From Paraphaeosphaeria minitans (lineage: Eukaryota; Ascomycota; Dothideomycetes; Pleosporales; Didymosphaeriaceae): 64,000 nucleotides of DNA. Where the stretch lies: the NCBI GenBank assembly GCA_015832175.1, contig WJXW01000012.1:1074001-1138000 (forward strand). The letters are read 5' to 3'. Below the pieces are notes generated by a model. It saw only the letters and a program-made list of their open reading frames with translations. It did no database searches and was not told the origin of the DNA. How positions within the stretch are numbered: the stretch's first letter is position 1; every line of letters begins with the position of its first letter. Position numbers and translations under genes: made by a program. This document shows positions 1 through 64,000 of this stretch, one piece after another.

Positions 1-3000
1 CGTAAAATAAAAAGCATGCTAGAGAGGTAATTATAGTAGAAAGTGCTACGCTAATAGAGTTAGAGAAGAATCTAGTTTAGCCTACTTAGCCTATAAGTTC
101 TACAGAGCTTAGCGCGTCTATTTAGTTAGTAATAAATAATCTTTCTCTAGGGTTCTAGGATAACTCTGTGACTCTGCCTTCTTAAGTAAGGATAACATTA
201 TGTTATATTAGGTATTTACGAAATTCCTTAATTTTTTGTAAATAGTTTCCTAGGTAGGCTACTAGTTCCTAAGTGTTTTCACTGTGTAGGTAACCTTTCT
301 ATTTAATAAGGTATGTTTTATTTTGCTAATTATAGTCTAGAATTCTTTTAACTTTGAATTTATTTTCTTTCTTAGCTTAGTGGTAGAAGGTTGTCTTAAT
401 TAGAGTAATAGGGTCTGCTAGTTCTAGTAATAATACGTAGAATACTAGGTGTATCTTTACGTCAGCTAGTAGTTCTAGTTTATAGTTCACTGGCGAGATT
501 TGTTTAGAAATGTAAAATAGTCTAACCTTAACATAATCTAGTTTTTTGTATTTCTTTTTCTAAGTTTAAAGGTTCTTTATAAGTAGATATACTTTATCCC
601 CCTTCTTTAGCTAAGGTGCCATTTCTTATTTTTAGTTTTAGTATAAAATTAATTACTACTAAGCTTTTTTAAAGTTCTGTTAGAGTTATTAGTGTATTTT
701 CTTTACATTTTTTACTATATCTATAGCTTCTTTTGCTTTAATTATTATAGGAAATTGTTAATTAAAGAGATATGGGTGTCTTTTATAGTTTATATAGAAT
801 AGTGTATGTCCTAATACTGCTAATACTTTATTATTATAGGCCAACTATGCTATAGGTAGTAATAAAACCTAGTTATTTTTTTGACTGTTATAGTACATGC
901 GTAGGTACGTTTCTATAGTTTAGTTTGTACGTTCTGTCTGTCTACTCATTTATAGATAATAAGCTATTAATAGCTTCTGTTTCGTTCTAAGTAGGGCTAT
1001 AAGTGTTATCTAGTAATTTAACGTGAAGAGCTTATCTCTATCGCTAATAATTATTTTTAGGATTCTATAGTATCTAATTAGTTAGTCTAAGATAAGAAAA
1101 GCGAGTTTCTTTACTATTATTCTTTTAAGACATGGAATAAGCTTAATATACTTAGTTAGTTAGTAGACTATTACTAGTATGCTGTTATATTTAATTCCTA
1201 TTATTAAATCTTTAGAGTTTAGAATTCCTATAACAAAATCTATAGTAATGTCCTTTTATAGTGCTATTAGTATTCTAATTACTTATATCTCTCTATATTT
1301 AAAATGTGTACTGTGTTTGTTTCCCTGGTATTTTACACATTTGTAGATATAAGTTATTATAGCTTCTTTAATTCCTTTAAAGGTGTAATTCCTTTAGATA
1401 AGTTCTATTGTTTTTGTAATGCCTAGGTGTCCGTACATAGGGTTATTATGGTATTGTTAGATAATCTTAGTCTGTAGATGTTCTGGAACTTCTTAGTTAT
1501 TTACAAAAAGTTAATTTAGTTCTGCTATTAGTTCTAGAGATCTATTTTTGGCTTTATAAAGAATTATAGAGAAGGTTTTTGCCTTTTCTCCTACTAGATT
1601 ACTTATTGGCTAAGAGTGTCTACTCTGCTATTTTCTTTTCTAGTTATATGGATAATTTTAAACTTATACTGCCTAGTAGTCTATAACTATCTTTATTATT
1701 ATAGTGTAAGTTCTTTTGTTGTTGTGAACCTTAGAAGGTTCTTATAATTTATATAGATTTCTAGTGTTAAGTAACTAAGCGCGTAAATCCTCTAGTGCTT
1801 TAAGGCTTTAATAATAGCGTAGAGTTCTTTATTATATATATTGCATTGTGTTTTAGCGTTACTAAATTTGTATAAGTAATAGGTAATTAGGTGCTATTTA
1901 CTATTACATTCTTATTTAGCGTAGGCGCCTAGCGTAAGATTGCTAGTGTCTGTTTTAAAGCGTAGTAGTTTATCGCTTCTAAAATAAATAAGGATAGGTT
2001 CTATAATATATACTATCTTAAAGAGTTAGAATAACATTCTACACTTATTTTTCTATTTAAAGGCTACATTCTTCTTTGTAAGATTTATTAAGGGTATTGT
2101 AACCTTTACGTAATTTTAGATAAATTATTAGTTAAATCTATAGAATTCTAAGAATTTTTAGATGTTCTTAGCTATCTTTAGTATTAGCTAGTTCTTAATA
2201 TATTTAACTTTACTTAGTGCTATCTTAATTCCTTCTGTAGTAATAATATGTCTTAGAAATTTAAGTTATTTAACGTTAAACTTACATCTCTTAAGTTTAA
2301 TATAAATGTATACTTTATGTAGTCCTTCTAGTACTGTTTATATATACTTAGTATAGTCTAATTTGTTTTTAGAAAAGACGAGAATATCGTCTATATATGT
2401 AATAATAAATCTGTCTAGATGTTCGTAGAGTACGTTATTAATAAGTGCTATAAAAGCTGCTAGTGTATTTGTAAATCTATACAGTATAACCTTATATTTA
2501 AATAGTCTATAGCGTAATTAAAACGCTGTTTTCTATTCTTTACCCTTTTTAATTTATATAAGGTGGTAACTATCTCTTAGATCTATTATTATAAATATCT
2601 TAGCTTAAAATAGTTAATCTTATAGCTCTGTAATGTTTAGTAGTAGATATTAGTTCTTTATTATTATATTGTTAAGTTATTACTAGTTAATATATAGTCT
2701 GTCTAATCTATCCTTTTTCTTAATAAATATAAAAGGGCTTACTACTAGTAACTTTAATAGTTGTATATATTCTTTTTTAAGGTTTGTCTTAATAAAATTA
2801 CGTTCTTTAAGGAGTTCTTCTCCTATCTTACTATATAGTAGTTTAAAGGGTGGCGTCTTCCCTTCTTTTAGGTTTATTATAAGATCCTAGGGTTAATATT
2901 TAGGTAGGTTTGCTTTTCCTTCCTTCTCTATAAATATATGTGTCTATTTCTTGTATTCTCTTTATAAGGTAAGGGGTGTGCTATTGTCTTTCTTCTTACG

Positions 3001-4800
3001 CTTTTTAGTCTAGTAGTTCCTACTAGTATCTACTAAAGTGTGCTTCTGTTTTTTAACTATCTGTTCCGATATTATATTGTTAATAACTCCTTTATCTACT
3101 ATTATTTTTAGTTAATACGTAGGCTTTACTTATAATACACATTTACAGCGTTTAAATAATATTTTCTTTATATCCTAGTTAATCTATAGATTGTGTATTA
3201 TTAACTAAGGTAATCCTAAGACTAAATTATGCTTAGATTCTAGTAAGACATCTAGGGTAAGTTCCTCTTTATATCTTTAGACTATTATTATAGTAGTAAC
3301 CTCCTAGTATATCTAAGGTGTCTTAGGTATTAGAGATCTATTCGCGATATAGATAATATAGGGTACTTTTTTCTCTAATATTATAAGTCCCGCTTATTTT
3401 ACTATCTAATAAAATATAAAGTTCCTTTTTACTTTTAAGTCTATAAAAGCTTAAGCCTATATTCCTTTAAGCTGTACTAGTAGCTTAACTAATACTATGC
3501 TTACTATAGTATTTAATTTAATAAAGGCGTTTTCTTGTCTAAGTTTAGGCCTAAAAAAGGCATCTGTATATATAGATTATAATTAAGTTTAGGTGCCTAG
3601 TATGTGTTTCTAAGTATCTGCTTCTATTATTATTCTTAAGTATGTGGCTTATATAGATTGTCTTCTTCTTTCTATAAGGATGTTTTGCTGTTTTTCCTCT
3701 TACAGTCTTTACTATTCCTATATACTAGTAGAATTAGTAGTTCTATTGTTATTTTTTATATAGGGTAGTTTACAAAGCTGTCTAAATGTTTAGCTATATA
3801 GTGGTATTTATAGTCTTAGTTTAAATATATATACTAGTACAGTTATATATAGTCTCTATTAATAAGTATATTATAGCTTTCGTTGCCCTTTAGCGTAAGG
3901 TGAGGAAAGTATTTTACTTATTATTTATTCTAAAGGTGTTTGTTATAGGCTACGATAAGGTAGTCTATCTACATTTATTAGTAGCGTAGGTTTCTTCTAG
4001 TTTATTTCTTATTCTCTTCTTTCTCCGCCTTATATTATGCGTATGTTGGTTCTTCGCAATGTGTCTAAATATAGAATTAGTATATAGGATTTTAGTGGTC
4101 TAGGTAGTACTTTAGTACGTAGTCTAACTTCTTATTTTTATAGGGTTATATTCCTTTTAGTGCCTAGTAGGGTTCTATGTAGTCCTAAACATTTAGTTTA
4201 TACTTAGGTAATATAAGGCTGTCTTCTTCCTACCTACTTTATAGGTAAGGAGTAGGAGATCTTAGTATCTCTTCTATATTTTTAGCGTTATAGTATATAT
4301 TAGAGTTGTCTTCTAGATCTTTATATAATTATAAGTTAGGTAAATCTAATTACTTACTTTATTCTAGTGTAACGCGTTAGTAACTAAATAGCGTTATAAT
4401 AACTTTCTATTTCTTATTAGGTTCTTAGTTCTTAATAGTTAGTATATTTAACTTAGTTTAATAGACTTTGTTCTTTAATTTATAGTTCCTGGCTACATGG
4501 CCTAGTTTACCACATATAAAGCATTTATAGGTCTTAGTTATTAGTTATTAACTTTTATTAGAAATGCGTTTATTAGGCTGCTTAGGGCCTATTCTTCCTC
4601 TTTTTTCTTTGCCTATATAGTTAAACTAGATATCTTCTATTAGTTTATATCTCTAGTAGCTCCTTAGTTGTTACTTTTAAACGATTCTAACAGGGTTCTT
4701 ATAAACCACTTTTACTAGTTCTCTAAAGCTTATCGCCCTAGGGTTTTAGTAAAGCTCTTATTATAGTAAGAACTATTCTCTATTAATCCTAATAGTTTCT
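1..4800 (-). mobile_element. Ty3/Gypsy copy A, 3' block (RIP-degraded, continues left of window)
   Basis: Minus-strand chromovirus-like Gypsy relic. It is colinear with copy B at an offset of about 5.88 kb; the reverse transcriptase region lies near 2280-2500. No long frame survives: TpA is very common and TAA/TAG stops fill every frame, as expected from RIP. The block ends at 4800, where a Copia LTR begins directly after the 5-bp target TTTCT (4796-4800). The same 5 bases recur at 18616-18620, where the Gypsy sequence resumes. The 3' LTR of A is outside the window. This is the outermost and therefore oldest insertion of the nest. Confidence 0.9.
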
Positions 4801-4995
4801 TGTTGTGGTAAAAAGGGCTTAAACTATTACAGGATATTCAGGAGCAGAGTTGTAAAGAATACAAATAGCTAATTATAGGAAAGGATGCCGAAAGGGCAGA
4901 CTATATATAAAAGAAATAAGCCTCTTAGCAAGAATCCCGTGATATGAATTAGTGGATCTAGAAAGAATCACGAAAGTGAGTGTTTTACTTTAATA
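4801..4995 (-). repeat. 3' LTR of Copia element E
   Basis: This 195-bp LTR is nearly identical to 18421-18615; differences are mostly C/T and G/A, as RIP would leave. It begins TGTTGTGGTA and ends CTTTAATA, a RIP-modified CTTTAACA. The TSD TTTCT lies at 4796-4800. Confidence 0.9.
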
Positions 4996-5114
4996 CACCC
5001 CTTAGGTAATTACTTAAAGCGGATCACCTATCTTAAGAAGTAACTTTTAATTGTCTAAATCCTTTCTAAAGATCTTTAAAAAACCATCTAAAGGCTGTTT
5101 AAAGATTAAAAAAC

Positions 5115-5524
5115 TGTTAAATCCAAGAGGGTAGCTAGTCCTAAAGGGTTAAGGTTGGTTCTTGGGCAGGAGTACTTACAGAAGGGGGAAGGTCTTGTTA
5201 ATATAATAGTATCTTGTAAAGTGTAATAAGTTAATAATTTAGTCTGCTAGAATCTAAATAATAGATTAATAAATAGATTAAACACGAGTATAGAGGTCTA
5301 TCCTTATGTTCCTATATAATAGGGCTACTCTAATACTTAGTGTTACTAAGTAACTAAGCACATTATATAACCTACTTTACTACTTAGTGCTACTAAGCGA
5401 CTAAGTATATTACGTGACCTAATCTAAGTTACTTAGCGTCTCTTTGTTACGTTTATAACCTTGTTACTGTTCTATTACACTATTATAAGCGCCTAAGTCC
5501 TATATTATTATCTAGTATATAATG
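5115..5524 (-). repeat. 3' LTR of Gypsy B
   Basis: This 410-bp LTR pairs with 11288-11697. On the plus strand it begins TGTTAAATCC (the reverse complement of the GGATTTAACA end). The U3 part holds two imperfect tandem units built on the palindrome CTTAGTGnnACTAAG (about 5336-5430), which could be enhancer-like. The TSD AAAAC precedes it at 5110-5114. Confidence 0.9.
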
Positions 5525-5539
5525 TTATCCCCTTCCTTT

Positions 5540-6070
5540 CTATTCTTTGTCCTAAAAAATTATGCCTACTAACTATAATTCTATAAAGCGTTATTATAAC
5601 CTTATCTTTACTATTAAAAACTACAAAGTAGTTATAGTGTTAAAGTGCTCCTTCTGTAAGTCGCACTCCTGTGTTTATAAAGTCTATATTAGCTTAGAGA
5701 AGTGTAGTAAGTATTAGAAATAAGGTTTAAAGTGTAATATAGCTATTACTAGAAATAAGTTCTTATAGTTAATTACTAAGAAGAAGAAGTTAGAGGCGTA
5801 AATGTTAGAAGCGCGAAAAGAATAGGATATAGTGTTTAAGGTCTTACGTATAGCGTGCGTAAAAAAGGATTAGTTAGCGAAATAGTTAGCGTAGAATAAG
5901 AAGCGTACTAGTAAGGTTATTGTAGTAAAAAGTGCTACTCTAGTAGAGCTAGAGTTAGAGGAAGATCTAGCTTATTCTACTTGGCCTACTAGTCTAGCTA
6001 AACTTAGTACGTCTATATAGTTAGCGATAGACAACCTGCCTCTTAAGTTTTAGAATAATTCTTTAGTATT
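5540..6070 (+). pseudogene. Relic of an antisense Cys-rich frame in Gypsy B
   Basis: Read on the plus strand, opposite to gag-pol, this stretch between integrase/chromodomain and the 3' LTR gives a recognisable but interrupted protein. It starts with a Cys-rich part (motif CSFCKSHSC, then a Cys pair in KCSKY and LKC) followed by a lysine/glutamate-rich, probably coiled-coil part. Interruptions are mainly TAG/TAA where CAG/CAA would be expected. A related layout is present in Gypsy C and Gypsy F. The function is unknown, and calling it a former gene is an inference from conservation of position and the Cys pattern. Confidence 0.5.
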
Positions 6071-8142
6071 ACTATCTTAGGTAAGTCTATTAATAGAATT
6101 CTTTAATCTTTTATTAATAGTTTCCTAAGTAGTTTCTTTAGTTCCTAAGTGTTTCTACTGTGTAGGTAACCTTTCTACTTAATAAGGTATATGTTACTAT
6201 GCTAATTATATTCTAGAATTCTTTTAACTTTAAATTTATTTTTTTCCTTAGTTCTGTGGTAGAAGGTGGTTCTAACTAGTGTATTAGGGTCTACTAGTTC
6301 TAGTAGTAATACGTGGAATACTAGGTGTATCTTTATATCTAGCGGTAGTTCTAACTTATAGTTCACTAATAATATTTACTTAGAAATATAAAATAGTCTA
6401 ACCTTAATATAATCTAGTTTCTTGTGTTTTTTCTTCTAAGTTCAAAACTTTTTTATAAGTAGATATACTTTATCCCCCTTCTTTAGCTAAGGTGCCATTT
6501 TTCGTTTCCTATTTTAATATAAAATTAATTACTGCTAAGCTTTCTTAAGATTCTCTTAGAGTTATTAGTGTATTTTCTTTATATTTTCTACTATATCTAT
6601 AGCTTCTTTTGCTTTAATTATCGTAGGAAATTATTAGTTAAAGAGATATAGGTGTCTTCTATAGTTTATATAGAATAGTGTATGTCCTAATACTGCTAAT
6701 ACTTTATTATTATAGGCTAACTATGCTATAAATAGTAATAAAACCTAGTTATTCTTCTAACTATTAAAGTAGATGCGTAGGTACCTTTCTATAGTTTAGT
6801 TTGTACGTTCTGTCTGTCCGTCTGTTTATAGATAGTAAGCTATTAATAGCTTTTATTTCGTTCTAAGTAGTGCTATAAGCGTTATCTAATAATTTAACGT
6901 GAAGAGCTTGTCTCTATTATTAATAATTATTTTTAGGATTCTATAGTGTCTAATTAGTTAGTCTAGGATAAGAAAAGTAAGTTCCTTTACTGTTATTCTT
7001 TTAAGACATAGAATAAGCTTAATATACTTAGTTAGTTAGTAGACTATTACTAGTATACTATTGTATTTAATTCCTATTATTAGATTCTTAGAGTTTAGAA
7101 TTCCTATAATAAAATCTATAGTAATATCTTCCTATAGTGCTGTTAGTATTCTAATTGCTTACATCTCTCTATATTTAAGATATATACTGTATTTGTTTCT
7201 CTAGCATTCTATACATTTATAGATATAAGTTGTTATAGCTTCCTTAATTCCTTTAAAGGTGTAATTCCTTTAGATAAGTTTTATTGTCTTTGTAATGCTT
7301 AGGTGTCTGTATATAGGGTTATTATAGTATTATTAGATAATTTTAGTCTGTAGATATTCTAGAACTTCTTAGTTAATTACTAAAAGTTAATTTAGTTCTA
7401 CTATTAGTTCTAGAGATCTATCTTTAGCTTTGCGAAGGATTGCGAAGAAGGTTTTTACCTTTTCTCCTACTAGATTACTTTGTTAGCTAAAAGTGTCTAC
7501 TCTACTATTTTCTTTTCTAGCTATATAAATAATTTTAAACTTATACTGCCTAGTAGTTTATAACTATCTTTATTATTATAGCGTAAGTTCTTTTATTATT
7601 GTGAACCTTAGAAGGTTTTTATAATCTATATAGATTTCTAGCGTTAAGTAACTAAGCGCGTAAATCCTCTAGTACTTTAAAGCTTTAATAATAGCGTAGA
7701 GTTCTTTATTGTGTATATTATATTATGTTTTAGCGTTATTAAATTTTCATAAGTAATAGGCAATTAGGTGCTATTTACTATTACGTTCTTATTTAATGTA
7801 GGCGCCTAGCGCAAGATCGCTAGTGTCTATTTTAAAGCGTAGTAGTTTATTGCTTCTAAAATAAACAAGGATAGGTTCTATAATATATACTATCTTAAGG
7901 AGTTAGAATAACATTCCGCACTTATCTATCTATTTAAAGGGTACATCTTTCTTTGTAAGATTTATTAAAGGTATTATAACCTTTACGTAATCTTAAATAA
8001 ATTGTTAGTTAAATCCACAGAATCCTAAGAATTCTTAGATATTCTTAGCTATCTTTAGTATTAGCTAGTTCTTAATATATTTAACTTTACTTATTGCTAT
8101 CTCAATTCCTTCTATAGTAATAATATGTCCTAGGAATTTAAG

Positions 8143-8364
8143 TTATTTAACGTTAAACTTACATTTCTTAAGTTTAATACAAAGGTATGCTTTATCTAGT
8201 GCTTCTAGTACTATCTGTATATGCTTAGTGTGATCTAATTTGTTTTTAGAAAAGACGAGAATATCGTCTATATACGCGATAATAAATATGTCTAGATGTT
8301 TATAGAGTAGGTTATTAATAAGTGCTATAAAAGCTGCTAGTGCGTTTGTAAGTCTAAAAAGCAT
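8143..8364 (-). pseudogene. Reverse transcriptase fragment of Gypsy B
   Basis: This 73-codon open stretch carries the Ty3/Gypsy reverse transcriptase core: an ALINNLL segment, then YIDDILVFSKN with the catalytic YIDD, then the thumb-proximal HIQIVLEAL and KKCKFN motifs. Flanking sequence continues the domain in both directions but with stops. It is the best preserved catalytic region in the nest; the matching stretch in D has YIDN instead of YIDD. Confidence 0.9.
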
Positions 8365-11287
8365 AACCTTGTATTTAAATAGTCTATAGCGTGATTAAAA
8401 CGCTGTTTTCTATTCTTTACCTTTCTTAATTTATATAAGGTGGTAACTGTCTCTTAGATCTATTATTATAAATATCTTAGCTTAAGATAGTTAATCTTGT
8501 AACTTTATAATATTTAGTAGTAGATATTAGTTCTTTATTATTATGTTATTAAGTTATTAGTAGTTAACGTATAGTCTGTTTAATCTATCCTTTTTCTTAA
8601 TAAATATAAAAGGGCTTACTACTAGTAACTTTAATAGTTATATATATCCTTTCTTAAGGTTTATTTTAATAAAATTACGTTCTTTAAAGAGTTCTTCTCC
8701 TATCTTACTATATAATAGTCTAAAGGGTGGCGTCTTCCCTTCTTCTAGATCTATTATAAGATCCTAGAGTTAATATTCTAGTAGGTTTACTTTTCCTTCT
8801 TTTTCTGTAAATATCTGTGTTTATTTCCTATACTCTCTTAGTAAAGTGAGGGGTGTACTATTGTCCTCTTTCTTACGCTTTTTAACCTAGTAGTTCCTAC
8901 TAGTGTCTGCTAAGGTGTGCTTCTATTTTTTAACTATCTATTACAGTATTATATTATTAATAATTCCCTTATCTACTATTATTTTTAGTTAATACGTAGG
9001 CTTTGCTTATAATATATAATTATAGCGTTTAAATAATATTTTCTTTATACCCTAGTTAATCTATAGGTTATGTATTATTAACTAAAGTAATTCTAAGACT
9101 AACTTATGCTTAGATCCTAGTAAGACATCTAAGGTAAGTTCCTCTCTATGTTCTTAGACTATTATTGTGGTAATAACCTTCTAGTATATCTAAGGTGTCT
9201 TAGGCATTAGGGATCTATTTGTGATATAGATAATATAGGGTACTTTTTTCTCTAATATTATAAGTCCTACTTATCTTGCTATCTAATAAAATATAAAGTT
9301 CCTTCCTACTCTTAAGTCTATAAGAGCTTAAGCCTATATTCTTTTAAGCTATACTAGTAGCTTAACTAATACTATACTTACTATAGTATTTAATTTAATA
9401 AAGGCGTTTTCTTATTTAAGTTTAGGCCTAAAAAAGACATCTACGTATATAGGTTGTAGTTAAGTTCTAGTGCCTAGTATGCGTTTCTAAGCATCTACTT
9501 CTATTGTTATTCTTAAGTATATAGCTTATGTAAATTATCTTCTTCTTTTTCTTATAAGGATGTTTTTCTATTTTTCCTTCTATAGTCTTTACTATTCCTA
9601 TGTACTAGTTAAATTAGTAGTTCTGTTATTACTTCTTACATAGGGCAGTTTACAAAGCTGTCTAAATATTTAGCTATATAGTAGTATTTGCAGTCCTAGT
9701 TTAGACACGTATACTAGTACAGTTGTATATAGTCTCTATTAATAAGTATATTATAGTATTTATTACCCTTTAGCGTAAGGTAAGGAAAGTATTTTACTTA
9801 TTATCTTTCCTAGAAGTGTTTATTATAAGCTATAATAAGATAGTCTATCTATATCTATCTATAGCGTAGTTTCCTTTTAGGTTATTTCTTATTCTCCTCT
9901 TTCTCTACCTTATATTATATATATATTAGTTCTTTGCAATGCGTCTACATATAGAATTAGTATATAGGATTTTAGTAGTCTAGATAGTACTTTAGTACGT
10001 AGTCTAACTTTTTATTTTTATAGGGTTACATTCCTTTTAGTGCCTAGTAGGGTTCTATATAGTCCTAAACATTTAGTTTATACTTAGGTAACATAGGGTT
10101 ATCTTCTTCCTGCCTACTTTATAAGTAAGAAGTAGGAGATTTTAGTATCTCTTCTACATCTTCTGCGTTATAGTATACGTTAGAGTCGTCTTCTAGATCT
10201 TTATATAATTATAAGTTAGGTAAATCTAATTACTTACTTTGTTCTAGTGTAACGCGTTAGTAACTAAATAGTGTTATAATAACTTCCTATTCCTTATTAG
10301 GTTCTTAGTCCTTGATAGTTAGTATATTTAACTTAGTTTAATAGACTTTATTCTTTAATCTACAGTTCCTAGCTATATAGCCTAGTTTGCCACATATAAA
10401 GCATTTATAGGTCTTAGTTATTAGTTATTAACTTCTATTAGAGACGCGTTTATTAGGCTACTTAGGGCCTATCTTTCCTCCTTTTCCTTTACCTAAGTAG
10501 TTAAACTAGACATTTTCTATTAGTTCGTATCTCTAGTAGTTCCTTAGCTATTACTTTTAGACAATTCTAATAGGGTTCTTATAAACTACTTTTACTAGTT
10601 ATCTAAAGCTTATTACCCTAGGGTTTTAGTAGAGCTCCTATTACAGTAAAAACTATTTTTTATTAATTCTAATAGTTTCTTTATATAGTTCTTTAAGGTT
10701 AGTAATTTATACACTACTATGTAAGAGTTCTTTACGTAGTTTCTATTTAAGTCCTTATTTATATATGTCCTAAAGAGATTTATTATTCTAGTTAAGTTAC
10801 ACAGTGTATCTGCAAAACTTAGGTATATACTTAGCTACTAATTATTTCTAAAGTATAGTCTAAATCTTTACTTTTATAATAGAGTCTTTATTAGTAATTC
10901 TAAAGAGTTATTTAAAGTATTTCTTAAAGTTGTTATAATTTTTAATAATATTAACTACATTAGCATAGTTGTCTACATAGTTATTATTATTATTATTATA
11001 GTCTATTCCTAGGTACTTTTTAAGGTAGGAATAGATCTATAATCCTATATCTCTTTGTATATATATTACTGCAAAGATAACCTTCTTTTTATCTTTAAGG
11101 GGTTTATCTAAGTTAAAGAAGTAGAGATCTAACTAGAGAATCTAGACATTAGTTTAAGATTGTTCACTAAAGTAGAGATTAGGTTTATACACCTTACTAC
11201 TATCCTTTATAAGAGTAATCTTAGCGGCACCTAAAGCTGTAGAAGAGGTAGGAGTTTGTAAAGTACTTATATTAAGGGTGTTTAAGA

Positions 11288-11697
11288 TATTAAATCCAAG
11301 AGGGTAGCTAGTCCTAAAGGGTTAAGGTTAGTTCTTAGGCAGGAGTACTTATAGAAGGGGGAAAGTCTTATTAATATAATAGTATCTTGCAAAGTGTAAT
11401 AAGTTAATAATTTAGTCTGCTAGAATCTAAATAATAGATTAATAAATAGATTAAACACGAGTATAGAGGTCTATTCTTATATTCCTATATAATAGGGCTA
11501 CTCTAATGCTTAGTGTTACTAAGTAACTAAACACATTACATAACCTACTCTACTACTTAGTGCCACTAAGTGACTAAGTACATTACGTGACCTAATCTAA
11601 GTTACTTAGCGTCTCTTTATTACATTTATAACCCTATCGCCGTTCCATCACACCATTATAAGCGCCTAAGTCCCACATTGTTATCTAGTACGTAATA
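11288..11697 (-). repeat. 5' LTR of Gypsy B
   Basis: This 410-bp LTR starts TATTAAATCC on the plus strand (TG changed to TA by RIP) and ends ACGTAATA directly before the TSD AAAAC (11698-11702). Its U3 has the same CTTAGTG/CACTAAG palindromic units as the 3' LTR. Confidence 0.9.
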
Positions 11698-11739
11698 AAA
11701 ACTATTAAGAATTATTCTTCTAAATCTCCTTATTTTAAG

Positions 11740-11791
11740 AACAGCAATTCTATTACCCCCTATTTATTATAATAGTAAAACAATTGCTGTT
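11740..11791. repeat. Hairpin with 10-bp perfect arms
   Basis: AACAGCAATT at 11740-11749 pairs with AATTGCTGTT at 11782-11791 across a 32-base loop. The loop itself can pair further (CTATTA with TAATAG). It lies about 40 bp from the Gypsy B insertion point, just inside Copia E. It may be structural or the remnant of a very short foldback element. Confidence 0.6.
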
Positions 11792-12984
11792 TATTTTTTA
11801 AATCATAAATCCTATTATAAATCGTGTCTAGAATCTCTTCTTCTAGTGGGTTAGGAGCTTATAAGCGTGGTATAAAGACCTAGAGTATAAACGCTTTTAT
11901 TCTGCTACTCTTTTTACTCACTTCCTATTAACTATAAGGTAATTTCCCCACTCTTACTACCTAGTAAGTACAATAGGCAGGCGCGTTTTAATTAGGAAAA
12001 AGTAGTAGTAAGAGAAATAAGTAGTAAGGAAGGAGCGCATTTAGCGCTTAATAATTAGATAGGCGGTAAAGTATATAAGCCCTTTACTAGCGCTTAATCT
12101 TCTCTTTTTAATTCTTTACTTTTAACGCTTTAACTTCCTATCTATTTTAAGCCTACTAGTTTAAGCCTTTAAATTCTACTACTTTATAGTAGGTTCTTTT
12201 TTTCTAATTATTACTTTGCGCTCTTTCTATTATTTAGAGCTTTACTAACTCTTTTAGATATCTAATAACTTAGCTAAAGTACGCGTAGTAAAGGCTGTAA
12301 AAGCTACTAAATAAAGCTTCTAATTCTCCTACTAAGATCCTTTTACTTCTCCTACTCTACTAGCTTCTTTTACCCTAGCTCTAGGCCTTTAGCGATTACT
12401 TAGTGCTCTTAGATAAGTAAGCTACTTAGGCTGCTTAAAAGGAGCTCTAGTAAGAAAAAGTAATAGACACTGCTATAATAGCGCTTTAAGCTTAGGTAGG
12501 CGCTACTATACCTACTTTACTTACTTTTACACTACTATATATAGGATTATCTTATTACTTTAGCTAATTTTACTAATTATTTCTATAGCTAGCTACATAT
12601 TTAGACTCTAGCTATAGATTTTATCTGCTATTAACTATTAGAGAGTGCTAATATAAGCTTTTATTTTAAGATTCTTTCTAGGTTTAGCGAATACTTTTTA
12701 TAGGAGAGGCTAATTACTAAGCTACGTAAAAGGGTTAAGGTGGCCTTATAAGCTCCTCCTTCTACTAGTAATTAAGAGGAGTAAGCTTAGTATATAGCTA
12801 CTATTCTACTCTCTCCTTTATAGCTAATCTTTAGTAGAGAATAGAGTAATCGCCCTTCTACCCTACCTATTAAGAAGCAGCGCGGTTACAGCTAATATAC
12901 TAATTAAAATAGCTAAATAAGTAGTCTATTAGCTCTAAAGTAGGGTAGAGGCTAGGTAAGTGCTTCTCCTCCTACTAATAAAAA

Positions 12985-13110
12985 GAGGGGAGGCTAGAGT
13001 AAGGAATTACCTATTACTAATTAAAGGAGGGGAAGCTAGAGTAAGCTATTACCTACTACTAATTAAAGGAGAGGTAGAGGAGGTAGATAGGGTGAGAAAT
13101 CACCTACTAT
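12985..13110 (+). repeat. 42-bp tandem repeat, about three copies
   Basis: Units start at 12985, 13027 and 13069 and each opens with GAGGGGA or GAGAGG followed by GCTAGAG-like sequence and CTATTACTAATTAAAG. The third is degenerate. The period of 42 is a multiple of three, and one plus-strand frame (KRGEARV...) stays open through two units, which hints at a former coding repeat. Confidence 0.6.
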
Positions 13111-13649
13111 AGAGAGAAGGAGAGGAGAAGAATAGGGAGAATCTCTTACTACTAATTATAGGGGAGATTCTCGCACCCCTATAATTAAATAGAGGAGAAA
13201 GAAGGTCTATAAGCTTATAAATAAGCTCTTTAATCTCTTTTTCCTCTAATTCTTATTCTCTCTCTAATCTTTTCTTTCTTTTTTTTTTCTTTTCTTGTTT
13301 CTAGCTCTAAATTAATAATTCTAGGTAGTTAATAAATTAATTCTCTACTTACTTACTCTTATTCTATAATTATTATGCTTATATTTTATAGATTTAATAG
13401 CCTTTTAAATCTATTAAACTACTAATAAGTAAGAGCCTTTATAAGGCTATCTACTAGTATTTCGCTAGTCAGAAAATATTCTACTTAAAATAATCCTTTT
13501 GTATGCTCTTATTACAACCACATATTCTAAATATCTATATAGCGAAGTTAAGTAGTAATTCTTCTGTTCTTTCTAATTACTAAATAAATAGTTTAAAGAT
13601 TGTTATAATAGACCTTCTATAAAGGTTCTAGATCTAGAGTAAGCTTAGT

Positions 13650-14600
13650 AAAGAATCTCTTAATCGCTATAGCTTTTTTACTTATATATTTAAGCGCTAG
13701 AAGCTCTTCTTCTATTATTAAAGTAGTAATTATGTTCTATTAAGCTGCTTTCTATAGGATAGCTCCTCTAAACAATAGGATAATATATCTATAGGAAGAT
13801 TGCCGTGATATTAGATTATTAGCGAAAGAGGTATCTCTATATATTAGTAGATTAGGTTCATTGTAGCCACTAAAGACTATAGCCTACTATCTAGTTTAAT
13901 AGAGGTAAAGGATTACATAGTTAATAGTAGCAAGGTGTTCTTTGCTTAGATTTATTAAAAAGTGTTGGTTTGGCTTAATCTGTAATTAAGCATTTAAGGG
14001 TTAATAGTATACTATTGTGTAAAGGGTAAGAAGTAGGTTTAATTAATTACGTCTAGTCTATCGTATAAAGGGGCACTAAGGACCTTATGAAGTCTCTACC
14101 TCTTAGCGCTAACCTAAGTAGTGGGTCCTTATGCGGGTCCTTATAGGTAGGCAGGGCCTTATAAAGTCTCTACCTCTTAGCGCTGACCTAAGTAGTGGGT
14201 CCTTATGCGGGTCCCTATAGGTAGGCAGGCCCCTATTTCACTTAGTGCTATTTGTACGATAAACTGTACAGACAAAAAGTGTAATAGCTTTAATACTGCA
14301 AAGACTATATCTAGGCGTAGTATAATTACTGTGTAGAGAGCTAATCCTACCTCTTCTTAAAAGAGCTTTATTTCTTAAGGAGTAGCTTTTCCTGTGCTTA
14401 GAACAAGATCTTCTACTTATAGAGGTGTAGGAGGGAAGCTCCTAGAGTTTAAAAGGTTGAACTTTTTTGTAATCTTATTAATGTAGGTATTATAGACTAG
14501 AGAAATTAATCTTACTTCTCTATCCCTAATCACTTAAACACCTAGGAACTACTCTACTAGTCCTTTTAATTTAATCTCGTATTTGTTCGCAATCTTCTTC
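13650..14600 (-). pseudogene. Copia E pol relic: RNase H and reverse transcriptase parts
   Basis: On the minus strand, 14456-14590 reads as the Copia reverse transcriptase/RNase H connection, with FLGV, then VIRDREVRLISL and YINKITKKF, close to the family pattern FLGI..RDR...I.LSQ..YI.KIL..F. Further downstream, about 13650-13880, it gives the RNase H pattern with an SFANN.ISRQSS.RYI segment and a later EEELLAL, matching the Copia D..(A/F)....SR.S..GY and E.E..AL blocks. Stops interrupt both. A small TA-flanked element (14061-14259) lies between the two blocks. Confidence 0.75.
14061..14259. mobile_element. 199-bp MITE-like element, TA-flanked, with internal 74-bp tandem repeat
   Basis: Terminal inverted repeats of about 20 bp (TCGTATAAAGGGGCACTAAG at 14061-14080; CTTAGTGCTATTTGTACGA at 14241-14259) are flanked by TA on both sides (14059-14060 and 14260-14261), as in Tc1/mariner/pogo-type transposition. 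The interior is two near-identical copies of a 74-bp unit (about 14081-14229) and is clearly richer in GC than its surroundings. There is no coding capacity, so it would be non-autonomous. It is inserted within Copia E pol, so it is younger than E. Confidence 0.7.
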
Positions 14601-17600
14601 TAAAAATCTAGGGCTTCTTTCTCTTTACTCTTATAATAGAGAAGAAGAATATTGTTAATCTAAAATAGAATAATAATACTTTAATTACTGTTAAAGAAAA
14701 GGCATAGCTCTTCTAGTGAAGCTAAGAGTCTATAAGATTAAAGTAATCCCGCAAATTCCTTATACTAAAGAAGTGGTAAATTTCTTAAGCTATACAAAGC
14801 TTAATTTAATCTTACACACTTTCCTAGCTTTTTAAAACTATTAGGTAAATTACAAGTTACTAGATTAGGAGCTATAATAAAAGTATTTAGAAACGCTCCT
14901 ACTCTATTAAATTATAAGATTTCTAGATTAAATTCTGCTACTAGAGCTATAGTTAATTAAAAAGATTTTACTACTAGGGTAGTAGTATAGGTAGAGTAGA
15001 GAGTATTCTTTTTCTAAAGATCTTCTCTTATAATAATTTAAGCTTTACACTTTTTAAAGTATCTATTTTAATTAGACTTATAAGTAAAGACCCACTTTAA
15101 AGGGAGCGGTCGCTCTAACACCTCTAATTATTTAATATCTATCTAGGTACCTTTATTTTATAAAGTTAAGATCTCCTTATAAGCAGTAAGGAGGAATAGC
15201 TTCCTATATAGATAATTATAAAGGTGTTTTTATAGGATTAGCTCTAGTGTAAGCTTATCTCTATAAGTCTAAGCTGTATAAGACGCTCTAGGCGCCTTTC
15301 TAAGTATAAAAGCGAATACTATTACATTTAGTGTAATATATTCTTCTTACTTAGACTAGGCCTCTACTACTTCTAGTATAAACGTGTGCTCTAATATTAT
15401 ATTAAGATTATTTTAAAGATAATTAGTAATTAGTGTATAAGCACCTAGCTTCTACCTACCCCCTAGCTAATTGTCCTAATTATTTTACTTCCTTAATTTT
15501 TGTAATAATAGATAGCAATTTATTAGTTAGTTAATTTCTAGTGCTTTACTACAATTTCGCCTACTTATTCTACTTACCTCTAGATAGATCTGCCTTCGCC
15601 TTTAGCGCACTAGTAGGTTATCTACTTTGTCTAGAGTAATTAAGTTGTCTACGCTAGGTTAATTAGCAACCTAATTAGTTTCTACTAATAAATAGGGTAT
15701 TAAATCCCTAGATTCTAGTAGGCTAGCTCTCCTAGTAGTGTACTAGTGGCTACTAGATATCTCTTAATTACTTAATAGATTACTCCTAAGATTACCTAGC
15801 TCTAGTGTCTAATTAGGGGTTATAAGTCCTATACTTCTTTTTCTACTTAAGCGAATTCTTAGCTGCTAGCTAGCTAAGCCTATAGCTTACTTAGTAGTAG
15901 GTACCTTAGATTCCTAATTACTTAGCTAGCCTACTTTGCTTTTAATTACCTAAAGGTTACCTATAGGTCTAGTAGTAGTTTTTATATACTTGTTTATTTT
16001 AGGAAGAATATTAAGCGCGTCTTTATACACTTCTTCTAGATTATTTAGCTCTCCTTCTTAGAGGCTTTCTACTATTTTTAACACTTCTATCTTTAGAATA
16101 GATTATTCCTCTAATCCTTTATAGAATAAGAACTTATTAAACCTTACGTTTTATGTAGTAATTAGCTAATTAAGCTAGGGAATCTATATTTAGTAGATAT
16201 TAGAAGCTTTATAGCCTACTAGGTATCTAATATAGCCCCTAGGATTTACTTTAAATCCTCTTCTATCTCGCCTAGCTGCACGCTCCTAATCTAAAGGATA
16301 AACCTAGCAGCTATAGGTATAGACAGCACTCTAGTTTAGATAAAGATTAGCTATCCTATATTGTATTTTTACTAGTTTAAAATAATAAAAATATTATCTA
16401 AACTAAGCATCTAACGTTTTATTAGGTGATTAATAGCCTAGCCTAGGTAATTATTCTCTAGGTCTCTTAGAGATTACCTAGGTTACGTGTGTAGTAGCAT
16501 AGTGCTCACAATCCTTTCTTAATATTCTAGTAATCTTTACACCTTAGGCTGTAGTTACTAGAGCTTATAGGGCTCTACTTCCTACATACCCTACTTAAAG
16601 GTGCTAGAGGTCCTTAGAATCTAATTTCTTAATATTAACCTAGGATAATCCTTTAGTAGTTACACTTATAATAATTAAACAAGAGTGGATTAGCTTATAT
16701 TATAAGAAAGTAAAGTTATACTCGCATTTTAGCTCTACTAAAATAATACCTTATTCTAGGCTTCTAATCCTAAAAGTGTAATCTAAACTAAAGTACTAAA
16801 TCTTTGCTTTCTTTAAATAAGCTTCTGATATAATAATATTTATATACAAAAGCCTTTTACTACTCTTACTCCTTAGAGTAGTAGATCTTCTATAAATCTC
16901 TTATTTTTCCTATATAAAGCGTTCTTAATTAGTCTATTACTAATTTCTAAGATTAGGAGGCTTTATATACCTGCCTCTACACTCTTATTTAATAATTAAA
17001 ACGTCCTAGGAATAAGTCTTTCGCGATTATTAACTAGGTGAACTGCTACAGCACTGTCTAGTATTATACATTCTAATAGAGGATGAGCGTTAGAATATAG
17101 AGTAGAGTAGACACCTAATACTCTATTGTCTATAGGCAGATTAAATAGGTTTAGTAGAGCAGTAGTAATACTACTAGAATACTTAATAGTTTAGTAGAGG
17201 ATTGTTTCTTATTCTATCCTACCTTTGTAATCACATTACGAAGGTTTAACTACTTAGGCTACTTAAGTTAATTAAGAATCTCTAATTTTTCTTTATTAGT
17301 AAGATTAAATAATAATATTCTATCCTAGGGTAATCTAGCTATCGCGATTTAAAGTCTTTAGCACTCTATTAGTTTCTACCTATAAGTATAGGGCTTATAG
17401 GGACAGTTTAGTTGTTTCTTTGTTTAATTAGATAAACTAGAACTATTAGAGTTAGTAGATTATCTTAATAATCTATTAAAAGTGGCAAATACCCCACTTA
17501 TTTTATTAGAACTAGATTAGATTAAATACTCCTAAATAAGCGCTAAAAATACCTTCCCTAAATTGTCTAGCGTAATCTAATTCTGTCCTAGCGTCTTATT

Positions 17601-18420
17601 CTAGATTAGCTGTTAGTTTATTAATTAGGCCTAATCTAGTGCTATACGCGCGGCGATTACATTTAGGAAATCTTAGGTAGTAAGCAGTTTACTAATTTCG
17701 CTAATTAAGTAGGTTTTTGCTTTTTAATAGAGGAGCTACTACTCTTTAAACTAGGTCTTAGGACTTTGTCTTGCCTACTTAGCCTTCTTAAGCTAAGTGT
17801 AGTATAAAGCTTAAACATTATTCTATATAGCTTCTTTATTTAGTGCGAGATCTTCCTTTAAAAGTTAAATTAGGAACTAAAGCGTAGTATAGCGTGTATT
17901 AACTAGAGTAATTATAGTAGGAGCAAGTAGATTAGGCGATACTATAGTGTTTACCTAAGTCTAGAAATTCTGTATCTTAGTATAGTCTGCTTACTAGTCT
18001 AAAACTGCTACTCTATATTCCACTATTTATAAAGGAAAGCTCTTCTTATCTATTTTATACTTAGTAAGCTCTGCTTTGTATAATTAAATACTTACTATAA
18101 AGGCTATATCTATAATTAGTAATAGTTTCTGTAGGAGCAAAGTTCTAGCTTTACGTAATTAATTACTAGAGCGTTAATCGCCTCTAGGTTCATTTAGTTC
18201 TAGATTCCTTTTAAGTTTACTTAGAATTAAAGCTAGACAAACTAGTAGGGCTAGCTAGCGCGATTAATAAGCTGTACTTCTACTATGTTAATTATTTTTA
18301 TAATTAGAAATAGAGGGGTTATATTATAGAGAGGTTCTAAATAGAGTGTTGTATAATAATTTAAGCGTTACTAAGTAGGTAGGGAGAATTATCCTACGTT
18401 CTAAGTGCTAGGCTTATAAC

Positions 18421-18615
18421 TGTTGTAGTAAAAAGGGCTTAAACTATTATAGGATATTCAGGAGTAGAGTTATAAAGAATACAAATAGCTAATTATAGGA
18501 AAGAATGCCAAAAGGGCAGACTATATACAAAAGAAACGAGCCTCTTGGGAAGAATCCCGTGATATAAATTAGTGGATTTAGAAAGAATCACGGAAGTAAG
18601 TGTTTTACTTTAACA
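18421..18615 (-). repeat. 5' LTR of Copia element E
   Basis: This 195-bp LTR runs TGTTGTAGTA...TTTAACA, with both ends intact. It pairs with 4801-4995. The TSD TTTCT follows at 18616-18620, after which Gypsy A resumes (TTTATTTAG..., as in copy B at about 10677). Confidence 0.9.
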
Positions 18616-19286
18616 TTTCTTTATTTAGTTTTTTAAGGTTATTAATTTATATACTACTACGTAAGAGTTTCTTATGTAGTTTCTGTTTAAGTTCTTATTT
18701 ATATATATCCTAAAGAGATTTATTGTTCTAGTTAAGTTGCACAGCGTATCTATAAAACTTAGCTATATACTTAGCTATATACTTAGCTACTAATTACTTC
18801 TAAGTTATAGTCTAAATCTTTGCTTTTGCAATAGAGTCCTTATTAGTAATTCTAAAGAGTTATTTAAGGCATTTTTTAAAGTTATTATAATTCTTAATAA
18901 TATTAACTACATTAGCATATTTATTTTTGTAATTATTGTTATTATTATTGTGGTCTATTCCTAGGTACTTTTTAAGGTAGAAATAGATCTATAATTCTAT
19001 ATCTCCTTGCATATATATTACTATAAAGATAACCTTTTTTTTATCTTTAAGGGATTTATCTAAGTTAAAGAAGTAGAGGTCTAACTAGAAAATCTTAACG
19101 TTAGTTTAAGATTGTTCGCTAAAGTAGAGATTAGGTTTATACACCTTACTGCTATCCTTTATAGGAGTAATCTTAGTGGCAGCTAAAGCTGTAGAAGAGG
19201 TAGAAGTTTATAAAGTACTTATATTAAGGGTATTTAAGATATTAAATCTAAGAGGGTAGCTAGTCCTAAAGGGTTAAGGTTAGTTC
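18616..19286 (-). mobile_element. Gypsy copy A, 5' internal block and start of 5' LTR
   Basis: This continues copy A after Copia E: TSD TTTCT 18616-18620, then the 5' untranslated and gag-proximal sequence colinear with B 10677-11287, then the first 47 bp of the A 5' LTR (19240-19286, beginning TATTAAATCT). The LTR is broken at AGTTC (19282-19286) by insertion of Gypsy C and resumes at 39055. Confidence 0.88.
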
Positions 19287-19717
19287 TGTTAAATCCAAGA
19301 GGATAGCTAGTCCTAAAGGGTTAAGGTTGGTTCTTAGGCAGGAGTACTTACAGAAGGTAGAAGGTCTTATTAATATAATAGTATCTTACGAAGTGTAATA
19401 AGTTAATAATTTAGTCTACTAGAATCTAAATAATAGATTAATAAACAGATTAAATATAAATATAGAGAGTCTATCCTCGCGTTCCTATATACTAAGTAAA
19501 GTCCACTCTATAGGGAGCGCTCTATAGAGAGCGCTCTATAAAGAGTGGTTATATGTGTTATGCTCTAGTATAGAGCAATTAAGCGCTCTATAGAGAGTAG
19601 TAACGTAACTTCTTTATTTAAGGCGTAGCTAGCATTAAATCCTTATTTAATCTATACTACGCGCCTACTAGGTACAAAACTAGCTTCTTACTATTATATA
19701 GATTTTAGATCCTAACA
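19287..19717 (-). repeat. 3' LTR of Gypsy C (431 bp variant)
   Basis: It begins TGTTAAATCC and ends GATCCTAACA, both ends intact, and pairs in length and sequence with 38619-39049. The first roughly 210 bp match the LTRs of A, B and D. The rest is unrelated and carries repeated GCGCTCTATAGAG palindromic units (about 19525-19590) in place of the CTTAGTG units. Confidence 0.9.
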
Positions 19718-19799
19718 TTATCCTCTCTTTTTTACAGATTTGTCCTAAATTATATATTTAGATCTTAGCTATTATTACGTAAGCTGTTCTACTAACCCT

Positions 19800-20320
19800 G
19801 CTTACTATAAGTACGTCTATTAGTATTATGCCTAGTAATTCTACTATTTAAAAACATTAATTGTATCCCAAGATTTAAGAAGCTAACATTATTATAGAGA
19901 ACTTTTATATTAACTATAGTTTTAAAGGTTCTCTTTACTATATTATACTAGATTTAGGTTTAAAGTGTTCTAAATATGTTCGCTTAGGTCGTCTATGTGT
20001 AAATATAAGCTAGTTGTTACTAGATAAGACTTGAAAGGAGTATAAGAAAAAGGTTAAGAAAAATAAGAAAGTGTTATCTCTCCTAATAGTATAGTTATTA
20101 TAAAATAAAAAGATACTAGCTTAGGCTAAAGAGCGTGCTTATAAGAAGACGTTATATCTAGCTATAGAAATAACTGCAGATAGTAAGGACATAAATATAG
20201 ATACTGTTAATTGTCCTACTACTACAGCGACTGTTAGTTACTCTGTAGCAATATAGTTAACGCTTAACATAGTAGATACTATAGCGTTAGTACTATAATC
20301 CTCCTAGGTATGTTTATATT
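19800..20320 (+). pseudogene. Relic of an antisense Cys-rich frame in Gypsy C
   Basis: Opposite to gag-pol, between the chromodomain end of pol and the 3' LTR, the plus strand reads as an interrupted protein. Its core (about 19950-20050) is LKCSKYVRLGRLCVN followed by SWLLLDKT and a lysine-rich, likely coiled-coil segment. The pattern C.xCVR.GR.CVN.SW..LD.T is one I recognise from abundant fungal hypothetical proteins tied to Gypsy elements. It differs from the version in copies B and D, so this module differs together with the LTR. The function is unknown. Confidence 0.55.
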
Positions 20321-23300
20321 TCTAATAGAATTCTTTAATCTTTTGCTAATAGTTTCTTAGATTGTTTTTTAGTTTCTAGGTGTTTTTGCTATATAGGTAA
20401 CCTTTCTACTTAATAAGGTATGTGTTATTATACTAATTGTATTCTAGAATTCTTTTAACCTTAAATTTATTTTCTTCTTTAGTCTGGTAGTAGAAGGTGG
20501 TTTCAACTAGTGTATTAGGGTCTGCTGGTTCTAGTAGTAATACGTAGAATACTAGGTGTATCTTTGCATCTAGCGGTAGTTCTAACTTATAGTTTACTAG
20601 TAATATTTACTTAGAAATGCAAAATAGTCTAATTTTAACGTAATCTAGTTTCTTGTGTTTTTTCTTCTAAGTTTAAAGGTTCTTTGTAAGTAGATATACT
20701 TTATCCCCCTTCTTTAGCTAAAGTGCTATTTTTCATTTTCTATTTTAATATAAAATTAATTACTGCTAAGCTTTTTTAAAGTTCTCTTAGAGTTGTTAGT
20801 GTATTTTCTTTATATTTTCTACTATATCTATAGCTTCTTTTGCTTTAATTATCGTAGGAAATTGTTAATTAAAGAGATATAGGTGTCTTCTATAGTTTAC
20901 ATAGAATAGTGTATGTCCTAATACTACTAATACTTTATTATTATAGACTAACTGTGCTATAGGTAGTAATAAAACCTAGTTATTCTTCTAACTATTGTAG
21001 TAGATGCGTAGGTATATTTCTATAGTTTAGTTTGTACGTTCTATCTATCTGTCTATTTATAGATAGTAAGCTGTTAATAGCTTTCTTTTTATTCTAAGTA
21101 AGGCTATAAGCGTTATCTAGTAATTTAACGTAAAGAGCTTATCTCTGTTACTAATAATTATTTTTAAGATTCTGTAATATCTAATTAGTTAGTCTAGAAT
21201 AAGAAAAGCAAGTTCTTTTGCTATTATTCTTTTAAGGCATAGAATAAGCTTAATATACTTAGTTAGTTAGTAGACTACTACTAGTATACTGTCGTATTTA
21301 ATTCCTATTATTAGATCCTTAGAGTTTAGAATTCCTATAATAAAATCTATAGTAATATATTCCTATAGTGCTGTTAGTATTCTAATTGCTTACATCTCTC
21401 TATATTTAAGATATATACTGTGTTTATTTCTCTAGCATTCTACACATTTATAGATATAAGTTATTACAGCTTCCTTAATTCCTTTAAAGGTGTAATTCCT
21501 TTAGATAAGTTCTATTATCTTTGTAATGCCTAGGTGTCTATACATAGGGTTATTGTAGTATTGTTAGATAATCTTAGTCTGTAGATATTCTAGAACTTCT
21601 TAGTTAATTACTAAAAGTTAATTTAGTTCTACTGTTAGTTCTAGAGATCTATCTTTAGCTTTATAAAGAATTATAGAGAAGGTTTTTGTTTTTTCTTTTA
21701 CTAGATTACTTTGTTAGCTAAGAGCGTCTACTCTGCTATTTTCTTTTCTAGCTATATAGATAATTTTAAACTTATACTGCCTAGTAGTCTATAACTATCT
21801 TTGTTATTATAGCGTAAGTTCTTTTGTTATTATAAACCTTAGAAGGTTCTTATAATCTATATAGATTTCTAGCGTTAAGTAACTAAGCGCGTAGATCCTC
21901 TAGTGCTTTAAAACTTTAATAATAGCGTAGAGTTCTTTATTATGTACATTATATTGTATTTTAGCGTTATTAAACTTGCATAAGTAGTAGGTAATTAGGT
22001 GCTATTTACTATTACGTTCTTATTTAGCGTAGGCGCCTAGTATAAGATCGCTAGCGTCTATTTTAAAGCGTAGTAGTTCATCACTTCTAAAATAAACAAG
22101 AATAGGTTCTATAATATATACTATCTTAAGGAGTTAGAATAACATTCTGCACTTATTTGTCTATTTAAAGGGTACGTTCTTCTTTATAAGATTTGTTAAG
22201 GGTATTGTAACCTTTACGTAATTTTAGATAAATTGTTAGTTAAATCTATAAAATTCTAAGAATTCTTAGATGTTCTTAGCTATTTTAAGTATTAGCTAGT
22301 TCTTAATATATTTAACTTTACTTAGTGCTATCTTAATTCCTTCTATAATAATAATATGTCCTAGGAATTCAAGTTATTTAATATTAAACTTACATTTCTT
22401 AAGTTTAATGCAAAGGTATACTTTGTCTAGTGCTTCTAGTACTATCTATATATGCTTAGTGTGGTCTAATTCGCTTTTGGAAAAGATAAGGATATTGTCT
22501 ATATACGTAATAATAAATATATCTAGATATTTACAAAGTACGTTATTAATAAGTGCTATAAAAGCTACTAGTGTATTTATAAGTCTAAAAGGCATAACTT
22601 TATATTTAAATAGTCTATAGCGTAATTAAAACACTATTTTCTATTCTTTACCTTTCTTAATTTGTATAAAGTAGTAACTATCTCTTAGATCTATTATTAT
22701 AAATATCTTAGCTTAAGATAGTTAATCTCGTAACTCTATAATATTTAATAGTAGATATTAGTTCTTTATTGTTATGTTATTAAGTTATTAGTAGTTAACG
22801 CATAGTCTGTCTAATCTATCCTTTTTCTTAACAAATATAAAAGGGCTTACTACTAGTAACTTTAATAGTTATATATATCCTTTCTTAAGGTTTATTTTAA
22901 TAAAATTACGTTCTTTAAAGAGTTTTTCTCCTATCTTACTATATAGTGGCTTAAAGGGTAGCGTCTTCCCTTCTTTTAGATCTATTATAAGATCCTAGAG
23001 TTAATGTTTAGGTAGGTTTACTTTTCCTTCCTTTTCTGTAAATATGTATATCTATTTCCTATACTCTTTTAGTAAGGTAAGGGGTGTGCTATTGTCCTCC
23101 TTCTTATACTTCTTAACCTAGTAGTTCCTGCTAGTGTCTGCTAAAGTATATTTCTATTTTTTAACTATCTATCGCAGTATTATATTATTAATAACTCCTT
23201 TATCTACTATTATTTTTAGTTAATGCGTAGGCTTTGCTTATAATGCATAATTATAGTGTTTAAATAATATTTTCTTTATACCCTAGTAAATCTGCAGGTT

Positions 23301-25266
23301 GTGTATTATTAACTAAAGTAATCTTAAAACTAACTTATACTTAGATCCTAGTAAGACATCTAAGGTAAGTTCCTCTCTATATCCTTAGACTATTATTATA
23401 GTAGTAACCTTTTAGTATATCTAAAGTGTCTTAGGCATTAGGGATCTATTCACAACATAGATAATATAGGGTACTTCTTTCTCTAATATTATAAGTCCTA
23501 CTTGCCTTGCTATCTAATAAGATATAAAGTTCTTTTCTACTCCTAAGTCTATAAAAGCTTAAGCCTATATTCCTTTAAGCTATACTAGTAGCTTAACTAA
23601 TACTATGCTTACTATAGCATTTAATTTAATAAAGGCGTTTTCTTATCCAAGTTTAGGCCTAAAAAAGATATCTATTTATATAGGTTATAGTTAAGTTCTA
23701 GTGCCTAGTATGCGTTTCTAAGTATCTGCTTTTATTCTTAAGTACGTAGTTTATATAGATTGTCTTCTTCTTTCTATAAGGATGTTCTACTGTGTTTCCT
23801 CCTATAGTCTTCACTATTTCTGTGTACTAGTTAAATTAGTAGTTCTATTATTACTTCTTACGTAGGGCAGTTTACAAAGCTGTCTAAACGTTTAGCTATA
23901 TAGTAGTATTTATAGTCTTAGTTTAGATACGTGTACTAGTATAGTTATATATAGTCTCTATTAATAAGCATATTACAGTATTTATTACCCTTTAGCGTAA
24001 AGTAAGGAAAGTATTTTACTTATTATTTATCCTAGAGGTGTTTATCGCAAGCTATAATAGGGCAGTCTATCTATATTTATCTATAGCGCAGTTTCCTTCT
24101 AGGTTATTTCTTATTCTCCTCTTTCTCTACTTTATATTATGCGTATGTTAGTTCTTCGCAATGCATCCATATATAGAATTAGTGTATAAGATTTTAGTAG
24201 CCTAGATAGTACTTTAGTATATAGTCTAACTTCTTATTTTTATAGGGTTATATTCCTTTTAGTGCCTAGTAGGGTTCTATATAGTCCTAAATATTTAGTT
24301 TATACTTAGGTGATATAGGCTTATCTTCTTCCTACCTACTTTATAGATAAGAAGTAGGAGATTTTAGTATCTCTTCTATATTTTCTATGTTATAGTATAC
24401 GTTAAACTTATCTTCTAGATCTTTGTATAATTATAAGTTAGGTAAATCTAATTACTTACTTTATTCTAGTGTAACGCGTTAGTAACTAAATAGCATTATA
24501 ATAACTTCTTATTCCTTATTAGGTTCTTAGTGTTTAATAGTTAGTATATTTAACTTAGTTTAATAGACTTTGTTCTTTAATCTATAGTTCCTAGCTATAT
24601 AGCCTAGTTTACTACATGTAAAGCATTTATAGGTCTTAGTTATTAGTTATTAACTTCTATTAGAGACGCGTTTATTAGGCTACTTAGGGCCTATTCTTCC
24701 TTCTTTTCTTTTACCTATATAGTTAAACTAGATATCTTCTATTAGTTCGTATCTCTAGTAGTTCTTTAGCTGTTGCTTTTAGACAATTCTAATAAGATTC
24801 TTATAAACCACTTTTGCTAGTTGTCTAAAGCTTATTACCCTAGAGTTTTAGTAGAGCTCCTATTATAGTAAAAACTATTCTCTATTAATTCTAATAGTTT
24901 CTTTATATACTTCTTTAAGGTTAGTAATTTACGCACTACTACGTAAAAGTTCTTTATATAGTTTCTATTTAAGTCCTTATTTGTACATGTCCTAGAGAGA
25001 TTTATTATCCTAGTTAAGCTACACAGCGTATCTGCGAAACTTAGCTATATACTTAGCTACTAATTATTTCTAAGTTATAGTCTAAATCTTTACTTTCGTA
25101 ATAGAGTCCTTATTAGCAATCCTAAAGAGTTATTTAAGGTATTTCTTAAAATTGTTATAATCCTTAATAATATTAACTGTATTAGCGTGCTTATTTGCGT
25201 AATTGTTATTATTATTGTTATAGTCTATTCCTAGGTACTTTTTAAGGTAGAAATAGATCTATAATC

Positions 25267-25482
25267 TATAAGGTCTAGTTATAGGCAATAGTACTTGCTT
25301 TACACCAGAAAGGATAGTAAAAGTATAACTCTAGTAATATTAATAGAATAATACTCATCTTGTGCGGAGTTAGTGCGCAGCGTAGGTTTTGTGTAGCTAG
25401 CTTACTTAGCGCATAGACCCTCTATAAGGCCTTAGCGCTAGATACTATAACACTATAATAATATTGTAATCTACCTATTATA
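25267..25482 (-). repeat. 3' LTR of Gypsy F
   Basis: This 216-bp LTR reads TATAAGGTCTAG...CTATTATA on the plus strand (RIP-altered from TGTAAGG...CGTTACA). It is the inverted partner of 38277-38492, which preserves the TGTAACGGG end. Both LTRs of one element lying in opposite orientation is the key sign of the later inversion. Confidence 0.88.
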
Positions 25483-25979
25483 GAACCTCCCCCTCTAGCT
25501 GCAGTCCTCTGCAGTATACTATAGCTTTAATAAAAACCTCACCCTATAAAAAAGGAAAAGAGTGTCTATAGGGGTGCGTGTTGTATACGCTATAATAGCG
25601 TATCATAGGTAAATAGTGCGTGTTATAAACGCATTTTACGTGTTATTTATTATAAAGCTCCTACGCCTTCTGTTTACTATAGCCTTTTATAATATAGGGT
25701 AGTAGGGCTATATAGTGTTAATATTATTTTAATCTTTATGTGCTCTCTACCTATATAACACACTAATAATTTATTCTTAGTATAGGTATAGCGCTTAACC
25801 TTTAACTTAATTATTTAAGATACTGTACTACCTAGTACCTAAATATATTAAGAAGTCTAATCTCTATAACACTACCGCCTTTGCGTTTAGTAGAGATACT
25901 AAGTATATAGACTATAATATAGTGCTTATAACTTATATACACTACGCGCAGAACTTAGTAAAGCTTCCTAAAGACTATA

Positions 25980-26640
25980 CTAAAGATAATAATAAGTGCT
26001 ATAACTATTACGTTAAAGGTAATTATAGAGGGTGCAACTTAGTATGTCTAGAGTTGCGCGTTATATATGCGCTTTAGCTAATACTTATAGGTACTAAAGG
26101 CGATAAATAGGCGCCTTAATCGCCTATACGCCTTTTGTAACTACTACTATATTGTAGTTATAGAGACCTTAAGTAGGTAGCGTAAGATAGATAAGTGTGT
26201 AAAAGTAGTAGGCCTAAAACTAGCTTATTACTAAAAGTAATTTAACTTAGAGCTAGCTAACTGCTAGCGTATTACAGCTTGTATTAGTACACCTATAGGT
26301 GTAGTGACCTAGGTGCCTACTACTAGCCCTTAGTATCTAGGCTTAATTCTAGTAGAGTAGTGTTAGATTACTAATACTCTTAAGGTGGTTGTTCCCTTTA
26401 TATAGTAAATAGTAAGTTCGCACCTTTCCCGCACTTAAAACGTATACTAATAACTTATTCTAGATTAATTTAGCGTCTACTCCTTGCTATAATAAGGGTA
26501 ACTTAGATAATAGTAATAAAGAGAGTAGGGAGGAGGTTGCTGCTAGAGGTGCAGTAGGTAAGGATAGTAAAGATAATAAGATAATAAAGATAATAAGTAG
26601 TAAAGGCGTAGGCGGCGTGTAGTTTAGTTAGATTACTTTT
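25980..26640 (+). pseudogene. Possible antisense Cys-rich frame in Gypsy F
   Basis: Near the 3' LTR of F and opposite to its pol, the plus strand gives a broken frame with NKCYNYYVKGNYRGCNLVC (about 25990-26055). This fits an original C-x2-C-x-K-G-N-H-R-G-C pattern after Cys/His-to-Tyr changes. It sits in the same place and strand as the antisense frames of copies B and C. Stops are frequent, so this is a weak call. Confidence 0.35.
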
Positions 26641-29600
26641 TAGAAGCTAGCCTATAGACCTTAAGTAAATACCCCTAATAAGCTATAAGTGCTCCCTAAG
26701 CTATAGTGCTTTATAATAATATATATTATATCTGCGTTCTATATACTTTTATTATATCCTTTACTTCTTCTTTATATACGCAGCTCTTTTTCCTTTAAAG
26801 GTTTAGACTAGGTTATCTATATTTTTAAAGTCTAACTTTAGAATTTAGGTGTCCTAAGTCTTATTATAGCCTTTCTAGTAAAGTAGGTATTACTTTTATT
26901 CTTTTTTTATTCGCTTAGCTAGGATTTCTTCTACTTCCTAGGCTTCTCCTCCTTTAGGTATAACCTCTAGTAGCTAGGTGTTAATATTTTCTACTCCTAG
27001 CCTTAGTTTCTATTATTTAAGAAGGGAAATATAAAATATGTTATAAATGTAATAGTGTAGTAGGAGGAGTAGGCAGTATACCTACGTTCTAACTACGTCC
27101 TACACTTAGAAGGGCCTAATAAATTTTCTTAATAGCTTCTTACTTAGTTATTAAGGTATATGTATATTCTTTGTGCTAAGTAGGACTAAGTCGCCTCTCT
27201 AGAATAACTTTTACTTATACTTCTTATTATAGTACTAGCTCTAATACTTTTATACTAAGTATAGGTGCTCTATAAGCAATATGCGTGCACTATATATACG
27301 TTTTATTCTCTTAACTATATCTAGTAGCTCCCCCTCTAGCCTACTATCTACAGGAGGCGTAGTAAGGATAGGGTGCTTACTATATACTATATAGAAAGGC
27401 GTTGTTTTTATTAAATTATCGATAGAGTTGTTGTATATAAATTAAGCTATTAGGAGCAGTTTAATCTAGTTTATTTATAGAGGTGTAATAAATATATAAA
27501 GGTATTATTTAAGCCTCTAATTCTAGCGCTCTATTTACCTATCTACTTAGGGGTAGAAAGCAGTGCTAAGCCTACGCTTTACCTATAGTTAGTAGCATAT
27601 TTCTGCCTAAAAAGCGGAGGTGAAGGTAGAGCCTCTATTAGATATAATACCTTTCTAGATACTAAACTTTAAGATAACCTTTTAGAAGTAGACTTCTATA
27701 AATTCCTTTACATCCTATGTTTTCTGTGTAGGGATATAGATAGCTATCTTAAAGAAGTGGTATATAATTATAAGGATTGCATTAAAAGCGCAGCTGCCTT
27801 AATTCTTTACTAGTAGAAATCTAGTTATAAAGTCTAGTAAGACTTCCTTATAGATATTCTTTAGCGTTAGAAGAGGTAATAGCTAGCTATACTTACTATA
27901 CCTTAGAGCTTTACTCCTTTAGTAAATAGTATAAGTCTTTACGTACTTCTAAATATCTTAACCTATAAGAGGCTAATAGTAGGTCCTTTTAATAGCCTTA
28001 AGTGTTCTACGTGCGCTAAAGTAGCCTACTATATACGTGTTATAGTGCTAGAACAAAATCTCTTACCTAATTGCTAGTTTATCTAGAATATATAATCTAC
28101 TATTATACCTTAGGACTTCTATTTTATTAAGGCGCTATACTTATACCTTACTACTACTTTAAGTGCTTCTCTTACACCTTAAACTAGTAATACGCTTAAT
28201 AGTAAAAGTGTCCCTTTACTAAAGCTACTAAACTTTAGTAAAAAAGTTAGACTTTTTTATTATAGGTTTACTACTAACTAATACTCTAGCTAGTAAGCGT
28301 AGTACGTATAGTGTGCACACTATAGCACTAGTAGTAGAAACTCTTATAGCTCTGTAAATGTTAGTAATATACGTCTTATATACGCCTAATAAGCTTGGCT
28401 TATTTATAGATCTGCTTACTCTACTATACTTAGTCCTCTATAGTATTTTGTTCTATAGGGTAGGTAATAAATAGGTTAGTAATAGGTTCTCCTATGCGTA
28501 ATCTACCCTTCTTAATAGTCTATCTGCTAGGTTTATTTTCCCTAGGCAGTGTTTTACTTTAAAATTAAAAGCTATTAGGTATATTACCTATTATACTTAT
28601 TATAGGTTTAGCTTCTGTATAGCGCGTATACTGTATAAGTTATTATAATTACTTAGTACTTAAATTATGTGCTAGGTGCTATCTAAATAATGTCTCTATT
28701 ACTTAAAGTAGTAGACAATAGTAAGGAGCTTAAGGTTATATACCTTATAATTTAGCTCTACTGCTTAAAGTTTTCTTAACATAAAAGTAACTAGATACTA
28801 CTTCTAGTCCTTAAATAGCTGCGAAAGGATACTATATATTATCAAAGTAGATATATTAGTCTCTAATTAGATTAGTAGCGTAGGGTTAAAGTGGCGTAGG
28901 ATAGGCGCGCTTAAGAAGCGTATTTTAAGTATTTTAAAAGTATTATTAGCTTCTACTAACTATTAGAATACTTAGTTCTTCTTAAATAGGTCTAAAAGAG
29001 AAGTGGTTTCTTACGCATATGCCTTAATAAATCACCTATAAAAGTTTATAAAGTCTAGAAATAACTAGAACTCTTAGATACTAGTTAGCTATAGCTATTC
29101 TATAATAGTTACTGTGTGCGCAGAATTAGCGCGGATTCCTTATATAGTTATAATAAAATTAAGAAAGTAGACTTTGCCTAAGGCAAATATACACTTAGTT
29201 AAATTAATAAAAAGTTTAGCCTTACGCAGTAATTTAAGCATAGTGTAGATAGCGCGCTAATAAAGCGTAAAATCCTTATTATAGGTATAGATAAGTATAT
29301 TATCTAGATACACAATATATATGTAATCTAGGTGTAGTGCTAGTGCCTTATTAATATAGGCCTAAAAGCTCGCAGGGGTATTAGTTAAGCTAAATAGTAT
29401 TACTAAGTATTCAAAGTAGCTATAGCGAGTTTAAAATATAGTTTTTTACTTGTCTCTTGCCTAGATCTAAATTCTATAGTAGGCGTTGCGAAGATTAAGG
29501 GTTATATAGTAGTATACGCCTAATAGGCGGTTAAGCGTCTCTCTAACTAAGGATAGTAAGTAATAATTCTTAATAGTAATTACGTTAAGGCCCTAATAAT

Positions 29601-31444
29601 CTACGCAAAGCTGTAGTGTACTATCTTTCTTAAGAACAAATAGAATTAGTACTCTAGCTAGGCTAGTGCTATACCTAATTTATCCTTTTTTTAAGATATC
29701 TTCTAGATACTTCTAGAGTACCTTAAGCTCCCGCTCTAAGAAATTATAAAGCAGTCTATAAGGAGGTTCCTTTCCCTCTATAATAGGGATAGCGTGATTA
29801 GACTTCTTAAAATTTAGTAGGGTAAACGCTACTTTTTTATTAAATATATTACTATATTCGCGTAATACGTTAGAAATATATAGTACTTACGCTGTGCGCG
29901 CTTTATTAATACGCGCTAGGTGCTTTAAGCTTACACTAGTTATCTGTAAGACCCCTAGAAGAAATAAATCTAAGCTAGTATACTTTATATTATTTTGAAA
30001 GTCCCTTATAGTAACAAGCTATATTAAAGCTATAGTATAGCCCTAGCGCTATATTTGTAAGCGGTAGTTAAAGTGGATATTACCTTCTTATAGGAAGGGG
30101 TTACTAAGTAGGAGAGGAATCCCTTCCTTATTAACGCTATAGATAGTGGTTTTTGTCCTACGCTCTACTTCTATATTATCTATAATATACACCTAGAGTG
30201 TATAGGTGGCGTAGGTACTTTACCTTTAGGCTCTAATCTATTCTAGTTTAGGGAGCTTAGCCCCTTTAATAGGCTTTAGATTTATTTTAATAGTAATAAT
30301 TTAGCTAATTAGGCTAATATTAGCTTATAGGTTAAGAATTATTTAGAGTTCCCTCTCTAAACCTATGTCTCTAGCTGCGCTACACGTGCGCTTTATGCCT
30401 AGTAAGATATAAATTAGTAGGCGCCTTACTATACCTAGGTTATAGGTAAGGCTTAGCCTTTTCCTACATAGTTTACTTATATAGGAATCTAGTTAGGATT
30501 ACTACCTTTGCATTTATTAGTATAGTAGCTAGTTTTATAGTACTTATAGTAGGTAACACTTTTCTTGTCTTAAGTCTTACTATTACCTTTAGATATTTAG
30601 TAGTTTAGCGTAGTATCTTTAGATTTCTTTAATACATAACGTAGGCTTAACTTCTGTGTTATAGGTACGCGGCGTAGGTTTCGCTTAAGCATAGAGCCTA
30701 AAGTAATAAGGTCTTTTCTAGTTATAGGCACCTAATAGTAGTTAGTAATAGCCCTCTGTAGCTTAGGTTTAAGCTTAAAGAAGAGGTGCTATACCTTTTA
30801 CTCTTTAGTATAAGGTGTAAGTTAATTTTTAAGAATATTAAGGTAGGTTATAAAGGAGCAAATAGTTTAGTCTCTTTACTATATTACCTAAGTATACGCT
30901 GTAGCTACTTCTAGGCTATAATTTACTAGGTCTAAAAGTAAGTTAAGTATATACTACTTAAAATACTTCTAGGTAGGTATTTCTCCCTTAGCTTTAAAGG
31001 TGCGCTTATAGTGTATATACTATAGTTCTCTTAGGTTACTTATAAAGTACTATATTATCTAAATAACTTTATCTCTATTCTGCACAAATTCTTGTAGTAA
31101 AAGGCAAAAGACTACTTTATAAGAATAGAAGAATTTGTAATACTCTTTAAGGTTCTTACCTCTATATTTAGTAAAGTCCTTAGGTTAAAGTATACACTTA
31201 ATATATATTACTACGTGCGCTATAGGCGCGTCCTACTTATATATATTAGTAGATAGGATTTTAATGTTCTTAGGAACAGCTACTACGCTAGGGGTTTAGC
31301 TTATACTTTTAAATTAGGAGATTTTATTTTCTAAAGCACAAAGTTAATATATAGCGCAAAGCTTATTATACTTTTTTTTAGTAACTAGAAGGCGCTACTT
31401 AAGCGTTAAAGGTAGGCTTAAGTTACGCGTTACTAGCTCTCCTC

Positions 31445-31855
31445 TATTACGTACTAGATAATAACGTGGGACTCGGGCGCTTATAAAGGTGTGATAAAGC
31501 GATAATAGGGTTATAAATGTAACAAAGAGACGCTAAGTAACTTAGATTAGGTTATATAATGTGCTTAGTTACTTAGCGGCACTAAGTAGTAAAACAGGTC
31601 ACGTAAAGTGCTTAGTTACTTAGTGGCACTAAGCAGTAGAGCAGCCTTAGTATATAGAAACGTAAGGATAGGCTCTTCATACTTATATTTAATCTATTTA
31701 TTAATCTATTATTTAAATTCTAGCAGACTAAATTGTTAACTTATTACACTTTATAAGATACTATTATATTAATAAGACCTTCTACCTTCTGTAAGTACTC
31801 CTGCCTAAGAACTAACTTTAACCCTTTAGGACTAGCTACCCTCTTAGATTTAACA
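31445..31855 (+). repeat. 5' LTR of Gypsy D
   Basis: It begins TATTACGTAC (RIP of TGTTACGTAC) right after TCCTC and ends GATTTAACA with the CA end intact. Its U3 carries the CTTAGT.../CACTAAG palindromic units seen in copies A and B. Confidence 0.9.
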
Positions 31856-32730
31856 TCTTAAACACCCTTAATATAAGTACTTTATAAACTCCTACCTCTT
31901 CTACAGCTTTAGGTGCCGCTAAGATTACTCCTATAAAGGATAGCAGTAAGGCGTATAAACCTAATCTCTACTTTAGTAAACAATCTTAAACTAATGTCTA
32001 GATTCTCTAGTTAGACCTCTACTTCTTTAACTTAGATAAGTCCTTTAAAGATAAGAATAAGGTCATCTTCGCAGTAATATATATGTAAGGAGATGTAGAA
32101 TTATAGATCTATCCTTACCTTAAAAAGTACCTAGGAATAGACTATAACAACAATAATAATAATTACGTAAATAAGTACGCTAATATAGTTAATATTATTA
32201 AGAATTATAATAACTTTAAGAAATACTTTAGACAATTCTTTAGAATTACTAATAAAGACTTTATTGTAAAAGCAAAGATTTAGACTATAACTTAGAAACA
32301 ATTAGTAGCTAAGTATATAGCTAAGTTTTGTAGGTACGCTGTGCAACTTAACTAGGATAATAAATCTCTTTAGGACATATATAAATAAGGACTTAAACAG
32401 AAACTATATAAGGAACTCTTATATAGTAGTGCGCGAATTACTAACCTTAAAGAACTATATAAAGAAACTATTAGAATTAATAAAGAATAGTTCTTACTGT
32501 AACAAGAGCTCTACTAAAACCCTAGGGTGATAAGCTTTAGACAACTAGTAAAAGTAGTTTATAAGAACCCTATTAGAATTGTCTAAAAATAATAGCTAAG
32601 GAACTACTAGAGATACAAACTAATAGAAGATGTCTAGTTTAACTATATAAGTAAAGGAAAAGGAGGAAGGATAGGCCTTAAGTAGCCTAATAAACACGTT
32701 TCTAATAGAAGTTAATAACTAATAACTAAG

Positions 32731-32784
32731 ACCTATAAATACTTTACATGTAGTAAACTAGGCTATATAGCTAGGAACTATAGA
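32731..32784 (+). pseudogene. Gag zinc knuckle of Gypsy D with ligands lost
   Basis: The stretch reads KYFTCSKLGYIARNYR. The knuckle pattern C-x2-C-x4-H-x4-C is obvious from spacing, but ligands 1, 3 and 4 are Tyr, each explained by one G-to-A or C-to-T change (TGT/TGC to TAT/TAC, CAT to TAT). The matching site of copy B keeps three of the four ligands. Confidence 0.8.
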
Positions 32785-34399
32785 TTAAAGAATAAAGTCT
32801 ATTAAACTAAGTTAAATATACTAACTATTAAGGACTAAGAACCTAATAAAGAATAAGAAGTTATTACAACGCTATTTAGTTACTAACGTGTTACACTAGA
32901 ATAAAGTAAGTAATTAGATTTACCTAACTTATAATTATATAAAGATCTAGAAGACAACTCTAATATATACTATAACGTAGAAGACGTAGAAGAGATACTA
33001 AGATCTCCTACTCTTTACCTATAAAGTAGGCGGGAAGAAAACAACCCTATATTACCTAAGTATAAACTAAATGTTTAGGACTACATAGAACCCTACTAGG
33101 CACTAAAAAGGATGCGACCCTATAAAAATAAGGAATTAGACTACGTACTAAAGTACTACCTAGACTACTAAAATTGTATACACTAATTTTATATATAGAC
33201 GCATTGCGAAGAACTAATATACGTATAATATAAGGCAGAGAAAAAGGAGAATAAGAAATAATCTAGAAGGAAACTGCGCTATAGATAAATATAGACAGAC
33301 TACCCTATCGCAGCTTATAATAAACACCTCTAGAATAAATAATAAATAAAATACTTTCTTTACCTTACGCTAAAGGGTAATAAATACTATAATATACTTA
33401 TTAATAGAGACTGTATACAACTATACTAGTACACGTATTTAAACTAAGACTATAAATACTACTATATAGCTAAATATTTAGACAGTTTTATAAACTACCC
33501 TATGTAAGAAGTAATAATAGAACTACTAATTTAACTAGTACATAGGAACAGTAAAGACTGTAGGAGGAAAAATAGAAAAACATCTTTATAAGAAGAAGAA
33601 GAAGACGATCTATATAAGCTATGTACTTAAGAATAATAATAGAAGTAGATACTTAGAAACGTATACTGGGCACCTAAACTTAACTATAACCTATATAAAT
33701 AGATATCTTTTTTAGGCCTAAATTTAGATAAAAAAACGCCTTTATTAAATTAAATACTATAGTAAGTACAGTATTAATTAAGCTACTAGTATAGCTTAAA
33801 AGAATATAGGCTTAAGCTCTTATAGACTTAGGAGTAGAAAAGAACTTTATATCTTATTAGATAGTAAGACAAGCAGGACTTATAATATTAGAGAAAGAAG
33901 TACCCTATATTATTTATATCGTAAATAGATCCCTAATGCCTAAGACACCTTAGATATACTAAGAGGTTACTACTACAATAATAGTCTAAGGATATAGAGA
34001 GGAACTTACCTTAGATGTCTTACTAGAATCTAAGTATAAGTTAGTCTTAGGATTACCTTAGTTAATAATATTCAACCTATAGATAAACTAGGATATAAAG
34101 AAAATATTATTTAAATACTATAATTATGCATTGTAAGTAAAGCCTACGCATTAACTAAAAATAATAATAGATAAGGGAGTTATTAATAATATAATACTAT
34201 AATAGATAGTTAAAAAATAAAAGCACACCTTAGTAGATGCTAGTAGGAACTACTAGGTTAAGAAGCGTAAAAAGGAGGATAATAGTACACCCCTTACCTT
34301 ACTAAGAGAGTATAGGAAATAGACATATATGTTTATAGAAAAAGAAGGAAAAGTAAACCTATTAGAACATTAACCCTAGGATCTTACAATAGACCTAAA

Positions 34400-35720
34400 A
34401 GAAGGGAAGACGCCACCCTTTAGACTACTATATAGTAAGATAGGAGAAGAACTCCTTAAAGAACATAATTTTATTAAGATAAACCTTAAAAAAGGATATA
34501 TATAACTATTAAAGTTACTAGTAGTAAGCCCTTTTATGTTTATTAAGAAAAAGGATAGATTAGACAGTCTATACGTTAACTACTAATAACTTAATAATAT
34601 AATAATAAAGAACTAATATCTACTACTAAATATTATAGAGTTATAAGATTAATTATCTTAAGCTAAGATATTCATAATAATAGATCTAAGAGACGGTTAC
34701 TACCTTATACAAATTAAGAAAGGTGAAGAATAGAAAACAGCGTTTTAATTACGCTATAGACTATTTAAATATAAGGTTATACCTTTTAGACTTATAAATA
34801 CACTAGTAGCTTTTATAGCACTTATTAACAACGTACTTTGTAAATATCTAGATATATTTATTATTACGTATATAGATAATATCCTTATCTTTTCCAAAAG
34901 CGAATTAGACCACACTAAGCATATATAGATAGTACTAGAAGCACTAGACAAAGTATACCTTTGCATTAAACTTAAGAAATGTAAGTTTAATATTAAATAA
35001 CTTGAATTCCTAGGACATATTATTACTATAGAAGGAATTAAGATAGCACTAAGTAAAATTAAATATATTAAGAACTGGCTAATACTAAAGATAGCCAAGA
35101 ATATCTAAGAATTCTTAGGATTCTATAGATTTAACTAATAATTTATTTAAGACTATATAAAGGTTACGATACCTTTAATAAATCTTATAAAAAAGGACGT
35201 ACCCTTTAAATAGATAAATAAGTATAGAATGTTATTCTAACTCCTTAAGACAGTATGTATTATAGAACCTATTCTTATTTATTTTAGAAGCGATAAACTA
35301 CTACGCTTTAAAACAGACACTAGCGATCTTACACTAGGCGCCTACGCTAAATAAAAACGTAATAGTAAATAGCACCTAATTGCCTATTACTTATACAAAT
35401 TTAATAACGCCAAAACACAATACAACGTATATAATAAAAAACTCTACGCTATTATTAAAGCCTTAAAGCACTAGAGGATTTACGCACTTAGCTACTTAAC
35501 GCTAGAAATCTATATAGATTATAAGAACCTTCTAAGGTTCATAATAATAAAAGAACTTACGCTATAATAATAAAAATAGTTGTAGACTACTAGGTAGTAT
35601 AAGTTTAAAATTATCTATATAGCTAGAAAATAAAATGGCAGAGCAAATGCTCTTAGCTAATAAAGTAATCTAGTAGGAGAAAAAGTAAAAACCTTCTTTA
35701 TAATCCTTTGTAAAGCTAAA
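34400..35720 (+). pseudogene. Reverse transcriptase and RNase H relic of Gypsy D
   Basis: The plus strand reads through Gypsy reverse transcriptase with YIDNILIFSKS (34868-34900; catalytic YIDD has become YIDN), then LEFLGHII, the connection region, and the RNase H start FKTDTSDLTLGA at about 35310. Tryptophan codons have become stops and CAA/CAG have become TAA/TAG. The long open minus-strand frame at 34754-35098 is the shadow of this domain. Confidence 0.85.
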
Positions 35721-35799
35721 AATAAATCTCTAGAACTAATAGTAGAACTAAATTAACTTTTAGTAGTTAACTAAGAAGTTCTAGAACATCTACAGACTA

Positions 35800-37060
35800 A
35801 GATTATCTAATAATACTATAATAACCCTATATACAGACACCTAGGCATTACAAAGACAATAGAACTTATCTAAAAGAATTACACCTTTAAAGGAATTAAG
35901 AAAGCTATAATAACTTACATCTATAAATGTATAGAATACTAGAGAAATAAACATAGTATATATCTTAAATATAGAGAGATGTAAGTAATTAGAATACTAA
36001 TAGCACTATAGGAAGATATTACTATAGATTTTATTATAGGAATTCTAAACTCTAAAGATCTAACAACAGGAATTAAATACAACAGTATACTAGTAGTAGT
36101 CTACTAACTAACTAAGTATGTTAAGCTTATTCTATGTCTTAAAAGAATAATAGCAAAGAAACTTACTTTTCTTATCCTAGACTAACTAATTAGATATTAC
36201 AGAATTCCAAAAATAATCATTAGTGACAGAGATAAGCTCTTCACGTTAAATTATTAGACAACGCTTATAGCCCTACTTAGAACGAAACGAAAGCTATTAA
36301 CAGCTTACTATCTATAAATAGATAGATAGACAGAACGTACAAACCAAACTATAGAAACGTACCTACGCATCTACTGTAACAGTTAGAAGAATAACTAGGT
36401 TTTATTACTACCTATAGCATAGTTAGCCTATAATAACAAAGTATTAGTAGTATTATAATATACACTATTCTATGTAAACTATAGAAAATACCCACATCTC
36501 TTTAATTAACAATTTCCTACGATAATTAAAGCAAAAGAAGCTATAGATATAGTAGAAAATATAAAGAAAATACACTAACAACTCTAAGAGAATCTTAAGA
36601 AAGCTTAGTAGTAATTAATTTTATACTAAAACTAAAAACAAAAAATAGCACCTTAGCTAAAGAAGGGGGATAAAGTATATCTACTTACAAAGAATCTTTA
36701 AACTTAGAAAAAGAAATATAAGAAACTAGATTATATTAAAATTAGACTATTTTACATTTCTAAGTAAATATTACTAGTAAACTATAAGTTAGAACTACCG
36801 CTAGATGTAAAGATACACCTAGTATTCTACGTATTACTACTAGAACTAGTAGACCCTAATACACTAGTTAAAACCACCTTCTACTACTAGACTAAAGAAG
36901 AAAATAAATTTAAGGTTAAAAGAATTCTAGAATATAATTAGTATAATAACGCGTACCTTATTAAGTAGAAAGGTTACCTACATAGCGAAAACACTTAGAA
37001 ACTAAAGAACTACCTAGGAAACTGTTAATAAAAGATTAAAGAATTCTATTAATAGACTTA
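35800..37060 (+). pseudogene. Integrase and chromodomain relic of Gypsy D
   Basis: Integrase is recognisable from the zinc-binding end (YIYKCIEY.RNKH, about 35915), the core DFIIG and ISDRDKLFT segments (about 36030 and 36215), and TERTNQTIETYLR (about 36330). A chromodomain follows (about 36900-37040): FKVKRILEY, then YLIK.KGY with the tryptophan of WKGY replaced by a stop, then the ENT.KLKNYL tail. Chromodomain integrases define chromoviruses and direct insertion toward heterochromatin, which fits the nested layout. Confidence 0.82.
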
Positions 37061-37617
37061 CCTAAGATAGTAACGCTAAGGAATTATCTTAAAACTCTAG
37101 AGGCAGGTTATCTATTATAGACTATATAGACGTGCTAAGTTTAGCTAGACTAGTAGGCTAAGTAGAATAGGCTAGGTCCTCCTCTAACTTTAACTCTATT
37201 AGCGCAGCACTCTCTACCGCAATAACCTTATTAGTATACTTTTTATTCTACGCTAATTATTTTAATAATTAATCCTTTTTTATATGCACTATGCGTAGGG
37301 CTTTAAACACTATATTTTATTCTTTTTACGCCTCTAATATTTATGCCTTTAATTTCTTCTTCTTAGTAATTAACTATAAGAACTTATTTCTAGTAACAGC
37401 TATATTACACTTTAAGTTTTATTTCTAACACTTACTACACTTCCTTAAGCTAACATAGACTTTGTAAACGTAAGAATATAACTTATAAAAGGAGCACTTT
37501 AATACTATAACTACTCCGTAGTTTTTAATAGTAGAGATAAGGCTATAATAACGCTTTATAGAATTATAGTTAGCAGGCATAATTCTTTAGGACGAAAAAT
37601 AGAAAGAGAGGAGATAA

Positions 37618-38028
37618 TATTATATACTAAATAATAACGTGGGACTTAGGCGCTTATAAAGGTGTAATAAAGTAATAATAGGGTTATAAACGTAATAAAA
37701 AGACGCTAAGTAACTTAGATTAGGTTATATAATATGCTTAGTTGCTTAGCAGCACTAAGTAGTAAAGTAAGTTACGTAAAGTGCTTAGTTACTTAGTAGC
37801 ACTAAGCAGCGGAGTAGCCTTAGTATATAGGAATATAAAGATAGGCTCTTTATACTTATATTTAATCTATTTATTAATCTATTATTTAGATTCTAGTAGA
37901 CTAAATTATTAACTTATTACACTTTATAAGATACTATTATATTAATAAGACCTTCTACTTTCTATAAGTACTCCTGCCTAAGAACTAACCTTAACCCTTT
38001 AGGACTAGCTACCCTCTTAGATTTAATA
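37618..38028 (+). repeat. Chimeric LTR (Gypsy D 3' LTR joined to Gypsy C 5' LTR)
   Basis: A 411-bp LTR with the U3 type of copy D. It is followed not by flanking host sequence but by the 5' untranslated leader of a Gypsy element in plus orientation (38029-38276). The simplest explanation is recombination in the roughly 210 bp shared between D and C LTRs in inverted orientation. The left part would then derive from D and the right part from C; the exact crossover is not resolved. Confidence 0.75.
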
Positions 38029-38276
38029 TTTTAAACACCCTTAATATAAGTACTTTATAAACTCCTACCTCTTCTATAGCTTTAGGTGCCGCTAAGATTA
38101 CTCCTATAAAAGATAGTAGTAAGGCGTATAAACCTAATTTTTACTTTAGTAAACAATCTTAAACTAACGTCTAGATTCTCTAGTTAGACCTCTACTTCTT
38201 TAACTTAGATAAACCCCTTAAAAATAAGAAAAGGGTTATTTTCGTAGTAATATATATATAAGGAGATGTAAGATTA
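38029..38276 (+). mobile_element. Gypsy C 5' leader, inverted
   Basis: This 248-bp piece matches the Gypsy 5' leader (compare D from 31856). It ends in GATTA (38272-38276), the exact point at which copy C was interrupted by F on the other side (TAATC, 25262-25266, opposite strand). Its plus orientation is opposite to the rest of copy C. Confidence 0.82.
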
Positions 38277-38618
38277 TGTAACGGGTAGATTACGATATTA
38301 TTGTGGTGTTGTAGTATCTAGCGCCAAGGCCTTATAGAGGGTCCGTGCGCTAAGCGAGCTAGCTACACAAAACCTACACTACGCACTAACTTTGCACAAG
38401 ATAAGTATTATTCTATTAATATTACTAGAGTTATCCTTTTACTATTCTTTCTAGTGTAAAGTAAGTACTATTGCCTATAACTAGACCTTATATAATAATA
38501 CTTCTCCTATAACAGTCTAAGGATAGCTCCTAGAGTTATATAAGCTACTAGTAGGGGGTAGACTTTACCTAAAGCCCCTAAAGGTAGCGAAGACCCTCTT
38601 ATCTAGTATATAAGAGGA
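38277..38618 (+). mobile_element. Gypsy F 5' LTR and 5' end, inverted
   Basis: LTR 38277-38492 (216 bp, TGTAACGGG...GACCTTATA) is followed by 126 bp of F leader sequence. It ends in GAGGA (38614-38618), the inverted partner of the TCCTC target left of Gypsy D at 31440-31444. Confidence 0.85.
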
Positions 38619-39049
38619 TGTTAAATCCAAGAGGGTAGCTAGTCCTAAAGGGTTAAGGTTAGTTCTTGGGCAGGAGTACTTACAGAAGGTAGAAGGTCTT
38701 GTTAATATAATAGTATCTTACAAAGTGTAATAAGTTAATAATTTAGTCTACTAGAATCTAAATAATAGATTAATAAACAGATTAAATATAAGTATAGAGA
38801 GTCTATTCTTGCGTTCCTATATACTAAGCAAAGTCCACTCTGTGGGGAGCGCTCTATAGAGAGCGCTTTATAGAAAGCAGTTATGTGTATTATACTCTAG
38901 TACAGAGCAATTAAGCGCTCTGTAGAGAGTAGTTATATAACTCCTTTATTTAAGGCGTAGCTGGCATTAAATCCCCGCTTAATCCTTGCTACGCGCCTAC
39001 TAGGTACAAAACTGGCTTCCCACCATTATGTGGATTTTAGATCCTAATA
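38619..39049 (-). repeat. Chimeric LTR (Gypsy C 5' LTR, inner part from D)
   Basis: A 431-bp LTR of the C variant type (GCGCTCTATAGAG units at about 38849-38875). It begins TGTTAAATCC and ends GATCCTAATA, followed by AGTTC (39050-39054), the direct partner of the C target at 19282-19286. Its inner end abuts the D target copy GAGGA, so the shared inner part should derive from the D 3' LTR. Confidence 0.78.
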
Positions 39050-39419
39050 AGTTCTTAGGCAGGAGTACTTACAAAAGGTAAAAGGAATTATTAATACATT
39101 AGTATCTTAACTAAGTATAATAAGTTAATAATTTAGTCTGCTAGAATCCAAATAATAGATTAATAAACAGATTAAATATAAGTATAAGAAGCTTATTCTT
39201 ACGTTTCTATATACCAAGGCTACTCTACTACTTAGTACTTCTAAGTAACTAAGCGTATTACGTAACCTACTTAGCTACTTAGGGCTTCTAAGCGGCTAAG
39301 CGTATTACGTAATCTAATCTAAGCCTCTTAGCGTTTCTTTGTTACGTTTATAACCCTATTATTACTTTATTATACCTTTATAAGCGCCTAACTCCCATAT
39401 TACTATCTAGTTTATAATA
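39050..39419 (-). repeat. Remainder of Gypsy A 5' LTR (outer edge of the nest)
   Basis: After the duplicated AGTTC, the LTR of copy A continues (TTAGGCAGGAG...TTTATAATA) to 39419. With 19240-19286 it makes a 412-bp LTR, matching the 410-411 bp of copies B and D. The five bases after it, GAAAG, should be the target duplication of copy A; the partner would lie left of the window. Confidence 0.88.
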
Positions 39420-39940
39420 GAAAGGCGGTAGAGTAATATAGATATTAAGAGACTATAATCGTAATACACTACTAAGGTAATAAATATATAATAATTATAT
39501 TAGAAAGAGTAGAAGCGCCGTCCTATTGCCTTATAATAATAAGGTAAATAAACAAACCGCCTAATAAGGGCCCTTATTATAAGACCGCCTTAGGACTACC
39601 TTTACACTATAAGAGAACTCTTACTAAAATAATAATAAGTTTCTAATAGAAAAATAACGCCTATAATACTACTACCTTACTATAATACTATATTTCTAAG
39701 ATCTCTAAGGCTTACCTTTTAACTATAAAACGTTTTAAACTAAGTAAAGTCTAAAGTATATAATAGGCTAAGGCTATGCCCTACCCTTTAGAAAGATTTT
39801 AAGGAAAAGAACTACTCTAAAAAAGTAGACTTACTAAAGAAAACTCTTCTTATAAGTAACACACCCCCTATAGAGCCTTAACATCTAGAATTTATCCTTT
39901 ACATTTGGCACTTACAGTTCTATTCACTCTCTAAGGCTAG
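39420..39940. other. AT-rich flank, no gene seen
   Basis: This is TpA-rich sequence with the same RIP look as the nest but no match to its LTRs or internal regions that I can see. No open frame of note. It may be an older, unrecognisable repeat or leakage of RIP beyond the outermost LTR. Confidence 0.5.
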
Positions 39941-39944
39941 CCCA

Positions 39945-40256
39945 TAACACTGGGCGTGCCGGGCGTGCCAGGCATGGTAGGAACATGCCAGGCATGCGCA
40001 AAACATGCAAAAAACATGCCACGCATGCCCGCACTGCCCACGCTGCTAGGCATGCCCGCCCTGCCCACCCTGCCCACCTACCTAGACCTACCTACCACGC
40101 ACGCCCACCCTATGGTGTGAACAATATAGGATCCTGCTAGGCGTCTAGTACAACCGGTACGTATCTACCTAGGCCTCCTAGGTGCAGAACGCCTAATCAC
40201 CCTATAGTATAAAAAATGTAGGATCCTACTAGGCGTCTGGTATAAGTAGTATGTAT
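39945..40256. repeat. GC-rich simple-repeat island: CATGCC-type units and a 58-bp direct repeat
   Basis: From about 39950 to 40085 the sequence is dominated by GGCATGCC, GGCGTGCC, CATGC and TGCCCACCC units, many self-complementary. Then two 58-bp copies of ACCCTATRGT...TAGGATCCTRCTAGGCGTCTRGTA... follow at 40107-40164 and 40199-40256 (period 92). Differences are mainly C/T or G/A transitions. A near-palindrome ACCTAGGCCTCCTAGGT lies between them. There is no coding signal. It marks the abrupt change from AT-rich repeats to gene-rich DNA. Confidence 0.65.
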
Positions 40257-40604
40257 GGTATCTATATACCACAGATGCTAAACTCTTTCAAACTTCTAAG
40301 TTTTTGCGATATATTTAAGCTTTAATATTTACATATTAATATTTTAGTAAAATTTTATTAATGACATTACAGAGGTTTTTTTAGTCTGAAAAAATTTGCT
40401 ATAATTGTTTAATGAGCTATGATCGATTGGTGCAGATGCGACGGGCTAAAGTTCGTGCGTTGTATTATGGCGCATGCATGAGGCGATGGCGTGCACGAGC
40501 TGCCAAGCCACGGTAAGGGGCTAGATCTCCCTCATGCTTTGGACATCCAGTCCGCTCGCAGTGAGCTTGCCGTTGGTCTGGTACACACCACATCCTTCGC
40601 ACGC
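40257..40604 (+). promoter_or_regulatory. Upstream region of the Mtf1-like gene
   Basis: An AT-rich stretch (to about 40420) is followed by GC-richer sequence up to the first in-frame ATG at 40605. The frame is open back to 40491 but only through a GTG, so 40605 is preferred as start. No clear TATA box or other site is identifiable. Confidence 0.35.
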
Positions 40605-42612
40605 ATGCTAGGCTCCCTCACACCGTCGCGATCGCGGTTCGTCTTCCGGGCGTCCTACCGGGCTGCCCTTTCATTGTCTCACTTGCGCCACGCATCAAGG
40701 AAAGCATCAAACAAGGTCGTGGCCAGCCCGGACTACTGGAGTGACCACCCGCGTCTGGCAAAAAGCGACCAGTACCCGCTGTCGCGCCAGCTTGCTGATC
40801 TTGGCCCTCGGCCTGACCCGCTATCAAGCACAAAAACGACAGCCCGCTTGCGGACGCAGATTGTAAGTCCAGACTTATGCGGTATGTTGAGTCCTAGTGC
40901 TAGCGAGATAGCTGCAGACCTGTCAAGCGTTTTGTTGCTGATTGCACCGCGCAGATGACATATTAGAGTACATCGGTCCCTCCCTAGAAAAATACAAAGG
41001 ATGCGACATCATCGACCTGAATCCCGGCGCCTGTCTATGGTCGCAGAAGCTGCACGAATTCCTTCAACCGCAGACGCATGTGCTCTTCGAACCCACCCCG
41101 GACATGTGGAGCACCTATCAGCGACCTTTGCTGGACAATCCAGGCTCGAAATATAGGCTATACGAGGGGAGAGACATAAGAGACAGACCTGCGTTCGATG
41201 AATTGTTCGACACCATTCTTCCACACCAAAAACCCGCTGAGCCGCCGAGCTCTGGGCCACCGCAGCCAAACAATAACCTGTTAGTCACCGGTTCGATCAT
41301 GTGGGACCCGAAAGCCCCAGGCATGGGCTTTGATTCATTGGGCAAGCAGCTGATGGCTTTGTTCACCGAGTGCGCTTGGAGAAACGAGCGCTTCCACAAA
41401 TATGGCCCGGTACGGTCGCTCTTGTGGATGACCGAGGAAGACGTCAAGGGCGTTGTACCCCGCTCCCACTACATGTACCCCAAGTATGCGATGGTGATGA
41501 ACTACTTGGCCAAAACCGTGCAGGTGGTGACGCCAGACCATCAACCGAGAGGCCCTGGACACTCCACAATTGGTCGGATGCCACAGTATGAGATCCAGAG
41601 CGTTATCCGCGCGATGCAACGTGGCCAAGAAAACGGCTTGAAGCTTCCCCAGCACCGTCGAGATTGCATTCACGATATGGCCGAAGACATAATGCAGCGC
41701 AACATAGAGCGGGGCAAGGCTGCCGACACGAGACTCACTCAGACTGAAATGATAGAATATCTTGAAAAGCGGTCACGCGAGGGAAAGTCGAGTGTTGGGA
41801 TCGACTTCCAGCGGGACATCGATATCATCTCGCAAGATGAGTATCTGGAGCAGCATCCCGAACTCCGCTGGACCACAGACCTATCCGGTCGTCCCAAGCG
41901 CACCCCACTTGGTGTAAAACACCATTTCCGTTTCTGTCAGTTAACTTCACTTCGCAAGTTTAGAATACAGGCCGAGAAGCTCTCAGATCGCTTGGAAGGA
42001 TTGTTTGATCGGGAAATCGAGTTTCTGAAGATGGAGGACGGTCCAGAGAAAGAGGAGGCGAAAAAGGAGCTGGAAGCCGTGGCCGAGGAACTGCAAATGG
42101 ACATGGAACAGTTGCAAGCTCCCAAACAGACCACTGCGGTGTCGTCAGCAAATGATCGCATCTCGCTCAAGTCTCCCGTTCCGCGCCTCCAATGGGACAA
42201 TCGACCATACGAGCCCCTCGTCATGCAGCCAGATGAGTTATGGCCAAGGCGCCGCGCTTCCCTGGTCGATGTTGAGCCTTACCCCCGCCAGGACTTCAAG
42301 TTGGATTGGTTCATGGACTTTGCTCACGCGCTGTTCAATTCAGCTAATCACTCGGTGCCGAAGGCGCTCGACTCCCTGCAGTCCGGAGCATCTGCTCTGG
42401 TCGACGAAGTGCCGAGCTTGAGGGACCCGGCACGGGGTGGACGACTGAAATTGGAGCATATGAAGGTCAACATGTTGACGAATGAGATGATTGAAGGTCT
42501 ATGGCATGCATACAACGCCTGGCCATTCAAAACCAATTCGGCGAACCATTCGAAATATTTTGCGCTGAAGCAAAAGGGCCACTACGTTAGTAACGATGTC
42601 AGTAAAAGGTGA
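40605..42612 (+). CDS. MTF1: Mitochondrial transcription factor 1 / rRNA adenine dimethylase-like protein
   Basis: Predicted 644 aa: exon 1 40605-40881, exon 2 40955-42612. The 73-nt intron has GTATGT and GCGCAG ends and the join keeps frame (LC|DDILEYIG). The protein opens with a Ser/Arg-rich, acid-free stretch (MLGSLTPSRSRFVFRASYR) typical of a mitochondrial presequence. It then shows the fungal Mtf1/TFB core: IVSPDLC, the AdoMet-fold motif CDIIDLNPGACLWSQKLHEF, HVLFEP, and LLVTGSIMW. This family derives from KsgA/Dim1 rRNA methylases; in yeast the protein partners mitochondrial RNA polymerase in promoter opening. A charged helical insert (about residues 420-480) separates it from short yeast Mtf1. 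It is convergent with bL31m, with 3' ends 214 bp apart. It is the first gene after the repeat nest. Confidence 0.85.
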
Positions 42613-42826
42613 TGCAAGTACATGACAGCGGGCGTCATGCATTTCTATACTGTAAACACTTGTAACCCTGTTTGTACAAATAATGTGACAAATATGGAAC
42701 ACGAATATACTACATGCAGGATGTAGCATGCTTTGATCACAACGAAGCCTCCTGAGCCCAGCCCTGCCCTGCCCGGCTGCTTCTCTAGGTCGTCCTCTCC
42801 CGTTCGCGCCATCCAACGCCTTGAAC

Positions 42827-43344
42827 TTATTTCTTCCCACCCTTTGCGGGAGCAGCTTTCGAGGGCGCCGCAGCAGCGGGTTTTGCCTTTGCTGTCTCAC
42901 TCTTCCCCGCACCACTGATCAAATCCATGAGGAAATCTCCCTTGTTCGCTCCCTTGCCCTGCAGACTTGTTAGCACCTACTTTCGCCTCGCACACAGGAT
43001 CATCACGGTACCTGCTCAGCATCCCAACCCCGCCCAAACTTTGCTCTGAACGCCGCCAGCTTGCCGGCCTCGTCCTCCTCGACGTTCAACAGCTTCTGGC
43101 TGCTCGGGTTCCACAGCGGCGTGTTGCGCGTGTCTTTGGTGGCCTTGTACACGGGGAGCGGCGAGGTGGTGCGCTGGACGAAGGTGCTGCCGTCGGAGAG
43201 GGTGACGAGCTGCGTGAAGGTGTAGGGGCGCTTCGGGCGGCGGAGGAGCGTCGCATGGCGGATCTGGGTGCGCGCGGGGGCGGGAGTCGCGGAGAGCGCG
43301 CGGAGAGCGCGGAGAGCGCTGGGCGAGGAGATGGGTGTGGCCAT
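42827..43344 (-). CDS. MRPL36: Mitochondrial large-subunit ribosomal protein bL31m
   Basis: Predicted 154 aa: exon 1 43012-43344 (111 codons), exon 2 42827-42958. The intron ends are GTACCG and CTGCAG with a CTAAC branch site, phase 0. Residues 1-30 are Ala/Arg-rich (ALRALRALSATPAPARTQ), fitting a mitochondrial presequence. The body carries the fungal bL31m signature: RPYTFTQLVTLSDGSTF, TPLWNPSSQKL and EAGKLAAFRAKFGRGWD. The C-terminal exon adds a short Lys/Ala tail (KAAPAKGGKK). Fungal bL31m is Mrpl36 of the mitoribosome large subunit. It shares a 277-bp divergent upstream region with the flavin-reductase gene. Confidence 0.88.
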
Positions 43345-43621
43345 GGTAAGTGAGCTGTGCTGTGGTGAGGAAGGACGGTGGCTACGGTACCTACAGGCGG
43401 GATATCCTCGGCGGAACCTTTTCTAGGAAGGACCCCAGACAAACCATCCACGGCGACGGCGTTTGGTCAATCTGCGTAGTCTGTCTCCTCCTGTGCATAC
43501 TTCCCGAGTAGATATCCATTGCGTGGTGACATCAATTACCACTACCAATGGTGCCCGCACTGCGCCCGACGGGCCACTTCTATGCCGCATTTTATCGCTG
43601 GAGCTGTTCTACTGGTAGGCA
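43345..43621. promoter_or_regulatory. Shared upstream region of bL31m and the flavin-reductase gene
   Basis: 277 bp between two divergent start codons. It must contain both promoters unless the right-hand gene has an unseen upstream exon. No defined motif is recognised. Confidence 0.5.
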
Positions 43622-46255
43622 ATGTACTATACGAGTATAGCGACACTGCTGTTTACATATTCCCTAGTCCGAAATCCTCATTGCAGTCGCTCCCTTCGCC
43701 GTTGCCCGTCTTGCTTCACTGTCGGTCGCGCCGGCCACGCATATTCAACGACCAGACCGCTCCTGAACAACAATGCTGCGGCTCCAGCTCCCAAAGCGAG
43801 TCGCAGCGAGAGTGGCTCAACCTCAGCAGATCAGGAGGCGACCGTCCAAATGAAGACTGACATGCGCAGCATCATGCGCCAAGTTCCGAGCAGCGTCACC
43901 GTCATAACTGCCTTCGCGCAGGACGGGGACATGCGGCCTCTTCCCCTCGGAAGTGCCATATCCTCCTTAACCACCGTTTCGCTCGACCCGCCACATGTGT
44001 CATTCAACATCAAACCACCATCAAGAACGCTCGACGCAATCCGCGAGGCGGGAGGCCGATTCTGCCTTCATTTCCTCGACAACTCGCTTCTTGCCGCCAA
44101 GGTTGCCCTGGACTTCACCAAAGGGAACTCACTCGATACCTTGCGCCGACGACGAGCATCATTTAGTTTCGCATACCCTACCACCAATCAGGTGGGACAG
44201 CCCCCGAGACTCAACGCTCGCTGCGTTGTTGCTTCTATGACGTGCCAGTTGGAACAGGAAACTGCCGTGGCGGATCACGTTGTCGTTATAGCAAGTGTGA
44301 AGGAACTTGATGCCATACAAAATCCGGGGCCAGTCCTGTTCTATCACGCAGGGAAATTCAAGAGATATAACGGCGGCACGTTGTACAGTCCGGCCTCTGC
44401 TATCCGCGGCCAGGAGTTAGATGTGCCGACCCTGTTGCATCGTGAAGGAGAATCGAAGGGAAATGACGGCTCCACGTTGCAGAAACATTTGCCCTTTGAG
44501 GAAATGGCCACTGCCCGCCCTCGGAACCTAGCTCGTTTGAAAGGTCACGCCGCTTATTGGACCTACCCGCTATTTCCAGGAGATGCTGAGAAGGAGGACT
44601 TCATATCCCTTGCCAAAGACTACGTGAAGCAGAACCGAGCTTCATTCCTCGAATCTCCTTCCGTCCCAGGCGGAACAATATTGAAAGACGGATGGGGCAT
44701 ACATCCTGGAGCCTTTGGTTTGAACCTCACTCGGCTCGTGGGCCAAAGCATGGCCGAGCTCGGTCTGGACTCAGATCAGGAGCCAAGTCTTCCTACTGCC
44801 TCCCTCACCCATCGCTTCTACGGGAAGCTAAGTCCGACTGATCTTACCGCGATAGGAGACCATGCCAAGGCTCTGGTCAGACACAATCTAACGGCCGTAG
44901 ACGGAGACTACCTCAAAGTTCTAAATTCGCTCGACGTGTGTCCTGGGGGCACTAGTTTGCTCGCTAGCGACATTCTGGTGCCTTTACGCGACGCCGGCTT
45001 GATCGCACCCTTTGAGCTGCGCAGCCTTGAACCCACAGATACCCTGGACCTTTACTACTTGGAACAGATCGAACACCGACTGTCCGAGTTTTTTAAGTCT
45101 ATACCTTACGAACAAGTATCTCGTATGGGGCTAACCAAGCTGCAAAGTGCTATAGGGATCAATGCTGTAACGCTAGAACACTCTCATGTGGATTATGTGC
45201 AGCAGGTACGCCCTCGTATAACAGCAGAAGTGTACCCGGAAACATTCTCTCCACCGCAAGTCGACCTTAGGGGTCAAATTTCGCCAGAGGAGGTCCGCGT
45301 TGCAGTTGAGCGCATGGTGTATGCTTTTTCAGTGCGCGATACTCATGCCTACTCGATCTTCAGAAAACTACCCAAGGCCGAGAGCATGCGCCGACTGGGG
45401 ATACATCCTATGGCCACGGGCGCAGATCTCGACTTCCTCTGGGAGAAACTGAGATACATGCGGGCGAAAGCAATAACACACACTGCATTCGAAGAAGCCG
45501 TGGACACGATGCTGGATCCCTTATTCGACAAGGGCTTATCCACGTCAGAGGAGCTCTACTCGCGAGCCAGGAAACTGGTCCGTCTACACGCGCGCAGCGT
45601 CCTGAGTTGGTCGCTCAGAGACATAGTCGCGGCCATGGGGCTCCGCTACGGCGTTGCGGGGGTACTCCACGACTCCAAAAACATGCATGTTCGCAGCTTG
45701 GTCAAACAGGCCTTCAGCGCGGCGCTGCAAGCGAGGATGCAGGACGACGACATTTCTGTCGAGGACAAGACTGCGATCGAGGAGTACTTATCTTCTTCTC
45801 ACACGCTCAAGACCAGGCCAAGCATCTGGAGTTGGGACCAGACCCGTCGGGTTGAGATGGAGAAGGTGAGGACCGAATGTACAAGGAAGAAGAAGAGGGA
45901 GGAGAAGGACGAGAAGTTGAAGAAGCAGAGGGAGGAGGAGGACAATATGATAAGGAAGAAGAGGAAGGAGGAGGATAGGCTGTTAAAGAAGAGGAGGAAT
46001 GAAGAGGACGAGAAGGGGGGGGAAGACGAAAAGTTAGGGAAAAGAGAGGTGGAGGACAATACAATAAAGCAGAATAGGAAGGAGGAGGACAAGCTGTTAA
46101 AGAAGAGGAGGAAAGGGGAGGACAAGAGGTGGGAGAAGATGGTTGAGGGTATGCTTGAGGGGAGGAGGAAGAAGAAGAGAGAGGAGGAGCTAAAGAAGAT
46201 GAGAGAGGAGGGAAAAGAAGAAGAGGAGGAGGAGGCTATAGTCGCGGGAGGCTGA
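43622..46255 (+). CDS. Flavin-reductase-domain protein with long C-terminal region and Lys/Glu tail
   Basis: An intronless 877-aa frame. Residues about 1-75 are Arg/Ser-rich (GRAGHAYSTTRPLL), suggesting a mitochondrial presequence. Residues about 80-250 form a flavin reductase-like FMN-binding split barrel (MRSIMRQVPSSVTVITA, then SLDPPHVSFNIKPPSRT, FCLHFLDN, and the late FYHAGKFKRYNG). Residues about 290-740 are a mainly helical region I do not recognise. From about 745 the tail is almost only K, R, E and D with repeated KKRRxEED units, a predicted long charged helix. The family uses FMN and reduced nicotinamides; whether this member is catalytic or a scaffold is open. The next in-frame ATGs are at residues 77 and 81. 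The 3' end faces Ski3. Confidence 0.8.
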   Translation: MYYTSIATLLFTYSLVRNPHCSRSLRRCPSCFTVGRAGHAYSTTRPLLNNNAAAPAPKASRSESGSTSADQEATVQMKTDMRSIMRQVPSSVTVITAFAQDGDMRPLPLGSAISSLTTVSLDPPHVSFNIKPPSRTLDAIREAGGRFCLHFLDNSLLAAKVALDFTKGNSLDTLRRRRASFSFAYPTTNQVGQPPRLNARCVVASMTCQLEQETAVADHVVVIASVKELDAIQNPGPVLFYHAGKFKRYNGGTLYSPASAIRGQELDVPTLLHREGESKGNDGSTLQKHLPFEEMATARPRNLARLKGHAAYWTYPLFPGDAEKEDFISLAKDYVKQNRASFLESPSVPGGTILKDGWGIHPGAFGLNLTRLVGQSMAELGLDSDQEPSLPTASLTHRFYGKLSPTDLTAIGDHAKALVRHNLTAVDGDYLKVLNSLDVCPGGTSLLASDILVPLRDAGLIAPFELRSLEPTDTLDLYYLEQIEHRLSEFFKSIPYEQVSRMGLTKLQSAIGINAVTLEHSHVDYVQQVRPRITAEVYPETFSPPQVDLRGQISPEEVRVAVERMVYAFSVRDTHAYSIFRKLPKAESMRRLGIHPMATGADLDFLWEKLRYMRAKAITHTAFEEAVDTMLDPLFDKGLSTSEELYSRARKLVRLHARSVLSWSLRDIVAAMGLRYGVAGVLHDSKNMHVRSLVKQAFSAALQARMQDDDISVEDKTAIEEYLSSSHTLKTRPSIWSWDQTRRVEMEKVRTECTRKKKREEKDEKLKKQREEEDNMIRKKRKEEDRLLKKRRNEEDEKGGEDEKLGKREVEDNTIKQNRKEEDKLLKKRRKGEDKRWEKMVEGMLEGRRKKKREEELKKMREEGKEEEEEEAIVAGG
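45858..46245 (+). repeat. Purine-only coding repeat (KKRRxEED units)
   Basis: Nearly 390 bp of AAG/GAG/GAA/AGG-rich sequence with almost no pyrimidines on the plus strand. Two related longer units are seen at about 45954 and 46072 (each with AGGCTGTTAAAGAAG or AAGCTGTTAAAGAAG). It encodes the charged tail of the flavin-reductase protein. Such tracts expand easily and can form triplex DNA. Confidence 0.75.
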
Positions 46256-46834
46256 GCACGCGCTGGGACGCTTGTATATTATGTCATCGTGGGGCGAAGT
46301 GTGCATGTACTGGCGCAGATGGGACATGTTCAAATTATGTAAGATTTGGTGAATATCAGATGGCGCGAAGCTGTGGAAATGGACGGAGCAGGCCAGATGT
46401 GCAGCAATACTCAGACTTGCACGGGTTTCTGTACGCGTATTGGCTACGTGTTTCACGGTTGCTTTACTAATCATGCATCGTGGTGGCTCTCATTGGTACC
46501 CTACGCCACCGGACGGGCATATGCCCGCCTACATATGAATTCTTTGCGCACGTGGTATGCAGGTGCTTTGGTACCTCTGGGGGAGCAACCCGGCGCACCG
46601 CATTTTGGCATGTTCCTTATCTCTTCTATTACATTGGGCGGTGCACCTGCGCTGTTCGAATTGGGTTTTTGGTAGAATAACTTTCGGTTCACACGTTGCA
46701 TTACGTGATGACACTGAAGTTTTTTGGTTGATGCTATATCTACTGCTTCCAATGGACTTGTTCCCGTCTCGTCTCGAATCTGATCGCTGTGCTCAAGTCG
46801 TCCACGACAAATGTTCCCAGTCGAATCGCCGCGA
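46256..46834. other. Convergent 3' intergenic region, no gene seen
   Basis: 579 bp between the stop codons of the flavin-reductase gene (+) and the Ski3 C-terminal gene (-). Several small open frames exist on both strands but none has recognisable domains or splice structure. It should hold both polyadenylation regions. Confidence 0.6.
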
Positions 46835-49800
46835 TCAAGCCCTCGACATGCACTCCCGCAGCGCTCCCCATCCCTCCATCCGCCACGGCGCAAGCACCAC
46901 ACTCCTTTGTGCATCTGCCACAACCCCCGTCCCCACCACCGCATCTGCCAGCCCCCGCGCATCCAACCCCCCGACGGGTGGCACACTCTGCCCCGCCGTC
47001 TCCCGTGCCATCACCGCCGCGAAAGCGCCCTCCTCCGCCGCACCAGCCAACTCTTTCCACCCATTGTGCTTCCACGGCGCGAGCATGACACTCCGCCTCG
47101 CCTCATCCAACTCATTCTCCTCGCCGCCGAGCACCACAGAAATAGCTTCCAACACCTTCTCCACGCGCGCAAGATCTTCTGGCGAGACATCCACCGCCGT
47201 ACGCAGCGCGTCGAGATCCTCCTTCACCGCGGCCATAGTGTCCTCGTCCTCGTCCGTGACCGCCATCGCTCCAAGCAGCGTCACGATGCCGACGTGGCGC
47301 CCGTGCGTCTCCACCGCCGCGAACAGCTGCTCGCGCGCAACGTCCTTTTCGTTGGCGCCGCCCTTGGCCCACAGCACCTCCGCGAGGAGGCAGATGATGT
47401 CAGGGTCGGATTTTGTGGCGGAGAGGCACTTGCGGAAGTACGGAATTGTGGCGTCGAGGTCGCCGTGGAAGTAGTACGCGAGGCCAGCGGTTAGTCTTGC
47501 CGACAGAGTCGTCTTGTCAAAAGCGGCGGGAGAGAGCACGGCGGCATTTGCTTGCGCGTCGAAGTCGGATAGGAGCTCAAGTGCTGTTTCGGCTTCTTCG
47601 ACGGCGGCACTGTAGGAGCCTGTTGCGAGGAAGTTGCGGGCGAGGTCGTTCTTTGCCTTAGCAAAGCGAACGAGAGCAGAGAGCGACTCGGAGGTTTCGT
47701 AGTCTTGCTCTGCGACCTCGCAGATTGTGGTGAGGGCTTGGATGGCGGAGTCATGGTTGCCGATGCGCTCGAGGAAGAGAGCGGCGAGATGCTTGTGCGG
47801 GATGTCGTATGGTGCTTGGAACCCTAGCTGGTGAAGGGCGAACAAGGGTTGTATAAGGTTGGTGATGTTGCTTGATGCGGATGGCGAGGAGATCAAGAAA
47901 TCGAAAGTCGACATGGCATATTGGCGCTTGGTGATCAACGACGATGAGTCTGAAAGCTCAAACGCATGTGTAAAGTGCGAAAGCGCTTCCGTTGTATCGC
48001 CAAAGAGTAGTGCGACAATGCCTTCTCCTACCCATGCCAAGGCGTAATCCGGATCCTGAGACTGTGCACGGGAAAAGGCTTGGTGTGCGAGTTCAGTGTC
48101 GTTTTGGAGCAGGTAAAGAGTACCCAGGTTAGTCCATGCGCGAACACTTCGCTCGTTCAAATGCAGAGACCGAACGAAGGCATGTTGAGCAACCTTGGGG
48201 TTGAGTGTGGTGGTGATGACGCCAAGGGAGTTCCAGAACTCAGAATTGCCGGCTTCCAGCTCGATGGCTCGCTTGAAGCACCGCATTGCTGCTCGGAGAT
48301 ATGTAGTGAGGCTCGAATCTTGGGCGACTTCTTGCTCCAGGCAGACGTGGGCGCGGTATTCGGTCCAGCCCAGGTTGTACCATGCGACGGCTTGCGCATG
48401 GATGTCGTGGGCACAGCTTGCAATTGCACGCTTGTGCGCGAGTATCGAGGCTCTTAGCACTGTCGATAAGGTTGAGGGTTTCTCCGATGAGAGAGCAGCG
48501 AGATCGCCAGCGCCAATGCCGTCAACATCTTTATGGACATCCCAATTCAGCTCGATGTCCGACTTGCTGTTCAGCAATGTGGCCACCTGGCTACCCGGAT
48601 ACTGCTGCAGTTTCTCTTGAACCCAAGTGAAAATACTTAAAGCATCACCGACGGCTTTCCACAGATTGAACGCATCAGGTTTGTACTCCGCGATACCAAG
48701 GGCGACATCAATGGCCCGGGTGGCGCTGTCTGCCGCCTCACCAAAGAAGCCGGTTTCAATGCACCGCCAACCCTTTTCCACCAGCGTCTGTACCAACGCG
48801 ATTGAAACTCCAAACTCCTGAGGCCGCTCTTTGAGGACGTCTTCATATCCCCCAATGGCCTCATTGAACTCGCTGAGTTCGCGGTTGACGTTCGCCAGCA
48901 TGTATTTCGCGAACCAGCCCTCGCTGTCTGCCTTCTTGATTACTACACCATTGGAAGGGTTCTCAGCATAGTTGAAGGCTTTCGCGGCGGAGTTATAGCG
49001 ACCTGAGTTATGGTAGCTCTCGCCGAGACCAATATACGAATGGTAGTCGTCGGGGCTGATGCGGAGGGCCGATAGAAACGAAACAATGCTCTTCTGGAAC
49101 TCCTGCTTGTTCATCTGCACAACTCCAAGCGCGGAGAATGGCCAGCTGACACCCTTCCTCTTCGAACCCGGCGCGGTTTTGACTTTCCCGGAGTCTACCA
49201 CTCTCTGTGATATCACTTCAACGATGTCCCATTCGCCTTGATTGGCAAACAGACGTGCCAATCTCTCTGCTGCAACAATCTCTGAAGGTGACAGCTCAAA
49301 AGCTTTCTGAAAACATTGTCTCGCGCGCCGCTTGTCCTTGTTGTACACTTCGTAAAAGATGCCGAGCTTAGTATATGCAGGTGCAAAGTTAGGGTTCGCC
49401 TTAATGGCAGCCAAAAACTTCGCGTAAGGCCCTGAACGATCGCGACGGGCTGCTTTTGACGAATCGAGTTCCCACATGCAAACACCTATTCTATACAGTG
49501 TTTGCGCCCGGAGCTCGCGGCCTCGCGGTTTCAATGCATCTAGTTGGGGGTACTCAAGGTAGTCTTGGAGTCTGGAGAGACCGGTCTGATAGTCGCCACT
49601 GAGGGCCTGGCACCAGGCTGCCTCTGCGCCGATGCGGCCGTTCGCCGGGTCCTGCTTCAGTGCTTTCTCAAGGAATTCTACAGCATTGGCGTATTCTTCC
49701 TCCTCTTCTAGAATAAGTCCAATACCAATCAGAGCTGCAGTGAACTGAGGTTTCCGCTTCAGTATAGATTCGAAGATGCCTTTTGCCTCAAGATGATTCC

Positions 49801-50306
49801 TTGGGGTCTGGTAGTAGACTAGTGCTGTTCCCAATGTGCTATTCAGTGCATCTCGCATCCTATAGAGGTCAGCTCAAGCTTCAGAACTTGCAGATGAATT
49901 CCTACCTTTGGAATGACAAGTGTGTCCTCTTCGCCTCCGTAGCCGCGAGCCGCAAACCCTTCCGTGTAGTCTCGACGGCGATTTCATACTCCTCCAGAAA
50001 CAAATAAAATTCCCCAAGTAGACAATGTGCAAGGGCTGAGTTCTTCGCATCCTCGATGCCCTCGGTCATCAGCATTAAGCAATCCTCTTGCGTGAGTGGC
50101 TCATTCTGGCTGAGCGATACCCCACCCTCACTAAGATCTGGGGCGTCGGCGCTTTCAACTCTGAAGGGATAACGAGACAAGCCGCTACTCAAGTAGCCAG
50201 TGATGACCTTGGAGAGGCCTTCATCTGGAAAAAGCTCGACATATTGGCGTAATGTCTGAATGTCCAGGTCTAGAAAATCGTGTGCGCTGTTTGCGTGTGA
50301 CGCCAT
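46835..50306 (-). CDS. SKI3: Ski3, C-terminal part, as a separate gene
   Basis: Predicted 1141 aa: exon 1 49906-50306, exon 2 46835-49859. The intron (GTAGGA...CTCTATAG, 46 nt) keeps frame at SFQ|RMRDAL. After a short novel start (MASHANSAHD) the sequence enters the Ski3 TPR solenoid in mid-gene (LRQYVELFPDEGLSKVITGYLSS). It continues through LGTALVYYQTPRNHLEAKGIF, RIGVCMWELDSSKAARRDRSG, FAPAYTKLGIFYE, RARQCFQKAFELSPSE and YHSYIGLGESYHNSGRY to a normal C-terminus. Ski3 is the TPR scaffold of the cytosolic Ski2-Ski3-Ski8 helicase complex that feeds mRNA to the exosome. This part should contain the C-terminal arm that holds Ski2 and Ski8 but lacks the N-terminal roughly 287 residues, encoded divergently from 50623. 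No internal stop or frameshift is seen. Confidence 0.88.
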
Positions 50307-50622
50307 CGTAGGCGAAACGGAGAAGAACAACAGTAAATGGATGAAATCGGTCTGAACGCAAACACAGAGAGAGAGGACTGAACAAACTATGCGTGGCCTG
50401 AAGTACGTGGAGTGAAAGATCCCGAGGTCAGTGGACGTACAGTCAGCGGGGTGTCAAAGTGTCAACATGAGGCTCGTAGGGCTGAATTAAGCTCTGCCTA
50501 GCGCGGGGGACGTCATACATTGCACCCAGCATTGCCGCGTCTCTCGCGTCCATGGCAAACAAATAACCCTGCTGCGCGCATTGCGCCTCTCTTCCCACTT
50601 CCAACTACTTCGATCCTTCGCT
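50307..50622. promoter_or_regulatory. Shared 316-bp upstream region of the two Ski3 parts
   Basis: It lies between the ATG of the C-terminal part (50306, minus) and the ATG of the N-terminal part (50623, plus). If the inversion model is right, it is the original Ski3 promoter, now turned round and also driving the C-terminal part in the opposite direction. No motif is assigned. Confidence 0.5.
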
Positions 50623-51539
50623 ATGTCGACCAAAGCAGCACTCAAAACTGCCAAGGCGGCCATCGACGCCAAAAAGTGGGATGAAGCCGTCGAACAAGCG
50701 AACGCCGTGCTCGCAAAGGACCCGGAGAACTACTTCGCGAAGCTGTTCATGGGACGCGCGCTGGATGGCCTGGGGAAACTAGATTCGGCTGCACAGGCGT
50801 ACAATGACGCGACCAAGATCAAGCCCCAGGATCCACAGGCATGGCTAGGACTGAGGGGATTGTGCCAGAAGCAGGGAAAGGCGAAGGTGGATGAGCGGAT
50901 CGACGTCGAGCTGCAGTTGGCGCAGATATACGCAGAGCTGTACGTTCTCCCAACCAGACCATGTTATTGTGAGCAGCTTCTGACCTTTATAGTGACGATG
51001 CACACAAGGCGCAGACCGCCATCGACAGCCTCGTCGACCACGCAAGGAAGCACGGGACGAAGCTGCAATATGCCCGCGCCCTTGCCCTACAGACGCCCAG
51101 CTCGCCCATCTATTCCTATCTCGAGGGTCGCCTACCCCAGCCCGCCGCCGTCTACACGCGCCTCGCCGACATCTACGAAGGCGAAGAAACGGCTACCATC
51201 AAGCGCCAGATCGACGAGCGCAGGTCCAGGCTCGGTGCGACACTCGAGGGTACGACAGCAGAAGTCAAGAACGAGGTATATGGTGCAAGTCCATTGGAGG
51301 ATATCTACCAAAATATCATCGATTGGACAAGCGATGATACGCTAAGGAGGGAATACGAGGAAAAGCTGTTGCAGAGGGCATACGATACGCTGCTTGTGTT
51401 GCCAGCCGATAAGAAGGAGGACAAGAGAGAAAAGGTGATCAAGCTGGCGCACGACATGGTCATCATCAGACACCCGTATCCGCTTGCTTGGCAGATAGAA
51501 CTCGAATGGAGGTCGGGGCTTGCGGTGGAGGTGTATTGA
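50623..51539 (+). CDS. SKI3: Ski3, N-terminal part, as a separate gene
   Basis: Predicted 287 aa: exon 1 50623-50939, exon 2 50993-51539. The 53-nt intron has GTACGT and TTATAG ends, phase 2, and the join keeps frame (YAEL|DDAHKA). It starts exactly as fungal Ski3 (MSTKAALKTAKAAIDAKKWD, the first TPR) and passes GRALDGLGKLDSAAQAYNDA, QTPSSPIYSYLEGRLP and LRREYEEKLLQRAYDTLLVLP. It stops after VIIRHPYPLAWQIELEW with a short unrelated tail, RSGLAVEVY. In other fungi the sequence runs on into the segment found on the opposite strand at 50306. The N-terminal arm of Ski3 is the part linked to exosome/Ski7 contact. 287 plus 1141 residues equals a normal full-length Ski3. Confidence 0.88.
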
Positions 51540-51674
51540 AATACAGCCGAAGTGGAAGGGTCCTAGTTCGAGCAGCTTCTCGAAACCGTATATTCTGAGG
51601 ATGTCGATACCATGAACTCGCATTGCAAAACTCAAATCCCAAGCCTGAACACCACTCATTCAAGCTTTCGTGCC

Positions 51675-52258
51675 CTAACCAGTCGCATTGACGGTCCTCC
51701 TCTTCTCTTCAGCCGAATAGATGCTCGAACCCTGTTTCAACGCATGAATCAGCATCTTCAAACTGCTGTCCTTGAAGTCCTGCGCGTCGCGAACTTTGAC
51801 GAGGTCATCCGCAAGCTCTGTCGTGATCTTTTTCAGGTAAATGGCGGAGAATTCTTCCGGGTCCTTTGGCAGTGCCTTCGCTTTTGCGGCGACTGGAGAT
51901 GGTGCTGTAACCGGTGCCGGTGACAGTGATGTAGACGCAGATGAATCTGAAGATGGTGCATCATGTGCGTCTGTCATGGAAATGTCGCCATTTTGAGGAG
52001 CGGGTGCCGGTTAACAAAGTGAGCCTACGTCGCAGAGGGTTGGGTTTACAGACAAACCTACCACTTTGTTGGTCTTTTTGGACTGCTTGATGTTCTGCTG
52101 GTGCGTGTCGCTGTCGCTTTCTGAAGACGACGAAACTTCGACTACAAATGTAAGTCACGTCCTTCCCAAATTGGGCATGACATACCCTTAGTTCGGCTCT
52201 TGCTCTTCTTCTTACGGCCTCGCTTATCCGCGCCTGCTGCTCCTCTTGCTGGCGCCAT
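51675..52258 (-). CDS. RSA3: Ribosome assembly protein 3 (Rsa3)
   Basis: Predicted 150 aa in three exons: 52186-52258, 52058-52141, 51675-51970. Intron 1 has GTATGT and TTGTAG ends. Intron 2 needs a weaker GTTTGT donor to keep frame, so that donor is less certain. The N-terminus is a basic nucleolar-type stretch (DKRGRKKKSKSRTK), followed by an acidic serine run (SSSSESDSD). The C-terminal roughly 60 residues are the Rsa3 domain: EFSAIYLKKITTELADDL, then VRDAQDFKDSSLKMLIHALK and GSSIYSAEEKRR. Yeast Rsa3 is a nucleolar factor of 60S subunit assembly acting with the DEAD-box helicase Dbp6. It ends 136 bp from the stop of the Ski3 N-terminal part, facing it. Confidence 0.85.
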
Positions 52259-52948
52259 GGTGCGATATTTTTGGTAAGTTAGGAAAAGAAGTCTTCCATT
52301 GGTATCTTAGCGGCACGTGATGATGTACCTAATCGGGTATAGCGTGCCACGAGCCCGCTATTTCTCTCACAGATACTCGAGTGCGCCTTTACCTCCTGCA
52401 ATCCGTACTCTACCCTCTCTGAAGACGTTATCGATACGTTGCCTTATTCCGATCGTGATGTCGCCTACTTTGCATGTGACCGCGCGTAGCACAGCCTCAG
52501 CCTTGTCATTTTCGGGCTACTCGTTTTGATTCAGTCCGATCAGCTTGCGATCCTGGATGTCTATCCGGATTCCTTCAAAGATGTAGCATCGCTCGGTGTA
52601 CACCTTCAGAAAAACTCAGTAGTGTACAACGATAATCCCCGCGACCAACGTGGAAGCATCACCCATTTGTGGATTGCATTGGAATATCTGCGAAGCCTAG
52701 GTGATGCATGGGATATGTAACTTGCGGCAACCAGACTAGAACAATATTATTAGTACGATCACCCTTTTCGCAGCCCTGTGAACCTTTCCGGGGTTGTCAA
52801 AATAACACCGCGCGAGGAGCTTCAACGGTCAACCGATCATCGAGAGCCTACAAGCATACAGAGTTTAAGGCATGTTAGACTGCACGTTTCATTTCACCGA
52901 TTTCTGATATTTTCTCAAGACAAAACGATGACCCTACGATCTTCGAAC
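52259..52948. other. Intergenic region upstream of Rsa3, no firm gene
   Basis: 690 bp between the Rsa3 start and the F-box stop. Small frames occur on both strands. A minus-strand stretch at about 52370-52610 reads two open segments separated by one TAG (KVYTERCYIFEGIRIDIQD and ENDKAEAVLRAVTCKVGD) that look moderately protein-like. I recognise no family and no splice sites that would remove the stop, so no CDS is called. Confidence 0.4.
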
Positions 52949-54418
52949 CTAGTTTCCATGTCCTTCTAAACACGTGAACAACGGATTCACATATATACCC
53001 GGGACTTCTTCATCCTGAAACGACACCGAGTGATCCCTGATGTATATTTTTTTCAACAGCGGGGTGTATTCACTGGGCACATCTCGAATCTTCTTTACGA
53101 GTTCCTTTTCCTCCTCCATGAAAGAGCCAGTGAAGTACAGTTTTTCGAGAGACGCGGGAAGTACACTGCGCACGTCGAAATCGCTATCTGTGGTCTCCTC
53201 CTCTTCTTCGTAGAAGCCGCCGCCAGAAACTTCCTCGTCATCGAATGGAATCATCTCGTCTGCCGGCCAAAGAAGGCGCCAGTCGATTCGGAGGGTTTTC
53301 AGCTTTTGAAATCCGCGGAGGGAAACCCTGGGGATGTCGTCTTCAAACTCCACGATTGGACTGTATCAGCATACACTTTTTTTTGTTACAGGGATACGTA
53401 CATCGTCGCCATATGGTGGAGTCTCAAACACCAGATGCTGCAGGGAATGGCCCACATGCTGCACGAGCGCCTCCAAGTCCTTCTTCGGCATTGGCAAAAC
53501 CTCTTCGGCTACTGTTGCGCCAGCAAGTTCGTAGCTGAGCTTCTCGAGAAGCGGCGTGCGGCTGACGATTGCTTCGATTGCAGAGGTCTCGAAACGCGAA
53601 TTGTGGAACACCAATTCGGTGGCATTTGACTTTGGCAATTCTTCAGGCAGTACCAAACCATCACGAGCTTCGCCGCCCATGGAACTTGCGATGAAATTAC
53701 GCACGCTGGGTATCGCACAAAAACAATGACACCATTCCACGTGACAGCTCATCTCAGTGTCCCAATGCGCAACTGATACGGTGGTAAGGTGCTGGAATGG
53801 CAGCTGCGGCGCGAGAACAGGATCGTTATAAGCCACTGCAACAGCGCATAAGCATCCGAAGAAGACGTGGTTCACTTCCAGGTCCGTGAAGCGGAGGGAC
53901 CGAAGGTAAGGCATGTGCTGCACAAGCATCACAATGATGGGCTCTGAAGAGCCGTTCAGCAGCCATTCGTCCCACTCGCTGGGACCAGGTACGCCATGGC
54001 CAATGTCCACAGACTGAAGAAGATGTTGAAACTCTTGGCCAGCCCCGGCGAAGTGGTCAATATCCTCCTGAGGCAGTTTCGCGCTTTGATCCGTGAGCTG
54101 GAAATCGTGGCATGCATCCCCGTCCAGATATATCGCGCGAGAGCTCGGCAGATTCAGCTCCCGGACATACTCGCCCACATTCAGGTCATTCAAAATTTCT
54201 CTCAGCTTATCCCACAGGATGTGATTCGTGTGTGGCCAGGAGGAGTCTTGAGCATCGAGCACGCGGTTTTCCGTGAAGAGTCGCTTGTGCTTCTGGATCT
54301 GGGCGTTGCAGAGGTTCCAATGCGCTTTGCACGTGATGGCGAGGTCGAAGCTTGAAAAGGGGCCCAGACGCTCGGCGATTGCAAGGGTCAATTCTGGCGG
54401 GAATGAGCTGAAGGCCAT
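52949..54418 (-). CDS. F-box protein with degenerate leucine-rich region
   Basis: The start at 54418 is the first ATG in frame and begins the F-box itself (FSSFPPELTLAIAERLGPFSSFDLAITC, residues about 3-45). The rest resembles fungal F-box proteins with irregular leucine-rich repeats (LRSLRFTDLEV, TELVFHNSRFE, LEKLSYELAGA, LKTLRIDWRLLW) and an acidic loop (EEEEETTDSD). F-box proteins link targets to SCF ubiquitin ligase through Skp1. Two open segments, 53366-54418 and 52949-53356, are joined by what looks like a 41-nt intron (GTACGT...TGATACAG), but this join does not keep frame. Either a nearby indel, a further splice event, or a broken gene is implied. Confidence 0.65.
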
Positions 54419-55146
54419 CCTGAAGGGCTGCGGATGTTGGTGATGCGAAGAGGAGACCTCGAAGGAGGAAAGCAACAAGGGATGAGATGTTACCAGCTCC
54501 AAGTTACATAACACCCCTGGGACCCTGTGATTGGCTTAGGGCGCATTTTTAAAGCCTAGCTTAGGCGGCAGGCGGTGTTTAGTCCGCTTTTGTAGACACT
54601 ATTCGGTGCATCCTAACATCTTTTGGCCATATCGAGAGTTCCCTCGCTTCGGTATTCCTTGTGTAAATACTTTCGTTGGATATGGCCTACCTACCTATCG
54701 TAGGCGACTTGGCGCACCCTTCTCACGTCGAAACACATGTAGACTTTTCGTAGTCAACTCAAACCTAAAATCCTTAATTAGTTTAAGCTTCTTAAATGGG
54801 CGCACCTTTGCTTAAAGATTGATAAGGAAGGCTAGAAAATAGGGAATTCATTATTGTGTCATGCTAGCCTTTACCTATGATTGTTGGCTCCCTTGACTGT
54901 CCAATTTCCATACGTTTTGGCAACCTATTGAATTCAAGTCCTGCCTTCACTCTGGCTTGCACAAGATGCGTGGAGTACCACATCCCGTCGCAAGATCTTC
55001 AAGCTCATCCAGCATCTCAATTCCCACCCGACCGAGTCCACATAGGTAAACGTCCTCGCTCGGATCATGACCTTTCCCAAGCCATCTCCGCCTACTCCTC
55101 TCCCACCTCCGGCGTCCCTTGCAAACAATCCAATGGCCACAACACC
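54419..55146. other. Intergenic region between F-box and BTB-like genes, no gene seen
   Basis: About 730 bp. An inverted pair GGCCATATC (about 54627) and GATATGGCC (about 54679) flanks a roughly 40-bp spacer. From about 54750 the sequence is more AT-rich. Open plus-strand frames at 54877-55635 overlap the BTB-like gene in antisense and have no domain I recognise. Confidence 0.5.
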
Positions 55147-56143
55147 TCAGACGGTATACTTGGTTGCAACATCCGACTCCACCCACCACACTGTCAACCC
55201 CAGCTCCATCATCCTGCCACTCCCATCCACCGCAAATTCCTTCGGCGTCCTACCCAGCCACGCCTTCCACTTTCCCACCACCGTCTCATGCGCCCAAGCC
55301 AACGTACAATTCACCACAAACTCCCTCAGCAAACACCCTGTGCCCGTATTCTCATACACCCATGCGATCTCCGCATCGCCCGGCCAACCTGCCTCGGCGT
55401 CCTTCAAGATAACGCTAACGATATGGCGGAAGAAGGTGGCGTCCTTCAGCTCGAGCGCAAGCAGAAATGCTTTGTAGAGGTAGATGGTGAATTCGTAGCT
55501 GGGGCGCGGGATCCTGGAGTCGAGGTACATCGAGAGGCTTTCAGGTGGAGCGATGGCCGAGCGACAGTAGAGAAAGAGGGCGGTGTGGGTGGTATCGAGA
55601 CGCACGATGGGCAAGGTAGGCAAGATGGGAGTTGAGGGCATGAGAGTATCAGAGAGCTGGCTGCTAGGCGGGTTGTCTGCTCCAGGAGGGTTGTCTTTAG
55701 TTCCCGAGGCGGGCGAAACCGAGGGTTGTGTCGAGTGGTAGAGCTTGTATTTGAATAGGTCGGATGTTTTGGCTAGGGTGGCTACGTTCATTTCGAAGAC
55801 TTCGTCTGTGTCGCGCGCTTGGAGTTGGAGATATCTTGTTGGGGCGGCACTGCAGATGTTAGTCCTGGTTTTTGCGGTGTCGGTTGAATCCGAAGACAGT
55901 ACGCACCTCGTGACGAGCTTCGTGGGCGTAGCTTGAGGCGTCTTTTCGTTTGAGGGGCGGTGTCGCGGTGACCTGACTTGAGCTCGCAAGGGCTTCGGGA
56001 TCAGATCTGCGCTTCCGCTTGTGAGACGATGACTCTGCGGTCAAGGCAGGCATGGCATTGCTGTCTGGTACGGACTCCTGGCTGAACACCGGGGGTTGAC
56101 TGGAGGACGTGAAGTTGTCTACCGTAGGGCCTTGGCTTGACAT
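55147..56143 (-). CDS. BTB/POZ-like protein (fungal type)
   Basis: An N-terminal Ser-rich part with a basic stretch (SHKRKRRSDPEALAS) starts at ATG 56143. A second open segment down to 55147 resembles fungal BTB proteins: RYLQLQARDTDEVFEMNVATL, TSDLFKYKLY, then TIYLYKAFLLALELKDATFF and AEIAWVYENTGTGCLLREFVV. Such proteins usually act as adaptors through BTB dimerisation; nothing specific can be said of this one. A good-looking intron (GTGCGT...CTAACATCTGCAG, about 55855-55905) separates the segments, but with the frame starting at 56143 the join is out of frame. The frame that does fit lacks an obvious ATG. So either a short extra intron or an indel is present. Confidence 0.55.
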
Positions 56144-56593
56144 GCTAGTGAAGCTTTGTTGATTGAGTATGAGTCGCGTGTTTAGAGCAGGGAACTTTGA
56201 TTGAAAGCAGAGACCAGAAGCGTCTACTCATAAAGGCGTGAGCGCTGCTTTGGCCTGTGCCGAACAGCGAGCTTCAAATTGTTGCTATGGTCGAAGCTGA
56301 GACGATTGACCATAGCTGTCTTGGACATTGCCTAGGTCTGTACTTAGCACGATGGGCATCAAGTTTATACGCGCACAAACTTGGGAAAGGTTACGACACG
56401 AGTGGACGCTCGTGTGACCGGCGGGGTATGCAACGAATCTCTGCAAATCTTGTCTTGCCGTATTTTACTGTAAGTAGCCTGCTTCTGGTGGGGCCACACT
56501 TACACAATTCCGCGAACAAATCATAAGAAACTGTTCAGCAAACATCGGCTCGCCCGCAAGACGAAGCCACCTCCACCATATGTTCATTCACGC
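56144..56593. other. Intergenic region between the BTB-like gene and Dop1, no gene seen
   Basis: 450 bp holding the upstream region of the BTB-like gene and the 3' flank of Dop1 (both minus strand). One plus-strand frame (56257-56526) has no recognisable features. Confidence 0.5.
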
Positions 56594-59500
56594 CTACTCT
56601 GTGCCCCTAGCATCAGCCACCACACTAGCCCACACCCCTTCAACATCGACCTCGCCGCCTCCATACGTAGACTCAAAAGTCAACATTCCCAGGCTTCCCA
56701 AGAAAGGCCGCACGACCCTATCAACCAACTCCCCTCTTGCCATCTCCACCACTTCTGCGCCCTCTTCTTTTTCCAGGGCTTCCAGCAGCGGATCCAAGAA
56801 CAACGTTCTTTGCGGCTCACCACCGTTGTCATTCGCGTTATGAGTTAGCGGACGCGACGTCGAAGATCCTGTCGCTTGCAGGACTTGCGCAATTTCGTCC
56901 GCAAGACTGGCAGGATAGGTGGAGGTGGCGGACTCAGTCGGATACGCAGCATCGATAGTGTCGCAGATGTAAAGCCACTCGATGAGCTGGAAGTCGTCCG
57001 GATCAAGGATGACGAGTGCGTCCAGCAATTTGCACGCCTGGATGATGCCCGCGTTGTTGTAATGTTCCCTATTGGCCGCCTCGGGAAGCAAGCTGCTGAG
57101 CGCGGATGTGAGTTCGGCGTTGATGGTCGGCCACAAAGATGCCAGGTGGATGGAGGATGTCTTGAAAATGAGCGCACGCAGTAGGACAAAGACGTCAGCA
57201 CGGGTGGTTGAGGATGGCGAGGACGCTGGAGTCGCAGTTAGGAGTTCCGTTATCGAGGTCATGATGGCCGGGAGATTCGAAGTAAATGCGTCTTCAGCGC
57301 TGGCCAGAACGAGTAGGGCAATGCGGCGGAGCGTGAACTGCGTCTTGCGGTCTGCTTCTTGCCGCGCGGACGAGGCGCCCACGCCGAACATTATGCCCGC
57401 TGTTGTAGGGGCACTCAGCCTGCTCAGCAACTCGGGCAACCGGTCTTTGTCAGAATGTGCCCATTGCGCAAGAATGGGGAGCCAGGATTCTCTGAGCAGG
57501 GGCAGAGGTGTGCTAAAGAATCGACTGTCGTTGAACGCATCGTAGAGCTCCTTCTTCCAAAACTTGTTACCTTGTGCCACTCCGGCTAACGCCTGCAGCA
57601 AGTCTAAGACGTCTTTCGACACGTGTTCAGGGAAGGTTTTGGTGCGGAAGGTAGGGGCGATGACCGAAGTAGCGATGTTTGTTACAACGGTTGTTACGCG
57701 CTCGTTTTCTACCAGTATGATGGGAAGATGTGGAACGATAGCGTTCAATACAGAGACTACGTCTGCCGCACGCTTTTGTGATAGGGCGGTGTTTGTTAGA
57801 AGAGGCGACTTGTCTATCATCAACTTGGAATTGCTCTGCCCAGAGTTCGGTTCTTGGAAGTGGCCCATTGGACGAGTAGTAAAAACGGCTGTGAGGATGC
57901 GCTGGAAGATGTCCTGCGTGCATATTAGCATCCTCGGCACAGCATTTGGGCTCAGACACTTACTGCTAGCTCCTTCCTCATTTTTCGCTGCTCGCCGAAG
58001 TTAGTGTTGTCAACCTTTTGCCCGATCACAGCCGTAAACTCGAGGAGCAGCGGCAGTATTTGCCTATGGGGAAGTGGATTCGCCAGCACATCCCGCAGGA
58101 AGAGAGTGCAGTCCTGCCATATTTCGTCCATGGCATCATCTTCTAGGGATTTGGTATAGTCAACCAAGAAAGCAACCAGGTCTGTATCTGTGAGATCAGA
58201 TGTCAGGGTAGACATGCGATTAGGGTCAAGGGCGTTCGGATTCGTGCGGCTATACACAGCGTTGAAGATCGCTGGAATTGTGTGTTTCGGCTTTGACCCG
58301 TTGAGCACGTTGAGAAGACCCACGATGGCTTCCACCTGGGTGTCGTCTTTCGATGATTGCGACCACAGTACAGCAAGCGTCTCTAGGCATTCTAGCGCTT
58401 CCGCAGCGAACAAGTGCTCCAAAATCCGCCTCGCTCGATTACGCATACGCAAGGAAGTATAGCCAAATGACGAAGCCGATGTCGGATCTTGCTGTCCGGC
58501 GCTGGTGGCATAACCTCCCCATGACCAAATAGCGAAGCATATGCGCACTGTGTCCTGAAAGCACAGCAACACCGTTAGCCTGCTATTAGCTGTCGGCGTG
58601 CGAGATTGCTGTGCCTCTGTTGAAAACACTCCCGATACCATGTTGCCGAAGAAACCCTGAGGTTGTTCAGGGGATTTGTTAACGACAGATCTTGTCTCCT
58701 GCATCATGAGACGGTCGTGGGCTCTAGCAAGAATCTGCTCCAATCCGTTTATGAGGGATATAAGGGTTGACTCTGGAGAGACTTGTTCGACTGCTTCTGC
58801 GATACAGAATATGCGCTTGAGCTGCTCGAAGGTCTTCCGAATCTCCTTGCAGAAGCACTCCACCAGAGGAAGTAGATTTTGAAAGATGGTATCCGCAAAT
58901 AGAGGGAGCACCTGTACAAGAAAATCGACCCAGTCGTCCAACACCAGCCGGCTTGATGGCGATGAGAACCCATACTTGAGAATGTCTACTAGTTGAGGGG
59001 GCGGCGGTATTGGTGCGGGCTCCACTTCGACGGACTCCCTATTCGTAGCTAGCGATAGACTTGGTTTGTGAGATGCTGAGCTTTGAACTCTCTGGTTTGG
59101 TATCTGGGGTTCGTTCGGTTGAGTAAGACGTAGTCGGAGTGCATGTAGTGAGGCGCCGAGTAAAAGACTCTGCAAGGAGGGCCCAGCCGATCTCAGGCTA
59201 GCCATCAAAGGAATCTCAAGTTCCAGATCCCTCAGAGCTGGCCCGAATGGACTACCATAGATTTGGGAAATGATGTCGACAGACACATGATAAAGCTCAT
59301 GTAAGTGTGCTGGTTTGGCTGAATCCTCGTTGCCCATATCCAAGGAGAGAGTCTTCAAACAAGTTCTCACGATCCACTCCTGCATAGATATCAGAGGTGC
59401 TGTATCATGGAGACGCGGGCCTGCCTCTTCAGCAAGCGTAGCCCAAGTGTGCCGTGAAGGTCGTTTGAGTATGTTATGGACATGTTTCAAATAGTAAAGG

Positions 59501-62431
59501 CAATCTTTGCTGTCATCTCCCTTGAGGCGCGAGTTCCCCTGGGCCGGAATTGTGCTGGGAGCCAGGCTGTCGGTAGAAGTCAAGCATCGAAGAGACTGTA
59601 AACGCGTGACAAGGACCTCGAAGATCTTATTGAGCGTTGGAAGATCCTGAAGCCAAGTGTTGAGAACAGCGACAGCCTCGTTTCCCTCATCTCCAAGCAG
59701 ATCGAGAAGAAGCAGGAGCGGTCTCGAAAGAACAGAGTGAAAACTGACATCCTGCACAGCGAGACTCGAGATGCTCATTGCACTCGCGCGACGAGACAAG
59801 GTACCGCGCTTCTCAGATTGCAAGCTGAGCTCATACATAGTATGCGTCCAGGTTACCGCAAACCGACGCGTGGCATCAGCATAGTGCAGGCTTGATGAGT
59901 CTCCAGGCGTTTCTTGTGTCAAGATGCAGGACAGAGCTGCTTCTACAACGCGATTCGAAGGAGACATATGATGCAATTGTAATATGCATCTCACAGTCTC
60001 TACATGGTATTTCGGCGTCAGCGGGGAAAGATACTGCCAGAAAGCAGCAACCAGGGGGTGAATGATGACCCCGATCTGAGATTCGCTTATATAAGGATCC
60101 GAGGGTCGCGCAAGTTGCAAGCCAGCGAGAACTGTTGTAACAGCACTCAGGCGCGAAAAAGGTGATTGTGGACTGTTCTTGCCGATAGGCCCGGCAAGAA
60201 CGTGTTGGATGACTGCGAACGGCTCCATGTCATTTAAAACGTCAAATTGTTGGACCTTCACAATGGAATTCGCCAGTATTTTGGAAGGAATTTCCGCAGA
60301 GACCTCAGGGTGGAGCTGGATAAAGGCAAGGAACATCCGAGTTGATTCCTCAATGATCAAGTGACCGATTTTAGCGGCACTGAAAGGAGGATCTACCATG
60401 TCCAGGCTTCCCTGTGATTGTTCATAGAAGGCTTGTACTTTCTCCAAGGCCACGCGTTTTTCGTCACTTGCGTCATCGCTACTTTGGCGCTCTTCGGTCC
60501 CCCTGATCGCTCGATCAGGTACAATTTGCAGAAGAGAATCGATGATTTCAAGTGCGAGATCTACGATTTCCCGATCTTGGGTGGACAGGCTTGAAGCACC
60601 TCCGGCTTTACTGTTCAGCGCCGCAAGTGTGGAGAGGATCATGAGTGGCATGTGATGAAACAGCATGTCATCTTCTTTAAGGTTAAAGCGAGACAAAACA
60701 AATTTGGCTAATCGCATTTGTCGAAGTGCAATTTGCTGGTTTGGCAAGGCGGGCTCGAGTGAGGTCGTGATAAGATGGATCAGTTTGCCCCAGATCAGAC
60801 CACTGTCGACTCCATCGAAAAATGTGCTTGCGCTTCGCAAGACCTCGTCGACTTGAGCCTTTGTAGCCGTCTCACTGTACGACTGGATGCTTTGCAGTGC
60901 AGGGAGGAATATTTCTGGCACGATCAATCCCCCGACTTCCCATCGGTCCATGAGAGATAGGCAAACGCGGAAAGGTTTTGCGCGCTCGGCAGGATGTTTG
61001 GCAGATCTATTGATCATCTTCAACACACTCTGAGTCAGCGCTTCAAGACCAAATTGCGAAAAATAGGCAGCGTGGTAAGTTGAGGGGTCCGATGCTGTGC
61101 CATGTCTGTCTTGCGTCGGTGATGCAACAGCGTCGTTGCCATCTGCGTCAGGTGCTGGCTCGGGGCCGAGGAACCAGGCCCACAGCCTGCGATTCAGACT
61201 CATGTCTCTCCGGGAAACAACGCTTGCAGCAGCAGCTACTATTCGCTCTCGATCCTCTTTCCCGATACGATCTTGCAGCACAGGCGAGTCCAGAGGCAGG
61301 TGGGTGACAAGCAAATCAAGAAAGCCTCTTTGTATCAACAGCTGAGTATCCAAGAGACCAGCTTCAAAACATCGAATAAGCAAGCCTGGCTCTGGAGTAA
61401 TGGCAGCTTCGGCTTCGGCTTCGGCTTCGGCTGGCAAGCCTTCTGACAGTGCACCAACCTCTCCCGCGACGGATGCGCGACGCTGAGGAAGACTGAACTT
61501 GGGCAAGCGCCGCACAAGGTAGGCAAGTGCGCCTTGCCTTCGTGAGGCATTGGTGATGGTCGCTAAGAAGAAACATTGCCAAAAGTGCGATGATCCAGCC
61601 TCGGTCCTTGCTCCTGAGATCTCGCCTGAATGGCTTCTCACAGCACTCCTTAGCTTATCAAGGGCAGATAACATGCGTTCAAAGTCCTCGCTAGTTTCGT
61701 CCTCCAACCCCGGAAGCAGAGACAAGATGACTGCTTTGAGGGCCGGACGAAGGGCAGATGCGTCAAGCTTCAAGATGTGGCTCTCATATATGGACAAAAA
61801 GAGTGGACGGACCGAGAGCGAGGCAAAGGAGAGCACTGAAGAAAGTCCGGGAAAGTAAAGATTGAGATCACGAGCAAGGGCATCTTTCTGGGCTTAGGTC
61901 AGCGAATGCAGACTGCAGGGGGCGAGTTGGCATACACCAATGGTGGCGAACAAATATGAATACACCTCGAGCGCCTTCTGGTGCACTCCAGAGGGCAATG
62001 GTGGATTCAAGCACTGCGCTAATCGGAGTGCGACTGCATCGCTATGGGGAATGACTGTCGTCTCAGGAGGATGAGATTGCAGAGCCTGAACACAACCACA
62101 TGAGCGCAATTCTTCTCCATGAGCCAGATGGACATATTGACCTTCAAGAGCCTTCCCAAGAACGATATGTAGTCGGCCCATTCCTGCTGCGCAGCGTCCC
62201 ACAGTGCAAGGGCGCGCTCGACACCAGCTGCATAGCGACGGAAACCTTTGTCCTTCTTTTGTAGCGCTGTCAAGCTTCAGTAAGCTTGCACAATCAGTGG
62301 CCCAGTGGCCCAGTGGCCGGCCGTGACGTACCGTCTTCGGCGTGGTTGCGCGTTACGCGGGGCGATGGTGAGGAGCGACCGGAGCCCGTTGGCGAGAATA
62401 TCTGGAGGTTAACGGAGGAATCATGAGCCAT
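56594..62431 (-). CDS. DOP1: Dop1 (Dopey family) Golgi/endosome trafficking protein
   Basis: Predicted 1872 aa in five exons: 62332-62431, 62142-62266, 61936-62085, 57964-61887, 56594-57913. All four introns keep frame (donors GTACGT, GTCAAT, GTATGC, GTAAGT; acceptors ACAG, TCAG, CCAG, GCAG). The N-terminal Dopey domain is unmistakable: KGFRRYAAGVERALALWDAA, EWADYISFLGRLLK, LAQCLNPPLPSGVHQKALEV, SFASLSVRPLFLS, LRPALKAVILSLLPGLEDET. The remainder is a long helical-repeat protein. In yeast Dop1 works with Mon2 and the flippase Neo1 at Golgi/endosome membranes. The length is in the usual fungal range. The start at 62431 is the only ATG in its frame upstream of the conserved part. An EAEAEAEA run sits at about residue 260. 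Confidence 0.92.
61406..61434. repeat. Hexanucleotide repeat (CTTCGG)n in Dop1
   Basis: Four to five CTTCGG units on the plus strand encode the Glu-Ala run of Dop1. It is a coding microsatellite, likely variable in length between strains. Confidence 0.85.
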
Positions 62432-62697
62432 GCTGGGCCAGGCAGTATATGTGATGTCTGGGGGTTGGGTGCGGTGCACTGGACATGCTGGCTAGAGCAC
62501 TTGTTGGCTTCTTTTCGCGTCTGCCTGTTTGCAAGTGAGCTTCAGAGGCCATCGCGCCTTCCTGACACGCGGACTCGGCGAATCTGTTTCTCCGTCTTCC
62601 GGTCCGGATCGCGCCTGAAGCTCAGAGCAGCTTGACCTTGACCCCACACGCGCTCCGCATCCCGCAGTTTCTCCGGCTTCCTGCAGCCGCCATTCCC
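62432..62697. promoter_or_regulatory. Shared upstream region of Dop1 and the small membrane protein
   Basis: 266 bp between divergent ATGs (62431 minus, 62698 plus). No defined motif is identified. Confidence 0.4.
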
Positions 62698-63169
62698 ATG
62701 GACCAACACGCACCCGTATGATGAGACACCATCTTAAGAACGTGTTTGGTACTGACAGTGAAAGCCTTCTCACGCTCCTGTGCCTTCCGAACCTCCGCCA
62801 GCCTGGGAGGCACCCGCATACCATCACCATCCCATACAACACGATCCACCGCCCGGCCACCATGACCCGCCCGGCTACCACGATGGGCCCGGTATGCCTC
62901 CTCCATCCTACGATGATGCTACGAATCCCCTGCTAGGCGGGGTAGCTGCTCCTACCTACCACTACGGCACGTGGCAAGAGCGCGACGACTCGTCCACCAC
63001 GAGCACCGAAATCGAGTCATCAGAGTCTGGGCTGCATGAATGCGTCGGCCATATTGTAATCATATCATTCTTTGTGGCGATAATATATGGCTTCTGGTCG
63101 CTCTTCAAGAGCCCGCCCGACGGCCTTAACAACATCCCGGGTTATGACCCTGACTATCATCGTGTCTGA
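62698..63169 (+). CDS. Small Pro/His-rich single-pass membrane protein
   Basis: Predicted 140 aa: exon 1 62698-62715 (MDQHAP), exon 2 62765-63169. The 49-nt intron has a GTATGA donor and an AAAG acceptor and keeps frame; the stronger-looking ACAG just upstream would run into a stop. This exon structure is tentative, since exon 2 has no ATG at its 5' end. The protein has a Pro/His/Gly-rich N-terminal half ending in PPPSYDDA, a PPxY motif of the kind bound by WW-domain ubiquitin ligases (Rsp5/Nedd4). An acidic Ser-rich stretch follows, then one membrane segment (HIVIISFFVAIIYGFWSLF), then a short polar tail. By analogy it may be an Rsp5 adaptor, but that is inference. Confidence 0.5.
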
Positions 63170-64000
63170 GGCACGGGCATGGCCTCTACAACTTGCCTTT
63201 ACCAAGCCTACTGGCAACGAAATACGTGGGAAACCAGAACAACGTCTAGCTATGTGTGAAGCTCCTATGTTGCTTGTCTACGATATGATCGCCCAACATC
63301 GCGTCAATTCGCGGGACATGCGTCTTTGGATCCTGGCCTAGAGGCGCCTCACCTGGTCACCATGGCCTCAGTTGTTGTTCTCCGCAGCCGGTAGAGTCAA
63401 TATACGTATGGCGCGCAGCATGCACTAAGGTGCATCGATGAGGACAAGAAGAGGCTCTGTGCAAATTTGCGATGTGCGGTTTATTGCGCATTCCTCAAAT
63501 CTCAACACGCACACTGGACCATGACGATCTCCTTCAAGGAGGATCTAGAAGAACAACCCTCCCGTTCCCGGTCATGTGGTGTACTTGCTGTATTGGCTTT
63601 CCAAACACAGTTTCGAAGCCAAGACTCGGTACCACACGAATGCAAGTTCACGTCTTCGAATCCCGACACCGCCACGCCCGCTGTAGGTTGCAGCCATGAC
63701 CAGCACAACAGTTCATCGTTTATTAACGAACGCAACCAATTACATGTTGTGGAACCCGCACATACGGGTTGACGCGGGGCAACTTGGCGCTACAATGTTT
63801 CCGAAATGTCACCATTAAGCGCAAGTGAAGTTTCCAAACAAATCTGCACCGCCTCTTTCAGCTCTTCACAGTAGTAAAATATTATTTCGGTGCAGATGCA
63901 AATACGGTTTATGCAGATGCTAGTGTTGACCGCTTGGCTGCAGGCAACACAAATCACTATACCACTTTGCACATCGGGAGGCAATAGTCATGCACCAAGT
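63170..64000. other. Right end of window, no supported gene
   Basis: About 830 bp of mid-GC sequence. Small frames occur on both strands (for example plus 63467-63772 and minus 63790-63984) but show no domain, no codon pattern that stands out and no splice structure. It may hold a 3' region and the edge of a further gene. Confidence 0.5.

Follow-up and report, generated by a model that had tools for sequence, protein, structure and literature searches.

How does a fungus manage when the gene for a core scaffold of RNA decay lies in two pieces that point away from each other? Ski3 is the scaffold of a machine that helps to destroy faulty messenger RNA. In the window, by which we mean the whole 64,000-nucleotide stretch of Paraphaeosphaeria minitans DNA that was analysed, the Ski3 locus consists of two intact head-to-head genes separated by 316 bp, referred to below as the N part and the C part. 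Their features are as follows.

50623-51539, plus strand: Ski3 N part, whole; 287 codons, stop codon at 51537-51539
50623..50939, plus strand: N part exon 1; taken together, exons 1 and 2 correspond to yeast Ski3 5-292
50940..50992, plus strand: N part intron, 53 bp, GT-AG
50993..51539, plus strand: N part exon 2 including the stop codon; PF18833 TPR_22
51513..51539, plus strand: tail newly gained by the N part at its C terminus (8 residues, then stop), behind the ancestral ELEWR
50307..50622, no strand assigned: intergenic region common to both genes, 316 bp, presumed bidirectional promoter
50306-46835, minus strand: Ski3 C part, whole; 1141 codons
49906..50306, minus strand: C part exon 1, with the new start Met at 50306
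50277..50306, minus strand: head newly gained by the C part at its N terminus, MASHA(D/N)SAHD
50184..50264, minus strand: two-helix hairpin, C residues 15-41, which closes the N-terminal arm in unsplit Ski3
50112..50141, minus strand: linker motif PDLSEGGVSL, C residues 56-65
49860..49905, minus strand: C part intron, 46 bp, GT-AG
46835..49859, minus strand: C part exon 2 including the stop codon

An earlier note on this DNA had described two divergent, intact reading frames of 287 and 1141 residues, which proved correct to the base. It had also held that the exon joins keep frame and that the absence of stops speaks against old decay; indeed both spliced frames are open with zero internal stops, and the halves are intact. 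Both parts match yeast Ski3 best and lie colinear along it: in phmmer searches N residues 4-279 matched yeast Ski3 5-292 (E 6e-19) and C residues 71-1024 matched 405-1331 (whole-sequence E 2e-106), with a weak additional match of C residues 10-57 to 296-344 (5 bits, alone not significant). When each part was used as a query against the whole assembly (47.45 Mb, 30 contigs), both led to this single locus. A second intact Ski3 elsewhere in the genome, which the note had named as evidence to look for against a split, was not found in this assembly, the sole extra match being one weak TPR match of 25.5 bits. Ski3 is thus not encoded here as one continuous polypeptide: with two genes on opposite strands and no other copy, this is a split Ski3 and not a usual one. 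The same genome encodes the N-terminal region of Ski2 (PF17911 Ski2_N, 140 bits against a cut-off of 23.1), described as the part that binds Ski3 (PMC8860381).

The split is shared by relatives, a check that the note had proposed. While the N part itself is identical to a P. minitans protein, many Pleosporales, as well as Glonium and Lophium, have separate N parts too; among the best 120 of 156 N matches, 92 are 281-292 aa long. In 41 Pleosporales species the N part is paired with a C part of about 1140 aa, and none of the best 120 of 1513 C matches is as long as 1300 aa, nor do these 120 include a C part from Glonium or Lophium. The note's statement that the two segments are adjacent in one protein in other fungi was borne out by the unsplit matches (53 proteins of 822-1641 aa, 31 named, collected by similarity to the N part), from Botryosphaeriales, Venturiales, Mycosphaerellales, Penicillium and lichens, all 53 of which run on beyond the break point. 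A tree of N sequences (49 split and 34 unsplit rows) explains the split by one change (SH-aLRT 95) and places Botryosphaeriales next to the split clade (SH-aLRT 81); a tree that includes all 53 unsplit rows supports the split node at only 0.73. Because all 53 unsplit Ski3 fall outside the split clade, the split is, as judged from protein sequences, a single fission on the stem of Pleosporomycetidae that was then kept, for more than 200 million years going by one published dating. Both Ski3 pieces therefore appear to have been retained since before this subclass, which includes Alternaria and Bipolaris, diversified. A recent strain-specific inversion was rejected, the split being an old conserved state of the whole subclass, and so was pseudogenisation, given the intact frames and the conserved proteins in relatives. 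With the split conserved across the subclass, misassembly and decay in sister strains are no longer at issue.

The two genes have remained neighbours. In 38 of 41 species pairs the contigs that carry N and C are equal in length, their tags are adjacent in all five genomes with sequential tags readable for both, and one metagenome contig of 5.9 kb carries both halves. Head-to-head order was seen in P. minitans only, while relatives were judged by tags and contig sizes; in these the order is probably conserved. One metagenome relative has, 5′ of its C part, sequence resembling the intergenic region at around positions 50449-50514. In two C proteins from metagenomes (P0127 and P0194) the reading frame runs on into the promoter; the residues upstream are similar to the intergenic region of the window over 23 columns (61%, E 0.011) and in a 6-residue word (E 0.27), which is suggestive of the same layout in these relatives, though not proof of it. 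Searches for relatives' DNA in viral and genome contig collections gave 2 and 7 pattern matches, respectively, none encoding a relative.

The note had explained the layout by an inversion of about 1.2 kb. The layout does fit one local inversion, which presumably gave rise to the split; a footprint was missing, since a search for inverted repeats in 49500-52500 returned only 19 short pairs, the best of 25 nt at 80% and none at the edges. This absence leaves some room for an inverted duplication of Ski3 after which the two copies lost complementary halves, a path to the same final layout that we consider unlikely. It requires more steps, and a second N or C half has left no trace in the genome at E 0.001, although so old a trace might be lost. 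The junction also speaks against it, with hardly any ancestral residue missing and almost no overlap.

Where the protein was cut bears on whether its halves can still work together. The N part was modelled with high confidence (pLDDT 92.6, pTM 0.84); the best PDB match of the model is yeast Ski3 (4BUJ chain B; TM 0.80 on the query, 292 columns), and by this model it is predicted to form an arm resembling that of yeast Ski3 5-292. The note had placed the break between two TPR units in mid-solenoid. The model of an unsplit relative puts it instead into a loop that joins two helices of the N-terminal arm, ahead of a two-helix hairpin and a disordered linker, such that the C part retains the last two helices of the arm followed by the flexible linker. 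Nor does the human structure support the note's view of the N part as the exosome-facing arm: human SKI7 is reported to bind SKI3 at TPR 29-30, in the C arm, with budding yeast differing (PMC11540850).

Both halves have acquired ends of their own. Among the 120 N matches listed, 94 end exactly 9 residues past the ..EW and 119 end 3-15 residues past it, and 77 of the 120 C matches listed begin with MASHA(D/N)SAHD; across the 41 paired species both new ends are conserved, including the stop of the N tail and the Met of the C head. The linker pattern PDLSEGGV(A/S)L is present in 81 of 81 split C proteins covering the site, and its strict form in 0 of 53 unsplit proteins. At the protein level, both parts seem to be under purifying selection. 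After the split, N residues 253-279 became the slowest-evolving stretch of the N part (0 of 253 windows slower), compared with 38 of 253 slower windows for the equivalent stretch in unsplit Ski3. No unusual conservation marks the hairpin on the C side (475 of 1103 windows slower in split proteins, 720 of 1103 in unsplit ones), nor is the degree to which it slowed down compared with unsplit Ski3 exceptional (96 of 1097 windows as low).

The best reading is that the two chains dock again into one Ski3. In our judgement it is probable that a stem fission left two conserved halves whose N chain docks on the C chain to make a working Ski3, and we infer that the halves are co-expressed and serve SKI function. 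That the N chain instead left the SKI complex as a free protein with another role, leaving the C chain alone as scaffold, is improbable. In favour of such a departure, the arm is described as flexible and for that reason unmodelled in the human SKI structure (PMC8860381), and N has evolved relatively faster since the split, with an N/C tree-length ratio of 0.98 in the split clade versus 0.72 in unsplit Ski3, a comparison biased because the unsplit set was gathered through N similarity; this could reflect some relaxation. Against departure, the genes stayed linked although gene order in the class was reshuffled by inversions (PMC3516569). Moreover, N is now most conserved along the edge formerly turned towards the C part, and N and C branch lengths correlate (r 0.89) just as they do in unsplit Ski3.

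In Drosophila, mod(mdg4) is a trans-spliced gene. Joining of both transcripts into a full-length Ski3 mRNA in this manner might be imagined here, given that the halves lie close together on opposite strands and that TTTTCTAG stands in C exon 1 directly 5′ of the ancestral codons. We regard it as very improbable, since trans-splicing would discard the two new ends (N tail plus stop, C head plus Met), whose protein sequence is conserved among the 41 paired species, and the three GTs past the ELEW codons (GTCGGG, GTGGAG and GTGTAT) are poor donors by the general splice-donor consensus. A gene of the mod(mdg4) type, which would show splice signals where it is broken and lack separate conserved ends, does not match this locus and was rejected. 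An assembly error or annotation artefact, for which nothing more than the oddity of the layout speaks, has a negligible chance, the same two proteins with the same ends occurring in dozens of other species.

Under the re-docking reading, one Ski3 gene would have broken once, on the stem of Pleosporomycetidae, most simply through a local inversion that turned round the promoter and the first ~279 codons. The halves would have become divergent genes, in P. minitans on the common 316-bp promoter, each with a newly gained short end that has since been conserved. The N chain would form the N-terminal TPR arm and dock through its last helix (LAWxIELEW) on the C-chain hairpin, which a flexible linker would tie to the Ski2/Ski8-binding solenoid. 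The outcome would be a SKI complex of four genes (Ski2, Ski3N, Ski3C and Ski8) carrying out the usual 3′-to-5′ mRNA decay. A further idea, conceivable though doubtful, is that the N arm is an exchangeable subunit, with SKI complexes switching between N-loaded and N-free forms: a free N chain would dock on the C hairpin and the lineage motif PDLSEGGV(A/S)L, and the switch might be thrown, for example, by phosphorylation of that motif. If true, co-translational mRNA decay could be regulated in a way that a one-chain Ski3 cannot offer.

A core mRNA-surveillance scaffold thus appears to have been run as two chains in a large fungal subclass since before its radiation, and our literature search found no earlier report of a two-gene Ski3. 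The pair offers a natural separation of function, in that the N arm can be deleted as a gene with the Ski2/Ski8 scaffold untouched. It is also an old, outgroup-bracketed nuclear gene fission whose two genes stayed linked where genomes reshuffle gene order, with an ancestral single gene in the outgroups and a start and stop for each part, kept over time. Yeast Ski3 and human SKI3 (TTC37), in the Ski2-Ski3-Ski8 complex (4BUJ, 7QDR, 9G8O), are one chain, while P. minitans Ski3 is two chains broken inside the N-terminal arm; its halves nonetheless align in order with the yeast protein, and the N model matches 4BUJ chain B. The nearest unsplit Ski3 are those of Botryosphaeriales (Macrophomina, Phyllosticta, Diplodia, Aplosporella), 58-60% identical in the N region; unlike the split form, each is one protein (1419-1641 aa in these rows) without the new ends or the PDLSEGGV motif. 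Split-Doa10 of Kluyveromyces is likewise a nuclear gene fission in a fungal lineage, with two fragments from one locus, of which the C-terminal one is driven by a promoter within the intervening sequence; the fragments are reported to assemble into active enzyme, and that fission is dated to the base of the genus (PMC3464245). Doa10 differs in being a membrane ubiquitin ligase whose two ORFs, with an upstream fragment, are kept apart by 508 bp of intervening sequence (PMC3464245); Ski3 is a TPR scaffold with divergent halves, split throughout a subclass. Assembly has been demonstrated for split-Doa10 (PMC3464245); for split Ski3, we infer it.

Ski3 of Paraphaeosphaeria minitans (Pleosporales, Pleosporomycetidae in the NCBI taxonomy) is encoded by two divergent genes, and the earlier note's reading of both as intact is borne out, since each spliced frame is free of stops. 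Their start codons lie 316 bp apart, and the locus is laid out as follows.

50623-50939, 50993-51539, plus strand: exons of the Ski3 N part, 287 aa
50306-49906, 49859-46835, minus strand: exons of the Ski3 C part, 1141 aa
51678-52010, minus strand: RSA3 ribosome-assembly gene (PF14615, 62 bits), the right-hand neighbour just past the N part

GC3 is 0.71 in the N part and 0.63 in the C part. Residues 4-279 of the N part match yeast Ski3 5-292 and residues 71-1024 of the C part match 405-1331, with a weak match between C residues 10-57 and yeast 296-344. A P. minitans protein in the searched collection is identical to the N part, and the C part, too, finds its best match in P. minitans. A second intact Ski3, which by the earlier note would refute its reading, was not found in the 47.45-Mb assembly, where the sole extra match to either part was a 25.5-bit TPR hit. 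To the left of the C gene, an open frame of 878 aa (43619-46252) carries a flavin reductase domain at residues 86-249 and a long, repetitive Lys/Glu-rich C-terminal end. Positions 1-40000 are AT-rich (GC 0.25-0.35 per kb), and 10/10 4-kb bins there show RIP-type dinucleotide bias (TA/AT 1.70-2.11, (CA+TG)/(AC+GT) 0.32-0.43); the edge of this block, near 40 kb, is sharp and lies roughly 7 kb from the C gene.

The split is shared by many relatives. A search with the N part, in which only proteins of 158-502 aa could be returned, gave 156 matches; among the 120 listed, 98 had at least 275 aa (92 of them 281-292 aa) and the other 22 comprised three short models and 19 fragments. The protein ended 3-15 residues past the ..EW motif in 119 of these 120, exactly nine past it in 94, the sole exception (P0100) being a prematurely ending model. 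Named hosts include many Pleosporales, among them Alternaria, Bipolaris, Pyrenophora, Plenodomus, Didymella, Melanomma, Delitschia and Zopfia. N parts also occur in Glonium (Gloniales) and in Lophium (Mytilinidiales), two genera that the NCBI taxonomy places in Pleosporomycetidae; their C parts were absent among the 120 C matches listed, and no host named as Hysteriales appeared among the matches listed. The C-part search gave 1513 matches, of which none of the 120 listed attains 1300 aa. The conserved head stands at the start of 77 of these; the 43 without it are mostly predictions from metagenomes, 975-1069 aa long and beginning internally, and two extend into the promoter. The sharing of the split among relatives, raised as a question in the earlier note, can thus be answered in the affirmative, and the split is old.

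The ancestral Ski3 was a single gene. Searching with a joined probe and scoring the N region alone, which limited candidates to 777-2473 aa, returned 62 matches: 53 Ski3 proteins (822-1641 aa; 45 of at least 1383 aa) and nine other TPR proteins. All 53 extend beyond the break by 579 residues or more, and 47 align across it. Host names are given for 31, which span Botryosphaeriales, Venturiales, Mycosphaerellales and further Dothideomycetes as well as lichens and Penicillium; presumably none of these 31 belongs to the Pleosporomycetidae. In a FastTree phylogeny (53 unsplit proteins, 45 split N parts), 0/53 unsplit proteins fell within the split clade (support 0.73). One change explains the split in a quick IQ-TREE tree built from 49 split rows and 34 selected unsplit ones (SH-aLRT 95), with Botryosphaeriales neighbouring the split clade (SH-aLRT 81). 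Pleosporomycetidae include Pleosporales, Mytilinidiales and Hysteriales, with Botryosphaeriales next (PMC7325674). Hysteriales and Pleosporales have been dated as diverging 236 (188-300) million years ago and the Dothideomycetes crown to 263 (216-313) million years (PMC7912389); the main Pleosporales radiation is younger, at 133-97 million years, an estimate that its source describes as affected by sampling (PMC3516569).

Unsplit Ski3 mostly reads LAWxIELEW(R/K)DVExLxxxDxxxLREYxxFFP across the junction. Split N parts run from ELEW for about nine residues to their end, split C parts start with MASHADSAHDLLDLDI followed by the ancestral helix, and hardly any ancestral sequence is missing in the alignment of split with unsplit proteins. 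Modeled alone, the N part gives a high-confidence fold (pLDDT 92.6, pTM 0.84), and its top PDB match is yeast Ski3 (4BUJ_B; TM 0.80, 292 columns). In the model of P0280, an unsplit relative of 822 aa (pLDDT 88.2, pTM 0.73; top four PDB matches all yeast Ski3), the break lies within the loop joining helices 234-242 and 254-263; past it come helix 268-277, a stretch at 288-303 with pLDDT < 50, and further helices. The arm's last two helices were thus kept by the C gene, with a linker joining them to the scaffold. PMC8860381 describes the N arm of human SKI3 (TPR 1-8) as flexible throughout its structural data and TPR 9-40 as the scaffold for Ski2 and Ski8; the human arm boundary may be equivalent to the linker of the split C part.

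The earlier note invoked an inversion of about 1.2 kb. A single inversion, broken within Ski3 on one side and upstream of the Ski3 promoter on the other, would yield the observed head-to-head layout, but no footprint of it is left at the locus. Inversions are the main rearrangement type reported for Dothideomycetes (PMC3516569). Within the intergenic region, a minus-strand reading of 50449-50514 (LIQPYE) is found again ahead of the C part in the metagenome protein P0127, and in the form of a short word in a second one, P0194; this segment is a candidate conserved promoter element.

The two halves have stayed together. When paired by species name (n=41), N and C lie on contigs of identical size, which we take to be the same contig, in 38 species. 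The longest listed contigs differ in the other three: two of these pairs combine proteins from separate assemblies, judging by the tags, whereas in Alternaria rosae the N and C tags are adjacent. Metagenome pairs also occur on equal-size contigs, the smallest of 5,933 bases. JGI-style gene numbers are not known to be positional and were left out of the adjacency count; tags were adjacent in 5/5 genomes with readable sequential tags for both halves (J4E91, J4E90, J1614, IAQ61, ACET3X). This linkage has lasted in a class, Dothideomycetes, where intrachromosomal inversions are the chief source of gene-order reshuffling (PMC3516569).

Several observations count for cooperation between the chains: a conserved N edge, correlated branch lengths, the lasting linkage and a linker motif. 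Residues 253-279, the N edge formerly facing the C part, are the slowest N stretch in split lineages (0/253 overlapping windows slower, vs 38/253 in unsplit Ski3; by entropy 0/253 vs 57/253), and an equally strong slow-down relative to unsplit Ski3 is seen in 7/253 windows. Between N and C, branch lengths are correlated (0.89) to the same degree as in unsplit Ski3. The motif P(D/N)L(S/T)(E/D)GG(V/I/A) occurs in 81/81 split C proteins covering the site and in 0/53 unsplit ones; the exact PDLSEGGV(A/S)L is present in 79 of the 81, and a looser GG(V/I/A)xL in 8/53 unsplit proteins, Venturia included. PDLSEGGV(A/S)L (50112-50141) is near-invariant within a fast-evolving linker, its strict form confined to split C parts. 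Against cooperation, or neutral to it, are the average conservation of the C-side hairpin (475/1103 windows slower in split, 720/1103 in unsplit; an equally strong slow-down in 96/1097) and a faster evolution of N relative to C after the split (ratio 0.98, vs 0.72 in unsplit Ski3, although the unsplit rows had been retrieved through their likeness to N). The genome encodes the N-terminal region of Ski2.

Some N and C pieces are already individually labeled 'Superkiller protein 3' in source annotations. No mention of a split Ski3 was seen in searches of open-access literature on Ski3 in Dothideomycetes, superkiller gene fission and Pleosporales gene fission, the last of which yielded a paper listed as dealing with a fructose transporter. 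Nor does it appear among the titles and abstract openings listed by broader searches, most of which show a portion of their matches. This is not proof of novelty, because open-access literature alone was covered. A known parallel is split-Doa10, a natural nuclear gene fission with reassembly of the parts (PMC3464245): both are nuclear gene fissions, and reassembly is known for Doa10 and inferred for split Ski3.
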